Shown here in pieces: positions 1 to 64,000 of a stretch of 64,000 bases of DNA. Source of the DNA: Tenacibaculum dicentrarchi (GTDB lineage: Bacteria; Bacteroidota; Bacteroidia; Flavobacteriales; Flavobacteriaceae). The first letter of the stretch is position 1. The number at the start of each line of letters is the position of its first letter. The position numbers and the translations under genes are program-made. The notes beneath the pieces are model-generated. The model ran no database searches. It was not told the origin of the DNA and saw only the letters and a program-made list of their open reading frames with translations. The stretch lies in contig NZ_OZ038524.1 in the NCBI RefSeq assembly GCF_964036635.1, positions 1,097,501 to 1,161,500 on the forward strand, written 5' to 3'.

Positions 1-140
1 AGTAAGTTTTTATCTAAATAAAAAGAAAATTGAACCTCTTCAGTTTCTTTCACTGAAACAGGAACTACTTTTTGAATGGTTTTAGTTTGGTTGCTAGCCT
101 TTGCTTTATTAATTAAATCATTAAAATTTTGTTTTTCCAT
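1..140 (-). CDS. Partial small protein gene downstream of parA (possible partition or DNA-binding partner)
   Basis: An open frame starts with ATG at 138-140 and reads off the left edge; 46 codons are visible. The N-terminus is polar and Lys/Gln/Thr-rich, followed by a segment ending VQFSFYLDKNL. In Bacteroidota mobile elements a short gene often follows parA, and its product commonly has a ribbon-helix-helix beginning like this; that assignment is inference, because the C-terminal part is missing. It lies 42 bases after the parA stop on the same strand, so co-transcription is likely. Confidence 0.5.
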   Translation of the reverse strand, partial: MEKQNFNDLINKAKASNQTKTIQKVVPVSVKETEEVQFSFYLDKNL

Positions 141-182
141 AATGCTAGAATTGTATTTTTATATAAGTATATATTTATAGAA

Positions 183-773
183 TTATATGAGTTTTGTTAA
201 TACTTCTTTGGTTAAATTATCTAATTGTTTTTGAGCATTTTTATCAGTTTTTACCCCACTAACTAAAACAGATCTGGTAAATGAAACGAGATCAGAAATA
301 TGAGTTTTAGCAATAGGGATATTATATTCTTCTAATCCTATTAAAATATCTAAGGTTAATGTTGTATTTGCTTTAATCATATTAAAAATAACTAAAGAAT
401 TAGCTGTCTTATTTTTATTTTCAATAAGTTCTAAGGTGCTTTTTATAGCTAATAAATCAAAAACTCCTGCTTTTGTTGGAATGATAATTAAATCAGCTAA
501 ATCAATCAATTCAGGTAATTGATTAGATAGGTAAGGAGGGGTGTCTATAAAAATAAAATCATAAGGAAGATTTTTTATTTTTTTTATTTCTCGATTATAA
601 GACATGATGTTAAAATCACTTACTAAATCTTTAATTTGAGATAAACTTCCTTGTAGGTCAAAATCTAAAACAAGTACAGAAGCATTTTCTGAAATATTTT
701 GAGCTAAATTATAGGTAAGCGTCGATTTACCTACACCACCTTTTTGATGTGTTGTTAAAATTATTTTCCCCAT
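183..773 (-). CDS. parA: ParA/MinD-family partition ATPase
   Basis: A 196-residue ATPase of the ParA (deviant Walker A) family, which segregates or positions plasmid-like DNA; on an integrative element it probably stabilises the excised circle. The deviant Walker A motif KGGVGKST lies near residues 11-18, followed by Walker A'-like VLDFDLQGS and Walker B-like FIFIDTPP. An upstream ATG at 806 is possible, but the ATG at 771-773 starts the protein right before the family-typical MGKIILTTHQKGG and avoids overlap with the preceding gene, which stops at 775. It is the penultimate visible gene of the mobilization operon. Confidence 0.85.
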   Translation of the reverse strand: MGKIILTTHQKGGVGKSTLTYNLAQNISENASVLVLDFDLQGSLSQIKDLVSDFNIMSYNREIKKIKNLPYDFIFIDTPPYLSNQLPELIDLADLIIIPTKAGVFDLLAIKSTLELIENKNKTANSLVIFNMIKANTTLTLDILIGLEEYNIPIAKTHISDLVSFTRSVLVSGVKTDKNAQKQLDNLTKEVLTKLI

Positions 774-774
774 G

Positions 775-1227
775 TTATTTCTTTGTTTTTTTAGCCCATT
801 TTTCATAAGCTTTTAAACTTTTAGGGTTTTTATCAAAAAAAATGATCATTTTATTTTTAATGTTTTTTTCTCCTTTATTATATGCAATTATTTCTACCTC
901 TTTTTTTTGTTGATATTGATAAAAATTAAAACCAAAACTTAAAATCAAGACAATGAAAAACATGCTAAATAAAACTGCCATCCAATTTGGAAAAATGGCT
1001 GATTTATTCAGTTTGTTTTGAATTACCTTTAATTGGTTGTTCTCTAACTTGTAGCTTGTATTTATTTTGTGTTCAAACTCTTTAAAAACATTTTTTACTT
1101 GAGATACATCAATTTCAATTTTATGTTTTTCTATGCCTTCCGTTTGTTTTTTAAATTCTTTTATTGCTTTTTCAAATGTTGCTATTTCATCTATTAACAA
1201 CGCTGTTACTTCTTCTATTTTAGCCAT
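775..1227 (-). CDS. Coiled-coil, single-pass membrane protein of the mobilization operon
   Basis: The 150-residue protein has a charged helical, probably coiled-coil N-terminal half (residues about 1-75), one clear membrane helix at about 83-103 and a short Lys-rich tail. I do not recognise the family. It sits between the relaxase (stop 7 bases upstream) and parA (start 2 bases downstream), so it is almost certainly translated with them. A role in bringing the relaxosome to the membrane or to a helper coupling protein is plausible but is inference from position and topology only. Confidence 0.6.
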   Translation of the reverse strand: MAKIEEVTALLIDEIATFEKAIKEFKKQTEGIEKHKIEIDVSQVKNVFKEFEHKINTSYKLENNQLKVIQNKLNKSAIFPNWMAVLFSMFFIVLILSFGFNFYQYQQKKEVEIIAYNKGEKNIKNKMIIFFDKNPKSLKAYEKWAKKTKK

Positions 1228-1233
1228 ACTATT

Positions 1234-2001
1234 TTATATTGAAATTCCTTTACCAACTTGCTTTGTAATTTTTTTAGCAATTTTGTAATAATTAATATTT
1301 AGTTTATTTATAGACATATTTCTGTGTACATCACTTCCTTTAAGGTTTGTATTTTTAAATTGATATCGAAACCCTTGAAGCTTATTTGATTTTTTATTAA
1401 TTACAGGGTTTACTTTAATATTAAACTTTTCCATTTCTTTGATGTATTTTTGATATTTCTCAGGATGAAAGGCACTAAACGATAATTCGTGTTTATTTTG
1501 AATAAATTTTCTAATATCTTTTACCTTTTCTAACTTTTGTTCTTTAACTTGTTTTACGGTTTGTAGTTGCATTTTTTCAGCAATTCTTTCTGCTGATTTT
1601 TGAGAGCGTTTACCAATAAAACTATCGTTATAAGCTTTTCCATCAAAATCAATTCTGTTTACATATAAATGAATGTGTTTATGATTTTTATCATTATGAA
1701 CAAAAGCAATTGCTTGATGGTTTTCTAACTTTAAATCTTTAAGAAATTCATCTGTAATTTTATTTAAATCTTTAGAAGTTAATTTTTCACCATCTTCAAT
1801 AGTAGGGCTGATTACAAAACTCAATGTATTGCGCTGACAGTTATCATTCATTGATTGAATAATTTTAAATTCTCCTGTTATTTCTTTTGGAGTTTCTCCA
1901 GCTAAGTTTTGTTTTAAAATTATTTCAGCATCTTTCTCTTGATTTTGACCATATGCAATAGATGCTTTTGTATGTGATATTGATTTTCCTTTTCCTATCA
2001 T
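1234..2001 (-). CDS. Relaxase (MobA-type mobilization nuclease)
   Basis: The 255-residue protein should nick the transfer origin and stay covalently bound to the 5' end. The metal-binding histidine motif of the relaxase/mobilization nuclease family is visible as H102-x4-H107-x-H109-x-H111 followed by LYVNR. The likely nicking tyrosine is in the N-terminal region, where Tyr17 (ASIAYG) is the only early candidate. The protein is shorter than many relaxases and carries only the nuclease part plus a short helical tail. MobC lies directly upstream, with 2 bases between the genes. Confidence 0.85.
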   Translation of the reverse strand: MIGKGKSISHTKASIAYGQNQEKDAEIILKQNLAGETPKEITGEFKIIQSMNDNCQRNTLSFVISPTIEDGEKLTSKDLNKITDEFLKDLKLENHQAIAFVHNDKNHKHIHLYVNRIDFDGKAYNDSFIGKRSQKSAERIAEKMQLQTVKQVKEQKLEKVKDIRKFIQNKHELSFSAFHPEKYQKYIKEMEKFNIKVNPVINKKSNKLQGFRYQFKNTNLKGSDVHRNMSINKLNINYYKIAKKITKQVGKGISI

Positions 2002-2003
2002 TT

Positions 2004-2297
2004 TTATTTAAAAATTTTAAGATGATTTTTTATTTCATCAGCAGTTTGAAATACTTTTTGATATAAATCAGGGTGCTTGTTTTTTATTAAATTCCCGATG
2101 CTTTTAAAATTATTATGATAGGTAATTAACATTTTGTAAATAGTTATTTGCTCTTCTGTTAAGCGTTCAATAATCATTTTATCATTTGCAGATTTTCTGC
2201 AAAATTCACTTAAAGATAAACCTGCTTTTTTAGCCTTAACTTTTAAAAGTTTTTTCTCAAAAAGAGTACATCTAAATTCTATTTTTTGATTCTTCAT
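2004..2297 (-). CDS. MobC-like relaxosome accessory protein
   Basis: A 97-residue basic protein with an N-terminal ribbon-helix-helix-like segment (KIEFRCTLFEKKLLKVKAKKAGLSLSEFCR region, residues about 5-34) and a helical C-terminus, as in MobC proteins that bind near oriT and help the relaxase open the strand. An in-frame start exists at 2357, but it would run through the hairpin at 2332-2361, and the first 20 residues would look like translated non-coding DNA. ATG at 2295-2297 is therefore preferred. Confidence 0.75.
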   Translation of the reverse strand: MKNQKIEFRCTLFEKKLLKVKAKKAGLSLSEFCRKSANDKMIIERLTEEQITIYKMLITYHNNFKSIGNLIKNKHPDLYQKVFQTADEIKNHLKIFK

Positions 2298-2303
2298 TTT
2301 TTT

Positions 2304-2361
2304 AAACTTTTGCGACCGAAGGGAGAAAAAGCAAGATATGTCCTGACAAGGACACATCTTG
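2304..2361. other. Candidate origin of transfer (hairpin with nic-like sequence)
   Basis: An inverted repeat has arms at 2332-2343 (CAAGATATGTCC) and 2350-2361, matching at 11 of 12 positions with a 6-base loop. The top strand contains ATGTCCTGAC, resembling the TATCCTG core nicked by MOBP relaxases. A second conserved-looking GCGACCGAAGGGAG segment lies beside it at 2312-2325. It sits immediately upstream of mobC and the relaxase, the usual place for oriT. The hairpin is followed on the minus strand by a short T-run, so a terminator for the upstream gene is the alternative. Confidence 0.45.
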
Positions 2362-2366
2362 AAATA

Positions 2367-3407
2367 CTAATCAACCTTAATCTTAACACCATTTAAATCA
2401 GTTAGTTCAAATACTTCTAATAGCGATTTTATACTCTTGTTTTTCATATACATTTTTAGAGCTGTATTGTTTATTTTTGATATTATTTTTTTTGGTTTTT
2501 CTTCTATACTTTTTAAAAAATAATCAGCAATATCAAATCCTTTTTCTCGCTCAGTTATACTTCCTTTTTTTTCTAATAAATTTGATATTTGAATATCGTA
2601 GCCTTTTGATTTTAATTCCTCACAGCTTTTTTTCCACTTTGAATAAGGAGATCCATTTGTGCCTTCAATACCTAAATCTGGATAGAGTATAATTGTCTTA
2701 TTTTTTAATATTTTTATTTTCTTATCATTTAAACCTCCAAGAGATCCAGAAGCTAGCCATAAATATTTTTCAAATAAAACACTCATTATACAGGCTGTTT
2801 TTTCAGACTCTACAATTGCAATAGGTCTGTCATATTTTGAAATAAGATGTTCACCAAAAAAACATTGAGAAAGGTTAAATGAATTTATTTTTCCTTTTTT
2901 AATATTTAAAGAATGTATCCAATTGATGTATTTAGTTCTTTTTCCTTTTTCATTGTATAGGATGATTTTCCCGCCTCTAATTTTATTCTGGTAATCAATT
3001 TGCCAAAATATAGTTCCATTGTTCCATGCTGTAGCTGTACCAATTTTATAATCATTTAACATACTAGAAACTTGCTCTGAGTTAAATTTAGATTCTATGA
3101 ATTTGATGAAATTATTTTTATCATAATTAGCCAGTGAATTGTTTAGGTCTTTTGGTATGTGAAAATTAGTATCTTTAATCTCTAAAGGATGATTTTTATT
3201 TATAAGTGGTTTATAAGATATATTGTGGTTTTTGAAATATACTCTAGGTGTTAAATGATAACCACAATTAATTTCTCTGTCACATCTACCAACTTTAGAT
3301 GATAAATAATTGTCATTTTCAGTATCAATGTAAAGGACTAATTTGTTCTTTTTACACTGAGGACATTTATGCTTTATTGATTTTTTATGTAATGAATATT
3401 TATACAT
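2367..3407 (-). CDS. Primase-like protein with zinc finger and TOPRIM-type fold (DUF6371-like)
   Basis: The 346-residue protein begins with a four-cysteine zinc ribbon (C15, C18, C42, C48) like CHC2 primase fingers. A TOPRIM-like middle follows, with acidic motif IVESEKTA near residues 198-205 and a later YPDLG. This is the architecture of Bacteroidota mobile-element proteins now labelled DUF6371. A role in priming DNA synthesis of the excised or transferred element is likely from the fold but not shown. The TOPRIM DxD is degenerate (PDLG), so catalysis is uncertain. It lies beside the iteron-like cluster and the DUF3987 ATPase. Confidence 0.7.
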   Translation of the reverse strand: MYKYSLHKKSIKHKCPQCKKNKLVLYIDTENDNYLSSKVGRCDREINCGYHLTPRVYFKNHNISYKPLINKNHPLEIKDTNFHIPKDLNNSLANYDKNNFIKFIESKFNSEQVSSMLNDYKIGTATAWNNGTIFWQIDYQNKIRGGKIILYNEKGKRTKYINWIHSLNIKKGKINSFNLSQCFFGEHLISKYDRPIAIVESEKTACIMSVLFEKYLWLASGSLGGLNDKKIKILKNKTIILYPDLGIEGTNGSPYSKWKKSCEELKSKGYDIQISNLLEKKGSITEREKGFDIADYFLKSIEEKPKKIISKINNTALKMYMKNKSIKSLLEVFELTDLNGVKIKVD

Positions 3408-3421
3408 GTATATGGTTTTAC

Positions 3422-3611
3422 TGCATTTTCTGCACTTTCAAGCTATACTTGGGCTTTAGCCCGTTTTTCACTGCACTTTGGCTTCACTTTGATTGCACTT
3501 TCTGCATTTTCAAAATGCATAGGTTTGCATTTTGTGCACTAATTTTGCACTTTAAAAACGTGTTAATCTGCTGGTTTTTAGTTAGATTTGATTTAAAGTG
3601 AAGAAAGTGCA
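3422..3611. repeat. Iteron-like cluster of TGCA(C/T)TTT octamers, candidate replication origin
   Basis: Within 190 bases the octamer TGCACTTT occurs at 3431, 3472, 3494 and 3546, and inverted at 3604. TGCATTTT occurs at 3422, 3503 and 3526, and inverted at 3512. A truncated copy lies at 3535 and a TTCACTTT variant at 3483. The cluster fills the only sizeable gene-free gap of the element, between the primase-like gene and the DUF3987 ATPase gene, as iterons do at plasmid origins. It could instead be an operator array for the primase-like gene. Confidence 0.55.
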
Positions 3612-3618
3612 GTATTTT

Positions 3619-4971
3619 CTATAGGTTTATCTTTTGATATTTCCCATGTGATACTTTTTTAAATAATTTTGAGTCTTTCAAATACGTGTAGAATTGCCTT
3701 TTACTAATTCTAGGTTTATTATTAATTTTCCTGCAAGCAATCTTTAATCCTTCACCAGTAGTAAATTCATCATCTAATTCATTAAGAATTGTTTTTTGTA
3801 ACTCTGTTAAGGTTTCAACATATGCCTTTTTAATAATTTCTTGTCTAACCTTTATAGCATTGTTGTAGAAATAGTGAAAAAGTTTTATAGCTCCTTGAAT
3901 TGCAAATAATTCAATTTTATCCAATGTGTTTTTATTCGCTGCATGATGTATTGATTGTAAAATCAAGGCAAAACGAATAACGTATTGTTGAAGTTTAACT
4001 TCAATACTTCTTTCATATTCAAAAAGATAGTTTTCAGGTCTATTATTTTGCCAGTCAAATAGATGTTTTTTAGCTGTCTCTTCAATTGGAATCAAAAGAG
4101 GTTCATTTTGATCTATTGATGTTTCAATAAGATTTGAGATAATTGAATAGTAATTTTCTAAAATTCGATCATCTACTTTATTGATATTCCATTTTAAAGT
4201 TTTTTGAATTTCTGGATATACAAATAATAGACGATCCATAAAGCCATTAGAACTTCTACCATCTTTGGCAAAAGATTTTAAAACTGATATTTGTGTACTT
4301 CCTATTACACCTATAAAAGGATCATTAATTCTAAAACTTTTACCTGATGCTCTATCGGTTGAGATTGTTGTACCACTCCAAAGACTTAAATAAGTTTCTG
4401 CTTCACCAGACGAATTGTATCGATTAAAGTTTTTAATCCATCCATTTAATTCATCTACGAATATGTAAAGTCCCCTTTTGTTATTAGAATGATGAAGAAT
4501 TAAGGCTTCTGGCGTGTAATCATTAATAAGATATTTTTGTAAATAAGGTTTTATTAATGTGGTTTTAGGGTCAGATTTCAATTCTTCTTCATATTCTTTG
4601 AGTAACTTAGAATATTCATCAAATAATAGGTTTTCTTTTATCTGAATAGGTTTTAGGCAAAAATTTAAAGCATGTGATTTTGAGTCTCCAGGTCTACCAA
4701 CAATTACAGTAAAAAGGTTTGCTTTTTCGTTCCAACCATTCTTTACATTAACTTTTAAAGAGTTTCCAATTGCAGAAGAGACTGCTGTTAAAATTCCAGC
4801 TCCTAAATAATCTAGAGCAAATTGATATTTATCATTTCCTTCATAAATGATTTCTTGAGTAATTTTTGGGAAAACATCAACAGGAAAAGGATTTTTATTA
4901 TTGTGTGTCAATTGAGTAAAATCGTTTTCAAGGTCGATTTTATCAATATGAACAACTTTTGAGTTACTCAT
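3619..4971 (-). CDS. DUF3987 family P-loop ATPase (helicase/primase-associated)
   Basis: The 450-residue protein carries a P-loop of the DUF3987 type, GRPGDSKS at residues 92-99, a Walker B-like IFVDE at 170-174 and a sensor-like IGVIGSTQ. DUF3987 proteins are found on plasmids, phages and mobilizable elements, usually beside primases, and resemble helicase ATPases. Function is inferred to be replication of the excised element. It starts at ATG 4969-4971. The C-terminal 80 residues look like a winged-helix domain (LKIACRKINNKPRISKRQ). Confidence 0.75.
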   Translation of the reverse strand: MSNSKVVHIDKIDLENDFTQLTHNNKNPFPVDVFPKITQEIIYEGNDKYQFALDYLGAGILTAVSSAIGNSLKVNVKNGWNEKANLFTVIVGRPGDSKSHALNFCLKPIQIKENLLFDEYSKLLKEYEEELKSDPKTTLIKPYLQKYLINDYTPEALILHHSNNKRGLYIFVDELNGWIKNFNRYNSSGEAETYLSLWSGTTISTDRASGKSFRINDPFIGVIGSTQISVLKSFAKDGRSSNGFMDRLLFVYPEIQKTLKWNINKVDDRILENYYSIISNLIETSIDQNEPLLIPIEETAKKHLFDWQNNRPENYLFEYERSIEVKLQQYVIRFALILQSIHHAANKNTLDKIELFAIQGAIKLFHYFYNNAIKVRQEIIKKAYVETLTELQKTILNELDDEFTTGEGLKIACRKINNKPRISKRQFYTYLKDSKLFKKVSHGKYQKINL

Positions 4972-5040
4972 TTTTATGTGTAAGTTTTAAGCCATATCTT
5001 TGATTGATACAGAAGTTAATATTTGGAAAAGAAATATTAT

Positions 5041-5071
5041 AAAGCTTAATAGGTTGCAACTATTAAGCTTT
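5041..5071. terminator. Perfect 12-bp inverted repeat at the end of the HTH gene, possible terminator
   Basis: Arms 5041-5052 (AAAGCTTAATAG) and 5060-5071 are exact reverse complements around a 7-base loop. The hairpin overlaps the stop codon of the HTH gene. T-rich sequence follows it on the top strand and only weak T-runs on the minus strand, so termination strength for the HTH gene is uncertain. Confidence 0.5.
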
Positions 5072-5350
5072 TCTTTTATTTAAGACATAATTGAGAGCTT
5101 CTTTTTCTATTTCAGATGTAGATTTCTTATGATTATTTAATAACCATACATCAAGCTTTTCTTTAGAAAAAAAGATCTTTTTATTATTAGGTTTCGAATG
5201 TGGAATAATTCCAGTGGAAGTCATTTTGTACATATAACTTCTTGAGATACCTGTATAGTCACAAGCCTCATCAAAAGTAAGTACAGTCTTATTGTTTAAT
5301 AGTAATCTTTCGATTCTATCAAGTCGTTGGTCTAATTGTATATTGTCCAT
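5063..5350 (-). CDS. Helix-turn-helix (HTH_17, excisionase-like) protein
   Basis: The 95-residue protein contains a MerR/excisionase-type HTH with the pattern VLTFDEACDYTGISRSYMYK followed by a wing (NNKKIFFSKEKLDVWL), residues about 22-75. Small proteins of this kind on Bacteroidota elements act as excisionases or as activators of excision and mobilization genes. It lies between the recombinase module and the replication module. Palindromes upstream at 5381-5426 are candidate binding sites. Confidence 0.75.
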   Translation of the reverse strand: MDNIQLDQRLDRIERLLLNNKTVLTFDEACDYTGISRSYMYKMTSTGIIPHSKPNNKKIFFSKEKLDVWLLNNHKKSTSEIEKEALNYVLNKRKA

Positions 5351-5380
5351 TATCTTAATTTATTTTAAAGATTTACAATG

Positions 5381-5426
5381 GACTGCGCAGTCTTGTTATA
5401 TTCTCTTTGTTAACTGGTTACAAAGA
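5381..5426. promoter_or_regulatory. Palindromic sites upstream of the HTH gene
   Basis: GACTGCGCAGTC at 5381-5392 is a perfect 12-bp palindrome, GC-rich against the AT-rich surroundings. TCTTTGT at 5404-5410 and ACAAAGA at 5420-5426 form a second inverted pair. Both lie 31-76 bases upstream of the HTH start. Operator or excisionase-binding function is inference. Confidence 0.4.
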
Positions 5427-5510
5427 AAAGATGATAAAGGGAAAGGTTATTTGATAATAATTTAATAATTGATAATTATTGTTTATTTGGTTGTTTTTCA
5501 GTCGTTTATT

Positions 5511-6740
5511 TTATTTTAATAATTTTTGTAATTCAATTAAATCTTTTTCTTGTTTTTTAGAACGAAGAGATTTTATAATATATTCAGCATCTTCTAAATT
5601 TTTCTTGTAAGTTCTGTGATTTAATTTATTTAGTGGCTTTTTTGTTTTCCAACTTTTTAGTTGTTCTGAATCTAAAAAATCTTCTATCTGTGTTGATGTA
5701 TAATGACCTTTTTTTTCTAATATAGATAGGAAATAGCTATATGGTGTAAAATCTCCTTTTAAAAATAAAATTTTAGAAGTTTCTAAGTTTAATAAAATTA
5801 AAGCTTCTTTATCTGTTAAATCTTTAAACCAATTTTTTAAAATTTTAATAGAATGTTCTTTTTGTTTTTTAGTTAAGCTCTTTGAGATTGTTTGTTTGCC
5901 AATAGGTTCTTCTATATGATTGTAAATTTTTGTATTATAAGTGTTTTGAGTATTTTTTTCATTGTAAATGTGTTTTTCTTTGCGATTATGAATTAATATT
6001 TTAGTTTCATTATGATTATTTACTGATACTATAGTTTTATGACTTTCTGGATTTTGATTATCTAAAACATAATCAATTTCATTCTTAAAGTCTTTTTCAG
6101 GTTCTAGAGTTATTCCATTTTCAGATAAGTTTAAATTATTAATTAAAACTCTAATTAGATCACTTGTTTTTTCTGTATTTGGATGGTTAGAAAGTTTGCT
6201 TAAAATAATATCAACTCCTTTTCTATATTTTCTTTTATAAAGGAAAATATCTCTAATCCATTCTTTTCCTTTGTATGTTTCAATGGTATTGTTAAACCTT
6301 TCAAAACTTATTTCAGATAAAATATTTTCTTTAATTTTAATTGAATTTATTTCTGAAATAAAAGAAGTTTGAGATTTATTGAATTCTTGCTTTTTAAAAA
6401 AAATGAGTAATAAATCCTTTTCTATTATAGCTTTAATAATAGTATCGTAAAAATTAACCTTTTCATCTTCTCGAAGCAATTGATAGGTCTCTTTAGATAA
6501 ATTTATATATTTTAAATAATAAAAGTTATACTTTAGATTTTTGTTTGACCTTATTTTATAAATGAAAAAAAGTAAAAGAAGTGTATATGCTGTAATTAAT
6601 AAAAAATAAAACACATCTGTTTTACAGTATATAGATAATAAGATAATTGGAATTAAAGGTATAGAAATAAAGAAAATTTTAAAGATTGTATAATTGTAAA
6701 AAACAATTTTATGAACGAACAAACTAATATATTTTTTCAT
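5511..6740 (-). CDS. Unknown protein with two N-terminal membrane helices, coupled to the integrase
   Basis: I do not recognise this 409-residue protein. Two hydrophobic helices lie at about residues 20-38 and 43-62, followed by a long, hydrophilic, helical and very Lys/Asn/Glu-rich region. A more ordered C-terminal block (residues about 290-409) contains the segment KILKNWFKDLTDKEALILLN. Its ATG overlaps the integrase stop codon by four bases (ATGA), so the two are translationally coupled. Low-complexity stretches in the middle (about 225-285) suggest a linker. It could be an accessory cargo, surface or entry-exclusion-type protein; none of this is shown. Confidence 0.55.
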   Translation of the reverse strand: MKKYISLFVHKIVFYNYTIFKIFFISIPLIPIILLSIYCKTDVFYFLLITAYTLLLLFFIYKIRSNKNLKYNFYYLKYINLSKETYQLLREDEKVNFYDTIIKAIIEKDLLLIFFKKQEFNKSQTSFISEINSIKIKENILSEISFERFNNTIETYKGKEWIRDIFLYKRKYRKGVDIILSKLSNHPNTEKTSDLIRVLINNLNLSENGITLEPEKDFKNEIDYVLDNQNPESHKTIVSVNNHNETKILIHNRKEKHIYNEKNTQNTYNTKIYNHIEEPIGKQTISKSLTKKQKEHSIKILKNWFKDLTDKEALILLNLETSKILFLKGDFTPYSYFLSILEKKGHYTSTQIEDFLDSEQLKSWKTKKPLNKLNHRTYKKNLEDAEYIIKSLRSKKQEKDLIELQKLLK

Positions 6741-7888
6741 AACTCAATATTTAATTTAGGAATTAGTGTAGCAGCCTCTTTCATTTTTTTATCAATAATT
6801 TTAGCGTAAATTTCTGTTGTACGAATTTCTTTATGACCTAATCTTTTAGATACTGTATAAATATCAGCTCCATTTTCTAGTAAAAGAACTGCATTCGTGT
6901 GTCTGCTAGAGTGAAAGGTAATGTGTTTTGTGATACCAGCACTCATACACCATTTAATTAAGTTAATGTTCATCTGAGCGCTATAGTGAAGATTAGTAAA
7001 AACTCTATCTTCAGGTTTTCTTCTTTCTCCTAAGAACTCTCTAGCTTGTGGAGATATATATAGATATTCTACTCCTTTGGTTTTCTTTTGTGAAAACACT
7101 ATTCGATGTATAGCTTGACAATTATCATCTATTCCTTCGTCTCTAACTTCACTCCATTTCATTTTATTAATATTTGACCAACGAATACCAGTAAGACATG
7201 AAAATAGAAATGCTTTTTTTAATACTATTTGCTTGATAGGTGTTTTTGAGAGGGATTGTACTTCATCTATAGTTAAATACTCCCTATGCGTTTCACCCAT
7301 AGGAATAGCTCTAACTTTCTCAACATAGTTTTCTCTTAAATAACCTTCGTCAAATGCACTACGTAAACAAGCCTTAAATTTATTATAGTAAGTGTGTTTT
7401 GTGTTTTGAGCTAATGGTTGACCAGCTTTTGTTTTTGCTTCAGTATGCAGGTGTTTTTGGAAATCTTTAATGAAATCGATATCAATATCACTAAATGTGA
7501 TAGAAGAGGAGCAAAAATTCTCTATATGTTTTTGGGCAGCTTCCCAATTATCATAATTGGTTTCAGACTGACAACGCTCTTCTTTTTTTTCTTTATAGTA
7601 TTCTAGAAAATTATATCTTTCTTTTGAATTATGTTGAATTTTGTATTTTCCTTGATAATATTCAGCTTGTCTAATTGATAGTATTTTTTCAACTAATTCT
7701 TGTGTTTCTTTATTTTCTAATTTATCAGTTTTATTTTTAGGGTCGATTATTAAATACTGCTTTAAGTATTCAAATTCCCTATCGTGTTTTGTCTTTCCGT
7801 TTTTATCAATAACAGTTCCTTTGTAGTATTCGATAAAAAGACTGTATTTTCCTGTTTTTAACTTTTTCTTTTTTAGTGATATTTTCAT
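6737..7888 (-). CDS. int: Tyrosine recombinase / site-specific integrase
   Basis: The 383-residue protein has the three-part layout of Bacteroidota element integrases: an arm-binding N-terminus (about 1-85), a SAM-like core-binding domain (about 90-195) and a catalytic domain (about 203-380). The catalytic set is complete: R236 in TGIRWSN, H326 and R329 in HSSRH, H352 in RLGH, and nucleophile Y361 in EIYAKI. It lies at the junction with mnmE, reading toward the element interior, and should insert and excise the element at the mnmE 3' end. Confidence 0.92.
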   Translation of the reverse strand: MKISLKKKKLKTGKYSLFIEYYKGTVIDKNGKTKHDREFEYLKQYLIIDPKNKTDKLENKETQELVEKILSIRQAEYYQGKYKIQHNSKERYNFLEYYKEKKEERCQSETNYDNWEAAQKHIENFCSSSITFSDIDIDFIKDFQKHLHTEAKTKAGQPLAQNTKHTYYNKFKACLRSAFDEGYLRENYVEKVRAIPMGETHREYLTIDEVQSLSKTPIKQIVLKKAFLFSCLTGIRWSNINKMKWSEVRDEGIDDNCQAIHRIVFSQKKTKGVEYLYISPQAREFLGERRKPEDRVFTNLHYSAQMNINLIKWCMSAGITKHITFHSSRHTNAVLLLENGADIYTVSKRLGHKEIRTTEIYAKIIDKKMKEAATLIPKLNIEL

Positions 7889-7893
7889 AAAGA

Positions 7894-7950
7894 TGGAATT
7901 AAATACACCTCATTTTAGTTATTTACTTATGAGGTGGAGTTTAGATTCCA
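7894..7950. repeat. Nested inverted repeats in the integrase leader
   Basis: CACCTCAT (7906-7913) pairs with ATGAGGTG (7929-7936). An outer TGGAAT (7894-7899) pairs with ATTCCA (7945-7950). The structure lies directly upstream of the integrase start, between it and the proposed attachment core. It may be an arm-type recombinase binding site or a leader hairpin; which one cannot be told from sequence. Confidence 0.4.
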
Positions 7951-7985
7951 TAAATGTATTAAAAAAGGAAAATATAGGAAAATAA

Positions 7986-8028
7986 AAAACCAATAAAATA
8001 AGCTTAAGTACTTGATTTTATTGGTTTT
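7986..8028. terminator. Bidirectional terminator downstream of mnmE
   Basis: Arms 7986-7999 (AAAACCAATAAAAT) and 8015-8028 are perfect 14-bp complements around a 15-base loop, with A-tracts on one side and T-tracts on the other. Placed 31 bases after the mnmE stop, it should end mnmE transcription before the integrase. Confidence 0.6.
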
Positions 8029-8058
8029 CTTTCTTTTAGTTTCCTTTGTTTTGTGTAC

Positions 8059-8076
8059 TTACTTTCCGATACAGAA
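8059..8076 (-). other. Proposed attachment core (att) in the last codons of mnmE
   Basis: On the mnmE strand these bases read TTCTGTATCGGAAAGTAA, coding the invariant FCIGK-stop end of MnmE. From established knowledge of Salmonella genomic island 1, its 18-bp attachment repeat at the same trmE/mnmE position is TTCTGTATCGGTAAGTAA. The two differ at one synonymous base. Location next to the integrase supports use as att, but the partner copy at the far end of the element is outside the window. Confidence 0.6.
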
Positions 8077-9453
8077 ATTACCAAAAATATGTCCTAAAAT
8101 ATCTTTGTCAACATCATATTCACCAGTAATATTTCCTAAATGACGTAAACACTCACGAATATCAATCGAGAATAAATCCGTAGAAATTTCTAAATCAATT
8201 CCTTGTTGTACCGAGGTTATTGCTGTTAAAGCGTTGTTTAACGCTTCAAAATGACGAGAATTTGTCACAATTGTTTCGTTATTACTTAAAGCACCTGTAT
8301 TTACTAAAGATGTTAATTCAGCTTTTAATTCTATAATTCCTGTTTTTTGTTTTGCTGATAATAAAATTAAATTATCAATTTCAGATTTTAAAATAGCTGT
8401 GTCATGACAGGATAAAGTATCAATTTTATTAGCAATTACAAGCAGTCTTTTATTAGGGAAACGCTCTTTTATATTTTTAATTTCTTGCAAAAATTCATCG
8501 CTAGAAATGGCAAATTTATTTGCATCAATCAAAAATATAATTAATTGTGCATTTTCTGCTTTTTCGTAAGTTTTTTTAATTCCGATGTTTTCAACAATAT
8601 CTTGTGTTTCTCGGATTCCTGCCGTATCAATAAAACGAAAAGCAACGCCTTCGATAATTAATTCATCTTCAATGGCATCACGGGTAGTACCTGCTATATC
8701 AGATACAATTGCTTTTTCTTCATTTAAAAGCGTATTTAATAAAGTTGATTTTCCTACATTAGGTTCACCTATAATTGCTACTGGAATTCCATTTTTCATG
8801 GCATTTCCAAAGGCAAAAGAATCGATTAATCGTTTTAAAACAAATGTGATTTTAGCAACTAATTCTTTGAATTTAGTTCGGTCTGCAAATTCGACATCTT
8901 CGCCAGAAAAATCAAGTTCAAGCTCAATTAATGCCGCAAAATCTAATAATTGTAGGCGTAAATCTTTTAATTCGTTGGTAATTCCGCCACGCATTTGTTG
9001 TATCGCCATTTGATGACTCGCCGCAGAATTAGACGCAATTACATCGGCAACGGCTTCGGCTTGGCTTAAGTCCATTTTTCCGTTTAAAAAAGCACGCATG
9101 GTAAATTCACCATTATCAGCCATTCTACAACCATTTTTTAAAAATAATTGAATAATTTCTTGCTGAATAAAAACAGAACCATGACATGAAATTTCTACTA
9201 CATTTTCACCTGTATATGAACGAGGATTTTTAAAAATAGATACTAAAACTTCATCTAAAATAATATTATTATTGATAATATGCCCTAAATGTAGCGTGTG
9301 TGTGTTTTGAGTAAGTAGCGATTTTTTTTTATTTATCGACTTAAAAAAAGTGTTTACAATGTCAATAGCTTTTTCGCCCGAAAGCCTAATAACCGCAATA
9401 GCACCAACGCCTGAAGGAGTTGCCATGGCAATAATAGTATCATTTTGTATCAT
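8059..9453 (-). CDS. mnmE: tRNA uridine-5-carboxymethylaminomethyl modification GTPase MnmE
   Basis: A 464-residue GTPase (also TrmE/ThdF) that with MnmG modifies the wobble uridine of certain tRNAs. The N-terminal formyl-THF-binding domain (about 1-118), helical domain and inserted G domain are all present. The G domain has P-loop GEPNVGKS at 229-236, the DIAGTTRD switch, DTAG at 276-279 and a later NKID. The C-terminal FCIGK with its essential Cys461 is intact, so insertion of the neighbouring element did not truncate it. Length is normal. Confidence 0.97.
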   Translation of the reverse strand: MIQNDTIIAMATPSGVGAIAVIRLSGEKAIDIVNTFFKSINKKKSLLTQNTHTLHLGHIINNNIILDEVLVSIFKNPRSYTGENVVEISCHGSVFIQQEIIQLFLKNGCRMADNGEFTMRAFLNGKMDLSQAEAVADVIASNSAASHQMAIQQMRGGITNELKDLRLQLLDFAALIELELDFSGEDVEFADRTKFKELVAKITFVLKRLIDSFAFGNAMKNGIPVAIIGEPNVGKSTLLNTLLNEEKAIVSDIAGTTRDAIEDELIIEGVAFRFIDTAGIRETQDIVENIGIKKTYEKAENAQLIIFLIDANKFAISSDEFLQEIKNIKERFPNKRLLVIANKIDTLSCHDTAILKSEIDNLILLSAKQKTGIIELKAELTSLVNTGALSNNETIVTNSRHFEALNNALTAITSVQQGIDLEISTDLFSIDIRECLRHLGNITGEYDVDKDILGHIFGNFCIGK

Positions 9454-9483
9454 ATTTAAAATAGTGATTTTAATAAAAATAAA

Positions 9484-9921
9484 TTAAATTGCATCTTTAA
9501 TAATGTCTTCATATTCATAAAAAAAGAGTTCAAATTGTTCCATTGTTTTTACATAAAATTCATAGCAATCTCGCCACGTATTTTTATTATGAATACTAAA
9601 TTTTTTATCAAAAGGAACATAAATACGTCGAATAATTTTTCGATTATCTAGCTCGAAATTTTCATGATAAATAATTTCAGGTAAATATTCAGTTTCTAAA
9701 ATATTTTTTAAAGAAAGTAACTTATCATACAATAATTCATTGGCAATTTCATCAGGATGTTCAAAATCTAAACACACAGAAGCTGTTTTTCTATCTCCTT
9801 GAAATTTAAAGGCGAAACCTTTAATTTTTGTATTATACAATAGCCATTTTCTTGGAAAAGATTTTCCAAAACTTGTCCAAAATTCTTTACGCATTGCTGC
9901 AGATTCTTCTTTACTAAACAT
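9484..9921 (-). CDS. DUF4268 domain-containing protein
   Basis: A 145-residue soluble protein starting MFSKEESAAMRKEFWTSFGK, closely matching the DUF4268 family common in Bacteroidota, where the domain is free-standing or attached to nuclease-like proteins. It contains no signal peptide or membrane helix; conserved Trp and Arg/Lys residues dominate (FPRKWLLYNTKIKG). The biochemical role is unknown. It lies between mnmE and miaE on the same strand (5 bases after miaE), so it may be co-transcribed with these tRNA-modification genes. Confidence 0.8.
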   Translation of the reverse strand: MFSKEESAAMRKEFWTSFGKSFPRKWLLYNTKIKGFAFKFQGDRKTASVCLDFEHPDEIANELLYDKLLSLKNILETEYLPEIIYHENFELDNRKIIRRIYVPFDKKFSIHNKNTWRDCYEFYVKTMEQFELFFYEYEDIIKDAI

Positions 9922-9926
9922 ATTTT

Positions 9927-10508
9927 TTATCCGTGAATTTTGGCTTCAGAACCTCTATTTCTCATCATTTCAGCTTCAAAAGCAACTAAATCATTCCATT
10001 TTTTATTAACAATATCTTTATCTTGATATTTACGAGCAAAACCTAAAAATACAGTATAGTGGTTTGCTTCAGAAATCATTAAATCTTTATAGAATTTAGA
10101 TAATTCTTCATCTTCCATATTTTCAGAAAACACTTTAAAACGTTCACAACTTCTAGCTTCAATTAACGCCGCAATTAATAAACGTTGTACTAATGCGTTT
10201 GTACGGTCTTTTGTTTTTGTAAAGAATTTTTGTAAACGAATAGCGTAATCATTTTTTTGTTCTCTTCCTAAAACCATGCCTCGTTTTACCATAAAATCAT
10301 GAACCATTTTAAAATGTTCCATTTCTTCAATAGCAATTTCACTCATACTTTGTACAAGTTCTGTTTCTTCGGAATAATTAATAATTATAGAAACAGCATT
10401 AGAAGCTGCTTTTTGTTCTAAAAAAGCATGGTCTGTTAATATTTGTTGTAGGTTGTCTTTAGCAATATCTGCCCAAGAAGTTTCGGTTTCAAATTGTAAT
10501 CCTAACAT
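9927..10508 (-). CDS. miaE: tRNA-(ms2io6A)-hydroxylase, MiaE family
   Basis: A 193-residue ferritin-like diiron protein that hydroxylates the isopentenyl group of the hypermodified adenosine 37 in tRNA. Iron ligands are visible as two ExxH pairs, in IAIEEMEHFKM and ISEANHYTV, plus the glutamates of DHAFLEQKAA and EARSCERF. Start ATG at 10506-10508 is preceded by a good promoter (10531-10538). It heads a likely transcript with the DUF4268 gene and mnmE. Confidence 0.88.
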   Translation of the reverse strand: MLGLQFETETSWADIAKDNLQQILTDHAFLEQKAASNAVSIIINYSEETELVQSMSEIAIEEMEHFKMVHDFMVKRGMVLGREQKNDYAIRLQKFFTKTKDRTNALVQRLLIAALIEARSCERFKVFSENMEDEELSKFYKDLMISEANHYTVFLGFARKYQDKDIVNKKWNDLVAFEAEMMRNRGSEAKIHG

Positions 10509-10530
10509 ATTGTAAATTGAATATAGGTTG

Positions 10531-10538
10531 CAAAATTA
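10531..10538 (-). promoter_or_regulatory. Bacteroidota -7 box for miaE
   Basis: On the minus strand the sequence is TAATTTTG, a full match to TAnnTTTG, 22 bases upstream of the miaE start codon. A clear -33 element is not seen. Confidence 0.5.
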
Positions 10539-10641
10539 AGGATTATTACATGTAAGAGATAATTATATGTAGTGTTTATTTATTACAAATTATTTAATTT
10601 TTTATCATTTTAAATCTTTATAGATAAAAAGTAGAAAGAGG

Positions 10642-10672
10642 TTCGATTTTATTGATAAAACAATTAACTTTG
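10642..10672 (+). promoter_or_regulatory. Bacteroidota-type promoter for the alpha-2-macroglobulin gene
   Basis: TTCG (10642-10645, three of four bases of the TTTG -33 element), a 19-base spacer and a perfect TAACTTTG -7 box (10665-10672). The start codon follows at 10699. Confidence 0.6.
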
Positions 10673-10698
10673 GTCTACTTCAAAAAAAATGCTTAATT

Positions 10699-13600
10699 AT
10701 GAATAATTTTATGAAAATAATAGCAGTAACATTATTGCTATTGATGTTTAATTCCTGTAAAAAATCTGTAGAAGATAAAAGTACTGTTGATAATTATACG
10801 GAATATGTTTCAGTATTTCCTAAGGAAATAATTTCATCTGTTGCTGATTTTAGGTTTATACTAAAAAAAACACCTAAAGTAACCACAGTCAGTAATGATG
10901 TTATTACGGTAAATCCACAGGTGAAAGGTGAGGTTTTTTTAGATGGAAATAAAATTTCTTTTATTCCTTCAGAAAAATTAAAAAGTAACACAGAATATAC
11001 AGTAACACTTCATTTATCAAAATTATATGATGATATTTCTGATGATTTACAAAAATTTACGACAAAAGTAAAAACTAAAGAACTACTTTTTAATGTAACC
11101 TTATCAACACCTATTGTTTCTAGTAAAAATATATATGATGTAGAAGGTGTGGTAAATATTAGTGATGTAATTTCTTCGGATAAATTATCAGAATTAGTTA
11201 AAGCAACGTATAATAATTCTGATATTTCGATGAATTTTGAAACATCAGAAACACTTGTTTCTCAAGCTTTTTTTAAAATTAAAAATTTAAAAAGATTAGA
11301 AGAAGATAGAGATATAAAAGTTATTTGGGATGGAAGTAGTATTAATTCTAGTTCAAAAGGAGAACGTGTTTTAACAATAACAGGTAAAAATAATTTTAAA
11401 GTATTAAGTATTGAAGTTATTGATACTGATAAACAACATATTGAAGTTAGTTTTTCTGACCCTATTAAAAAATCACAAGATTTACAGGGATTAATAGCTT
11501 TTAAAAATGCTCAAAAAAGAAGATTTACATATAAAGTAACAAATAATATTGTAACTATTTATCCGAAGAGTTCGTTTAAAAATAAAGTAGAATTACAAGT
11601 TTTTAAAGGAATTAAAAATACAGAAGGATTTTCTTTAAAACATGGTTACAGTCAAACGTTACATTTTAAACAATTAAAGCCTTTAGTAAGTTTTATAAAA
11701 AGCGGAACTATAATTCCGAGTTCAACTAATTTAAAAATTAATTTTAAAGCTGTTAATTTAAAAGCTGTTGATGTTTCGGTATATAAAATATATAAAAATA
11801 ATGTTTTACAGTTTTTACAAAATAATAATTTAAGTAATCAGGGTAATTTACGTTATGTAGGTCGTCCTGAAGCTAAATATACAGTAAATCTTACGGACAA
11901 AGGTGTTGACTTAACAAAAGAAAATGCTTTTGCTATAGATTTATCTGAAGTTTTATCTATAGAAAATGGCGCAATGTATAGAGTTGAATTTTCATTCAAT
12001 AAAAAATATTCTAATTATACTTGTGATGAAACTACGAATACAAATACTATTGTTTATGGTAAAAAAGAAGTAGATACAAGAGAATATGATAATCCTAATT
12101 ATTATAATTATGATCGTTATAGATGGAGTGACAGAGAAAATCCGTGTACAGATTCGTATTTTTATAATAAAAATATTAGTACCAATGTTTTGGCGACTAA
12201 CTTAGGTGTTATTGTTAAAAAAGGAAATAACAAAACTACTTTTATTGCTGTTACTAATTTATTAACAACAAAACCTGTTACTGATGCTTCTGTAACCTTA
12301 TATAATTTACAACAACAAGCTGTTATAACGGCAACAACAAATACCGATGGTGTTGCTAATTTTAACGGAATTAGTAATGCTTTTTTTGCAAAAGTAACTA
12401 AAGATGAAAATACAACTTACATTAAGTTAAATGACGGAAATGCTTTGTCAATGAGTAAGTTTGATGTTTCAGGAACAAAACTTCAAAAAGGAATTAAAGG
12501 ATATATTTATGGTGAACGTGGTGTTTGGCGACCTGGTGATCAATTATTTTTGACTTTTGTTTTAAATGATAATGCAAACCCGATACCAGAAAAGCATCCT
12601 ATTAAATTTGAATTGATTAATCCACAAGGAAAAATTATCCAACGAAAAGTACTTTCTAAAAATAATAAAAATGTATATCGATATACTCCGAAAACTAGTC
12701 AAGATGCAATTACAGGAAATTGGAAATTAAGAGTAAGCGTTGGTGGTGCGGTTTTTAATAAAACACTTAAAATTGAAACTATAAAACCAAACCGTTTAAA
12801 AATTAAGTTAAAAACCACAGCCGATTTTATTAAAGCTGATACAGATATTAATGGAGATGTTGAAGTAAAATGGTTACATGGTGCAATTGCAAGAAATTTA
12901 AAGTTGGATATTAACGGTAAATTTAGACAGATAAAAACGGAGTTTCCGAAATTTAAAAATTATAATTTTGATGATATTACTCGAAATTTTAGAACAGAAG
13001 AATTTAAGGTATTAGACGGAACATTAAATAACGATGGTGAAACAAGTTTTTCAGTATCTCCAAGTTTAGAAAGTAAAGCTCCAGGAATGTTAAAGGCTAG
13101 TTTTATAACAAAAGTTTATGAAAATGGTGGAGATTTTAGTACAGATGTGTTTTCGAAAAAAGTATCACCTTATAAAACTTATGCTGGTTTATTAAACGCA
13201 TCAGAACAACAATCTAAAAATTATTTATTTACAGATGAAAAATATACATTTAATGTAGCATCAGTAAATGAAAATGGCGTAGGAGTTGCTAATAATTTAG
13301 AAGTAAAAGTATATAAAATCTCTTGGCGTTGGTGGTGGAGTACTTCTGATAATGGGCTTTCTAATTATGATGGAACACGTCATCATCAAGCATATAAAAC
13401 ATTACAAGTAAAAACAAATGCTAACGGAAAAGGTTATTTTGATTTAAATATAAGTGAAAATGATTGGGGACGTTATCTTATTAAAGTAACAGATAAGAGA
13501 AGTAAACATGTTACTTCAAATGTTGTTTATTTTGATTGGCCTTCTTGGTATGGAAAGAAAAGAGGAAATCAAGATAAAACAAATGCAACGATGCTAGTTT

Positions 13601-16188
13601 TTACTACAGATAAAGAATCTTATGAAGTAAATGAAACTGCTACAGTAAAATTTCCATCATCAGAAGGAGGAAGAGCTTTAATTACTATTGAAAATGGAAC
13701 AGAAGTTTTAGACCATTTTTGGGTAGAAACAACAGCTAAGCAAACAGCATTTAAATTTCCTGTATTAGCAAATTATACACCTAATGTATTTGTAAATATT
13801 TCGTTATTACAAAAACATAGTCAAACGGTTAACGATTTACCAATTCGTATGTATGGTTCAATTCCTATGTTAGTAAATAATCCTGAAACTAAATTAGCTC
13901 CAGTGATTGAATTAGCAGATGAAATAAGACCTGAATCAATAACTAAAATAAAGGTTAAAGAAGAAAAAGGAAAAGCAATGACTTATACAATTGCTTTGGT
14001 TGATGATGGATTATTAGATTTAACTCGATTTAAAACACCAAATCCGTGGAATACATTTTATGCACGCCAATCATTAGGAGTAAAAACTTGGGATGTTTTT
14101 GATGATGTAGTAGGTGCTTACGGAGGAAAAGTAAATCAGATTTTAAGTATTGGAGGAGATGAATCAGAAGCGGGAAGTAAAAATAAAAAAGCTAATAGAT
14201 TTAAACCAATGGTTACTTATTTAGGTCCTTTTAATTTAGAAAAAGGAGCTAGTAAAACACATACAATAAAAATACCTAAATATATAGGTTCGGTACGTGC
14301 TATGGTAGTTGCTGCCGATGTTGAAAATAACGCTTACGGAAGTGCTGAAAAAACAGCTTTAGTACGTAAACCTGTAATGATTTTAGCATCACTGCCTCGT
14401 AAAATAACGCCTCAAGAAACTGTAACATTACCTGTTAACGTATTTGCAATGTTACCTTCTATAAAAAAGGTTAAGGTTACAGTACAGCCAAATGAATCAT
14501 TTACTATTTTAGGTGATAAAACACAAGTGTTATCTTTTAATCAACCTGATGAAAAAATGGTTTATTTTACCTTGAAAGTAAATGATTTTAAAGGAATTGG
14601 AAAAGTACAAATAGATGCAGTTTCAGGAAGTGAAAAAGCATCCTACGAAGTAGAAATAGATGTTTTAAATCCGAATCCTATAAGTACAGAAGTAAAAGAT
14701 TTAGTATTAAAATCAAATGAAAAAAGTGCGCTTAATTTTACCACATTTGGTAGTGCTGGCACTAATACTGCAAGTGTAGAATTATCTACATTACCTCCAA
14801 TGAATTTTACCAAACGCATGGAATATTTAATTCAATATCCGCATGGTTGTGTAGAACAAACTACTTCAAGTGCTTTTCCTCAGTTATTTTTGGCTGAAAT
14901 ATTTGAATTATCCGAAGAAAAACAACAAGAAATTGAGAGAAATATAAAAGCTACTATTCAACGATTATCAGATTTTCAATTATCAAATGGAGGTTTGTCT
15001 TATTGGCAAGGAAATAGCACGGCAAATAGTTGGGGAACATCTTATGCAGGTCATTTTATGATAGAAGCATCTAAAAAAGGATATGCGTTACCTATCGGTT
15101 TTAAATCTAAATGGATTAGTTATCAAAAACAACAAGCACGTAATTGGCGAAATAATTCTTATTACGGAAACAATTCTTTATCACAAGCGTACCGATTATA
15201 CACATTGAGTTTGGCAAATAGTGCTGATATTGCCTCTATGAATCGTTTGCGTGAAACAAGTGGTACTTCTAATGAAGCAAAAATGAGATTAGCAAGTGCA
15301 TATGCATTAATTGGTAAAAAATCAATTGCAAAAGGTATTTTAAGTAAATTAAGCGTAAATGATTATAGTAAAAAACGTTATTCAAATTATGGTTCTGAAA
15401 CCCGCAATAAAGCCATGGCATTAGAAACTTATATTTTATTAAATGATGAAATAAAAGGAGTAAAATTAGCTAAACAAATTTCTGAAATTTTATCTGGTGA
15501 TAAATGGATGAGTACACAAACAACAGCATATAGTTTATTATCAATGAGTAAATATGCTTTGCAAAATGGCGAAAATTCAGGTATTAATGCAACTTATAGT
15601 TTAAATAAAAAATCAGAAAATGTTAATACTTCTAAAGCTTTATTTACTGATGATTTAAATGATGTTAACAAAGAAAATACAATTACTGTTTCTAATAATA
15701 GTAAAGGTGTTTTATATGTAAGAGTATTTAATAAAGGGGTTTTACCTGTAGGTAAAGAAAAAGTAATTCAGAAAAATATAGAAACAACTGTTTCTTATAA
15801 AACAAAAGAAGGTACTACGATATCTATAGATAATTTATCGCAAGGAACAAATTTTGTAGCTGAGGTTACTGTAAAAAATATGACAAATGATAAGGTTGAA
15901 AATGTAGCTTTAACACAATATATTCCGTCAGGATGGGAGATTGTAAATACTCGTTTTACTGAATTTGGAAATAATACAACATCTTCAGAAGTAGATTTTA
16001 CAGATATTCGTGATGCTAGTATTAGTAATTATTTTACGCTAAAAGAACATCAGAAAAAAACATTTACGGTGTTGTTAAATGCATCGTATTTAGGAACTTA
16101 TTATTTACCAGGTGTACAAGTAGAAGCAATGTATGATAATGATTATATAGCCAGAACAAAAGGAAACTGGATTAAAGTTATTAAGTAA
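10699..16188 (+). CDS. Alpha-2-macroglobulin family lipoprotein with thioester
   Basis: A very large (1829 residues) bacterial alpha-2-macroglobulin, thought to trap external proteases and protect the envelope. The signal peptide ends in lipobox FNSC with lipidated Cys20. The thioester motif GCVEQ is intact, with Cys1384 and Gln1387. The MG-like repeats cover the N-terminal 1200 residues (for example GYIYGERGVWRPGDQ, residues about 603-617), and the complement-like helical domain follows the thioester (LSYWQG, WGTSYAGHFMIEA). In many bacteria this gene is paired with a penicillin-binding protein 1C gene; none lies next to it here. A terminator follows at 16221. Confidence 0.9.
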   Translation: MNNFMKIIAVTLLLLMFNSCKKSVEDKSTVDNYTEYVSVFPKEIISSVADFRFILKKTPKVTTVSNDVITVNPQVKGEVFLDGNKISFIPSEKLKSNTEYTVTLHLSKLYDDISDDLQKFTTKVKTKELLFNVTLSTPIVSSKNIYDVEGVVNISDVISSDKLSELVKATYNNSDISMNFETSETLVSQAFFKIKNLKRLEEDRDIKVIWDGSSINSSSKGERVLTITGKNNFKVLSIEVIDTDKQHIEVSFSDPIKKSQDLQGLIAFKNAQKRRFTYKVTNNIVTIYPKSSFKNKVELQVFKGIKNTEGFSLKHGYSQTLHFKQLKPLVSFIKSGTIIPSSTNLKINFKAVNLKAVDVSVYKIYKNNVLQFLQNNNLSNQGNLRYVGRPEAKYTVNLTDKGVDLTKENAFAIDLSEVLSIENGAMYRVEFSFNKKYSNYTCDETTNTNTIVYGKKEVDTREYDNPNYYNYDRYRWSDRENPCTDSYFYNKNISTNVLATNLGVIVKKGNNKTTFIAVTNLLTTKPVTDASVTLYNLQQQAVITATTNTDGVANFNGISNAFFAKVTKDENTTYIKLNDGNALSMSKFDVSGTKLQKGIKGYIYGERGVWRPGDQLFLTFVLNDNANPIPEKHPIKFELINPQGKIIQRKVLSKNNKNVYRYTPKTSQDAITGNWKLRVSVGGAVFNKTLKIETIKPNRLKIKLKTTADFIKADTDINGDVEVKWLHGAIARNLKLDINGKFRQIKTEFPKFKNYNFDDITRNFRTEEFKVLDGTLNNDGETSFSVSPSLESKAPGMLKASFITKVYENGGDFSTDVFSKKVSPYKTYAGLLNASEQQSKNYLFTDEKYTFNVASVNENGVGVANNLEVKVYKISWRWWWSTSDNGLSNYDGTRHHQAYKTLQVKTNANGKGYFDLNISENDWGRYLIKVTDKRSKHVTSNVVYFDWPSWYGKKRGNQDKTNATMLVFTTDKESYEVNETATVKFPSSEGGRALITIENGTEVLDHFWVETTAKQTAFKFPVLANYTPNVFVNISLLQKHSQTVNDLPIRMYGSIPMLVNNPETKLAPVIELADEIRPESITKIKVKEEKGKAMTYTIALVDDGLLDLTRFKTPNPWNTFYARQSLGVKTWDVFDDVVGAYGGKVNQILSIGGDESEAGSKNKKANRFKPMVTYLGPFNLEKGASKTHTIKIPKYIGSVRAMVVAADVENNAYGSAEKTALVRKPVMILASLPRKITPQETVTLPVNVFAMLPSIKKVKVTVQPNESFTILGDKTQVLSFNQPDEKMVYFTLKVNDFKGIGKVQIDAVSGSEKASYEVEIDVLNPNPISTEVKDLVLKSNEKSALNFTTFGSAGTNTASVELSTLPPMNFTKRMEYLIQYPHGCVEQTTSSAFPQLFLAEIFELSEEKQQEIERNIKATIQRLSDFQLSNGGLSYWQGNSTANSWGTSYAGHFMIEASKKGYALPIGFKSKWISYQKQQARNWRNNSYYGNNSLSQAYRLYTLSLANSADIASMNRLRETSGTSNEAKMRLASAYALIGKKSIAKGILSKLSVNDYSKKRYSNYGSETRNKAMALETYILLNDEIKGVKLAKQISEILSGDKWMSTQTTAYSLLSMSKYALQNGENSGINATYSLNKKSENVNTSKALFTDDLNDVNKENTITVSNNSKGVLYVRVFNKGVLPVGKEKVIQKNIETTVSYKTKEGTTISIDNLSQGTNFVAEVTVKNMTNDKVENVALTQYIPSGWEIVNTRFTEFGNNTTSSEVDFTDIRDASISNYFTLKEHQKKTFTVLLNASYLGTYYLPGVQVEAMYDNDYIARTKGNWIKVIK

Positions 16189-16220
16189 AAAAAGCATTGT
16201 TTAATTCATATTATTTATTA

Positions 16221-16257
16221 AAAACAGCGTTATCACTATTGATAGCGCTGTTTTTTG
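16221..16257 (+). terminator. Intrinsic terminator of the alpha-2-macroglobulin gene
   Basis: Arms 16221-16234 and 16241-16254 form a 14-bp stem with one G-U pair and a 6-base loop, followed by a T-run. Confidence 0.8.
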
Positions 16258-16406
16258 TTTATTCTTATTTAGTATAGTTCGCTTTAAATCAATATGTAAG
16301 ATGGTTTCCTCTTTGTTATAAGGGGGTACAGCTCTTTTTTATCTTTATTAAATGAAATAAGTTAGTTAAAATTATGTTAAAATTTTAATAATTTTATATT
16401 AAAAAG

Positions 16407-16638
16407 CTTGTAATCAGGAATATTTACATACATTTGAACCAGAAATTGCTTTCTAAAACAGTGAAAAAATAAAAAATTGCTAAAAAATTTATTTTTCAAT
16501 TTGTTACAATATTATTGCCATTTATCTAAGGGAAGGTTTTTAAAAAAATCTTCAAAACTTGGGGGTTATTCTGTTGTTTTTCACTTAAAAAAATGTGTAT
16601 AAATAATTACAAATAAATAATAAAAAGAAAAAGAAAGA
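16407..16638 (+). promoter_or_regulatory. Promoter and long 5' untranslated leader of the coiled-coil lipoprotein gene
   Basis: CTTG (16407-16410), an 18-base spacer and a perfect TACATTTG (16429-16436) form a good Bacteroidota promoter. It leaves about 195 untranslated bases before the next start codon. The leader holds a hairpin at 16532-16553 (GAAGGTTTTT with AAAAATCTTC, one G-U pair) followed by a GGGGGTTATTC segment. I do not recognise it as a known riboswitch. The rest of the 16258-16406 stretch shows nothing. Confidence 0.45.
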
Positions 16639-18741
16639 ATGAAAAATTTTGGAAAATTTACGCTTGCCGTATTATTAGCAGGTACCTTAGGATTAACAAC
16701 ATCTTGTGTTAAAGAGGAAATGTCTAGTGAGGTAGAAGCTATTTACAAAGGTCATGCGGAATTACTTGCTGCTAGAAAAACCTTAAAAACAGCGGAATTA
16801 GAAATGGCAAAAGCAAAGTTAGCTTTGGTGTTACTAGAAGTAAAAAGTAAAGAAAATTCAAATGCTGCTGAATTAGCGCAAAATGAATTAGCAATTGCAG
16901 CTGCACAAAACGATCTTGAATTAGCAAACCAAAAACACATTACTGCTTTAGCAACTTTAAAAACACAAATAGAAGACGTTAAATCGGAAGCTGTTAGAGA
17001 TTATTTAGGGAAATTTTTTGCTGAAAAAGGACAAATTATTAGCGCAGAAGCTGATTTAGCGAAGAAAAATCGTCAATTAGTAAAGTTAAAAGCTGACGTT
17101 GTTGATGTTTTTAATCAAGATAACGCAATTAAAGGCTACGAATTAGAGGTTTTAGAATTAGAAAGCGGTTTATTAAAAGAAACTGATAAGTTAGCTTTAT
17201 TAGAAGCTGTTTTATCTGACCCTACAACTGTTGGAGCTCAAGTTCTTGAAATTCAAAAAGCAATAGATGCTTTAAAAGCAACTAATAAAGAAAAAGAAGC
17301 TAGAATTACCGAGATTGAAACTACTGAATTATCAGTATTTGGTGATTATAGTGAAAACTTAAATGATTATCAAAATGAAAAATATTTATTAAATTCTTAT
17401 AAAAGACAAATAGAAGCTGCTAATGTAAATATAGCAACTGCTAAAGAAAGTTTAACGGAAACTCAAGAAGAATTAACCGAGTTAACAGGAGGAACAGCAG
17501 TAAGCTATGAGGTTGCTTTAAGCAATAAAACAGCAGCAAAGGCTCTTTATGATCAAACAAGAGAAGCGTATAATGAAGCACAAGGTTTTTCTTCAAACTA
17601 TAGCGATCTTATCAATAATATTGCAAATAAAAAAAGTAATATAGCTTCTTATAAAACGACCATTGAGTCTTTAAAGAATTCTATAACTTCTTTAGAAGCA
17701 GAATACAAAGCAGCTAAATTAAAGTTTGATGCAAACCCTTCTGATGTTATAATTACCAGTAACGGTTATGATGATAAAGCAGGTATTGCAAATGATGGTT
17801 CATCAGCTACCTATTATAAAGTTATCAGCAACGATAATAACGAGGTTGTTTTCGGAACAACAGCATATACATCATATCAAGATGTTGTAAATAATGGCGG
17901 TGTTGTTACTGATTATTATAACGACCCTACTGTTGGTGAGTTTTTTAATGTTGAAAGAGATGACCAAACAAAAACAAATACAGAAGTATTTAATGAAGCA
18001 CAACAAGCTTTAGCAGGTGCTGAAACAAATTTGAGCAATAATGAATCATGGTTAACTACTGCTGAATCAGAAGTAGCTGAGTATGAATTAGAATTAGCAG
18101 AGTATGATACTACTGCATTAAGTGGTAATTTAGCAACTGCTAGAACAGCTTATGATAAAGCAAAAAAAGATTATTATACAGCTAGGGATGTTGTAACTTC
18201 TTTAGAAGCTGTAATATCTTTAGAAAATAATATTTTAAGCGCAGAAAATCAATTAACACAAGCACAGCAAAATGTTGTAAAGTGTAACACTGAAATTACA
18301 CGTTTAGAAGGGTTAATTGACACCACTAAATTAGCAGAATACCAAGCTTTAAAAGACAAGGTAACCGCTTTAGAATTAGAGGTTACAGTTAACAAAGAAA
18401 AAATGGACAATCTTCAAGGAGATATCGTTTATTTCAATGGGTTAGAGCTAGAATTAGAGGCAAACGAATATTCAGGTGATGATTATGACGATCGTATGAA
18501 GCAAATTACCGAGCAAATTAAAACTCAAAAAGCAGAGGTTTTAGAGGTAACCAATGCTATCGCAACGGCTAAACGTGAAATTGAGCAAATTAAAGATGGT
18601 AAAACAGATCTTACTGATCAAAGAGCAGAAGAAATTGCTGATTTAGAAGAAGGGATTGCTGTTTTAGAAGTTAAAATTGAAAAACTTAAAAAATCTGCAG
18701 AAATGTATAAGGCTTTAATGGAATCAGCATTATCAGCATAA
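16639..18741 (+). CDS. Long coiled-coil lipoprotein of unknown function
   Basis: The 700-residue protein has a lipoprotein signal peptide with lipobox LTTSC (Cys23). Nearly the whole mature chain is Ala/Glu/Leu/Lys-rich heptad sequence predicted to be coiled coil (about 30-355 and 450-700), interrupted by a globular, Tyr/Asn/Gly-rich insertion at about 365-445. Such a rod could span a large part of the periplasm. Start is the only ATG giving a signal peptide. It is followed by a terminator and then a beta-barrel gene, so the two may work as an envelope pair; that is inference. No known family was recognised. Confidence 0.7.
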   Translation: MKNFGKFTLAVLLAGTLGLTTSCVKEEMSSEVEAIYKGHAELLAARKTLKTAELEMAKAKLALVLLEVKSKENSNAAELAQNELAIAAAQNDLELANQKHITALATLKTQIEDVKSEAVRDYLGKFFAEKGQIISAEADLAKKNRQLVKLKADVVDVFNQDNAIKGYELEVLELESGLLKETDKLALLEAVLSDPTTVGAQVLEIQKAIDALKATNKEKEARITEIETTELSVFGDYSENLNDYQNEKYLLNSYKRQIEAANVNIATAKESLTETQEELTELTGGTAVSYEVALSNKTAAKALYDQTREAYNEAQGFSSNYSDLINNIANKKSNIASYKTTIESLKNSITSLEAEYKAAKLKFDANPSDVIITSNGYDDKAGIANDGSSATYYKVISNDNNEVVFGTTAYTSYQDVVNNGGVVTDYYNDPTVGEFFNVERDDQTKTNTEVFNEAQQALAGAETNLSNNESWLTTAESEVAEYELELAEYDTTALSGNLATARTAYDKAKKDYYTARDVVTSLEAVISLENNILSAENQLTQAQQNVVKCNTEITRLEGLIDTTKLAEYQALKDKVTALELEVTVNKEKMDNLQGDIVYFNGLELELEANEYSGDDYDDRMKQITEQIKTQKAEVLEVTNAIATAKREIEQIKDGKTDLTDQRAEEIADLEEGIAVLEVKIEKLKKSAEMYKALMESALSA

Positions 18742-18765
18742 TATTTTCTTTAAGGTAAACACAAT

Positions 18766-18795
18766 AGTACCCAAGTTTTACCTTGGGTACTTTTA
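18766..18795 (+). terminator. Intrinsic terminator or attenuator between the lipoprotein and beta-barrel genes
   Basis: AGTACCCAAG (18766-18775) and CTTGGGTACT (18782-18791) are perfect complements with a 6-base loop and a TTT tail. No separate promoter for the next gene is obvious, so partial read-through may set its level. Confidence 0.75.
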
Positions 18796-18824
18796 ACTCA
18801 AAAAATTTCTTAAAGAATTTAATT

Positions 18825-19634
18825 ATGAAAAAATATATATTGATAACATTATTATCTTTATCAGGTTTTGCAGCGATGTCTCAAAACGATAAAGAGATGG
18901 TTGTTAGCAGCCAAACAGATGCTTATAAACCCCAAAAAGGAAGCTATACCGTTTCCTTATTAATGGGACGAGGTTCTTACATAGAACAAGGCGGAACTTA
19001 TGTTGGTAATTCGCATCAGGTAAGCGGTCAAGCTCCTTATGCCAATACCATTAATAGCAATGATAATAGCTTAATGAATATGGCAGGAGTTGAAGGTAAA
19101 TACTTCATTTCCGATAAAATGGCACTTTCATTAAATGGAGGTTTCACTTTTAGAACCACTCCTTCATCGGTTAATATTCCAGCAATTTTAGACGATAATA
19201 ACGCTGTAGTTGTTCCTGCGTATCAGTCTATTATAGGTGAAGACAAGTACAGTTTACATGCCGCTTTAGGTTTGCAATGGTATTTAAAACTTAAAAGCCC
19301 AAAATTGGTGCCTTATGTAGGTTTTTCATTACCAATAGACTATACCAGAACCTCTAGTTTTGATCCTACTATTGATTTAAGTAATACATCAAGTATTTCT
19401 AATTTAGGGTTAAGTCATGTTGAGTTATTAGGTGTAGGCGTGCAAGCAGTTGCAGGTTTAGACTATTATTTAACCAAAGAAATGTTTATTGGTTTCGACG
19501 TAAAACCTTTAAGCTATAATTATTTAACAAACACTAAAAAGAAGAATGCAGGAACGCTAGGTCGTAAGGCATCGAATTCAACATTTTCATTCTTCGGACA
19601 GTATTTTTTCAAGATAGGATTTAAATTAAATTAA
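18825..19634 (+). CDS. Outer-membrane beta-barrel protein
   Basis: A 269-residue protein with a cleavable signal peptide (MKKYILITLLSLSGFAAMSQ) and alternating amphipathic strands typical of small OmpW/OmpX-like barrels in Bacteroidota (for example YTVSLLMGRGSYIEQ, KYSLHAALGLQWYLKL, LVPYVGFSLPIDY, LGVGVQAVAGLDYYL). It ends in an aromatic-rich strand (FFGQYFFKIGFKLN) as barrels do. A longer frame opens at TTG 18783, but that lies inside the terminator hairpin; ATG 18825 gives the signal peptide and is chosen. The exact role is unknown. Confidence 0.75.
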   Translation: MKKYILITLLSLSGFAAMSQNDKEMVVSSQTDAYKPQKGSYTVSLLMGRGSYIEQGGTYVGNSHQVSGQAPYANTINSNDNSLMNMAGVEGKYFISDKMALSLNGGFTFRTTPSSVNIPAILDDNNAVVVPAYQSIIGEDKYSLHAALGLQWYLKLKSPKLVPYVGFSLPIDYTRTSSFDPTIDLSNTSSISNLGLSHVELLGVGVQAVAGLDYYLTKEMFIGFDVKPLSYNYLTNTKKKNAGTLGRKASNSTFSFFGQYFFKIGFKLN

Positions 19635-19674
19635 TATTTTTTATAAAAATACCTATTGAAATTTTATTTTATAT

Positions 19675-19709
19675 AAATCGCCTAAATATATTTTTAGGCG
19701 ATTTTTTTT
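19675..19709 (+). terminator. Intrinsic terminator after the beta-barrel gene
   Basis: Perfect 12-bp stem 19675-19686 / 19693-19704 (AAATCGCCTAAA), 6-base loop, followed by T-run. Confidence 0.85.
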
Positions 19710-19730
19710 GTGCTAATATGTTATTATTTT

Positions 19731-19843
19731 TTTGAAGCAGTTACCTGCTTTCACTACTCGCTTTTTTTATTTTTTAAAAGAAAAAACAAAAAAGAGCTCA
19801 AACAAACCGTTCAATCAGGGCTAGGGTTTTGTACTAATTTTTA
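19731..19843 (+). repeat. Structured repeat family A, copy 1
   Basis: About 110 bases sharing blocks with an inverted copy at 22472-22573: TTTGAAGCA, CGCTTTC.C.ACTCGCTT, GAGCTCAAACAA, CAATC.GGGCTAGG, TTTTG.ACTA. The centre is a variable hairpin, here a T-rich arm facing an A-rich arm. It lies after the terminator at 19675 and outside any gene. Confidence 0.6.
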
Positions 19844-19894
19844 AGATATTCGATTATTTTGTTTGTAATTATTTTAAAAGTAAGACCAGATTCT

Positions 19895-20057
19895 CGTCAT
19901 GCTGAATTTATTTCAGCATCACATCAACAAGAGAACTACGGTAAATCTCCCGCTAGCGCAAGCATCTTGCTTATGCCGTCAAAGAAGTTCTAATTTCAAA
20001 TTCTATTTCTACGATAAAATTTTTTCAGATGAAATTAAAAAAAATCACTTAAAAAGC
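19895..20057 (+). repeat. Intergenic repeat family M, related fragment
   Basis: It starts with CGTCATGCTGAATTTATTTC and an internal palindrome CTGAATTTATTTCAG, then CATCAACAAGAGAACTACGG, shared with the copies at 43260, 50430 and 58776. It ends in a TTTTTTCAGATGAAATTAAA stretch that recurs in diverged form at 20339. A foreign-looking CGCTAGCG-containing piece (around 19950-19980) interrupts it. Nothing else was found between 19844 and 19894. Confidence 0.5.
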
Positions 20058-20082
20058 ATCTAAAAAAATAAAATAAACCCTT

Positions 20083-20320
20083 AGAGCCTGTTTAAAAATT
20101 AAATAAACTGTCAGTTCGAGTGATTTTTTTCCTTCAAAAAAATTGTATCGAGAACTTTTTTAGCATCAAAAATAAAATAATTCAAATTCTCGATACAATT
20201 TTAATTCCTTTTAGTCATTAAAATCACTCGAATTGACAAAAATCATCAAAAAAAAGGGAATAAATACGGCAAATCAGGATGCGAAACTGAACTAAATTCA
20301 GTTTGACGGATTCGATTTCT
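20083..20320 (+). repeat. Intergenic repeat family M, copy 1 (MITE-like)
   Basis: The left end AGAGCCTGTTTAAA matches the terminal repeat of the family. A large cruciform follows: outer arms GTCAGTTCGAGTGATTTT and its near-complement ending at 20237 (17 of 18), and inner arms AAAATTGTATCGAGAA with its complement ending around 20202. It has no coding capacity. The right terminal repeat is not recognisable in this copy. From 20321 to 20488 only AT-rich DNA is seen, with a run of C at 20463-20470. Confidence 0.65.
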
Positions 20321-20488
20321 TATTTTTATGTTACAAAACTTTTTCAGTCGAAAATTAAAAAAAATCACTTAAAAAATACTATATTAAAAACGACAGATAA
20401 AACGAATATTTTTCGGTTTTAAAAAGTAAAAAATGTAATTTTACGTATTCAATAATTGCTAACCCCCCCCGAAATAAGGTATTAAAAT

Positions 20489-21946
20489 ATGAAAAATTCC
20501 CCCACTAATTGGACTATTTGTACGCAATGCAAAGGCGAAGGAAAAAAACGTCGAAAAATCAGTAAAAAAACAAAATTTCAATATAAAACAGCATTGGCTA
20601 AATCAGTCACTGAACCTACATTAATTGCGCCAATTGCTCCAAAAGTAAGCTATGCTAAATGTATAAATTGTAGTGGTTCAGGATTGGTAAAAACAACAAA
20701 TCCACCTAAAAAACCACTTGAAAATTACCCGCATATAGCTATTATTGGCGGTGGTATTGGCGGCGTGGCATTAGCAGTAGCCTGTTTACATCGACAAATA
20801 CCTTTTACACTTTACGAACGAGATAGTAGTTTCGATGCTCGAGCTCAAGGCTATGGCTTAACCCTGCAACAAGCAAGCAAAGCAATTCAAGCGCTGGGTA
20901 TTTTAAAATTAAAAGAAGGCGTAGTTTCTACAAAACATATTATTCACACAACGGAAGGTAAAATAATTGGCGAATGGGGCATGAGAAAATGGTTGGATTC
21001 TGCCGAAAATATTGCCAAGAATAAACCTTCAAAACGAACAAATATTCATATTCCAAGGCAATCTTTACGCTTTGAACTTTTAGAACAATTAACAAATAAA
21101 AATCAAGTGAAATGGGGGCATCAATTAATTGATTTTAAAGAAAATAAAAAAACAACAACCGAAAAAGTTCAATTAACCTTTCAAGTAAATGGAAAAATAA
21201 AAACATCCGAAGCAGATATTGTTGTAGGCGCAGATGGGATTCGTAGTTCGGTAAGAACCCTATTATTAGGTGATAAAAACCTACCTTTACGCTATTTGGG
21301 GTGTATTGTTATTTTAGGGATTTGTCCTTTAGACGCTTTAAAAGAATTAGAAAATCCGTTGTTAGATTCGGCAACAGTATTTCAAACCGCAAATGGTAAC
21401 GAGCGCATTTATATGATGCCTTATACAGCCGATTCGGTAATGTGGCAATTAAGTTTTCCTATGCCAGAGCAAGATGCTAAAATTTTATCTAAAAAAGGTG
21501 CAGAAGCCCTAAAAGAAGAAGCCTGCCGCCGAACAGCTTGGCATGAGCCGATTCCTCAAATTTTAGCCGCTACACTCGCTGATAAAATATCAGGATACCC
21601 AGTGTACGACCGAGAATTGCTACGTTCAGAAGTATTAGAGAAATCAGAAAAAACAACATTAATCGGCGATGCCGCACATCCAATGAGCCCCTTTAAAGGG
21701 CAGGGCGCAAATCAGGCATTATTAGACGCTTTATCGTTAGCCCGAACTATAAAAAAAGAGTGTGGTGCTTTATCTAATTGGCGAACACAAGGAATTAGAA
21801 AACGGGTATTAACCAATTTTGAAGCCGAAATGTTAGCACGAAGCGCCTCTAAAGTAAAAGGTTCGGCAGTTGCTGTGAAATTTTTACATTCCGATGTGGT
21901 GCTTCAAGAAGGAAATGAACCAAGAGGACGCGATTTGAACCGTTAG
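20489..21946 (+). CDS. FAD-dependent monooxygenase with N-terminal DnaJ-like zinc motifs
   Basis: The 485-residue protein joins two modules. Residues 1-75 carry two CxxCxGxG motifs (C11/C14 and C58/C61), like half of a DnaJ zinc centre. Residues 82-485 are a class A flavin monooxygenase: GGGIGG at 87-92 for FAD, the DG motif VVGADGIRSSVR, and the GD motif TTLIGDAAHPMSPFKGQGAN. The substrate is unknown; general similarity to TetX/UbiH-type enzymes does not establish one. No neighbour suggests a pathway, and the gene is isolated between repeats on both sides, which hints at acquisition. The start at ATG 20489 is needed to include the first zinc motif. Confidence 0.8.
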   Translation: MKNSPTNWTICTQCKGEGKKRRKISKKTKFQYKTALAKSVTEPTLIAPIAPKVSYAKCINCSGSGLVKTTNPPKKPLENYPHIAIIGGGIGGVALAVACLHRQIPFTLYERDSSFDARAQGYGLTLQQASKAIQALGILKLKEGVVSTKHIIHTTEGKIIGEWGMRKWLDSAENIAKNKPSKRTNIHIPRQSLRFELLEQLTNKNQVKWGHQLIDFKENKKTTTEKVQLTFQVNGKIKTSEADIVVGADGIRSSVRTLLLGDKNLPLRYLGCIVILGICPLDALKELENPLLDSATVFQTANGNERIYMMPYTADSVMWQLSFPMPEQDAKILSKKGAEALKEEACRRTAWHEPIPQILAATLADKISGYPVYDRELLRSEVLEKSEKTTLIGDAAHPMSPFKGQGANQALLDALSLARTIKKECGALSNWRTQGIRKRVLTNFEAEMLARSASKVKGSAVAVKFLHSDVVLQEGNEPRGRDLNR

Positions 21947-21967
21947 TATAAAACTTTGATAAATATA

Positions 21968-22254
21968 AAAACCTGTTTAAAATTAAATAATCTGTCAGTT
22001 CGAGTGATTTTTTTTCTTCAAAAAAATAGTCTTGAGAACTGATTTAATAGTAAAGACAATTAAAATTCATCAATATAAAAGAACTCAAATTCTCGATATA
22101 ATTTTAATTCCTTTTAGTCATTAAAATTACTCGAATTGACAATAATCATCAAAAAAAACTAAAAATTACAGCAAATAAGGATGCGAAATTGAAGGGAATT
22201 TCATTTATTGTTTTCTGTTATATTTTTTTAGATGAAATTTAAACAGGTTCTTAT
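21968..22254 (+). repeat. Intergenic repeat family M, copy 2 (MITE-like)
   Basis: The 287-bp element has terminal inverted repeats AACCTGTTTAAA (left) and TTTAAACAGGTT (right). The outer cruciform arms are conserved as in copy 1, while the inner left arm has decayed. It is in the same orientation as copy 1, so the monooxygenase gene lies between direct repeats. Confidence 0.7.
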
Positions 22255-22471
22255 AAAACGTGAAAAAACGATTTTTTAGTGATTTTTTCTTTTTTTTTAA
22301 AAATTTTTTCGATTAAAAGTAGTTAGATTTATGAAAAAATAAACTAAAACAACTAAAAATAAGCAGGTTATTTTGAACGAAATTCTCTTTGTTTTTGGCT
22401 TGTTTTTATTTGGTTTTTGAAGAGGTTTTTAATTTTTTTATCTAGCAAATATATGCTGTTATGTACTGCTT
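22255..22471. other. AT-rich spacer without recognisable features
   Basis: T-rich tracts and short stops in all frames; no gene, promoter or stable hairpin was identified. Confidence 0.5.
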
Positions 22472-22573
22472 TAAAAATAGTGCAAAATGCCTAGCCCCGA
22501 TTGTAGCAATTGTTTGAGCTCTCTGGCTTTTTTTAGCCAGAAGCGAGTGCGGAAAGCGGGAAAATGCTTCAAA
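22472..22573 (-). repeat. Structured repeat family A, copy 2 (inverted relative to copy 1)
   Basis: Read on the minus strand it begins TTTGAAGC and matches copy 1 (19731-19843) block by block. The central hairpin here is CTGGCTAAAAAAAGCCAG, different in sequence from copy 1 but again self-complementary. The pair brackets the monooxygenase and its family M copies. Confidence 0.6.
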
Positions 22574-22700
22574 TAATTCTTCTTTATTTTTGCTTTATTT
22601 TTGATAAAAAAACGCTTGATTTTACGTTAAAATAACAAGCCTATTTTAGTGAAATTTTGTAACTGAAATAATTTATTTTAAAAATAAAAAGTAAAATAAA

Positions 22701-22733
22701 TTTGGATATTAAAATATAATAATTGAATATTTG
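22701..22733 (+). promoter_or_regulatory. Promoter of the metY operon
   Basis: TTTG at 22701-22704, a 21-base spacer and AATATTTG at 22726-22733 (one mismatch to TAnnTTTG). The riboswitch begins about 30 bases downstream. Confidence 0.55.
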
Positions 22734-22762
22734 TGCTCACAAAGTTCAATAACTTATTGACA

Positions 22763-22887
22763 ATGTTATCAAGAAAGGCGGAGGGATTAGACCCTATGAA
22801 GCCTTAGCAACCCTTTGTTTAAGTCAAAGAAGGTGCTAAATTCTACTTAATTTTAGATTCATTTATCTAAAATTGGATAGATAACTA
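22763..22887 (+). promoter_or_regulatory. SAM-I (S-box) riboswitch controlling metY, the MetX-AK-HSDH fusion and metZ
   Basis: The conserved S-box core is plain: AAGAAAGGCGGAGGGATTAG, then ACCCTATGAAGCCTTAGCAA, then AAGGTGCTAAATTCTACT. The closing helix P1 pairs GTTATC (22765-22770) with GATAAC (22880-22885). A P4 hairpin TTTTAGAT/ATCTAAAA lies before the 3' strand. SAM binding should shut off the downstream methionine genes. Confidence 0.93.
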
Positions 22888-22892
22888 AAAAG

Positions 22893-22917
22893 CAATTACA
22901 GCGCTGTAATTGTTCTA
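22893..22917 (+). terminator. Expression-platform terminator of the first SAM riboswitch
   Basis: CAATTACAGC and GCTGTAATTG (22893-22912) form a perfect palindrome eight bases after P1, followed by TTCTATTTCTT. The T-tract is weak, so termination efficiency is uncertain, but the position fits a transcriptional platform. Confidence 0.6.
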
Positions 22918-23008
22918 TTTCTTCATAACATTTTTCGAGTAAGCGCATCAAAATAATAGGTGCAGGTAACTTTTGTTTTAATTTTAATTATTTCAAAAAA
23001 CAAGAAAA

Positions 23009-24283
23009 ATGAGTACCCAAAAATTCGCAACAAACGCATTACACGCAGGTCACGACGCAACACAAACCGCAGGGACACGAGCCGTACCAATTTACCAAAC
23101 AACATCGTATGTTTTTAACGATTCTGAGCATGCAGGAAATCTATTTTCATTAAAAGAATTGGGCTTTATTTACACCCGATTAAACAACCCAACAAATCAA
23201 ATTTTACAAGACCGTTTAGCGAGTTTAGAAGGCGGAATTGGTGCGGTAGTTTTCGCGTCAGGAACATCGGCAATTTCAACAGGATTATTAACCTTGTTAA
23301 AAGCAGGCGACCATATTGTAGCATCGAGCAGTTTGTACGGCGGAACGTACAATTTATTAAGCGTTACCCTACCACGATTAGGAATTACAACCACTTTTGT
23401 TGATGCTTCAAATCCTGATAATTTCGGCAAAGCAGTACAAGAAAATACCCGTGCTTTTTTTGTAGAATCTTTAGGAAACCCAAAGTTAGATGTGTTAGAT
23501 TTAAAAGCAATATCAAACCACGCAAAAACCGCCGAAGTTCCTTTTATTGTCGATAATACCGTAGCAACTCCAGCCTTGTTAAACCCAATTAAGCACGGCG
23601 CAAATATCGTAATTCACTCGTTAACAAAATATATCGGCGGACACGGAACTTCTTTAGGAGGAGCAATTATTGATGCAGGAACTTTTAATTGGGCAAATGG
23701 TAAATTTCCAGAATTTACAGAACCTTCCGCAGGCTATCATGGGCTGGTTTACAATGATGTTTTAGGGGCATCTTCTTATACTTTTAAATTAATTTTAGAA
23801 GGATTACGTGATTTTGGAGGAGCGTTGAGTCCTACAAATGCGTTTAATATTATCCAAGGATTGGAAACCTTAGAAATCAGAATAAAAAAACATAGTGAAA
23901 ACGCCCTAGAATTAGCGAAATGGTTAGAAAACCAAGAAGAAGTTGCTTGGGTAAATTACCCAGGATTGGAAAGTAGCAAATATAAAAAATTAGCAGATAA
24001 ATATTTACCAAAAGGACAAAGCGGTATCGTAACTTTTGGCGTAAAAGGAGGCTATGAATCGGCTAAAAAAGTAGCGGATACTACAAAATTATTTTCATTA
24101 TTAGCCAATATTGGCGATACGAAATCTTTAATTATTCATCCTGCAAGTACCACGCATCAACAGTTAAGCGAAAAGGCACAGATAAGCGCAGGCGTTACTA
24201 ACGATTTAATTCGTTTATCCGTAGGATTAGAAAATATTGATGATTTAAAAAATGATTTAAAAACGTCTTTTTTAAAATTATAA
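23009..24283 (+). CDS. metY: O-acetylhomoserine sulfhydrylase (aminocarboxypropyltransferase)
   Basis: A 424-residue PLP enzyme of the Cys/Met metabolism family that makes homocysteine from O-acetylhomoserine and sulfide. The PLP lysine is K207 in IHSLTKYIGGHG; IYQTTSYVF, SGTSAIS and the C-terminal THQQLS region are typical of the long MetY/OAH class. It is the first gene after the SAM riboswitch and ends one base before the next start codon, so the operon is tightly packed. A second, MetZ-like sulfhydrylase lies two genes downstream. Confidence 0.92.
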   Translation: MSTQKFATNALHAGHDATQTAGTRAVPIYQTTSYVFNDSEHAGNLFSLKELGFIYTRLNNPTNQILQDRLASLEGGIGAVVFASGTSAISTGLLTLLKAGDHIVASSSLYGGTYNLLSVTLPRLGITTTFVDASNPDNFGKAVQENTRAFFVESLGNPKLDVLDLKAISNHAKTAEVPFIVDNTVATPALLNPIKHGANIVIHSLTKYIGGHGTSLGGAIIDAGTFNWANGKFPEFTEPSAGYHGLVYNDVLGASSYTFKLILEGLRDFGGALSPTNAFNIIQGLETLEIRIKKHSENALELAKWLENQEEVAWVNYPGLESSKYKKLADKYLPKGQSGIVTFGVKGGYESAKKVADTTKLFSLLANIGDTKSLIIHPASTTHQQLSEKAQISAGVTNDLIRLSVGLENIDDLKNDLKTSFLKL

Positions 24284-24284
24284 T

Positions 24285-27200
24285 ATGTTAATACAGCAAC
24301 TTTTACAGATAAATATTATCAACTTTACCACAGAAAATGGACTTTTTTTCGAAAAAACTCCTTTAAGTTATGAAGTTTTTGGCAAAGAGTTAGGCACAGC
24401 ACCCGTGGTTTTAATCAATCACGCATTAACAGGAAATAGCAATGTTGCAAACCAAAAAAATGGCTGGTGGAAAGATTTAATCGGAAAAAATAAAGCCATA
24501 AATACGGCAAATTATACAGTTTTATGTTTCAATATTCCAGGAAATGGCTACGATGGTTTTTTAATTGAAAATTATAAGAATTTTATGGCTAGAGATATTG
24601 CAAAGCTGTTTTTAAAAGGCTTAGAAAAACTAAAAATCACAAAATTATTTGCCTTAATTGGCGGTTCTTTAGGCGGAGGAATTGCGTGGGAAATGGCAGT
24701 TTTAAATCCTGAAATAACACAAAAATTTATCCCAATTGCCACCGATTGGAAAGCTACGGATTGGTTAATTGCCAATTGTCAAATTCAAGAACAATTTTTA
24801 GTAAATTCAAAAAATCCTGTGCATGATGCCCGCATGCACGCAATGCTTTGTTATCGAACGCCAAAATCTTTTAAAGAACGTTTTCATCGCTCTAAAAAAG
24901 ATAATTCTGAAATATTTAATGTTGAAAGTTGGTTATTACATCATGGCGAAAAATTACAAGAACGCTATCAATTGGCATCCTATAAATTAATGAATCAGTT
25001 GTTAAAAACCATTGATGTAACCAAAAATAGCAATGAAAATAAAGTAGCTGTTTTAGAAAAAATTCAAGCCGATATTCATATTATTGGCGTTGATTCTGAT
25101 TTATTTTTTACCGCCGAAGAAAATAGAGAAACGCAAAAAGAACTCGCTTCAGTACATGATAATGTTACGTATAATGAAATAAATTCGGTACACGGACACG
25201 ATGCTTTTTTAATGGAATATGAGCAATTGGATAAAATTATCAGCCCAATTTTTAATCCAAAATTAAAAAATAAGAACATAAAAATAATCAAATTTGGAGG
25301 AAAATCGTTGTCAAATAACGGAATTAGCAATGTAATTTCTATTATTGAAGAAAAAATAAATAATCAAGAAAAAATAGCAGTAGTTGTTTCGGCAAGAGGA
25401 AATGCCACAAATCAACTAGAAGAAATTTTAGAAAAATCTGCTAAAAATGAAAATTATAAACAGCAGTTTGAAGCTTTTAAATTTGAGCAATCAAAATTAA
25501 CGCCACTGCTTGATTTTTCATCAGAATTTACACATTTAGAAAAACTTTTCGAAGGAGTTCGTTTATTAGGTGATTTTAGCCCAAAAATAAAAGATGAAAT
25601 TCTAGCACAAGGAGAAATTTTATCAGCAAAAACAGTTACTGAACTTTTAACGCAAAAAGGAATATCAGCAAAAATTACCGATGCCAGAAAGCTATTAAAA
25701 ACAGCTGAAAATTTTGGAAATGCACAGCCAATTATAAAAATATCAAAAGAAAATGTACAAAAATATTTTAAGAAAAATAACAATACAGTAACTATTGTAA
25801 CAGGTTTTATAGCCTCTAATTTAAAAGGAGAAACTACTACTTTAGGACGAAATGGAAGTAATTATACAGCATCGTTATTGGCGAATTTTTTAAATGCTGA
25901 TGAATTGCAAAATTACACGCATGTTGATGGAATTTTTACCGCAAACCCCGATTTGGTTGCCGATGCTCAAAAAATAGAAACGCTTTCTTTTTCTGAAGCA
26001 AATGAATTAGCCAATTTTGGAGCGACTATTTTACATGGAAAAACAATCAGTCCGTTATTGGAAAAAAATATCAATCTTCGGATTTTAAATACGTTTAAAC
26101 CCAACGATTCAGGTACTTTAATTACATCGAAAACAACTTCAAAAGGCATAAAATCGATTGCTGTTTTAGATAATGTTGCTCTATTAAATTTTGAAGGAAG
26201 AGGTTTATTAGGAAAAGTTGGCGTAGATGCGCGTATTTTTAAAGCGTTAAGTAATAAAGAAATAAGTGTGAGTATTGTGTCGCAAGGTTCTTCGGAAAGA
26301 GGCATCGGTTTGGTGATTGATAAAAGTAAATCCGAAGAAGCTATAAAGGCATTAGAGCAAGAATTTGAAAGTGATTTTTATACCAAAGATGTACATCAAA
26401 TTTCAATTGTAGCCGATGTTTCGGTGATTTCAATTATTGGGCAAGATTTAAGTGAATTTCATCATTCGTATAATGCCTTGATTAAAAATCAAATTGTTCC
26501 GTTGCTATTTAATAACACAATTTCAGGTAAAAATGTGAGTTTGGTTGTTAAAAAACAGCAATTACATAAAGCTTTAAACGTTATTCACGGGCAAGTTTTT
26601 GGCGTTGCTAAAAAAATAAATATTGCCGTTTTTGGAAAAGGTTTAGTGGGTGGAACTTTAATTAATCAAATTATAGAAAACACAAAATCAGTACTTGAAA
26701 GAAATAAAATTCAATTGAATATTTTTGCCATTTCAGGTTCTAAAAAATTGCTGTTAAATCAGAAAGGAATTGATGAAAATTGGCAAAATAAAATCGAAAA
26801 TAGTCAAGAGGTTTCTTCGGTAAATACCATTATTAATTTTGCAAAACAACATCATTTAGAAAATTTAATTGCTGTTGATAATACGGCTAGTCATCAATTT
26901 ATTGAAAATTATACATCGTTAATTGAAGCTGGTTTCGATTTGGTTTCTTCTAATAAAATAGCCAATACCGTATCGCATAATTTTTATAAAAAATTAAGAG
27001 ATACTTTAGCTAAAAATAATAAATCATATTTGTATGAAACCAATGTTGGTGCAGGTTTACCGTTAATTGATACGATTAAATTATTACATGATTCAGGAGA
27101 AAATATCACCAAAATTAGAGGCGTTTTTTCGGGGTCGTTAAGTTATTTATTTAACACTTTATCTTCGGATGATGTAGCCTTTTCTGAAATACTTCAAAAA

Positions 27201-27686
27201 GCAATTGACAAGGGATTTACCGAGCCAGACCCAAGAGAAGATTTATGCGGAAACGATGTGGCTAGAAAATTATTGATTTTAGCACGAGAGTTAGATTTAA
27301 AAAATGAATTGGAAGATATTGCCATTGAAAATTTAATTCCAATAGATTTTAGAGAAAGTTCTTCGGCTGATTTTTTATCGAATTTAAAAGCTTTAAATAC
27401 TGTTTTTCAGCAGAAAAAAAACGCACAAAAACCCAATCATGTATTGCGTTATATAGGTGATTTATCAGGCGATTTATCAAAAGAAAAAGGAAATTTAACG
27501 GTGAAATTAGTTTCTGTGCCAACAAATTCTGTTTTGGGAAGTTTAAAAGGTTCGGATGTTCTTTTTGAAATTTACACGGAATCTTATGGCGAAAAACCCA
27601 TTGTTATTCAAGGAGCAGGAGCGGGGGCAAAGGTAACCGCAAGAGGTGTTTTTGGTGATATTTTACGCTTGGCAAAAAATAATTAA
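24285..27686 (+). CDS. Triple-fusion homoserine O-acyltransferase / aspartokinase / homoserine dehydrogenase
   Basis: The 1133-residue protein joins three enzymes of the aspartate-to-methionine route. Residues 1-320 are a MetX-like alpha/beta hydrolase with nucleophile S128 (GGSLGGG), D272 (DSDLF) and H305 (GHDAF). Residues about 333-640 are aspartokinase, starting KFGGKS at 336-341 with TTLGRNGSNYTAS. An ACT region follows. From about 776 comes homoserine dehydrogenase, with nucleotide-binding GKGLVGG at 784-790, GVFSGSLSYLFN and FTEPDPREDLCGNDVARK. All three catalytic sets look intact. It lies between two sulfhydrylase genes under the SAM riboswitch, so homoserine may pass directly to acylation. 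Whether the acyl donor is acetyl- or succinyl-CoA cannot be fixed by eye. Confidence 0.9.
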   Translation: MLIQQLLQINIINFTTENGLFFEKTPLSYEVFGKELGTAPVVLINHALTGNSNVANQKNGWWKDLIGKNKAINTANYTVLCFNIPGNGYDGFLIENYKNFMARDIAKLFLKGLEKLKITKLFALIGGSLGGGIAWEMAVLNPEITQKFIPIATDWKATDWLIANCQIQEQFLVNSKNPVHDARMHAMLCYRTPKSFKERFHRSKKDNSEIFNVESWLLHHGEKLQERYQLASYKLMNQLLKTIDVTKNSNENKVAVLEKIQADIHIIGVDSDLFFTAEENRETQKELASVHDNVTYNEINSVHGHDAFLMEYEQLDKIISPIFNPKLKNKNIKIIKFGGKSLSNNGISNVISIIEEKINNQEKIAVVVSARGNATNQLEEILEKSAKNENYKQQFEAFKFEQSKLTPLLDFSSEFTHLEKLFEGVRLLGDFSPKIKDEILAQGEILSAKTVTELLTQKGISAKITDARKLLKTAENFGNAQPIIKISKENVQKYFKKNNNTVTIVTGFIASNLKGETTTLGRNGSNYTASLLANFLNADELQNYTHVDGIFTANPDLVADAQKIETLSFSEANELANFGATILHGKTISPLLEKNINLRILNTFKPNDSGTLITSKTTSKGIKSIAVLDNVALLNFEGRGLLGKVGVDARIFKALSNKEISVSIVSQGSSERGIGLVIDKSKSEEAIKALEQEFESDFYTKDVHQISIVADVSVISIIGQDLSEFHHSYNALIKNQIVPLLFNNTISGKNVSLVVKKQQLHKALNVIHGQVFGVAKKINIAVFGKGLVGGTLINQIIENTKSVLERNKIQLNIFAISGSKKLLLNQKGIDENWQNKIENSQEVSSVNTIINFAKQHHLENLIAVDNTASHQFIENYTSLIEAGFDLVSSNKIANTVSHNFYKKLRDTLAKNNKSYLYETNVGAGLPLIDTIKLLHDSGENITKIRGVFSGSLSYLFNTLSSDDVAFSEILQKAIDKGFTEPDPREDLCGNDVARKLLILARELDLKNELEDIAIENLIPIDFRESSSADFLSNLKALNTVFQQKKNAQKPNHVLRYIGDLSGDLSKEKGNLTVKLVSVPTNSVLGSLKGSDVLFEIYTESYGEKPIVIQGAGAGAKVTARGVFGDILRLAKNN

Positions 27687-27705
27687 AAGATAAAAAACAA
27701 CAAAT

Positions 27706-28872
27706 ATGAGTCATCAGTTTGAAACCCAAGCGATAAGAAATCAAACCGAACGTTCACAATTTTCGGAACATTCTACGCCGTTATATCTAACATCTAGTTT
27801 TGTGTTTGAAGATGCAGAAGATATGCGTGCTTGTTTTGCTGAAGAAAAAGATAAAAATTTATATAGCCGATTTTCAAATCCTAATACCACGGAATTTGTA
27901 GATAAAATTGTGGCGATGGAAAAAGCGGAAGCAGGATATGCTTTTGCAACTGGTATGTCGGCTGTTTTTTCGACTTTCGGAGCTTTATTGAGTGCTGGCG
28001 AGCATATTGTTTCTTGTAAATCTGTATTTGGTTCAACACATAGTTTGTTTACTAAATATTTTCCGAAATGGAATATTGAAACTAGTTATTTTAAAATATC
28101 TGAAGTTGAAAAAATAGAAAGTTTAATTCAGCCAAACACTAAAATTTTATATGCCGAAACGCCAACAAACCCAGCGGTTGATATTATTGATTTAGAATTG
28201 CTTGGTAAAATTGCTAAAAAACATAATTTATTATTGATAATTGACAATTGTTTTGCGACGCCTTATTTGCAAAATCCTATTGATTTTGGTGCCGATTTAG
28301 TCATTCATTCGGCAACTAAATTAATTGACGGACAAGGAAGAGTTTTAGGCGGAGTTACTGTTGGAAAAGCTAATTTAATTCGAGAAATTTATTTATTTTC
28401 AAGAAATACAGGTCCTGCAATGTCGCCTTTTAATGCGTGGATTTTATCAAAAAGTTTAGAAACATTAAGCATCCGTGTTGAAAAACATTGTGAAAATGCC
28501 TTAAAAATAGCGGAATTTTTAGAAAATCATCCGAAGGTAAATTTAGTGAAATATCCATTTTTAAAATCGCATCCAAAGTATGAAATCGCCAAAAAACAAA
28601 TGCGATTCGGTGGAAATATTGTAGCTTTCGAAATAAAAGGAGGCATTAATGCAGGGCGGAAGTTTTTAAATGCCATCAAAATGTGTTCTTTATCGGCAAA
28701 TTTAGGCGATACTAGAAGTATTGTAACGCATCCAGCATCAACAACACATAGTAAATTAAATATAAATGATAGAATAGAAGTAGGAATTACCGATAGTTTA
28801 GTTCGATGTTCTGTCGGTTTAGAAAATGTAATAGATATTATAAACGACTTAAAACAGGCTTTAGAAAAATAA
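27706..28872 (+). CDS. metZ: PLP-dependent sulfhydrylase / cystathionine synthase-type enzyme (MetZ-like)
   Basis: A 388-residue Cys/Met metabolism PLP enzyme with K205 in IHSATKLIDGQG. The motifs YSRFSNPN, ATGMSAVF and SLSANLGDTRSIVTHPASTTH are closest to O-succinylhomoserine sulfhydrylase (MetZ). It differs from MetY upstream in size and motif set. It is the third gene of the riboswitch operon, 19 bases after the fusion gene. Cystathionine gamma-synthase activity is the alternative. Confidence 0.82.
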   Translation: MSHQFETQAIRNQTERSQFSEHSTPLYLTSSFVFEDAEDMRACFAEEKDKNLYSRFSNPNTTEFVDKIVAMEKAEAGYAFATGMSAVFSTFGALLSAGEHIVSCKSVFGSTHSLFTKYFPKWNIETSYFKISEVEKIESLIQPNTKILYAETPTNPAVDIIDLELLGKIAKKHNLLLIIDNCFATPYLQNPIDFGADLVIHSATKLIDGQGRVLGGVTVGKANLIREIYLFSRNTGPAMSPFNAWILSKSLETLSIRVEKHCENALKIAEFLENHPKVNLVKYPFLKSHPKYEIAKKQMRFGGNIVAFEIKGGINAGRKFLNAIKMCSLSANLGDTRSIVTHPASTTHSKLNINDRIEVGITDSLVRCSVGLENVIDIINDLKQALEK

Positions 28873-28900
28873 CAAATAATAAAAAATTAAATAAAAAGTG

Positions 28901-28908
28901 TACTTTTG
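28901..28908 (+). promoter_or_regulatory. -7 box of the Rrf2 gene, implying a nearly leaderless transcript
   Basis: TACTTTTG is a full match to TAnnTTTG and ends only four bases before the ATG at 28913. Transcription should start at or within a few bases of the start codon. Confidence 0.5.
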
Positions 28909-28912
28909 GGGT

Positions 28913-29320
28913 ATGCTATCTAAAAAAACAAAATACGGAATTAAAGCCCTAACATTTATCGCTAGGCAAGAACACGGAATAAAAATGCAAATAGCCACTA
29001 TTTCCGAATGTGAAAATATTTCACATAAATTTCTAGAAAGTATTTTACTCACATTGCGAAAAGCAGGTTTTTTAGGTGCGAAAAAAGGAAAAGGTGGCGG
29101 ATATTATCTGCTAAAAGAAGCATCAGAAATACAAATGACCGACGTTATTAGAACTCTCGAAGGACCAATAGCGATGCTTCCTTGCGTGAGTTTAAACTAT
29201 TATGAAAAATGTATTGATTGCCCTGATGAACAGGCTTGTGGTGTACGTAAATTGATGATACAAGTTAGAGATAGTACCTTAGAAGTATTGAAAAATACAA
29301 CCCTTGCCGATTTAGTATAA
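28913..29320 (+). CDS. Rrf2-family transcriptional regulator with Fe-S type cysteines
   Basis: A 135-residue winged-helix protein beginning MLSKKTKYGIKALTFIARQE, as Rrf2 proteins do. Cysteines at 91, 100, 103 and 109 (CVSLNYYEKCIDCPDEQAC) could hold an iron-sulfur cluster, as in IscR-type members, or sense cysteine/sulfide supply as in CysR. It sits between the methionine genes and the sulfate-assimilation operon, so control of the latter is likely. A GTG start five codons upstream is possible, but it precedes the -7 box, so ATG 28913 is preferred. Confidence 0.85.
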   Translation: MLSKKTKYGIKALTFIARQEHGIKMQIATISECENISHKFLESILLTLRKAGFLGAKKGKGGGYYLLKEASEIQMTDVIRTLEGPIAMLPCVSLNYYEKCIDCPDEQACGVRKLMIQVRDSTLEVLKNTTLADLV

Positions 29321-29365
29321 AAAGTCCTTTTAAGTAGTGTTTTTGTAAAATTTAGCCTTAATTTT

Positions 29366-29395
29366 TTTGTTATCTAATTTGAATTGATACATTTG
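29366..29395 (+). promoter_or_regulatory. Promoter of the sulfate-assimilation operon
   Basis: TTTG (29366-29369), an 18-base spacer and TACATTTG (29388-29395): a complete Bacteroidota promoter about 45 bases upstream of the DUF2061 gene. Confidence 0.7.
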
Positions 29396-29405
29396 CAATC
29401 TTAAA

Positions 29406-29424
29406 ACCTAGTTACCCGATAGGG
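29406..29424. promoter_or_regulatory. Candidate operator just downstream of the cys operon start point
   Basis: An interrupted palindrome CCTA-N9-TAGG contains the denser CCCGATAGGG, GC-rich in an AT-rich leader, spanning the first transcribed bases. It is the obvious candidate site for the adjacent Rrf2 regulator, but no second copy was found in the window. Confidence 0.35.
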
Positions 29425-29439
29425 AAATAGTATTTTGAA

Positions 29440-29691
29440 ATGATTTTAGAACAATTAATAAAAGAAAATAAAAATAACACGCCAGGCAAAGGAGATGAAA
29501 ACACCTTGCGAAGCCTTGCTAAATCGGTAAGTTGGCGGATAATTGGAACAATAGATACGGTTTTAATATCGTGGTTAATTACAGGAGAATTAGCCTTAGC
29601 ATTTTCAATAGGAAGCATCGAATTAATTACAAAAATGGTATTATACTTTTTTCACGAAAGAATTTGGAATAAAATAAAATGGGGAAAATAA
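29440..29691 (+). CDS. DUF2061 small membrane protein
   Basis: An 83-residue protein with a polar N-terminus and two membrane segments (about 36-52 and 55-71), with SVSWRIIGTIDTVLISW and the ending FFHERIWNKIKWGK characteristic of DUF2061. In Bacteroidota this gene often heads cysteine operons. Its role is unknown; helping sulfate or sulfite handling at the membrane is a guess from context. Its TAA overlaps the cysH ATG by one base, indicating coupling. Confidence 0.8.
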   Translation: MILEQLIKENKNNTPGKGDENTLRSLAKSVSWRIIGTIDTVLISWLITGELALAFSIGSIELITKMVLYFFHERIWNKIKWGK

Positions 29692-30317
29692 TGAGCTTAA
29701 AAAACGAATTAAATTTAGAAATTTTAAATAAAGAATTAGCAAAACTAAGCCCAAAAGAAATTGTGCAATGGGTTTTTAATTTAGATCAAAAAACCATTAT
29801 TACCACAAACTTTCGACCTTATGAAGTAGCTATTTTACACCTAACATCCCAAGAAAGCCCCAATATAAAAGTTGTTTGGTGCGATACAGGTTACAACACC
29901 CCCCAAACCTATAAACACGCCCAAGAACTCATTGAAACATTACACTTAAATGTTGATTTATATGTGCCGAAACAAACCGTAGCACATCGTACTGTTATTA
30001 TGGGGCTTCCTTCGGTTGATGATAAAAATCATGCGAAATTTACTGAACAAGTAAAATTAGAACCCTTTAAAAGAGCTATGAAAATTCATCAGCCTGAAAT
30101 ATGGTTTACCAATCTTCGAAAAGGACAAACGGCTTTTAGAGATGGTATCGGTGTTTTATCTTTTAGTAAAGATGGCATCTTAAAAGTAAGCCCTTTTTAT
30201 CATTGGACAGATGAAGATTTAGACGGGTATTTAAAAACCCATAAATTACCAAATGAGTTCAAATATTTTGACCCAACAAAGGTAGAAAGTAACAGAGAAT
30301 GCGGTTTACATATTTAA
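29691..30317 (+). CDS. cysH: Phosphoadenylyl- or adenylyl-sulfate reductase
   Basis: A 208-residue PAPS/APS reductase with VWCDTGYNT, LRKGQTAFRDG and the C-terminal catalytic ECGLH. The paired cysteines that hold the 4Fe-4S cluster of bacterial APS reductases are absent; only two cysteines exist. By family rules this points to the cluster-free, thioredoxin-dependent type that normally uses PAPS. No APS kinase gene is present in the operon, so the true substrate is open. ATG 29691 overlaps the DUF2061 stop; an in-frame ATG at 29679 is less likely. Confidence 0.88.
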   Translation: MSLKNELNLEILNKELAKLSPKEIVQWVFNLDQKTIITTNFRPYEVAILHLTSQESPNIKVVWCDTGYNTPQTYKHAQELIETLHLNVDLYVPKQTVAHRTVIMGLPSVDDKNHAKFTEQVKLEPFKRAMKIHQPEIWFTNLRKGQTAFRDGIGVLSFSKDGILKVSPFYHWTDEDLDGYLKTHKLPNEFKYFDPTKVESNRECGLHI

Positions 30318-30333
30318 AAATAAGAGTATCATT

Positions 30334-31317
30334 ATGGACATTATAGCAATAGAAAAAACAGACATAACATCAAAAACAACATCAAAAAAAGTATCAAAAA
30401 TAGCCTCAAAAACTTTAGAAAACACCATAAAAGTAGGTGCTTTAGAAAGCGAAGCTATTTATATTTTCAGAGAAGTTGTCGCACAGTTTGAAAAACCTGT
30501 ATTATTATTTTCAGGGGGAAAAGACAGTATTACCTTAGTTCGATTGGCACAAAAAGCATTTTATCCAGCGAAAATACCGTTTCCTTTAATGCACATTGAT
30601 ACAGGGCATAATTTTCCTGAAACTATCGAATTTAGAGACCGTTTAGCCAAAGAATTAGGCGTGGAATTAATCGTTAGAAATGTTCAAGATAATATTGATA
30701 ATGGTAAAGTTAAAGAAGAAACGGGTAAATATGCAAGTAGAAATATGTTGCAAACTGAAACGCTATTAGATGCCATTGAAGAGTTCGGTTTTGATGCCTG
30801 TATCGGTGGTGCTCGTAGAGATGAAGAAAAAGCAAGAGCCAAAGAACGTATTTTTTCGGTAAGAGATGATTTTGGGCAATGGGACGAAAAAAATCAGCGT
30901 CCTGAGTTATTTGATATTTTAAACGGAAGAATTGATTTAGGGCAGAATGTACGTGTTTTTCCTATTTCAAATTGGACAGAGTTAGATGTTTGGAGCTATA
31001 TTCAAAAAGAAGCGATTGAAATTCCTTCAATTTATTTTGCACATAAAAGAAAAACCTTTGTTCGTGATGGAATGATTTGGTCGGCTGAAGATGCCGTTGT
31101 TTATCGTGAAGAAGATGAGGTTGTTCAAGAGCGAATGGTGCGTTTTCGTACTGTTGGCGATATGAGTTGTACCGCCGCTGTGTTGTCGGATGCTGTAAGT
31201 ATTGATAAAGTGGTTGCCGAAATTAAAGAATCAACCATTTCAGAAAGAGGGGCTAGAATTGATGATAAACGCTCGGAAGCAGCCATGGAAAAACGTAAAC
31301 AACAAGGTTATTTTTAA
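30334..31317 (+). CDS. cysD: Sulfate adenylyltransferase subunit 2
   Basis: A 327-residue catalytic subunit of ATP sulfurylase; forms APS from sulfate and ATP with CysN. The PP-loop motif FSGGKDS (about 60-66), HIDTGHNFPETIEFRD and the GGARRDEEKARAKER block are intact. Compared with the usual roughly 300 residues it has an extra N-terminal stretch of about 30 residues rich in Lys/Ser/Thr with repeating TSK/SK units. No internal ATG would remove it, so it is probably real. Confidence 0.95.
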   Translation: MDIIAIEKTDITSKTTSKKVSKIASKTLENTIKVGALESEAIYIFREVVAQFEKPVLLFSGGKDSITLVRLAQKAFYPAKIPFPLMHIDTGHNFPETIEFRDRLAKELGVELIVRNVQDNIDNGKVKEETGKYASRNMLQTETLLDAIEEFGFDACIGGARRDEEKARAKERIFSVRDDFGQWDEKNQRPELFDILNGRIDLGQNVRVFPISNWTELDVWSYIQKEAIEIPSIYFAHKRKTFVRDGMIWSAEDAVVYREEDEVVQERMVRFRTVGDMSCTAAVLSDAVSIDKVVAEIKESTISERGARIDDKRSEAAMEKRKQQGYF

Positions 31318-31428
31318 GAAGATTTAAAATTTATCTGAAAAAATTAAAAATAATTTAATAAAAAAAATCGGTCTTTAATTGTTTTCAAGTTTTGAATTGA
31401 AATCAGTAAAAACCAATAGCATACAAAA

Positions 31429-32676
31429 ATGAACGTATTAAAAATAGCAACAGCAGGAAGTGTCGATGATGGTAAAAGTACTTTAATTGGTCGTATTTTA
31501 TATGATACAAAATCATTAACAGACGATAAATTGGAGGCAATTGAAGCAAAAAGTAAACAAAGAGGTTTTGATTATTTAGATTTTTCATTAGCAACCGATG
31601 GTTTAGTTGCCGAACGTGAGCAAGGAATTACTATTGATGTTGCACATATTTATTTTTCAACACCAACAACGAGTTTTATTATTGCCGATACGCCTGGGCA
31701 TATTGAATATACTCGAAATATGGTTACGGGAGCATCTAATTCTCAAGCTTCTATCGTTTTAATTGATGCTCGAAATGGCGTAGTTGAACAAACGTATCGT
31801 CATTTTTTTATCAATACCTTATTACGTGTAAAAGATGTGGTAATTGCGGTTAATAAAATGGATTTGGTTGATTTTTCAGAAGAAAAATTCAATGAAATTA
31901 AAAAAGAAATCCAAGATTTAGCAAGTAAAAGTGGCTATGAAAATCAACAAATAACCTTTATTCCTATTTCGGCATTAAAAGGCGATAATGTAGTTAAATC
32001 ATCAACAAAAATGCCTTGGTATAAAGGAGAAACCTTGTTAAATCATTTAGAAACCTTAGAATTTGAAGATGTTTCTCAAGCTTCGCAAACACGTTTTCCT
32101 GTGCAAACGGTTATCAGACCTAAAACCGAACAATATCACGATTTTAGAGGATACGCAGGTAAAATTTATGGTGGCGATTTAGCCGTTGGCGATACCATAA
32201 TGGTATTACCTTCTGAAACAAAATCGAAAATAAAAAGCATTCATTTTTTTGATAAAGAATATCAAAAAGCAACTCAAGGAAGTTCAATAACCATCACTTT
32301 AGATGATAATATTAATATCAGCCGAGGCGATATGTTGGTCAAAGAAAATGAAGAACCAACCGTTGCAAAACAATTAAATGCCACTATTTGTTGGATGGAT
32401 AAAACACCTTTACAAGCATCTTCAAAATACATTATAAAACACGGTGTAAATGAAGTGCAGGCAAAAATAACGACTTTAACATCAATTATAAAAACCGATT
32501 TTTCGGGGAAAGAAGAAAATCCATCACAATTGATTTTAAATGCGATTGGCGAAGTTTCTTTAAAAGTAAATAAACCGCTGTTTTTTGATAGTTATAGTAA
32601 AAATAAAGCAACAGGTTCGTTTATTTTAATCGACCCAAAAACCAATAACACCGCAGGAGTTGGCTTTATTGAGTAA
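31429..32676 (+). CDS. cysN: Sulfate adenylyltransferase subunit 1 (GTPase), not fused to CysC
   Basis: A 415-residue translation-factor-like GTPase that drives CysD. P-loop GSVDDGKST at 10-18, REQGITIDV, DTPGH and NKMD are present. The C-terminus ends after the EF-Tu-like domains (TAGVGFIE) with no APS-kinase extension, unlike CysNC fusions. The 111-base gap after cysD holds no gene. Confidence 0.94.
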   Translation: MNVLKIATAGSVDDGKSTLIGRILYDTKSLTDDKLEAIEAKSKQRGFDYLDFSLATDGLVAEREQGITIDVAHIYFSTPTTSFIIADTPGHIEYTRNMVTGASNSQASIVLIDARNGVVEQTYRHFFINTLLRVKDVVIAVNKMDLVDFSEEKFNEIKKEIQDLASKSGYENQQITFIPISALKGDNVVKSSTKMPWYKGETLLNHLETLEFEDVSQASQTRFPVQTVIRPKTEQYHDFRGYAGKIYGGDLAVGDTIMVLPSETKSKIKSIHFFDKEYQKATQGSSITITLDDNINISRGDMLVKENEEPTVAKQLNATICWMDKTPLQASSKYIIKHGVNEVQAKITTLTSIIKTDFSGKEENPSQLILNAIGEVSLKVNKPLFFDSYSKNKATGSFILIDPKTNNTAGVGFIE

Positions 32677-32730
32677 TCAAAATTATATCAAAATAAAACG
32701 CTTGTAAAAAAGCGGATACCTAATAAAATT

Positions 32731-34851
32731 ATGCAAAGTTTTAGAACCGAAATAGAGAACCCAATTGTAGAAAAAGATATTCTAGAATTAGCACGAAAAA
32801 TTGAACTTTTTAAAGAAGGTAAAATTGATGAAGAGCGTTTTCGTAGCTTACGATTAGCACGAGGAGTTTATGGGCAACGTCAATTGGGCGTGCAAATGAT
32901 TCGTATAAAATTGCCTTACGGAAGAGTTTCTAGCGAACAATTACACCGAATTGCCGATGTTTCTGACGAGTATTCTCGTGGGCGTTTGCATATTACAACG
33001 CGTCAGGATATTCAAATTCATCATGTGAGTTTAGATAGAACGCCAGAATTATGGGCACAATTAGAAAAAGATGATATTACTTTACGAGAAGCTTGTGGAA
33101 ATGCCGTTCGAAATATAACCGCATCGGAAACCGCAGGAATTGATGTAAATGAACCTTTTGATGTGTCGCCCTATGCCGATGCTACGTTTAAATTTTTCTT
33201 AAGAAATCCAATTTGTCAAGAAATGGGACGAAAATTTAAAATGTCATTTTCAGCTACGGATGAAGACACAGCGTTAAGTTTTATGCACGATTTAGGTTTT
33301 ATCGCCAAATCAAAAATAATAGACGGAAAATCAGCAAAAGGATTCAAAGTTTTATTAGGCGGAGGATTGGGGTCACAACCTCGACATGCCGATATTATTT
33401 ATGAATTTTTACCTGTAAATTTATTAATTCCTACTATTGAAGGCGTTTTACGTGTTTTTGACAGATACGGTGAACGTGCAAAAAGAGCAAAAGCTCGTTT
33501 GAAATTTTTAATAAAAGATATAGGTGTTCCTGCTTTTTTAGATTTAGTTAAAGAAGAACAAAAAGCATTTTCATACACAAATTATCCAATTGATACAACT
33601 GATTTTGAGCAGGAAATAAAATTTGAAACTGCTGAAATTCCTTTGGTAAAAATCAAAGATAAAGAAAGTTATAATAAATGGAAACAGTCAAATGTTATCA
33701 AACAAAAGCAATCAGGTTTATTTGCAATTGGAATAAAAGTTCATTTAGGTGATTTTTATACCGATAAAGCTCGTTTATTAGCCGATTTAATTAAAAAATA
33801 TGGGGCAAATGAATTGCGTTTTACCTTGCGTCAAAACATTTTAATTCGTCATATTCGTGAAGAAGCTTTGCCTTTTTTTTATATCGAATTAGAAAAATTA
33901 GGCTTTACCGAAGCGGGATATAATAGCTTTAACGACATCACGGCTTGCCCTGGAACAGACACCTGTAATTTAGGGATTTCGAGCAGTACAGGAATTGCCT
34001 CAGAATTGGAACGTGTTTTAAAAACGGAATATCCTGCGTATGTAAACAACAAAGACTTGGCGATTAAAATTAGCGGTTGTATGAATGCCTGTGGACAGCA
34101 CAATATGGCACATATCGGTTTTCAAGGAATGTCTGTAAAAGTTGGTAATTTATTAGCACCTGCCTTACAAGTTTTAGTTGGTGGTGGTGTAATTGGTGAT
34201 GGGCAAGGGCGTTTTTCTGATAAATTAGTAAAAATACCGAGTAAAAGAGGACCAGAATCGTTGCGTATTTTATTAAATGATTTTGAAGATAATAAAATTC
34301 AAAATAAACTCGAAAATGAAGATTTTTTAACATATTATGATAGAAAAGGAAAAACGTATTTCTATGATTTGTTAAAGCATTTGTCGGATACCTCTAATTT
34401 ATCCGAAGATGATTTTATGGATTGGGGACACGATAAAAACTATGTGAAAGCCATCGGAGTTGGTGAATGTGCTGGGGTTGTTATCGATTTAATTGCAACA
34501 CTTTTATTTGAAAGTGAAGAGAAAATTGAAAATGCTAGTCAAGCTTTTAACCAAAAACAATGGTCGGATAGCATTTATCATTCGTATTCAGCAATTATAA
34601 ATACTGCAAAAGCTTTATTAACTGCCGAAGGTGAAAAAACAAATACACAGGCAGGAATTATAACTAATTTTGATAAGGTTTTTATTGATACAAATAAAAT
34701 TACGTTGCCAACAAAAACTTCTTTTGCTGATTTTGTGTATCAAATAAAAGAAAATGAACCAACAGAAGCATTTGCAAATAAATATTTAAACGATACAAAA
34801 GTGTTTTATAAATCGGTAGATTCTTATAGGAAATTAGCCTTAGAAAATTAA
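32731..34851 (+). CDS. Siroheme sulfite/nitrite reductase with C-terminal HEPN-like domain
   Basis: The 706-residue protein carries the two-fold ferredoxin-like and siroheme modules of assimilatory sulfite reductases. The 4Fe-4S/siroheme cysteines are C406 and C412 (CPGTDTC) and C450 and C454 (GCMNACG). Family resemblance alone allows sulfite or nitrite as substrate; the cysteine operon points to sulfite. After about residue 560 comes an extra helical region (QWSDSIYHSYSAIINTAKAL and following) that resembles HEPN domains, not a standard part of these reductases. No flavoprotein subunit is present, so electrons probably come from ferredoxin. Confidence 0.9.
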   Translation: MQSFRTEIENPIVEKDILELARKIELFKEGKIDEERFRSLRLARGVYGQRQLGVQMIRIKLPYGRVSSEQLHRIADVSDEYSRGRLHITTRQDIQIHHVSLDRTPELWAQLEKDDITLREACGNAVRNITASETAGIDVNEPFDVSPYADATFKFFLRNPICQEMGRKFKMSFSATDEDTALSFMHDLGFIAKSKIIDGKSAKGFKVLLGGGLGSQPRHADIIYEFLPVNLLIPTIEGVLRVFDRYGERAKRAKARLKFLIKDIGVPAFLDLVKEEQKAFSYTNYPIDTTDFEQEIKFETAEIPLVKIKDKESYNKWKQSNVIKQKQSGLFAIGIKVHLGDFYTDKARLLADLIKKYGANELRFTLRQNILIRHIREEALPFFYIELEKLGFTEAGYNSFNDITACPGTDTCNLGISSSTGIASELERVLKTEYPAYVNNKDLAIKISGCMNACGQHNMAHIGFQGMSVKVGNLLAPALQVLVGGGVIGDGQGRFSDKLVKIPSKRGPESLRILLNDFEDNKIQNKLENEDFLTYYDRKGKTYFYDLLKHLSDTSNLSEDDFMDWGHDKNYVKAIGVGECAGVVIDLIATLLFESEEKIENASQAFNQKQWSDSIYHSYSAIINTAKALLTAEGEKTNTQAGIITNFDKVFIDTNKITLPTKTSFADFVYQIKENEPTEAFANKYLNDTKVFYKSVDSYRKLALEN

Positions 34852-34862
34852 TAAAAATAATA

Positions 34863-35645
34863 ATGATGATGAGAAATTTACCAAAATTAACCGTAATCGG
34901 AGCAGGGCCTGGCGATGTAGATTTAATCACTTTAAAAGCTATTAAGGTATTAAAAACAGCCGACGTTGTTTTATACGATGCTTTGGTAAATGATGAATTA
35001 TTAAGTTATATAAACCCAAAAGCTGAGGTTATTTTTGTAGGAAAACGCCGAGGTTGTTATAAATATCAGCAAGAGCAAATTAATGAATTAATTGTGGCTA
35101 GAGCAAAATCGCAGGGGCATGTGGTACGCTTAAAAGGTGGCGATCCGTTTATTTTTGGACGAGGAGCTGAAGAAATGGAATATGCAGCGAAATTTGGCGT
35201 AACAGTTGCGGTTATTCCAGGGGTTTCATCATCATTAGCCGTAGCAGCTTCTCAAAATATCCCGCTTACAAAACGTGGATATGCTGAAAGTTTTTGGGTC
35301 ATTACAGGAACAACCAAAGAACATAAATTGTCGAGCGATATTGCTTTGGCATCAAAATCAAATGCAACAGTAGTTATTTTAATGGGAATGGGTAAATTAT
35401 CAGAAATTGTAAATCTTTTTAAACAAGAAAATAAGCACGATTTACCCATCGCAATTATTCAAAACGGAACCACATCCGAAGAAAAAATAGGCATAGGAAC
35501 GGTAGACACTATCGAACAAATTGTGCTTGAAAATCAATTGGAAAACCCTGCAATTATCGTGTTAGGAGAAGTGGTAAAACATCGTGAAGAATTATTGAAA
35601 ATCAAAAATCAGAATACTACAAAAAAGGTGAAAAGAATAGCATAA
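34863..35645 (+). CDS. cobA: Uroporphyrinogen-III C-methyltransferase
   Basis: A 260-residue SAM-dependent methyltransferase making precorrin-2 for siroheme. N-terminal VIGAGPGDVDLITLKA, RLKGGDPFIFGRGAEE and the C-terminal NPAIIVLGEVV are signature parts. Three in-frame ATGs open the gene; the first is used here. It follows sulfite reductase by 11 bases and precedes the dehydrogenase/chelatase by 2, giving the operon its own siroheme supply. Confidence 0.93.
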   Translation: MMMRNLPKLTVIGAGPGDVDLITLKAIKVLKTADVVLYDALVNDELLSYINPKAEVIFVGKRRGCYKYQQEQINELIVARAKSQGHVVRLKGGDPFIFGRGAEEMEYAAKFGVTVAVIPGVSSSLAVAASQNIPLTKRGYAESFWVITGTTKEHKLSSDIALASKSNATVVILMGMGKLSEIVNLFKQENKHDLPIAIIQNGTTSEEKIGIGTVDTIEQIVLENQLENPAIIVLGEVVKHREELLKIKNQNTTKKVKRIA

Positions 35646-35647
35646 CA

Positions 35648-36226
35648 ATGGCGGAACAACGAAATAATTTATATCCAATATTTTTAAAAACAAATCAACT
35701 AGAAACCCTAATTGTTGGTGGTGGATTTGTAGCACTTGAAAAATTATCCTTTTTGTTAAAATCAAGCCCAAATTCAAAAGTGGTACTACTCGCACCATTT
35801 TTTAGAGAAGAAACGATGGCTTTAGCAAATAAGTTTTCGGTTAAAATGATAACAGCTGTGTATCATAAAAATTACTTGGTAGATAAAAATATGGTCATCG
35901 CAACGACCGATAAAGTTGCTGTAAATATTCAAGTATATAAAGATTGTAAAGCTAAAAATATATTGGTAAATGTGGCTGATAATCCGCCGTATTGTGATTT
36001 TTATATGGGTGGAATCGTAACCAAAGGAAACGTGAAAATTGCAATTTCGACCAACGGAAAATCACCGACAACTGCTAAAAGATTACGTCAGTTTTTTGAA
36101 GAAGTAATTCCTGATAATATTGACGATTTGGTACAAAATTTAAACAAATATAGAAAAACGCTGAAAGGCGATTTTGAACACAAAGTAAGAACACTAAATT
36201 TGTTTACAAGAAGTTTAGTAGAGTAA
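35648..36226 (+). CDS. Precorrin-2 dehydrogenase / sirohydrochlorin ferrochelatase (Met8-like)
   Basis: A 192-residue protein equivalent to the N-terminal half of CysG or to yeast Met8, converting precorrin-2 to siroheme. The Rossmann motif LIVGGGFVALEKLS is near residue 21, and VNVADNPPYCDFYMGGIVTKGNVKIAISTNGKSPTTAKRLR is typical of the family. It contains no methyltransferase domain, which is supplied by the preceding gene. Downstream, 92 bases separate it from the reductase gene. Confidence 0.9.
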   Translation: MAEQRNNLYPIFLKTNQLETLIVGGGFVALEKLSFLLKSSPNSKVVLLAPFFREETMALANKFSVKMITAVYHKNYLVDKNMVIATTDKVAVNIQVYKDCKAKNILVNVADNPPYCDFYMGGIVTKGNVKIAISTNGKSPTTAKRLRQFFEEVIPDNIDDLVQNLNKYRKTLKGDFEHKVRTLNLFTRSLVE

Positions 36227-36318
36227 ATATCAGAAAAAATTATTAAAAAACCTCCAATTTTTAAACCCGTGTATTTGTTTGAATACATCGTGTTTTAAAG
36301 TGGTAAAAAACTTAAAAA

Positions 36319-37386
36319 ATGATTACAACAGATATCTTAATAATAGGAGCAGGTCCAACAGGACTATTTACTGTTTTTGAAGCAGGATTGTTAAAATTAC
36401 GCTGTCATTTAATTGACGCATTGCCACAACAAGGCGGGCAGTGTTCAGAGATTTATCCAAAGAAACCGATTTATGATATTCCTGCATATCCAGAGATTTT
36501 AGCGGGCGATTTAACTCATAAATTAATGGAACAAATCAAGCAATTTGAACCAGGATTTACCTTAGGAGAACGTGCTGAAACTATCGAAAAACAAGAAGAC
36601 GGAAGTTTTATTGTAACCACCAATAAAGGCACAAAACACCAAGCACCCGTAGTCGCAATTGCTGGAGGTTTAGGAAGTTTTGAACCACGAAAACCACCCA
36701 TTCCAAACATCGCCGATTTTGAAGATAAAGGCGTGGAATACATGATTAAAGAACCAGAAGTATATCGCAATAAAAACGTGGTAATTGCTGGTGGTGGAGA
36801 CTCCGCTTTAGATTGGTCAATTTTTTTAACCGATATTGCAAAATCAGTAACCTTAGTACACCGAAGAAATGAATTTCGTGGCGCTTTAGATTCCGTAGAA
36901 AAAGTACAAGAATTGAAAAATGCAGGAAAAATCAACCTAATAACACCTGCAGAAATTAAAGGAATTGTTGGGCAAAATCATGTAGAAGGCGTGGTAGTTT
37001 CTCAAAAAAATCAAGAGAAAAACGAAGAAGAATATACGCTAAAATGCGACCATTTTATTCCTCTTTTTGGCTTGTCACCTAAATTAGGACCTATCGGAAA
37101 TTGGGGCTTAGAAATTGAAAAAAATGCCATCAAAGTAAATAATGCCTTAGATTATCAAACAAATATTCCAGGAATTTATGCCATTGGCGATGTAAATACC
37201 TATCCTGGGAAATTAAAATTGATTTTATGCGGTTTTCACGAAGCAACTTTAATGTGTCAAAGTGCTTTTAAAATTATTTATCCTGATAAAAAATACGTAA
37301 TGAAATACACCACAGTAGGCGGTATTGATGGTTTCGATGGCACTCGAAAAGAAGCCCCAAAAGCAGTGGTAAAAGCCATAAATTAA
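36319..37386 (+). CDS. Ferredoxin-NADP reductase (thioredoxin-reductase-like flavoprotein)
   Basis: A 355-residue two-dinucleotide-fold flavoprotein: FAD site GAGPTGLFTVFEAG at about 10-23, GGQCSEIYPKKPIYDIPAY, NADPH site IAGGGDSALDW, and C-terminal GDVNTYPGKLKLILCGFHEA. It lacks the CxxC of thioredoxin reductase and matches the YumC-type ferredoxin/flavodoxin-NADP reductases. In this operon it likely reduces ferredoxin for sulfite reductase. Confidence 0.88.
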   Translation: MITTDILIIGAGPTGLFTVFEAGLLKLRCHLIDALPQQGGQCSEIYPKKPIYDIPAYPEILAGDLTHKLMEQIKQFEPGFTLGERAETIEKQEDGSFIVTTNKGTKHQAPVVAIAGGLGSFEPRKPPIPNIADFEDKGVEYMIKEPEVYRNKNVVIAGGGDSALDWSIFLTDIAKSVTLVHRRNEFRGALDSVEKVQELKNAGKINLITPAEIKGIVGQNHVEGVVVSQKNQEKNEEEYTLKCDHFIPLFGLSPKLGPIGNWGLEIEKNAIKVNNALDYQTNIPGIYAIGDVNTYPGKLKLILCGFHEATLMCQSAFKIIYPDKKYVMKYTTVGGIDGFDGTRKEAPKAVVKAIN

Positions 37387-37468
37387 TTTCATCGATTTGA
37401 TTAAATCTCAAAATAAAAGCATAGTTTTACGAGTTTATATAGAATTTTATATTCGTAATTGAGATTTA

Positions 37469-38224
37469 ATGAATACAATAGAAAAACCACTGAAAAATTA
37501 TAATATCTGTTTAAAAGATACTGTTGAGATTTTTACCAAAAAAATATTTTATGCCTTGTTTGACCAAGAATTTAAAGCAAAGAATAAAGAAAGTATTACT
37601 GAAAATTTCTTTGAAATAACAAGACGTTTAAAAATACAAAATGCGGATAAAATTTGGGTGTCATTTCAAGATAAATTACCAAAAATAAGACGAAAACTAG
37701 ATTTAGATGCCATCGCTTTTGAAAAAACAGACCCAGCAGCGAAAAGTTTAGAGGAAATTTATTTGGCGTATCCAGGGTTTCATGCTATTGCAATATATCG
37801 TTTAAGCCACGAACTAAATGATTTAAAAGTACCTACAATTCCTAGAATGATGAGCGAATATGCACACGGATTAACAGGTACCGATATTCATCCAGGAGCA
37901 ACGATTGGCGATTCGTTTTTTATTGACCATGCAACAGGAATTGTAATTGGTGAAACAACAATTATTCAAAATAATGTGAAAATTTATCAAGGTGTTACAC
38001 TCGGTGGAATTCAAGTTAAAAAAAGTTTAGCCGAAACAAAAAGACATCCAACTATTGAAAATAATGTAACTGTGTATGCTAATGCCACTATTTTAGGAGG
38101 CGATGTTATTATAGGTGAAAATAGCGTAATTGGTGCAAATGTGTGCGTTACAGCATCTGTACCGCCAAAATCGTTAGTGATATATCAATCAGAAAATAAA
38201 ATTATTTCATTAAATAAAGTTTAA
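37469..38224 (+). CDS. cysE: Serine O-acetyltransferase
   Basis: A 251-residue enzyme that acetylates serine for cysteine synthesis. An N-terminal helical part precedes the hexapeptide left-handed beta-helix ([28 protein letters not shown], residues about 138-165) with catalytic HATG. The short C-terminus lacks an obvious cysteine-sensing Ile tail as in E. coli. It ends 4 bases before cysM. Confidence 0.93.
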
Positions 38225-38228
38225 AATT

Positions 38229-39119
38229 ATGAAAGCAAAAAAAATAACAGACTTTGTTGGAAATACCCCGCTAGTAGAAGTTAGCAATATTCTTGATAAA
38301 AAAGGCGTGCGTCTTTTTTTAAAATTAGAAGGAAATAACCCTGGTGGAAGCGTAAAAGATAGGGCTGCTTACAATATGATTTTAGAGGCTTTAAACCGAA
38401 GAAACATTAAAAAAGGAGACCATTTAGTCGAAGCAACCAGCGGAAATACAGGAATTGCATTGGCTTTTATCGCAAATGTATTGGGCTTAAAAATGACTCT
38501 TGTAATGCCTGAAAATTCAACGGTAGAACGTGTGAAAACTATGAAAGCTTACGGAGCAGAAGTCTTATTAACGCCAAAAGAAGAAGGGATAGAAGGTTCG
38601 AGAGATTTAGCTCAAAAATTACGCTATAAAAAAGGCTATTTTATGCTAAATCAATTTGAAAATAACGATAATTGGAAGGCTCATTACAAAACCACAGGTC
38701 CTGAAATCTGGAAAGATACCGAAGGTGAGGTAACTCATTTTGTATCGGCAATGGGAACTACAGGAACTATTATGGGAGTTTCTACCTATTTAAAAGAGCA
38801 AAATTCAAACATTCAAATTGTTGGTGTACAACCAACTGATGATACTAGTATTCCGGGTATTAGGAAATGGTCAAAAGAATATTTACCAAAAATATTTGAC
38901 CGCTCTAAAGTTGACCAAGTAATCGAAATTAGTGAAAATCAAGCCCGTAATATGACCCGAAAATTAGCCAGTCAAGAAGGTGTTTTTGGAGGTATGAGTA
39001 GTGGTGGAGCAGTGCATGCCGCTTTACAAGTTGCCGAGGAAATTGACCAAGGAATTATTGTGGCAATTATCTGTGATATTGGCGATAGATATTTATCATC
39101 AAACTTATATAATTATTAA
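38229..39119 (+). CDS. cysM: Cysteine synthase B
   Basis: A 296-residue PLP beta-replacement enzyme joining O-acetylserine and sulfide (or thiosulfate). PLP lysine K43 is in GGSVKDRAA; TSGNTGIALA and MGTTGTIMGVS bind substrate and cofactor. The EEGIEGSRDLA segment and short C-terminus are CysM-type rather than CysK-type. It is the last gene of the cysteine operon. An 11-bp AT-only hairpin (39121-39152) follows but lacks a T-run, so termination there is doubtful. Confidence 0.92.
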   Translation: MKAKKITDFVGNTPLVEVSNILDKKGVRLFLKLEGNNPGGSVKDRAAYNMILEALNRRNIKKGDHLVEATSGNTGIALAFIANVLGLKMTLVMPENSTVERVKTMKAYGAEVLLTPKEEGIEGSRDLAQKLRYKKGYFMLNQFENNDNWKAHYKTTGPEIWKDTEGEVTHFVSAMGTTGTIMGVSTYLKEQNSNIQIVGVQPTDDTSIPGIRKWSKEYLPKIFDRSKVDQVIEISENQARNMTRKLASQEGVFGGMSSGGAVHAALQVAEEIDQGIIVAIICDIGDRYLSSNLYNY

Positions 39120-39204
39120 ATTTTAATAATTATAGCTTCAAAATTATTAAAACAAAAAAAAAGTTCGTTAATTTGCACTTTATTAGTTCATTAATTTAAT
39201 AAGA

Positions 39205-39362
39205 ATGTTATCAAGAAAGGTGGAGGGATTAGACCCTAAGAAACCTTAGCAACCCTTTATTTGGAAATTTTAAAACTTTTTAAATTTCCAAATAAAGAAG
39301 GTGCTAAATTCTACTTAAAAACTGTTTCATTAAAAAATACAGCTTTTTAAGAGAGATAACGG
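39205..39362 (+). promoter_or_regulatory. SAM-I riboswitch controlling metH
   Basis: The same S-box core as at 22763 (AAGAAAGGTGGAGGGATTAG, CTTAGCAACC, AAGGTGCTAAATTCTACT), with P1 pairing GTTATC (39207-39212) and GATAAC (39355-39360). P3 is much longer here: CTTTATTTGGAAATTT pairs with AAATTTCCAAATAAAG. Bases 39120-39204 hold a weak -7-like TTAATTTG at 39168-39175. Confidence 0.93.
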
Positions 39363-39385
39363 CAAAGAACTTTTTTTCCTCTTTT

Positions 39386-39412
39386 CCTGATAGCTTCTAC
39401 TATAAAATCAGG
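39386..39412 (+). promoter_or_regulatory. Hairpin abutting the metH start codon
   Basis: CCTGAT (39386-39391) pairs with ATCAGG (39407-39412), ending one base before the ATG. No terminator-like T-run follows. In the SAM-bound state it may limit ribosome access, so the second riboswitch could act on translation, unlike the first; this is inference. Confidence 0.4.
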
Positions 39413-39413
39413 A

Positions 39414-40406
39414 ATGTCAAACATTTATCAAGAAATACAAAAACGTATTCTGCTGCTCGATGGAGCAATGGGAACCATGCTTCAGGCATATAAATTTACC
39501 GAAGAAGATTTCCGAGGAAAACGCTTTAAAAATTACCCAACATCGCTACAAGGAAACAACGATTTACTTTCTATTACACAACCCCAAGCTATAAAAGAAA
39601 TTCATGCAAAATATTTTGAAGCTGGAGCTGATATTATAGAAACCAACACTTTTTCAGGCACAACAATTGCCATGGCTGATTATCAAATGGAAAATTTAGT
39701 CTATGAATTAAATTATCAATCAGCAAAAATAGCGAAAGAAGTTGCCGATGAATTTACCCAAAAAGAACCGCATAAACCACGATTTGTTGCAGGTTCGATA
39801 GGTCCTACAAATCGTACTGCAAGTATGTCGCCAGACGTAAACGATCCAGGTTATAGAGCCGTTACTTTTAATGAATTACGCATCGCTTACAGGCAACAAG
39901 TGGAAGCACTTTTAGACGGCGGTTGCGATATGTTATTAGTAGAAACTGTTTTTGATACCCTAAACGCAAAAGCAGCATTATTTGCTATTGAAGAAGTAAA
40001 AGATGAACGTAAAATTGAAATTCCTGTAATGTTAAGCGGGACAATTACTGATGCCAGCGGTCGAACGTTGTCGGGGCAAACTGCCGAAGCTTTTTTAATT
40101 TCTATTTCCCATATTCCGCTATTATCCGTAGGGTTCAATTGTGCTTTAGGAGCTAATTTATTACAACCTCATTTAGAGGCAATCGCTTCGAAAACCAACT
40201 TTGCAATTTCGGCTCATCCAAATGCTGGACTTCCAAATGCTTTTGGCGAATACGACGAAACTGCCCAAGAAATGGGAAATCAAATTGAAGAATATTTTAA
40301 GAAAAATTTGATAAATATTATCGGTGGATGCTGTGGTACAACGCCAGAACATATTGCAACAATTTCGGAATTAGCAATTAAATATCCTCCAAGAAAATGC
40401 AAATAA
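39414..40406 (+). CDS. metH: Methionine synthase, homocysteine-binding module (MetH part 1)
   Basis: A 330-residue homocysteine S-methyltransferase domain, equal to the first module of cobalamin-dependent Met[11 protein letters not shown] opens the barrel, and the zinc cysteines appear as FNC in VGFNCALGA and CC in [11 protein letters not shown] at the end. The remaining modules are encoded by the next gene, which overlaps it by 10 bases in another frame, a split MetH common in Flavobacteria. It is directly downstream of a SAM riboswitch. Confidence 0.92.
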
Positions 40407-43075
40407 AACAAGAAAAATATTTAAAATTATCAGGTTTAGAACCATTGATTTTAAATGAAAACAGCAACTTTATAAATGTTGGAGAACGTACCAATGTAGC
40501 TGGTTCTCGTAAGTTTTTACGATTGATAAAAGAAGAAAAATTTGAAGAAGCTTTAGCCATTGCAAGACATCAAGTAGAAGGAGGAGCACAAATTATAGAT
40601 ATTAATATGGATGATGGTTTGATTGATGGAAAACAAGCCATGGTTCGGTTTTTAAACTTGATTGCTTCTGAGCCTGATATTTGTAGAGTTCCACTGATGA
40701 TTGATAGCTCGAAATGGGAAATTATTGAAGCAGGTTTACAAGTTGTGCAAGGAAAAAGTGTGGTAAATTCTATTTCGTTAAAAGAAGGCGAAGAAAAATT
40801 TATTTGGGAAGCAACGCAAATTAAAAGATACGGAGCGGCGGTAATCGTAATGGCTTTTGATGAGGTTGGGCAAGCTGATACTTATCAAAGAAGAATTGAA
40901 ATTGCTGAACGTTCGTATCGTGTTTTGGTCGATAAAGTAGGTTTTGCATCCGAAGATATTATTTTCGATTTGAATATTTTCCCTGTCGCCACAGGAATGG
41001 AAGAACACCGAAAAAATGCTATCGATTTTATTGAAGCAACTCGTTGGGTGCGTCAAAATTTGCCCAACGTAAGCGTAAGTGGTGGCGTTAGTAATGTGTC
41101 ATTTTCTTTCCGAGGAAATAATACTGTCAGAGAAGCAATGCACTCGGTTTTTCTGTATTATGCGATTCAAGCTGGAATGAATATCGGAATTGTAAATCCT
41201 GCGATGTTGGAAGTTTATGATGATATTCCAAAGGATTTATTAGCACATATTGAAGATGTAATTTTAGATAAAAGAGAAGACGCAACAGAACGTTTATTAG
41301 ATTTTGCAGAAACTGTAAAAGGCGTTAAAAAACAAGATGAAACAAAAATATTAGCGTGGCGAAGTTTGCCATTGCAAGACCGAATCACGCATTCATTAGT
41401 AAAGGGAATTGATGAATTTATTTTAGAAGATGTAGAATTAGCAAGGAAAGAATCAGCAAAACCAATTCAAGTTATTGAAGGAAATTTAATGATTGGAATG
41501 AACGTGGTTGGCGATTTATTTGGAGCAGGAAAAATGTTTCTGCCTCAAGTAGTAAAATCGGCTCGGGTGATGAAAAAAGCGGTGGCATATTTAAACCCCT
41601 TTATTGAAGCCGAAAAAGGCGAAAAACAACAAGCTTTAGGAAAAGTTTTAATGGCAACTGTAAAAGGCGATGTTCATGATATTGGTAAAAATATTGTAAG
41701 CGTTGTTTTGGGCTGTAATAATTATGAAATTGTCGATTTAGGCGTAATGGTAGCGCCTGAAAAAATTATCGAAACCGCCAAAAAAGAACAGGTTGATATT
41801 ATTGGTTTATCAGGGTTAATAACGCCTTCTTTAGATGAAATGGTGTATTTGGCAAAGGAAATGGAACGTCAAAATTTTACAGTTCCGTTGCTAATTGGCG
41901 GTGCAACAACTTCAAAAGCACATACGGCAGTAAAAATAGATACACAATATAAAAATGCAGTTGTCCATGTAAATGATGCCTCAAGAGCGGTAACGGTTGT
42001 CAGTGATTTATTAAATAAAGAAACAAGTAATGCCTATGTTGCTAAGTTAAAACAAGATTACGATGAATTTCGTGAAAAATTTTTAAAACGAGGAAAAGCA
42101 AAGGCATATATTTCTATTGAAGAAGCGAGAAAACGTAAATTTAAAATTGATTGGGAAACGTCATCAATTGTAAAACCAAAAGAATTAGGAATTCAAACTT
42201 TAGAACAAATCAGTTTAAAAGAATTATTGCCATTTATTGATTGGAGTCCGTTTTTTAGAAGTTGGGATTTACACGGAAAATATCCAGATATTTTAACAGA
42301 TGAAATTGTCGGTGAACAAGCAACACAATTATTCAAGGATTCAAAAAATATTTTAAATGAAATCATTACTAAGCAATTATTAAAACCAAAAGGAATTTTT
42401 GGCTTATTTGAAGCAAATTCAATAAATGATGATGATATTTCTATTCAGAAAAATTCAAAAGAAATTGCTGTTTTTAGAACCCTGCGTCAGCAATTAAAAA
42501 AACGAGATGGAAAACCAAGTATTGCTTTAGCCGATTTTATCGCGCCAAAAACATCAGAGAAACAAGATTATATGGGCGCTTTTTGTACAGCAATTTTTGG
42601 TGCAGATGAATTAGCAAAAAAATATAAAGATAAAGAAGATGATTATAATGCAATTATGGTACAGGCAATTGCCGACCGTTTTGCAGAAGCTTTTGCCGAA
42701 TATTTACATCACAGAATACGAACAAAACATTGGGGATATGCGGTTGATGAAAATTTATCAAATGAAGAATTAATAAAGGAAACTTATAAAGGAATCCGTC
42801 CTGCACCGGGGTATCCTGCTTGTCCTGACCATTTAGAAAAAGAAACAATTTGGGCACTTTTAAATGTCGAAGAAAAAATAGGCGTAACCCTTACCGAAAG
42901 TTTAGCGATGTTGCCAGCCGCCGCAGTTTCAGGATATTATTTTGCAAATAAAGAAGCAAAATACTTCGGATTAGGAAAAATTACCGATGACCAAGTGCGT
43001 GATTTTGCAGATAGAAAAAATATCACGCTAGAAAAAGCTAGAAAATGGTTACATCCTGCGATTGCCGATGTATAA
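40397..43075 (+). CDS. metH: Methionine synthase, folate, cobalamin and activation modules (MetH part 2)
   Basis: The 892-residue protein carries the other three MetH modules: methyl-THF-binding (about 25-290, [15 protein letters not shown] at about 26-40), cobalamin-binding with axial His427 in DVHDIGKN, and the SAM-dependent reactivation domain with [12 protein letters not shown] near the C-terminus. Together with part 1 it makes a complete B12-dependent methionine synthase. The stop codon runs straight into a family M repeat. Confidence 0.95.
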
Positions 43076-43364
43076 GAGCCTGTTTAAAAATTAAATAATA
43101 AACTGTCAGTTCGAGTGATTTTTTTTCTTCAAAAAATTGTATCGAGAACTTTTTTAATATTAAAGTTAATCAACATGAAATAATTCAAATTCTCGATACT
43201 ATTTTAATTCCTTTTAGTCATTAAAATCACTCGAATTGACAAGAATCATCAAAAAAAGTAAAGAACTACGGTAAATCAGGATGCGAAACTGAAATAAATT
43301 CAGTTTGACGGATTCGATTTTTCAGCTATAAAACCTGTTTAAATAAAATTTAAACAGGCTTTAA
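43074..43364 (+). repeat. Intergenic repeat family M, copy 3 (MITE-like, best preserved)
   Basis: It begins with TAAGAGCCTGTTTAAA, overlapping the metH stop, and ends TTTAAACAGGCTTTA. It contains the outer and inner cruciform arms and then the ACTACGGTAAATCAGGATGC / TTCAGTTTGACGG part. Near its right end CCTGTTTAAAT and ATTTAAACAGG (43334-43358) form a perfect hairpin that could act as a terminator. It fills the whole 308-base gap before metF. Confidence 0.75.
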
Positions 43365-43383
43365 ATAATTAAAAATAAATTTT

Positions 43384-44340
43384 ATGAAAGTAACAGAACA
43401 CATAAAAAAATCAAAGGGAAAAACATTGTTTTCGTTTGAAATTATTCCGCCGAAAAAAGGAAATAATATCCAAGATTTATATAATAATATTGAGCCGTTA
43501 ATGGAATTTAATCCACCTTTTATAGATGTTACAACTTCGAGAGAAGAACATTTATATATCGATAAAGGCAACGGTTTATTAGATAGAAAAATTACTAGAA
43601 TGCGACCTGGAACGGTTGGGATTTGTGCGGCGATAAAACATAAATACGATGTAGATACCGTGCCACACGTGCTTTGTGGCGGTTTTAGTAAAGAAGAAAC
43701 CGAATATTTATTGGTCGATTGCCATTATTTAGGTATCGAAAATGTAATGGCATTGCGGGGCGATGCCATGAGTCATCAGCGGTATTTTGAAGCTAATAAA
43801 GATGGGCATCAATATGCAACGGAATTAGTGGGGCAAATTCAAAATTTAAATAATGGAAAATATTTACACGATGTAATTGAAGCAAATCATAAGGCTGATT
43901 TTTGTATTGGCGTTGCGGGGTATCCTGAAAAACATTTAGAAGCTCCATCGTTACAAACCGATTTAAAACGGCTAAAAGAAAAAGTCGAGGCAGGAGCAGA
44001 TTATGTGGTTACGCAAATGTTTTTCGACAATCAAAAGTATTTTGAGTTTGTAAAACAGGCAAGAAAAATGGGCATTACCGTACCGATTATTCCTGGAATA
44101 AAACCTATTGCTATAAAACGTCATTTGCAATTATTGCCACAGGTTTTTAAAATTGATTTGCCACAAAATTTAATCACCGAAATAGAATTGTGTAAAAATA
44201 ATCAGCAGATTCGAGAGCTTGGAATTGCATGGGCAATTGCACAATCGCAAGAATTATTAAAAGCGGGTGTGCCTGTTTTACATTATTATTCTATGGGAAA
44301 AAGTGATAATATTAAAGCTATTGCCAAGGCATTATTTTAA
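43384..44340 (+). CDS. metF: Methylenetetrahydrofolate reductase
   Basis: A 318-residue flavin TIM-barrel enzyme giving 5-methyl-THF to MetH. SFEIIPPKKG, the DVTTSREEH strand, NVMALRGDA and DYVVTQMFFDN are typical. It lies downstream of metH and is separated only by the repeat, so it may be in the same SAM-controlled transcript. It ends 4 bases from the convergent next gene. Confidence 0.95.
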   Translation: MKVTEHIKKSKGKTLFSFEIIPPKKGNNIQDLYNNIEPLMEFNPPFIDVTTSREEHLYIDKGNGLLDRKITRMRPGTVGICAAIKHKYDVDTVPHVLCGGFSKEETEYLLVDCHYLGIENVMALRGDAMSHQRYFEANKDGHQYATELVGQIQNLNNGKYLHDVIEANHKADFCIGVAGYPEKHLEAPSLQTDLKRLKEKVEAGADYVVTQMFFDNQKYFEFVKQARKMGITVPIIPGIKPIAIKRHLQLLPQVFKIDLPQNLITEIELCKNNQQIRELGIAWAIAQSQELLKAGVPVLHYYSMGKSDNIKAIAKALF

Positions 44341-44344
44341 TTTT

Positions 44345-45904
44345 TTATGATTTTTGAAGATATTTGTTTTTGATGATTTCGGCAACGGTTTTATTTTCTA
44401 TTTTAGAAGCCAGCCATGAAAGAATATCTAAATATAAGAAGGCTCTTTTTTCATACGGATGATTTTCATATACTTTTAAACGATTATATATTTTTTTAAA
44501 TTCTTTTTTTATTTCATGCGGAAAAACATCACCTAACGCTTTTATTGAAGATATAAGTTCTTTTTGAACTTCTTGAAGATTTTCCATTTTTAATAAAAAG
44601 CGATAGGTGTCTTTAAATTGTCGTTCAAAATCATAGTCTAAACCGCATTCGTAATGAGCTATTAAGCTTAAAATTCGGGCAAAACATTGTAAATCTTCGG
44701 CAACATGAATTTTTTTAGAAGAAATAATTTTATTCAAATAAAAGATACATTCTTTGTTTTTTCCCATTCCAAAATACAAACTGGCTATTTTGTAATATAA
44801 AACAACAATATGATGGTTGTCTAGTTTATTTCTATAAATTTCAATCTTTTTATTGATAGTTTCTACCAAATATTCACCTTGTTCAAAAGTTCCTTCTAAA
44901 AAATGTAAATGTAATTTATTTGCATAGTAATATTGGAAAATTAAAATTTCGGTATTGCTATTTATTGGAATTAAATTAGTTTCAATTTCTTGTTCAAAAC
45001 AAGCGAGTTCTTCTTTAAATTTTTTAAAATGTTTGATAAAAAATAAACTTTCTAATAAGTAATTGGTTCCTTTTAGGTAAAAAACCGGATTAATAGCAAT
45101 GTTTCGAGTATCGTTTTTAAATAAATAAACCCACTTATGTGCATATTTATAGCTTTGAAGAAAATCTTGCGTTAAAAAACTACGCCATAAATTGGCTTTG
45201 TAAAGCCATAATTTTTCTCTGAAACCTAAATTATTATAATCATAATTAGGTAATTTAGAATTAAAATAAGAGTTTACTTTTTGAAGTTCTATATCGTTTT
45301 TTACATAGCCATTTTTTAATAGAGCTCCATATAATTGTAGCGATAAATTAGATAATTTACTAGCAATTACATTTTGCTGACTTAGTTCTTTTGCTTGAAT
45401 TGATAATTCATCAGAACGAGTACTGATACTTCGTGTAATGTATTGGCTTTCAATTATTTTCTCAAATTCTACAATTTCATAAGCAATGTTTTTTTCTTCG
45501 CTATCAATTGCCATATTTTTGGCTTTATCGAGTAATTTTAAACTTTGTTTGTACAATCCTTTTTGATATAAAATAGTTGCGAAATCTAATAGTTCTCGTA
45601 TTTGAATTCGGATATTTTTATGTGCGGGATTCATCCGCAGACTAATTAAAATTTGTTTGTATAAATGTGCTTTTAAATTAGAAAGTTGCTGTTTGCTTAC
45701 AATATTATTTTTAATAATGATTTTTTCATCATATTTTTTTTGTTTATCTAAAAATTTAAAAAGCGTAAAAAATTTTGCATTATTATTTCCTTCTAAACGA
45801 CCAACGTAAAGATTAAACTGACGTTTTTCAGATTTTGATAAAGATTTTATTAGTATAAATAACGTATCGTTTTGTTGATTGGATGGTGTAGTATAATTTG
45901 TCAT
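44345..45904 (-). CDS. Unknown helical-repeat (TPR-like) protein
   Basis: A 519-residue, almost entirely helical protein without signal peptide. Segments such as LYQKGLYKQSLKLLDKAKNM (residues about 112-131) and HIVVLYYKIASLYFGMGKNK look like degenerate tetratricopeptide repeats, and the start resembles Bacteroidota proteins of unknown function that begin with NDTLFILIKSLSKSEKRQF. No catalytic motif is visible. It lies convergent to metF and divergent from leuA. Protein-protein scaffolding is the most that can be said. Confidence 0.65.
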   Translation of the reverse strand: MTNYTTPSNQQNDTLFILIKSLSKSEKRQFNLYVGRLEGNNNAKFFTLFKFLDKQKKYDEKIIIKNNIVSKQQLSNLKAHLYKQILISLRMNPAHKNIRIQIRELLDFATILYQKGLYKQSLKLLDKAKNMAIDSEEKNIAYEIVEFEKIIESQYITRSISTRSDELSIQAKELSQQNVIASKLSNLSLQLYGALLKNGYVKNDIELQKVNSYFNSKLPNYDYNNLGFREKLWLYKANLWRSFLTQDFLQSYKYAHKWVYLFKNDTRNIAINPVFYLKGTNYLLESLFFIKHFKKFKEELACFEQEIETNLIPINSNTEILIFQYYYANKLHLHFLEGTFEQGEYLVETINKKIEIYRNKLDNHHIVVLYYKIASLYFGMGKNKECIFYLNKIISSKKIHVAEDLQCFARILSLIAHYECGLDYDFERQFKDTYRFLLKMENLQEVQKELISSIKALGDVFPHEIKKEFKKIYNRLKVYENHPYEKRAFLYLDILSWLASKIENKTVAEIIKNKYLQKS

Positions 45905-45997
45905 AAACTCTTGTTTTTTAATGTTTTAAGTTTTTTTTTGAAAAGTTAAATATCGTACGTTATACTTAAAAAAAAATAAATTAAAGACATCAACAGC

Positions 45998-46005
45998 TAT
46001 ATTTG
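45998..46005 (+). promoter_or_regulatory. -7 box of the leucine operon
   Basis: TATATTTG fully matches TAnnTTTG, 29 bases upstream of leuA. No leader peptide or terminator was found in this 130-base gap, in contrast to the ilv operon. Confidence 0.55.
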
Positions 46006-46034
46006 ATTAATTAAAGGTAAATAAATTAAGATAG

Positions 46035-47210
46035 ATGCAAAACGATAAAGTACAAATTTTTGATACAACACTTCGTGATGGCGAGCAAGTGCCTGGTTGT
46101 AAGTTAGACACAACCCAAAAATTAATTATCGCCGAAAGGCTTGATTTTTTAGGAGTCGATGTTATTGAAGCTGGTTTTCCTGTGTCTAGCCCTGGAGATT
46201 TTGCTTCGGTACAAGAAATTTCAAAAATTGTTAAAAATGCTACTGTTTGTGGATTAACACGTGCGGTTAAAAAAGATATTGAAGTGGCAGCCGCAGCGTT
46301 AAAAAATGCGGTGAAACCAAGAATTCATACAGGAATCGGAACAAGTGATTCTCATATAAAATATAAATTTAATTCTTCACAAAGTGAGGTTATCCGAAGA
46401 GGAAAAGAAGCAGTTTCTTATGCTAAAAACTTTGTAGATGATGTAGAATTTTATGCCGAAGATGCAGGAAGAACAGAAAATTCTTTTTTAGCCAAAGTCT
46501 GCGAAGAAATGATACAATCAGGTGCAACGGTTTTAAACATTCCTGATACCACAGGATATTGTTTACCAGAAGAATATGGTGCGAAAATTAAGTATTTAAG
46601 AGAGAATGTAAAAGGAATTGAAAATGTAATCTTATCTTGTCATTGTCATAACGATTTAGGCTTGGCAACCGCAAATTCAATTGCTGGAGTTATTAACGGA
46701 GCAAGACAAATAGAATGTACCATCAACGGAATTGGCGAACGTGCAGGAAATACGGCTTTAGAAGAAGTCGTAATGGTATTAAAACAACATCCGTATTTGA
46801 ATTTGCAAACCGATATTAATACCAAATTATTGTACGATACGAGTATAATGGTGCGTGAAAGTATGGGAATGCCTGTGCAACCAAATAAGGCAATTGTAGG
46901 AGCAAATGCCTTTGCACATAGTTCTGGGATTCATCAAGATGGCGTTATTAAAAACCGTGAAACCTACGAAATTATGAATCCGTTAGATGTTGGTGTAACA
47001 GAAAGTGCCATCGTTTTAACTGCCCGAAGCGGAAGAGCGGCATTGGCATATCGTTCTAAAAATATAGGCTACGAATTGACAAAAATACAGTTAGATTCGG
47101 CATATAAAATATTTTTAAAGTTAGCTGATAAACAAAAAGAAGTAATTGATGATGATATTCATGAAATTATGAAGGAAGTCAATAAAATATCAAAAATAAT
47201 AGTAGCATAA
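46035..47210 (+). CDS. leuA: 2-isopropylmalate synthase, short form
   Basis: A 391-residue HMGL-like Claisen condensing enzyme. [13 protein letters not shown] at 9-21 has the catalytic Arg-Asp, and [15 protein letters not shown] holds the metal His-x-His. [10 protein letters not shown] is also present. The chain ends before the C-terminal leucine-binding regulatory domain of classic LeuA, so feedback control may differ. The leuCDB genes follow, which supports LeuA over homocitrate or citramalate synthase. Confidence 0.9.
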
Positions 47211-47236
47211 ATTAGCACAAATAAATAATAGCATAA

Positions 47237-48628
47237 ATGATAATGGGAAAAACATTATTTGATAAAGTTTGGGACGCTCACGTGGTAGATACCATTGAAA
47301 ACGGTCCACAGGTTTTATATATAGACAAGCATTTAATTCACGAAGTTACCAGCCCTCAGGCTTTTAATGAGTTGAAAGAACGAAATATTCCAGTTGCAAG
47401 ACCCGATAAAATTGTTGCCACCGCTGACCATAATACGCCAACGGTAAATCAGCATTTGCCTATTGAGGATGATTTATCGAGAAATCAATTAGCAGAATTA
47501 ACTAAAAATTGTAAGGAAAATAATATTACTTTATACGAATTAGGACACGAAAATAACGGAATTGTTCACGTTATCGCACCTGAATTAGGAATTACACAAC
47601 CTGGAATGACCATGGTTTGTGGAGATTCTCATACTTCTACGCATGGAGCTTTTGGAACCATTGCCTTCGGAATTGGAACAAGTCAAGTAGCACAAGTTTT
47701 TGCAAGTCAATGTTTGTTGCTTCAAAAACCGAAAAGTTTGCGAGTTACCGTAAACGGAAAATTGAAAAAAGGCGTTTTACCTAAAGATGTTATTTTATAT
47801 ATTATCGCTCAATTAGGAACCAATTCAGGGACAGGGTATTTTTGCGAATACGCAGGAAATGTCTTTGAAGAAATGTCGATGGAAGGCAGAATGACGGTTT
47901 GTAATATGAGTATCGAAATGGGTGCAAGAGGCGGAATGATTGCTCCTGATAAAACTACTTTTGACTACGTAAAAGGAAAAGAATTTGCTCCAAAAGGCGA
48001 AGATTTTGATACAAAAGTAGCTTATTGGAAAACCTTAAAAACCGATACAAATGCTACTTTTGATAAGGAATATACGTTAAACGCTGAAGATATTGAGCCG
48101 ATGCTAACCTTCGGAACAAACCCAGGAATGGGAATTAAAATAACTGAAAATATTCCGCAGGAAAATGATGCTTCTTTTGAAAAATCATTATCTTACATGA
48201 ACTTTCAAAAAGGCGAAAGTTTAATTGATAAAAAAATAAATTACGTGTTTATCGGAAGTTGTACAAATTCTCGAATTGAAGATTTTAGAGAAGTTGCAAA
48301 TTACGTAAAAGGAAAGCAAAAGGCTCAAAATGTAAATGCTTGGTTAGTTCCTGGGTCGCAAAAAGTGGCAAAACAAATTGAATCTGAAGGCTTAAAAACT
48401 ATTTTTGAAACCGCTGGTTTTCAAATGCGTCAGCCTGGATGCTCGGCTTGTTTGGCAATGAATGATGATAAAATCCCCGAAGGTGAATATTGTGTTTCAA
48501 CATCAAATAGAAATTTTGAAGGAAGACAAGGACAAGGTTCAAGAACCATTTTAGCAAGTCCGTTAATGGCCGCCGCCGCCGCCGTAGCAGGGAAAATTAT
48601 CGATATTACAAAATCATTCAATTATTAA
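47237..48628 (+). CDS. leuC: 3-isopropylmalate dehydratase large subunit
   Basis: A 463-residue aconitase-family enzyme isomerising isopropylmalate. The Fe-S cysteines are in GSCTNSR and [22 protein letters not shown] is typical. The first ATG at 47237 gives Met-Ile-Met; ATG 47243 is an equally good start. The small subunit follows 18 bases later. Confidence 0.96.
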
Positions 48629-48646
48629 ATTAACAGGGTAAGTAAA

Positions 48647-49225
48647 ATGGAAAAATTTATAAAATTAACCGATACCGCAGTTCCACTAACAACCGAAAAT
48701 GTAGATACCGATCAAATTATTCCTGCTCGTTTTTTAAAAGCGACTGATAAAAAAGGTTTTGGCGATAATGTTTTTAGAGATTGGCGTTTTCATAAAGATG
48801 GAAGCGTAAACGAAGAATTTATCTTAAATAATAAAAATTATAAAGGAAGTATTTTAATTGCTGGTGATAATTTTGGCTGTGGTTCGAGTAGAGAACACGC
48901 GGCTTGGGCGTTGTTTGGCTACGGTTTTAAAGTAGTGGTTAGTAGCTTTTTTGCCGATATATTTAAAGGGAACGCTTTGAATAACGGAATTTTACCTGTG
49001 CAGGTATCCGAAGAGTATTTAAAAAAATTATTGAAAAAAATCACTGAAAATCCAACGACAAGTGTTATTATTGACTTAGAAAATCAAGAGATTAAAACAG
49101 CTGTTGGTACGCGTAGTTTTGAAATTAATCCATATAAAAAAGTATGTATGATTAATGGCTATGATGATATTGATTTTTTAGTAAGTAAAAAAGATAAAAT
49201 AGAAGCTTTTGAGGCTTCATTATAA
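48647..49225 (+). CDS. leuD: 3-isopropylmalate dehydratase small subunit
   Basis: A 192-residue swivelling-domain subunit with [13 protein letters not shown] at about 19-31 and [17 protein letters not shown] around residue 73. Ten bases separate it from leuB. Confidence 0.96.
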
Positions 49226-49235
49226 AATATAAAAG

Positions 49236-50351
49236 ATGAAATTTAATATCGCTGTAATTCCAGGAGATGGTATTGGTCCAGAAGTAACTGCTCAGGCACA
49301 AAAAGTGTTAAAAGCTGTGGCAAATGTGTATGATCATACCTTTATGTTTAAAGAGGCTTTAATGGGTGCTTGCGCTATTGATAAAACGGGAAATCCGTTG
49401 CCAGAAGAAACGATTGATTTATGTAAAAAAAGTGATGCCATTTTATTTGGTGCTATTGGTGATCCTAAATATGATAACGATCCTACTGCAACGGTGCGCC
49501 CAGAGCAAGGTTTGTTAAAATTAAGAAAGGAATTAGGGCTTTTTTGTAACGAGCGTCCTGTAAAAGCATACAGTCAATTAATTGATAATTCTCCCTTAAA
49601 AAGAGAAATTATCCAAGGGACTGATATTACTATTTATAGAGAATTAACGGGCGGAATTTACTTCGGAACAAAAGAATTAAGTGACGATAAACAAACGGCT
49701 TCTGATAGCTGTTCTTATTCTGTATTCGAAATTGAACGCATTGCGCATTTGGCTTTTAAAGCAGCACAAAACAGACGTAAAAAATTAACGTTAGTCGATA
49801 AGGCAAACGTGCTGGAAACTTCAAGATTGTGGCGTAAAACAGTTACTGCTTTAGCAAAACAATATCCTGATGTAGCACTTGATTTTATTTTTGTTGATAA
49901 TGCAGCGATGCAATTAATTTTAAACCCGAAGCAGTTCGATGTTCTTTTAACTGAAAATTTATTTGGCGATATTTTATCGGATGAAGCAAGTGTAATTGGT
50001 GGTTCTATCGGTTTATTGGCTTCTTCATCTATCGGAAAAGAAAATGCACTTTTTGAGCCAATTCACGGTTCATTTCCACAGGCAAAAGGAAAAGATATTG
50101 CTAATCCGTTAGCGGCTATTTTATCGGCAGCGATGTTGTTGAAACATTTAGGTTTACATGAAGAGTCGTTTGTTGTAGAAGCGGCTGTTGATAAATCGTT
50201 AGAGTTAGGAATAACGACTCAAGATATTGCTTCTGACAAGAATTTTGGAACAAGTAAGGTTGGTGATTTTATTGCTGATTATATTTATAATAAAGAGGAT
50301 AGCAATATCAATTTTAAAAATATTCACATGGGGCAAAGTACTATTATATAA
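49236..50351 (+). CDS. leuB: 3-isopropylmalate dehydrogenase
   Basis: A 371-residue NAD-dependent decarboxylating dehydrogenase. AVIPGDGIGPEVT starts at residue 6, with LTLVDKANVLETS, TENLFGDILSDEASV and EPIHGSFPQAKGKDIANP. It is the last gene of the leuACDB operon, which ends at the terminator at 50399. Confidence 0.96.
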   Translation: MKFNIAVIPGDGIGPEVTAQAQKVLKAVANVYDHTFMFKEALMGACAIDKTGNPLPEETIDLCKKSDAILFGAIGDPKYDNDPTATVRPEQGLLKLRKELGLFCNERPVKAYSQLIDNSPLKREIIQGTDITIYRELTGGIYFGTKELSDDKQTASDSCSYSVFEIERIAHLAFKAAQNRRKKLTLVDKANVLETSRLWRKTVTALAKQYPDVALDFIFVDNAAMQLILNPKQFDVLLTENLFGDILSDEASVIGGSIGLLASSSIGKENALFEPIHGSFPQAKGKDIANPLAAILSAAMLLKHLGLHEESFVVEAAVDKSLELGITTQDIASDKNFGTSKVGDFIADYIYNKEDSNINFKNIHMGQSTII

Positions 50352-50398
50352 AGTGGTTTTTGGTTAATGAATAATTTGATTTTTTGAAAAATATAATG

Positions 50399-50430
50399 AA
50401 ATCCCGTGCTTTTTGGTGCGGGATTTTTTT
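50399..50430 (+). terminator. Terminator of the leucine operon
   Basis: AAATCCCG (50399-50406) pairs with CGGGATTT (50419-50426), extended by wobble pairs, followed by T7. Confidence 0.8.
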
Positions 50431-50540
50431 CAGCATTACATCAACAGTAAAACTATAGTAAATCAGGGTGTAAAACGGAATTTGATGGCTTTGATTTTTT
50501 AGGGATAAAATATTTTAAATCTAATTTAAACAGGCTCTTA
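50428..50540 (+). repeat. Intergenic repeat family M, right-end fragment
   Basis: CAGCATTACATCAACA at its left and TTTAAACAGGCTCTTA at its right match the distal part of the family; the cruciform half is missing. Confidence 0.55.
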
Positions 50541-50585
50541 AATAAATTTACTTAATTTTGAAGCTAAAAATTTTATAATTATTAA

Positions 50586-51305
50586 ATGAATAAAAAGCTA
50601 TTTAGCGCCGTATTTTTTTTACTTATTTTAAATGCTTATAATGGCTTTTCTCAAGAATGGAAAAATTTAAGAAGCTACAAAAAAGTAACCAATAAAAATA
50701 TCCTTTGTAAAGGCTGTTGGCTTAAAAAAGACAGAAAAAGAAATACAAAAATCTGGGAAAAAGCTAATACCTATAATCTTTCTATAAATGACGGTTATTT
50801 AAAATATCAAAAAATAAGTCAAATTCGTGATTTTTATCGATGGTTTGATAAGGCTCGAAAAAAGAACGGACACGAAATAATTTCCGTAGGAATAATGGCT
50901 ATCGTGGCAACGCAGTTTTCTAAAATTGATAATTATTTTATTCGGAAAATTATTATCAGAAATAAAGAAATTATTTGGTTTGCAAATCAAGGCTCTAAAA
51001 ATGTGTTGAAATATTATTTTCCACTCCTTAAAAATATTCTTTTTTCTGAAAAAATACTAAAAGGAGAACAAGCAAAACAATGGGATGTTAAAAACACGAA
51101 AATAGAACAATGTGAAATTGTAACACCTCTTTATGAAAAGTTATCAGCTAAAGCAGCACGTAAATTAGGACGAATGGCGAAAGGTAAAGGTCTTTTTTGT
51201 TTTGGAGTAAAAAAAGAAATACGCTTTGAAGGAAATATTGAAAGTTGCCAATCAAAATATGAACATGCGCTGTTTAAATTAAGAAAATATTACTTAAATC
51301 AATAA
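50586..51305 (+). CDS. Secreted protein of unknown function
   Basis: A 239-residue protein with a signal peptide (cleavage likely after about residue 22, GFS-Q). The mature part is basic, with a CxxC at 41-44 and further cysteines at about 174, 211 and 226. I do not recognise the family. It is monocistronic between the leu and ilv operons, with a short AT hairpin (51304-51321) after its stop. Confidence 0.6.
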   Translation: MNKKLFSAVFFLLILNAYNGFSQEWKNLRSYKKVTNKNILCKGCWLKKDRKRNTKIWEKANTYNLSINDGYLKYQKISQIRDFYRWFDKARKKNGHEIISVGIMAIVATQFSKIDNYFIRKIIIRNKEIIWFANQGSKNVLKYYFPLLKNILFSEKILKGEQAKQWDVKNTKIEQCEIVTPLYEKLSAKAARKLGRMAKGKGLFCFGVKKEIRFEGNIESCQSKYEHALFKLRKYYLNQ

Positions 51306-51507
51306 AAAACACCTGTTTTTTAGTCGCTACTTTATTTTATATCTAAAAAAAAACTATTATAAATTATAATATACTTTGTAATTAGTCACATTTGGTTAAT
51401 TTACAAGAAAAAAAAGTTAAAATTATTGCTTAAATTAAGAATTTCGTAAAATATGTGTTTTATCTAAAATATTGATTTTTATTTAGGATAATTTAATAAA
51501 AAACACG

Positions 51508-51515
51508 CATCTTTG
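51508..51515 (+). promoter_or_regulatory. Probable -7 box of the ilv operon leader
   Basis: CATCTTTG matches TAnnTTTG except for the first base and ends 9 bases before the leader ATG, so the leader peptide would start within a few bases of the mRNA 5' end. Bases 51322-51507 show nothing else. Confidence 0.4.
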
Positions 51516-51524
51516 CGATATTAA

Positions 51525-51587
51525 ATGAAAAAACAAATTTTAAATATTATTTCTATTATTGTCGTTGTGATTATTTCACAAGGATAA
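51525..51587 (+). CDS. ilv leader peptide (attenuation control)
   Basis: A 20-codon open frame MKKQILNII...IISQG and TAA contains seven Ile, three consecutive Val and one Leu codon, 11 of 20 residues being branched-chain. It lies upstream of ilvDBNCA and 27 bases before a strong terminator hairpin, the arrangement known from enterobacterial ilv attenuators. The stop codon adjoins an anti-terminator segment. The product is expected to have no function of its own; ribosome stalling at its Ile/Val codons would be the sensor. Confidence 0.8.
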   Translation: MKKQILNIISIIVVVIISQG

Positions 51588-51648
51588 GGAAGTGTATTTT
51601 ATTTTTTATAAATTAAAAAGCTTCCTATTTTAGGAAGCTTTTTTTGTT
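51586..51648 (+). terminator. ilv attenuator: anti-terminator segment and terminator
   Basis: The terminator stem is perfect over 13 bp (AAAAAGCTTCCTA 51615-51627 with 51631-51643), loop TTT, then a T-run. Its 5' arm CTTCCT (51621-51626) can instead pair with AGGAAG (51587-51592), which overlaps the last base of the leader stop codon. A ribosome finishing the leader would cover AGGAAG and let the terminator form; one stalled at Ile/Val codons would leave it free. Confidence 0.8.
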
Positions 51649-51936
51649 AGCCATATAATATATGAGTTTTTAAATAAAAAGCTATGTATTTGTTAATTAC
51701 TGTTTTTATAGCAGGAATTTAAAGTATTGAATAGTATATAATTTAATTGGTAATTAGTTGTTTTTTAGCTGGTTGTGTTTTTGATTAAGCTGTTGAGTAT
51801 CATTAAATAATCAGAAAAAAGATAGTTATTAAAATACAATAAAATAATTTTGATTATCCACTTTAACAATAGTAATAATTGCTTTAAAAAGTATAAGCAG
51901 TACGATTTAGATTAAAAGAGATTAAAAAGAAATAAA
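51649..51936 (+). other. Long leader between the ilv attenuator and ilvD
   Basis: A gap of 288 AT-rich bases. A tiny frame at 51684-51722 codes for 12 residues, six of them Leu/Ile/Val, but no terminator follows it. No other promoter or hairpin stood out. Confidence 0.4.
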
Positions 51937-53616
51937 ATGAAATTAAACAAACACAGTAGCAGGTTAACACAAGACGAATCGCAACCAGCTTCTCAAGCAA
52001 TGCTTTATGCCGTGGGTTTAACCGAAGAAGATATGAGTAAAGCTCAAGTCGGAATTGCAAGTACAGGATATGACGGAAATCCGTGTAATATGCACTTGAA
52101 TAATTTGGCATCAGAAGTTAAAATTGAAACAAAAATTGCAGGTTTAGTCGGTTTGGGTTTTAATACAATTGGTGTTTCTGATGGAATTTCTATGGGAACT
52201 TCAGGAATGAATTATTCATTAGCGTCAAGAGATGTTATTGCCGATTCTATTGAAATAGTCATGAACGCACAGAGTTACGATGCACTAGTTTCCGTAGTTG
52301 GTTGCGATAAAAATATGCCTGGTGCTGTTATTGCCATGTTGCGTTTAAATCGTCCGTCAATTATGATGTACGGCGGAACAATCGCTTCAGGGAATTATAA
52401 AGGAAAAAAATTAAATATTGTATCGGCATTTGAAGCTTTAGGACAAAAAGTTGCAGGTGAAATTGACGAAGACGAATATAAAGAAATTATCAAAAGAGCT
52501 ATTCCTGGGGCAGGAGCTTGTGGCGGAATGTACACCGCAAATACTATGGCTTCGGCAATTGAATGTATGGGGTTTTCATTACCGTATAATTCGTCAATTC
52601 CTGCGGAAAATCCGAATAAATTATCCGAAGCTGAAAGAACCGCTTTGGCAATTAAAAATTTATTAGAATTAGATTTAAAACCGTTGGATATTATCTCTAA
52701 AAAATCCATAGAAAATGCCATTGCACTTGTAAATGCTTTGGGAGGTTCGACCAATGCGGTATTGCACTTTTTAGCAATTGCTCACGCTGCTGATATTGAT
52801 TTTACCTTAGATGATTTTCAAAAAGTAAGTGATAGAACTCCATTAATTGCCGATTTAAAACCTTCAGGAAAATACTTAATGGAAGATGTACATTCGGTTG
52901 GAGGAACCCCTGCAATTATGAAATATTTGTTAGATAATGGCTATTTACATGGCGATTGTTTAACAGTTACAGGAAAAACATTAGCAGAAAATTTAGCCGA
53001 TGTTACACCAATGGAATTTGAAGCACAAGATGTAATTCATCCGAAAGATAAAGCGTTAAAAACATCAGGAAATATTCAAATAATTTATGGGAATTTAGCT
53101 GTGGAAGGAGCTGTCGCTAAAATTTCAGGGAATGAAGGATTACTTTTTGAAGGAAAAGCTGTCGTATATAATAGCGAGCAAGAAGCAAATACAGGAATAT
53201 CAAACGGAGAAGTTGAAAAAGGTGATGTTGTTGTTATTCGATATGTTGGCCCAAAAGGAGGACCAGGAATGCCTGAAATGTTAAAACCAACATCATTAAT
53301 TATGGGTGCAGGTTTAGGAAAATCGGTCGCATTAATTACCGATGGTCGTTTCTCTGGAGGAACACACGGTTTTGTGGTAGGACACATAACACCTGAAGCA
53401 CAATCAGGAGGAAATATCGCACTTTTAAAAACAGGTGATAAAATTAAAATTAGTGCCGAAGATAACTCAATAAATGTTTTACTTTCTGAACAAGAATTAG
53501 CAGATAGAAGAAAAAAATGGGTTGCACCAGAATTAAAACACAAAAAAGGAATTCTATATAAATACGCAAAATCAGTAGCATCAGCATCAAAAGGATGTGT
53601 TACCGATGCTTTTTAA
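51937..53616 (+). CDS. ilvD: Dihydroxy-acid dehydratase
   Basis: A 559-residue Fe-S dehydratase for the Ile/Val pathway. Cluster cysteines C50 (GNPCNMHL), C123 ([10 protein letters not shown]) and C195 ([14 protein letters not shown]) are all present, as is [20 protein letters not shown] near the C-terminus. It is the first structural gene of ilvDBNCA, downstream of the attenuator. Confidence 0.96.
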
Positions 53617-53627
53617 TCCCTGAAATT

Positions 53628-55361
53628 ATGAATACAAAAACACAAACACAGCCTAAAACAGTATCAACAGAAAAAGTACATATTTCAGGAGCAGAAGCCG
53701 TTGTAAAATGCTTACTTGAAGAAGGAGCAGATGTAATTTACGGGTATCCTGGCGGTGCAATTATGCCTGTTTATGATGAACTGTATAAATATGAAGACAA
53801 AATAAATCATGTTTTAACTCGACATGAACAAGGAGCAACACACGCTGCGCAAGGTTTTGCAAGAGCAACAGGAAAAGTAGGAGTAGCACTAGCAACTTCA
53901 GGACCTGGAGCGACCAATTTAATTACAGGAATTGCTGATGCACAAATAGATTCTACGCCAATGGTTTGCGTAACAGGGCAAGTAGCATCACATTTATTAG
54001 GGTCTGATGCTTTTCAGGAAACTGATATTGTTGGTATTTCAACGCCTGTAACCAAGTGGAATTATCAAATTACAAAAGCTTCTGAAATTCCTGAAGTTTT
54101 TGCAAAGGCTTTTTACATCGCAAAATCAGGACGACCAGGACCTGTTTTAATTGATATTACTAAAGATGCTCAGTTTGAAACCTTCGATTTTGAATATAAA
54201 AAATGTACTTCTGTACGTAGTTATAAAGCAAAACCAGCGGTTGAAATAACGCAAGTTCAAGAGGCAGCTAAATTAATAAATTCGGCTAAAAAACCATTAA
54301 TTGTTTTCGGACAAGGCGTTATTTTAGGACAAGCAGAACAAGAATTTAAAGATTTTATTGAAAAAGCAAATATTCCATCGGCTTGGACAATTTTAGGGTT
54401 ATCAGCATTGCCAACAGAACACCCGTTAAATGTTGGAATGGTTGGAATGCACGGAAATTATGCACCCAATAAATTAACCAATGAATGCGATGTTTTAATT
54501 GCCATAGGAATGCGTTTTGATGACCGTGTTACTGGCGATTTAAATAGATATGCAAAACAAGCAAAGGTTATTCATTTTGAAATAGACCCAGCCGAAATCG
54601 ATAAAAATGTAAAAGCTGATGTGCCTGTTTTAGGCGATGTTAAAGAAAGTTTAGCCGAAATTTTACCGCTAATCAACCAAAATAAGCATGATAAATGGCT
54701 GGAAGAATTTACAAAATTAGAAGCGATTGAATATGATAAAGTAAAAAAAGAAGATTTATTTCCATCAAAAGATGGTTTAACTATGGCGGAGGTTTTAAAG
54801 GAAATAAATATCGCTTCTGGAGGTGATGCCATTATTGTTTCTGATGTTGGGCAACACCAGATGTTCACCTGTCGTTATGCCAAATTTAACAAAACAAAAA
54901 GTAATATTACCTCTGGTGGATTAGGAACCATGGGATTTGCATTGCCTGCCGCAATTGGGGCGAAAATGGGAGCGCCAGAAAGAGAAGTTGTAATGATTGC
55001 TGGTGATGGTGGTTTTCAAATGACCATTCAAGAATTAGGAACTATCTTACAAAATAAAACAGCGGTGAAAATTGTGGTGCTTAACAACGAATTTTTAGGG
55101 ATGGTTCGTCAATGGCAACAACTATTTTTTGATAAAAGATATGCATCAACAGAAATGACAAATCCTGATTTTGTGGCAATCGCAAAAGGATATAGCATTG
55201 ATGCGAAAAGAGTTACCAAAAGAGAAGATTTAGCAAGTAGCGTTAAAGAAATGATGGCATCAAAAGATGCTTACTTTTTAGAGGTTTGCGTAGAAAAAGA
55301 AAATAATGTGTTTCCGATGATAGAAACAGGAGCATCAGTTTCAGATATAAGATTATCGTAA
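53628..55361 (+). CDS. ilvB: Acetolactate synthase large subunit
   Basis: A 577-residue TPP enzyme making acetolactate and acetohydroxybutyrate. GYPGGAIMPVYDEL and the TPP glutamate in TRHEQGATHAAQGFAR mark the N-terminal domain. The C-terminal TPP motif runs from GDGGFQMTIQEL to VLNN. The frame is open upstream to 53595 inside ilvD, but ATG 53628 starts after the ilvD stop and is preferred. Confidence 0.95.
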   Translation: MNTKTQTQPKTVSTEKVHISGAEAVVKCLLEEGADVIYGYPGGAIMPVYDELYKYEDKINHVLTRHEQGATHAAQGFARATGKVGVALATSGPGATNLITGIADAQIDSTPMVCVTGQVASHLLGSDAFQETDIVGISTPVTKWNYQITKASEIPEVFAKAFYIAKSGRPGPVLIDITKDAQFETFDFEYKKCTSVRSYKAKPAVEITQVQEAAKLINSAKKPLIVFGQGVILGQAEQEFKDFIEKANIPSAWTILGLSALPTEHPLNVGMVGMHGNYAPNKLTNECDVLIAIGMRFDDRVTGDLNRYAKQAKVIHFEIDPAEIDKNVKADVPVLGDVKESLAEILPLINQNKHDKWLEEFTKLEAIEYDKVKKEDLFPSKDGLTMAEVLKEINIASGGDAIIVSDVGQHQMFTCRYAKFNKTKSNITSGGLGTMGFALPAAIGAKMGAPEREVVMIAGDGGFQMTIQELGTILQNKTAVKIVVLNNEFLGMVRQWQQLFFDKRYASTEMTNPDFVAIAKGYSIDAKRVTKREDLASSVKEMMASKDAYFLEVCVEKENNVFPMIETGASVSDIRLS

Positions 55362-55372
55362 TTATAGAAAAC

Positions 55373-55894
55373 ATGGAAAATAAACAAACATATACCGTTT
55401 CTGTTTATACAGAAAATAATGTAGGATTGTTGAATAGAATTTCAGGAATCTTTTTAAGACGAAATATCAATATTGAAAGCATGAATATTTCTAAATCAGA
55501 AATAAAAAGCGTTTCAAGAATTACATTGCTTGTAAAAGTATCCGAAGAACAAATTAAAAAAATCATCAGGCAAATTGAAAAACAAGTTGAGGTGATTAAA
55601 TCGTATTATCATACCGATGAAAATACGATTTATCAAGAATCTTGTTTGTTTAAATTAAGTTCAAAGTCGTTGCTTGAAAATGATGAAATTCAAACAATTA
55701 TAAACAGTAGTAAATCGAGAGTTATCAATATCAATAAAGATTTTTTTGTGCTTGAAAAATCAGGAACAAAAGAAGAAATTGAAGCTTTATATCATACTTT
55801 AGATAAACATGGAATTATGCAGTTTGTGCGTTCAGGGCGTATTGCAATTACCAAAGATGAAATGAGGATTTCAAACTTATTATCAGTGAACTAA
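55373..55894 (+). CDS. ilvN: Acetolactate synthase small (regulatory) subunit
   Basis: A 173-residue ACT-domain subunit giving valine feedback control. SVYTENNVGLLNRISGIFLRRNINIESM is the N-terminal ACT core; a second, C-terminal domain follows. Eleven bases after ilvB. Confidence 0.93.
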   Translation: MENKQTYTVSVYTENNVGLLNRISGIFLRRNINIESMNISKSEIKSVSRITLLVKVSEEQIKKIIRQIEKQVEVIKSYYHTDENTIYQESCLFKLSSKSLLENDEIQTIINSSKSRVININKDFFVLEKSGTKEEIEALYHTLDKHGIMQFVRSGRIAITKDEMRISNLLSVN

Positions 55895-55925
55895 TTAGAT
55901 AAAATATTAAAAAAATACTATAAAA

Positions 55926-57443
55926 ATGGCAACAAATTATTTCAATACATTATCGTTAGCAGGCAAATTAGAACAATTAGCAAAATGCAGATTTATGGAA
56001 GCTTCAGAATTTTCTGAAGGTGTAAAAGCATTAGAAGGAAAAAAAGTAGTTATTATCGGTTGTGGAGCACAAGGTTTAAATCAAGGTTTAAACATGAGAG
56101 ATTCAGGTTTAGATGTTTCTTACGCGTTACGTAGCGCAGCAATTCAAGAAAAAAGAGCCTCTTTTAAAAATGCTTCTGAAAATAATTTTAATGTTGATAC
56201 TTTTGAAGCCTTAATTCCTACTGCCGATTTAGTCTTAAATTTAACGCCAGATAAACAGCACACAAGAGTTGTAAATACGGTAATGCCTTTAATGAAAAAA
56301 GGTGCTACTTTATCGTATTCGCATGGTTTTAATATTGTGGAAGAAGGAATGCAAATCCGTGAAGATTTAACTGTAATTATGGTAGCTCCAAAATGCCCTG
56401 GAACAGAAGTAAGAGAGGAATATAAAAGAGGTTTCGGTGTGCCAACTTTAATTGCAGTTCACCCAGAAAATGACCCTGAAAATAAAGGCTGGGCTCAAGC
56501 AAAAGCATACGCAGTGGCAACAGGAGGACACAAAGCAGGAGTTTTAGAATCGTCATTTGTGGCTGAGGTAAAGTCAGATTTAATGGGTGAACAAACTATT
56601 TTATGTGGTGTTTTACAAACGGCTTCAATTTTATCTTTTGATAGCATGATTGAAAAAGGAATTGAGCCTAGTTACGCATCTAAATTAATTCAATACGGTT
56701 GGGAGGTGATTACCGAAGCTCTAAAACATGGAGGAATTACCAACATGATGGATCGTTTATCAAACCCTGCAAAAATTAAAGCTTTTGAAATTTCAGAAGA
56801 GTTAAAAACAATTATGGCGCCGTTGTTTGTAAAGCATATGGACGATATTATGTCGGGGCATTTTTCTAAAACAATGATGGAAGACTGGGCAAATGACGAC
56901 GTAAATTTATTGTCTTGGAGAGCCGAAACAGGTAAAACATCTTTTGAAAAAACAGCAGCTACATCTGCAGAAATTAGCGATCAAGAATTTTTTGACCACG
57001 GAACTTTAATGGTTGCCTTTGTAAGAGCAGGAGTAGAGTTAGCTTACGACAACATGGTAGCGTCAGGAATTAAAGCAGAATCGGCTTATTACGAATCGTT
57101 ACACGAATTGCCTTTAATTGCAAACACGGTTGCTAGAAAAAAATTATACGAAATGAACCGTATTATTTCTGATACTGCTGAATATGGCTGTTATTTATTT
57201 GACCACGCCGCAAAACCATTATTAGTTGATTTTATGAAAACTGTTGATACCAATCTTATCGGTAAAGCGTTTAAAAATTCAGTGACAAATTCGAACGAAG
57301 TCGATAATTTAGCGTTAATCGCTGTAAATACGGAAATTCAAAATCATCCGATTGAAGCAATTGGTAAAACACTAAGAGCATCAATGACGGCAATGAAAAC
57401 AATAACTCAAGAACAAGAAAAAGAAGCCGTAGTTTTTCATTAA
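55926..57443 (+). CDS. ilvC: Ketol-acid reductoisomerase (class II, long form)
   Basis: A 505-residue NADPH enzyme. The Rossmann motif GCGAQG at 45-50 and downstream [23 protein letters not shown] are typical. The duplicated C-terminal knotted domain gives the length expected for the E. coli-like class II. It lies 31 bases after ilvN. Confidence 0.95.
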
Positions 57444-57447
57444 AAAT

Positions 57448-58710
57448 ATGCAAACACAAACCATATATTCACCAACAATAAAAGCGGTAAGGGAGGCTGT
57501 AGCTACACTAAAAGGTGTGGCTATAGAAACTCCGCTATTAAATAATTATATTTATTCTGAAAAATATAACGCAAATATTTTCTTAAAAAGAGAAGATTTA
57601 CAACAGGTAAGATCGTACAAAATTAGAGGCGCTTATAATAAAATGAACTCGGTAACACAAGTACAACGAGCAAACGGAATTGTTTGTGCAAGTGCTGGAA
57701 ACCATGCGCAGGGAGTTGCTTTTGCGTGTAAAAAACTTCAAATTCACGGTACAATTGTAATGCCAGCACCTACGCCAAAGCAAAAAGTAGCGCAGGTAAA
57801 AATGTTTGGTGGCGATTATGTTGATATTCAATTATCGGGCGATACGTTTGATGATGCTTATAAATATGCAAAAAATATTTGCGATACTTTAGAAAAAACA
57901 TTTGTGCATCCTTTTGATGATCAAAAAATTATTGAAGGACAGGCAACCGTTGGTTTAGAAATTATCGAGCAATCTAAAGAAATTATTGATTACGTATTTG
58001 TTCCCGTAGGCGGTGGAGGCTTGGCATCTGGGGTGTCGAGTATTTTTAAATTATTGTCACCAACAACTAAAGTTATCGGCGTAGAACCAGCAGGAGCAGC
58101 GTCTATGAAAACTTCGATTGAGGCAAATAAAAATATAAAATTAGCTAAAATTGATAAATTTATTGATGGTGCGGCAGTACAACAAGTAGGGAATTTAACC
58201 TTCGATATTTGTAAAGAAAATTTACACGATATGATTACCGTTCCTGAAGGAAAAGTATGTCAAACAATTTTAGATTTATACAACAGAGAAGCCATTGTGG
58301 TAGAACCTGCAGGAGCGTTAACTATAACAGCTTTAGATTTTTTTGCCGAAGAGATTAAAGGTAAAAATGTTGTTTGTGTAGTTAGCGGAAGTAATAACGA
58401 TATTGCTAGAACTGCCGAAATTAAAGAACGTGCCTTATTATATAGTGAATTAAAACATTATTTTATCATTCGATTTCCGCAAAGAGCAGGTGCGTTAAAA
58501 GATTTTTTAATGGATGTTTTAGGTAAAAATGACGACATTACTTTTTTCGAATATTCTAAAAAATCGAGTAAAGAAAATGCACCAGCCGTGGTTGGAATTG
58601 AATTGGTAAAAAAAGAAGATTTAGCGCCTTTAATTGCAAGAATGAAAGCGCTTAATTTCTATGGAGAATATTTAAATGATAAACCTAATTTATTTGAATT
58701 TTTGGTTTAA
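57448..58710 (+). CDS. ilvA: Threonine deaminase (threonine ammonia-lyase)
   Basis: A 420-residue PLP enzyme producing 2-oxobutanoate for isoleucine. PLP lysine K58 is in RSYKIRGAY; SAGNHAQGVAFAC and VGGGGLASGVSS bind cofactor. One C-terminal ACT-like regulatory domain (YFIIRFPQRAGALKDFL and on, about 335-420) instead of the two of E. coli. It starts 4 bases after ilvC and ends the operon. Confidence 0.94.
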   Translation: MQTQTIYSPTIKAVREAVATLKGVAIETPLLNNYIYSEKYNANIFLKREDLQQVRSYKIRGAYNKMNSVTQVQRANGIVCASAGNHAQGVAFACKKLQIHGTIVMPAPTPKQKVAQVKMFGGDYVDIQLSGDTFDDAYKYAKNICDTLEKTFVHPFDDQKIIEGQATVGLEIIEQSKEIIDYVFVPVGGGGLASGVSSIFKLLSPTTKVIGVEPAGAASMKTSIEANKNIKLAKIDKFIDGAAVQQVGNLTFDICKENLHDMITVPEGKVCQTILDLYNREAIVVEPAGALTITALDFFAEEIKGKNVVCVVSGSNNDIARTAEIKERALLYSELKHYFIIRFPQRAGALKDFLMDVLGKNDDITFFEYSKKSSKENAPAVVGIELVKKEDLAPLIARMKALNFYGEYLNDKPNLFEFLV

Positions 58711-58775
58711 TTAAGCTATTTAAAATTATTAGAGTCGTTTAAATTTTAAAGAAAGTGTTTTTTTAAAGAGATAAA

Positions 58776-58890
58776 CGTCATACTGAATTTATTTCAGTAT
58801 CACATCAACAAGAGAACTACGGTAAATGAGGATGCGAACCTGAAATAAATTCAGGTTTACCGACGCGATGAAATTTAAACAGGCTCTTAA
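58776..58890 (+). repeat. Intergenic repeat family M, right-end fragment
   Basis: CGTCATACTGAATTTATTTC through GAACTACGGTAAAT to TTTAAACAGGCTCTTAA, the distal part of the family. A second small palindrome (CTGAAATAAATTCAG, 58841-58855) lies inside. Confidence 0.6.
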
Positions 58891-58894
58891 TTAT

Positions 58895-58962
58895 AAATCG
58901 CAATTTTTTTTATCTTTTTTAGAGTGAAACCAATGAAGAATAAAAGAAATTGCGATTTTTTT
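58895..58962. terminator. Bidirectional terminator between ilvA and the aminotransferase gene
   Basis: AAATCGCAATTT (58895-58906) and AAATTGCGATTT (58947-58958) are perfect complements around a 40-base loop with T-runs on both outgoing strands. Confidence 0.55.
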
Positions 58963-58966
58963 CAAC

Positions 58967-60145
58967 TTAAATATTATTAAGTTCATTTAAAATTAAATCA
59001 CATCCTTCTTTAATTTCATCATCTGAAATAGTTAATGGAGGAGTGATTCTTATAGCGCTTCCTTCAAAAAGTAGCCAGAATAAAATCAGGCCTTTATCTA
59101 AGCAATTCAAAATTATTTTTGAGGCAATTTCAGGCGATTCTACTATTAAAGCAAGCATTAAACCTCTTCCTCGAATTTCTTTAATAGCTTTATGGTTTTT
59201 AAATTTATCCCTAATAATCGCTTCTTTTCGTAGGGATTCTTTAATAAGATTTGACGATGTAATTTCGTCAACAGTTGCCAAAGCAGCACTGGCAATTACA
59301 GGATGCCCACCAAAAGTAGTAATATGTCCTAATTTAGGATTTTCTTTCAAGCAATTCATTACATCAAAAGAAGCAATAAACGCACCAATTGGCATACCGC
59401 CACCTAAGCCTTTTCCTGTAATAATAATATCAGGAATAACATTGTAATTTTCAAATCCCCAAAATTTTCCTGTACGTCCAACGCCTGTTTGAATTTCATC
59501 TAAAATAAGCAATGCACCAACCTCTTCACAGCGTTTTTTTACTTTTGATAAATAATCATTTTTAGGTTCGATAAAACCAGCTCCACCTTGGATGGTTTCT
59601 AAAATAACGCCTGCTGTTTTTGTGGTAATTTTTTCTAAGTCGATTTCATTATTAAATTCGATAAACTTTACACCAGGAATTAAAGGGCGAAAGGCTCTAT
59701 TTTGAGCTTCGGCTCCACAAACGCTCATTGCTCCTTGGGTATTTCCGTGATATCCGTTTTTAGCGGCAATAATTTCAGTCCTTGCTGTAAAGCGTTTTAC
59801 TAATTTCAAAGCGCCTTCGGTTGCTTCTGTTCCTGAATTTACCAAGTAAACCGACGATAAATTTTCAGGTAATGTTTTTGCCAAAGCCTTGCATAAATCT
59901 AATTGTGGTTGCTGAATAAACTCGCCATAAACCATAACATGGGTATAAGAATCGAGCTGTTTTTTAATCGCTTGGGTAACTTTAGGATGATTATGCCCGA
60001 GGCTATTTGCCGAAACTCCAGCTACGAAATCGAGCATTTTTTTACCTTTTTCATCGTAAATATAGCTTCCTTTTGCGTGAGAAATTTCAATAGCTAAAGG
60101 ATGTGGTGTTGTTTGTCCTTGGTATTTTAAAAAATCGTTTTTCAT
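58967..60145 (-). CDS. Class III (acetylornithine/ornithine-type) aminotransferase
   Basis: A 392-residue fold-type I PLP aminotransferase. PLP lysine K245 is in IITGKGLGGGMPIG; LVNSGTEATEGALKL and LILDEIQTGVGRTG are signature blocks. The family includes acetylornithine, ornithine and 4-aminobutyrate aminotransferases; no arginine-synthesis neighbour helps decide. It starts 11 bases after the OstA-like gene on the same strand. Confidence 0.85.
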   Translation of the reverse strand: MKNDFLKYQGQTTPHPLAIEISHAKGSYIYDEKGKKMLDFVAGVSANSLGHNHPKVTQAIKKQLDSYTHVMVYGEFIQQPQLDLCKALAKTLPENLSSVYLVNSGTEATEGALKLVKRFTARTEIIAAKNGYHGNTQGAMSVCGAEAQNRAFRPLIPGVKFIEFNNEIDLEKITTKTAGVILETIQGGAGFIEPKNDYLSKVKKRCEEVGALLILDEIQTGVGRTGKFWGFENYNVIPDIIITGKGLGGGMPIGAFIASFDVMNCLKENPKLGHITTFGGHPVIASAALATVDEITSSNLIKESLRKEAIIRDKFKNHKAIKEIRGRGLMLALIVESPEIASKIILNCLDKGLILFWLLFEGSAIRITPPLTISDDEIKEGCDLILNELNNI

Positions 60146-60155
60146 CTTTATACGG

Positions 60156-61796
60156 CTATTTAATTTTTCTTAAAAGTTGTTTTCTAGGCGCACTTTTTTT
60201 GAATTGTGCTTTTAAATACTGTTTTTTTACCTTTTTTACAGCGGTATCATTTTTGATGATTTTTTTTATAGAAGTCAAGGGTTTTTTATCTTTTTTGAAA
60301 AGATCATCAACGCTTAAAGGTTGCTCATCGCTACGCCAAATAAAGCCTCTGAATTTTTTTTCTTCGGATGGAAACTCAGAGGGAGGAAATGTTTTTCCTT
60401 CGGATAATTTAAAATATTTCGTTTCTATAATTTCATTTTCAGCAAAGGTAAATTCAATATCGCTGGCAATTTCTTTGGTAACGGTTTCTAATTTTTTGGT
60501 GTTTTCGTTTCTGTTATAATACAACGATTCGGCATTTCCTTTTACAAGCATGGTTTTTAACTTGCTTTTTTCAAATTTACCGTAAATATTTCGTCCTTTT
60601 ATCTGATTAAAATCATCTTTAGATAACGAGTCTTTTTGAATCATAAAAGCATTTTTTAAAACTTTCAAAGAGTCTAATTTATTGGTAACAGTATTGTTTT
60701 TTAACTGAATACTATCGCCTGTAATTTGATTTTTTCCAGACCATAAAATAGGATTTTTAAACATTCTGGTAAGCCCTGAAACTTGGCTTGTATGAATAGA
60801 ATCACATTTTCCTTGCAAGTCTGATTTGAAAATTTTGACATTGTTAAAAATTCGAATAATTCTATTATTAGTTTTACCTGTTAATAAAATTTTATCACCA
60901 GCAACATACATTGAATCTTTATCAATAGCGTTAATAGCCACGGCTTTATCAATAATGAAAAGCGAATCTTTCTTTTCATATAATTCGGCATAATTACCTT
61001 TGGTTACCATTTTTTGAACTGTGTCAATTACCTTGATGTTATTGGTTGCCGAGGCAAAACCTTGGCGTTTATCATAGTATAAACTATCGGCAGAAATGGT
61101 GCGTTCTTTTAAAAATAGCTTGGCATTTTTCACAAAATAAGCCACATCAGTATTGGTGTTATAAAAACCACGTTCACAATATACCTTGGTACTATCTTTT
61201 AAATTTGTAATGGTGCTTGCACCGTATAAATAGGCTAAATTTGAGTTGGTATAATAGTCTAAATGGTCAGATTCTAGCTTATTTTGAGGGTTTACAACGC
61301 TAACTTTTGATTTGGCGGTAAACTTTTTTTCTTTTAAAAAATACGTTCCTCGGATGCTTTTTAGTACGTTTTTTTTGTCGCGAATTGTACCTCGGTTAGG
61401 ATAATATAAAAGTTGATTTTTTCTGTCAAAATGAAGTGTATCGGTACTTAGCTTCATTTCTTTATCGTTAATTTCAACATTTCCCCAAGAGGTTGCTTTT
61501 TTAGTGTTTCCGTTATAAAGTACAAAATCACTGTATTGAATAATACTATCGCCTTGTTCAATAATAACTTCTCCTAAGGCTTTAAAAATGTTTTCTTTTT
61601 GATAAAGTAAGGCTCTTTTACATTCGAGTGTAGCTCCTTCGTGTGCCATTTTTACATTACCTATAAGAATGGTGGCATCAGGATATTTTTCTTGATCGGT
61701 GGTACTTAGCTGTGTAGAAAGTATCTTGATTTTTTTTGCTTGAGAAAAACTAGCTATTGATATAATTAAAAAACTGAAAAGAAATAACTTTTTCAA
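60156..61796 (-). CDS. OstA/LptA-like periplasmic protein
   Basis: A 546-residue protein with a signal peptide (LKKLFLFSFLIISIASFSQA read from TTG) and repeated OstA-type beta segments (for example KRALLYQKENIFKALGEVII, and VLYNGNTKKATSWGNVEI), the fold that carries lipopolysaccharide across the periplasm. The C-terminus is Lys-rich. An ATG at 61886 is in frame, but it lies upstream of the promoter -7 box (61816-61823) and adds a non-signal-like 30-residue leader, so the TTG at 61794-61796 is chosen. Confidence 0.82.
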   Translation of the reverse strand: MKKLFLFSFLIISIASFSQAKKIKILSTQLSTTDQEKYPDATILIGNVKMAHEGATLECKRALLYQKENIFKALGEVIIEQGDSIIQYSDFVLYNGNTKKATSWGNVEINDKEMKLSTDTLHFDRKNQLLYYPNRGTIRDKKNVLKSIRGTYFLKEKKFTAKSKVSVVNPQNKLESDHLDYYTNSNLAYLYGASTITNLKDSTKVYCERGFYNTNTDVAYFVKNAKLFLKERTISADSLYYDKRQGFASATNNIKVIDTVQKMVTKGNYAELYEKKDSLFIIDKAVAINAIDKDSMYVAGDKILLTGKTNNRIIRIFNNVKIFKSDLQGKCDSIHTSQVSGLTRMFKNPILWSGKNQITGDSIQLKNNTVTNKLDSLKVLKNAFMIQKDSLSKDDFNQIKGRNIYGKFEKSKLKTMLVKGNAESLYYNRNENTKKLETVTKEIASDIEFTFAENEIIETKYFKLSEGKTFPPSEFPSEEKKFRGFIWRSDEQPLSVDDLFKKDKKPLTSIKKIIKNDTAVKKVKKQYLKAQFKKSAPRKQLLRKIK

Positions 61797-61815
61797 ATGA
61801 AACGATTTTAGATAG

Positions 61816-61823
61816 CAAAAATA
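61816..61823 (-). promoter_or_regulatory. -7 box of the OstA-like gene
   Basis: Minus strand TATTTTTG, a full TAnnTTTG match, 19 bases upstream of the TTG start. It supports the shorter protein. Confidence 0.5.
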
Positions 61824-61902
61824 ATGAAAAGAAGGCGCTATATTTCTTAATAAATCAATAAAATTATTCAAAAAAAAACTCAGCAAGCTTCTATTTAAAG
61901 GT

Positions 61903-61910
61903 TAATTTTG
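61903..61910 (+). promoter_or_regulatory. -7 box of the decarboxylase gene
   Basis: TAATTTTG, a full TAnnTTTG match, 25 bases upstream of the start codon. No clear -33 element. Confidence 0.5.
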
Positions 61911-61935
61911 CGGAAATAATAAAAAAGATACATTT

Positions 61936-63366
61936 ATGAGCGCCCATTTTGATTTATCCTTAGAAGAAATGAAATCTTATGGTTATAAAATAGTAGATCT
62001 AATTGCTGAACATTGGGATACTTTAGAGAATAAAAAACCTGTAACCTCGGCAACACGTCAAGAAATGGACGATTTGTTTTTAGAGGAAGTTCCTGAAAAA
62101 GGTACGAATCCAACAGAAGTTCTAGATTTTGTAATTGATAATGTAATACCGAATAGTACGGTTATTTCGCATCCTAAAGCCTATTCATTTGTGCCAGGAC
62201 CAAGTAATTTTATTAGCACCATGGCAGATAGTTTGGCTACTGGTTTTAATATTTTTTCAGGAGGTTGGGTAGTTTCTCCTGCTGCGGCAGAATTAGAAAT
62301 TGTAACGATGAACTGGTTATTAAAAATGTACGATTTTCCTGTTGAAAAAGGTGGCGGTATTTTTACAAGCGGTGGTTCTATGGCAAACTTAACGGCATTA
62401 GCAACGGCTCGACGTATAAAATGTGGCGATGATTTTTCGAAAGCTGTTATTTATCTGTCTGACCAAGCGCATTCTTCTAATATTAAAGCAATTCGAGTTT
62501 TAGGTTTTAAAAAAGAACAAATTCGTATTTTACCTACCGATATTGAATTTAGAATAAGCATTAATAAATTAAAAAATGCCATTGCTAAAGATCGTTTAGA
62601 GGGGTTACAACCTTTTTGTTTTATTGCATCGGCAGGAACAACAAACACAGGAACGGTTGATCCTTTAGATGATATTGCTGATATTTGTGAAGCTGAAAAT
62701 TTATGGTTTCATATTGATGGAGCCTACGGTGGCGCTGCTATTTTATCTGAAAAAGGCGTAAAAGCATTAAGAGGTATTGAAAGAGCTGATTCTTTAACCG
62801 TAGACCCACATAAATGGTTTTATCAACCTTATGAAATAGGCTGTTTATTGGTAAAAGATGCATCTTGGTTAAGTGGAACTTTTAGTGAAAAACCAGAGTA
62901 TTTACGTGATATTGAGGGGAATGAATCTGAAATTAATTTTTATGATTATGGAATTCAATTAACCCGTCGTTTTAGAGCATTAAAATTTTATATGTCGATA
63001 AAAACATACGGATTAGATACGTTCAAAAAAGCGGTAACTTATAATATTGATTTAGCAGACAGAGTTGAAAAAGTGTTGCGTAAAAGTAGGAATTGGGAAA
63101 TTGTTTCGCCAGCAACCTTAGCGATTATTAATTTTAGATACCATCCGATTGGAGCTAATTTATCAGAAAAAGAAATTGATGCATTAAATAATGAAATTTC
63201 TAAAAAGGTAATGGAATCTAAAGAAGCATTCTTAGTAACGACTATTTTAAATAAGCAGGTTGTTTTAAGAATGTGTTTAATCAACCCAAAAACTACCATT
63301 GATGATGTAGAAGAAACATTAGCATTGTGTCATCAATTTGGGCAAGAAATTTTATCTAAAAAATAA
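61936..63366 (+). CDS. Group II PLP-dependent amino-acid decarboxylase (aromatic-type)
   Basis: A 476-residue decarboxylase related to aromatic L-amino-acid decarboxylases. PLP lysine K293 is in VDPHKWFYQP, with FTSGGSMANLTAL, SDQAHSS and HIDGAYGG. Substrate (Trp, Tyr, Phe, DOPA or other) cannot be read from sequence; the catalytic-loop region around residues 315-345 would decide. It is a single gene, divergent from ostA and convergent with purA. Confidence 0.88.
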   Translation: MSAHFDLSLEEMKSYGYKIVDLIAEHWDTLENKKPVTSATRQEMDDLFLEEVPEKGTNPTEVLDFVIDNVIPNSTVISHPKAYSFVPGPSNFISTMADSLATGFNIFSGGWVVSPAAAELEIVTMNWLLKMYDFPVEKGGGIFTSGGSMANLTALATARRIKCGDDFSKAVIYLSDQAHSSNIKAIRVLGFKKEQIRILPTDIEFRISINKLKNAIAKDRLEGLQPFCFIASAGTTNTGTVDPLDDIADICEAENLWFHIDGAYGGAAILSEKGVKALRGIERADSLTVDPHKWFYQPYEIGCLLVKDASWLSGTFSEKPEYLRDIEGNESEINFYDYGIQLTRRFRALKFYMSIKTYGLDTFKKAVTYNIDLADRVEKVLRKSRNWEIVSPATLAIINFRYHPIGANLSEKEIDALNNEISKKVMESKEAFLVTTILNKQVVLRMCLINPKTTIDDVEETLALCHQFGQEILSKK

Positions 63367-63383
63367 TTTTTAATACATATAAA

Positions 63384-63417
63384 AAAAAGCCTTCATCTTT
63401 TTTGATGAAGGCTTTTT
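63384..63417. terminator. Bidirectional terminator between the decarboxylase and purA
   Basis: Perfect 14-bp stem AAAAAGCCTTCATC (63384-63397) / 63404-63417 with a T6 loop; A- and T-tracts let it serve both converging genes. Confidence 0.9.
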
Positions 63418-63436
63418 ATGTAAAATAGAAATAAAT

Positions 63437-64000
63437 TTATCTATTAATTGTTTGCATTCTGTCTGGACCTACAGATACAATTGTTATTGAAACACCTGTT
63501 TCTTTTTCAATAAAAGCAACATAGTCTAATAAGTTTTTAGGTAACTGGTCAGCCGTTGTCATTTTTGTTAAATCATCTTCCCATCCTTTGAATTCTGTAT
63601 AGTTTACAGTTACATTTTCAGGTTCAATATTATAAGGCAAATGTGTAATTTCTTCGCCTTTATAATTATATGAAGTACAGATTTTTAAAGTGTCAAATCC
63701 TGAAAGAACATCTCCTTTCATCATCATTAACTTAGTAACTCCGTTTACATCAACAGCATATTTTAAGGCAACTAAATCTAACCATCCGCAGCGTCTTGCA
63801 CGACCAGTTGTAGCTCCAAATTCATGCCCAACTTTAGCCATTTCAGCACCATCTTCATCGAATAATTCAGTAGGGAAAGGACCTGAACCAACACGAGTAG
63901 TGTAGGCTTTGAATATTCCGAATACATCTCCAATTCTGTTAGGAGCAATTCCTAAACCAGTACAAGCACCAGCGGCAGTTGTATTAGAAGAGGTTACAAA
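63437..64000 (-). CDS. purA: Adenylosuccinate synthetase, C-terminal part (runs off the window)
   Basis: The last 187 residues of PurA, which joins IMP and aspartate with GTP. TTAAGACTGLGIAPNRIG, the YTTRVGSGPFPTEL block, GHEFGATTGRARRCGWLD and the C-terminal VSVGPDRMQTI are diagnostic. The 5' part lies beyond 64000. An internal ATG at 63841 is not the true start, since the frame continues upstream with conserved sequence. Confidence 0.95.
   Translation of the reverse strand, partial: FVTSSNTTAAGACTGLGIAPNRIGDVFGIFKAYTTRVGSGPFPTELFDEDGAEMAKVGHEFGATTGRARRCGWLDLVALKYAVDVNGVTKLMMMKGDVLSGFDTLKICTSYNYKGEEITHLPYNIEPENVTVNYTEFKGWEDDLTKMTTADQLPKNLLDYVAFIEKETGVSITIVSVGPDRMQTINR

Follow-up and report, generated by a model that had tools for sequence, protein, structure and literature searches.

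The window, i.e. the whole 64,000-nt stretch of DNA analysed here, carries an Ile/Val operon with a short frame upstream that is rich in Ile and Val codons. The question is whether this frame and the hairpins around it form a switch that senses the two amino acids. As judged by NCBIfam matches above curated cut-offs, the operon runs on the forward strand in the order ilvD (51937-53616; NF002068 and TIGR00110), ilvB (53595-55361; TIGR00118), ilvN (55373-55894; TIGR00119), ilvC (55926-57443; NF003557 and TIGR00465) and ilvA (57448-58710; NF006390 and TIGR02079), which confirmed that the leader stands ahead of ilvDBNCA as an earlier, sequence-only reading had it. Folding models and comparison with relatives indicate that the leader very probably acts as a ribosome-mediated transcription attenuator of the trp/ilv type, sensing Ile and Val before ilvDBNCA. 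The translation-coupled Ile/Val attenuator of the sequence-only reading is well supported: relatives conserve both the leader frame and the matching arms.

Leader frame and terminator upstream of ilvD

The leader frame occupies 51525-51587 on the forward strand, as do all features of the switch, from an ATG at 51525 to a TAA stop codon at 51585-51587, and encodes the peptide MKKQILNIISIIVVVIISQG. Reading and translating the sequence confirmed the 20-codon Ile/Val-rich frame: 11 codons specify Ile, Val or Leu (seven Ile, three Val and one Leu), and the three Val codons are consecutive (GTC GTT GTG). Beyond it lies a predicted intrinsic terminator (the 3:4 hairpin, 51615-51645) with a stem of 51615-51627 and 51631-51643, a TTT loop, seven T residues at 51639-51645 and a predicted energy of -14.8 kcal/mol. 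Both a dedicated scan and RNAfold recovered it, and the perfect 13-bp stem reported earlier was found intact at 51615-51643. An automated terminator scan over 50900-52300 reported no terminator, probably because the A-U base of the stem consumes the T-tract that is required after it.

The segment AGGAAG (51587-51592), which takes in the last base of the stop codon, is complementary to CTTCCT (51621-51626) in the 5' arm of the terminator. The proposed pairing of the two segments was borne out by RNAfold, which predicted an antiterminator (the 2:3 hairpin, 51587-51626; -10.0 kcal/mol) of 7 bp between 51587-51593 and 51620-51626, with inner helices between 51597-51605 and 51610-51618. The window holds a single attenuator unit, and no second one was seen upstream of ilvD. 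Two other features lie upstream: a 239-aa frame at 50586-51305, between leuB and the ilv leader, has no NCBIfam match, and a terminator-like hairpin after leuB (50398-50427) was paired by the scan with an Ile-rich frame that overlaps leuB and is probably due to chance.

A structured leader followed by a terminator would also suit regulation by a riboswitch or T-box, in which a ligand or tRNA is sensed independently of translation. This explanation is extremely improbable, as no Rfam family reached its gathering score on the leader and what is conserved is an open frame rich in Ile and Val codons. Even at a relaxed threshold nothing credible appeared on the leader, the best match being Phe_leader at 37.3 bits (cut-off 55).

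A third hairpin and the modelled switch

The sequence-only reading had reduced the system to two competing hairpins. This was not borne out, as RNAfold of 51519-51601 predicted an additional leader (1:2) hairpin at 51542-51599 with 23 pairs and -17.9 kcal/mol. Its first strand (51542-51570) lies within the Asn-Ile-Ile-Ser-Ile-Ile-Val-Val-Val codons, while its second strand (51576-51599) passes through the stop codon and AGGAAG and shares 51587-51593 with the antiterminator. Since the 1:2 hairpin also sequesters AGGAAG, the locus has the predicted anatomy of a full three-hairpin design.

Stalling was modelled with an assumed ribosome footprint of 11 nt past the A-site codon. The antiterminator stayed in the predicted fold for every ribosome position from codon 5 to codon 17, a range that takes in all 11 Ile/Leu/Val codons. 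The energy of the free RNA was -10.0 kcal/mol with the ribosome at codons 11-16, -9.7 at codon 17, -1.7 at codon 18 and -1.1 at the stop codon. Under the assumed footprint, the modelled switch point is hence codon 17/18, directly past the last Ile codon.

What the sequence itself shows is the frame, the predicted hairpins and their recurrence in relatives; the start site, translation of the leader, termination and its response to amino-acid supply are inferred. According to the folding model, RNA polymerase would start just upstream of the leader ATG. When charged Ile- and Val-tRNAs are ample, the ribosome would reach the stop codon and cover AGGAAG, and the terminator would form. When Ile or Val is short, the ribosome would stall on such a codon and disrupt the 1:2 hairpin; AGGAAGT would then pair with the 5' arm of the terminator, and the polymerase would continue into ilvDBNCA. 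If no ribosome is present, the 1:2 hairpin would keep AGGAAG and termination would be the default.

Recurrence of the unit among relatives

We compared 110 ilvD loci, comprising 30 from the window's genome and genomes labelled as the same genus (the best 30 matches; 41 of 59 genomes matched) and 80 from named records (the best 80 of at least 591 confirmed stretches). Among the named records listed, the window's ilvD is closest to that of Polaribacter and similar Flavobacteriaceae (88-91%). A unit was defined as an open frame 10-40 codons long that contains an Ile/Val/Leu-rich run and is followed by a terminator 5-60 nt past its stop codon. Up to 900 nt upstream of ilvD, the finder gave 59 units in 51 loci, against two units in two loci on the reverse strand and none in two dinucleotide-shuffled sets. 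Extending the search to 1500 nt and imposing a score floor gave 91 units in 75 of the 110 loci, against one reverse-strand locus, although some loci offer less than 1500 nt of upstream sequence. The number of loci rose from 51 to 75 because the units in some of them lie roughly 1000-1500 nt upstream, e.g. in Tenacibaculum (L040), Chitinophaga (L083) and Chryseolinea (L087). In L025-L029 and L040 the unit precedes a gene that resembles, by eye, a branched-chain aminotransferase. Chance could in principle place an Ile-rich frame beside an unrelated terminator in an AT-rich intergenic stretch, where AT richness makes Ile codons frequent, but the nearly empty reverse-strand and shuffled controls leave this explanation a negligible probability.

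Units are present in 49 of the 80 named-record loci, 47 of them under titles that we assigned to Bacteroidota taxa. The finder reported no unit in 35 of the 110 loci, including the close relatives L004 and L018. Loci outside the 75 also include L022 (score 5.9, under the floor), L071, which by eye has a leader and a terminator that fails the T-tract rule, and L019, which has a degenerate copy without an ATG. The records behind five loci (L045, L072, L076, L089 and L104) bear titles of Ignavibacteriae, Thalassovita, Planktophila or Planctomyces; their ilvD is 63-69% identical to that of the window, and the labels may be wrong. In some GC-richer leaders with Gly-rich ends (GGGV, GGGW; L085, L088, L106 and L107), the antiterminator strand seems, by eye, to lie inside the frame.

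The frame could alternatively be a free-standing small gene, equipped with a promoter and terminator of its own, that merely sits upstream of ilvD and makes a functional hydrophobic product such as a small membrane peptide. In favour of this are the hydrophobicity of the peptide and the NIIS core, which does not vary among 18 different 20-codon leaders that had been selected for containing it. Beyond NIIS, however, the leaders share composition and not sequence (34 representatives with less than 60% peptide similarity), and they precede the Ile/Val operon in the 75 loci. The conservation of NIIS can also stem partly from pairing with the strand past the stop codon. Across ten Polaribacter-type leaders, 94.6% of cells show pairing between the NIIS codons and this strand, against 34-68% in slid versions; 5 of 500 shuffles reached 94.6%. 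A small gene is therefore very improbable, and the attenuator remains the preferred reading.

The sequence-only reading had proposed an alignment of relatives as a check, looking for conserved leader frames and compensatory changes in the pairing segments. Leader frames and matching arms are conserved, but two-sided compensatory changes are few in close relatives: one pair among the ten Polaribacter-type leaders, which 92 of 500 shuffles reach, and 2 of 11 pairs among nine window-type leaders. Pairing is on average preserved within each arm class, apart from the exceptions described below.

Folding tests across loci

For the folding, arm-swap and codon-swap tests, one unit of the 900-nt set (L070) was judged spurious and removed, leaving 58 units in 50 loci. 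Compared with synonymous recodings, the 1:2 hairpin of the window has a z value of -4.5. Among the 34 representatives, the mean z value of leader folding was -1.92, with 32 below zero and 17 at p<0.05. The 58 units gave a mean z of -1.69 when codons were drawn from the ilvD of each locus and -1.55 when they were drawn from all leaders, with 21 units at p<0.05 in either case. These predicted folds indicate that coding alone does not explain the stability of the 1:2 hairpin.

In the stall model, the energy gained from the 5' arm of the terminator had a mean over the 91 units of -7.65 when the ribosome stood on the middle Ile/Leu/Val codon and of -0.45 when it stood on the stop codon; the corresponding means with foreign terminators were -4.37 and -0.54. 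Values of at most -4 at the control codon together with at least -2 at the stop codon were obtained for 84 of 91 units, versus 125 of 273 with foreign terminators; among the representatives the proportions were 30/34 versus 47% of controls. This energy test replaced a pair-count stall scan that was too permissive, as 76 of 91 units passed it versus 59-70 of 91 in ten control runs. The window itself failed the pair-count scan because of A-U pairs at the stop codon.

When terminator arms were swapped, own arms paired at a mean of -9.04 versus -5.81 for arms of other classes, and 27 of the 58 units ranked in the best 5%. The exceptions are the CTCCC class (6 units) and the CCTCC class (1 unit), which pair no better with their own arm.

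Promoter boxes and a possible second promoter

A -7-like promoter box, CATCTTTG (51508-51515), ends 9 nt upstream of the leader ATG. It differs in its first base from the consensus TAnnTTTG as given in the text of PMC9723704, and hence has no TA. From this box, the leader RNA would be expected to start at about 51519-51522, a few nucleotides before the ATG. Among the 75 first-or-only units, 46 have TA(n0-2)TTTG at most 30 nt upstream of the start codon, while the background is 240 of 4400 windows; the box of the window is not among the 46.

A second conserved block lies between the terminator and ilvD (51793-51852), consisting in the window of TTGAGTATCATTA (51793-51805) and TAATTTTG (51845-51852). 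In an alignment of 31 loci of our choice, the elements TTGARYATCAT and TAATTTAG/TAATTTTG are conserved in close relatives, and 25 of 30 close relatives have a box of the TAATTTAG/TAATTTTG type at most 110 nt from ilvD, a count made without a control set. The block may be a second, attenuator-independent promoter that bypasses the switch. The attenuator could then be real but minor, with most ilv transcript starting near 51845-51852 under other control. In keeping with this, the TTGARYATCAT/TAATTTTG block is also present in the attenuator-less loci L004, L018 and L032. Nevertheless, the three-hairpin anatomy is maintained in distant lineages, and Flavobacterium-type loci have their terminator 35-41 nt before the ilvD match and therefore little room for a second promoter. 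We thus consider a minor role unlikely and retain the attenuator as the probable control of ilvDBNCA. The first motif of the block, searched for as TTGARYATCATWA, was also considered as a regulon-wide site and rejected; it has 10 matches in the genome versus 3 for the reversed control, and all nine besides the one in the block fall within frames 90 or more codons long.

The points that we counted against the attenuator are the imperfect box of the window, the promoter-like block downstream, the 35 of 110 loci without a unit, the scarcity of two-sided changes, the arm-swap exceptions and the pair-count scan.

Tandem units

Two units in succession are carried by 16 of the 75 loci (L012, L020, L024-L030, L037, L040, L045, L054, L056, L061 and L086), with 61-87 nt from the first stop codon to the second start codon. 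None of the 16 second units has a TA(n0-2)TTTG box within 30 nt, and therefore they are presumably transcribed from the start of the first unit. In 11 of the 16 loci the own pairings beat both cross pairings; in L025, for instance, own pairings of -8.6 and -13.0 compare with cross pairings of -5.9 and -2.4. L029, L030, L045, L054 and L056 each have one strand for which the other unit's arm is a better partner than its own.

Valine codons and tRNAs

The three different Val codons in a row had been taken to suggest selection for particular tRNAs. A bias towards GTC proved to be real across loci, whereas particular tRNAs are not the obvious reason, because one Val anticodon (TAC) alone was detected. 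GTC accounts for 116 of 266 leader Val codons in the 75 loci versus 22.3 expected from the ilvD of each locus, and for 46 of 115 Val codons in the 34 representatives. In the leaders of the 75 loci the Ile codon ATA is avoided (57 of 605 versus 126.2 expected).

In the window's genome, ARAGORN found tRNA-Val solely with anticodon TAC (three genes). The search behind this result yielded 56 matches, with scores computed for 150 of the 286 first-look candidates, and this genome probably lacks a GAC tRNA. The Flavobacterium genome behind L077 gave one tRNA-Val (TAC) among the 30 of 41 matches examined, with 150 of 475 candidates scored. A search of 13 genomes with a GAC-tRNA pattern, run without a positive control, gave no tRNA-like match by eye.

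We also considered the 1:2 hairpin as the cause of the GTC preference and rejected it. When the four Val codons were swapped at each position, GTC was optimal for the hairpin in 25 of 70 cases, GTG in 23 of 24, GTT in 12 of 22 and GTA in 9 of 34, so that the hairpin fits GTG well and GTC poorly. In the selective-charging theory, as presented in PMC1183508, leader codon bias is explained by differences among isoacceptors. Our own proposal is that weak wobble reading of GTC might be the source of the bias.

Other possible switches in the same genome

A similar layout was found upstream of hisG (L167, just above position 1585159 of the genome), where a leader with a His run, MNFNQLHHHHHICTQAN, is followed by a terminator. 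Its predicted antiterminator has -15.5 (full) with the ribosome at codon 9, -11.2 at codon 10, -6.0 at codon 11 and -4.5 at codon 12. In this model the antiterminator fades at the end of the five-His run (codons 7-11), which suggests a his attenuator in the window's genome. A GTG-started frame, VLNNRTNIISLPIVAPTINSVGLIISTIIISIIIITL, lies before an aspartokinase-family gene (L168, about 1550300-1550558); it is Ile-rich with some Thr codons, and no clear terminator was seen by eye after it. The window also contains two SAM riboswitches on the forward strand (22763-22887 and 39205-39362), the sole Rfam matches at gathering score in the window.

Implications and comparison with known systems

A wider reading of these data is that an ilv attenuator exists in much of Bacteroidota, near-leaderless in Polaribacter-type loci, repeatedly in tandem under one promoter and with GTC favoured though one tRNA (TAC) reads all Val codons. 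We offer it tentatively, as a possibility that we rate at somewhat below even. If it is true, codon choice would rest on weak U34:C decoding and not on selective charging of isoacceptors, and ribosomes would have to trail RNA polymerase closely in Bacteroidota. Leader-peptide attenuation requires the ribosome and RNA polymerase to be in step. With attenuator anatomy at 75 of 110 ilvD loci, their coupling can be tested directly in a phylum in which most translation initiation dispenses with Shine-Dalgarno sequences. The GTC bias together with one detected Val tRNA offers a natural test of control-codon sensitivity, with no isoacceptors found to compare, and tandem Ile/Val attenuators would test if two serial switches deepen repression.

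Little description of peptide attenuators in Bacteroidota was known to the sequence-only reading. No ilv leader of Bacteroidota was found described in the papers that our literature search covered; a comparative study, Lopatovskaya 2010 (Mol Biol 44:128), may have dealt with this phylum. For attenuation in general, PMC9723704 had already noted 'strong clues' of control by leader peptides upstream of amino-acid operons in Flavobacterium psychrophilum. Those leaders are alike in belonging to the same bacterial family and to amino-acid operons, while the part of that report considered here gives no ilv leader, hairpins or tandem units. It also gives 5.5% leaderless mRNAs for F. psychrophilum and states that Shine-Dalgarno sequences are absent. 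For B. thetaiotaomicron, the text of PMC7366714 describes small frames 'reminiscent of leader peptides'. In 2010, the authors of PMC2965389 stated in the part of their paper drawn on here that, until they had their own case from Firmicutes, they knew of no leader-peptide system beyond Proteobacteria and Actinobacteria.

With the enterobacterial trp, his, ilvGMEDA and ilvBN attenuators, the locus shares a leader rich in control codons, 1:2, 2:3 and 3:4 hairpins and a terminator before the structural genes (PMC1183508, in part, and general knowledge of these systems). Unlike in those systems, the leader ATG of the window would lie a few nucleotides from the RNA start, behind a putative Bacteroidota-type promoter, and AGGAAG follows immediately on the stop codon; the comparison is one of layout and not of sequence relation.

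The Corynebacterium ilvBNC attenuator, as described in the portions of PMC11857589 and PMC10272879 used here, is likewise near-leaderless, with transcription starting one nucleotide from the leader ATG. It has an Ile/Leu/Val-rich leader and terminator, antiterminator and anti-antiterminator hairpins, and the C. glutamicum leader also has three consecutive Val codons. It differs in phylum, sequence and operon order, and it has been tested by mutation, whereas the attenuator of the window is predicted from sequence and folding.

The tandem loci resemble the mgtCBR leader of Salmonella, in which two short frames each form an attenuator, according to the portion of PMC3641672 considered here. The mgtCBR frames sense different signals (ATP and proline), whereas in the 16 tandem ilv loci each of the two frames is rich in Ile and Val codons and has a terminator after it. 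By its anatomy, the ilv attenuator of the window is of the classical kind, attenuation having been suggested previously in Flavobacteriaceae, and it is the clade-wide features that are of interest. The tandem ilv units and the GTC bias are new observations here and the features most worth following.
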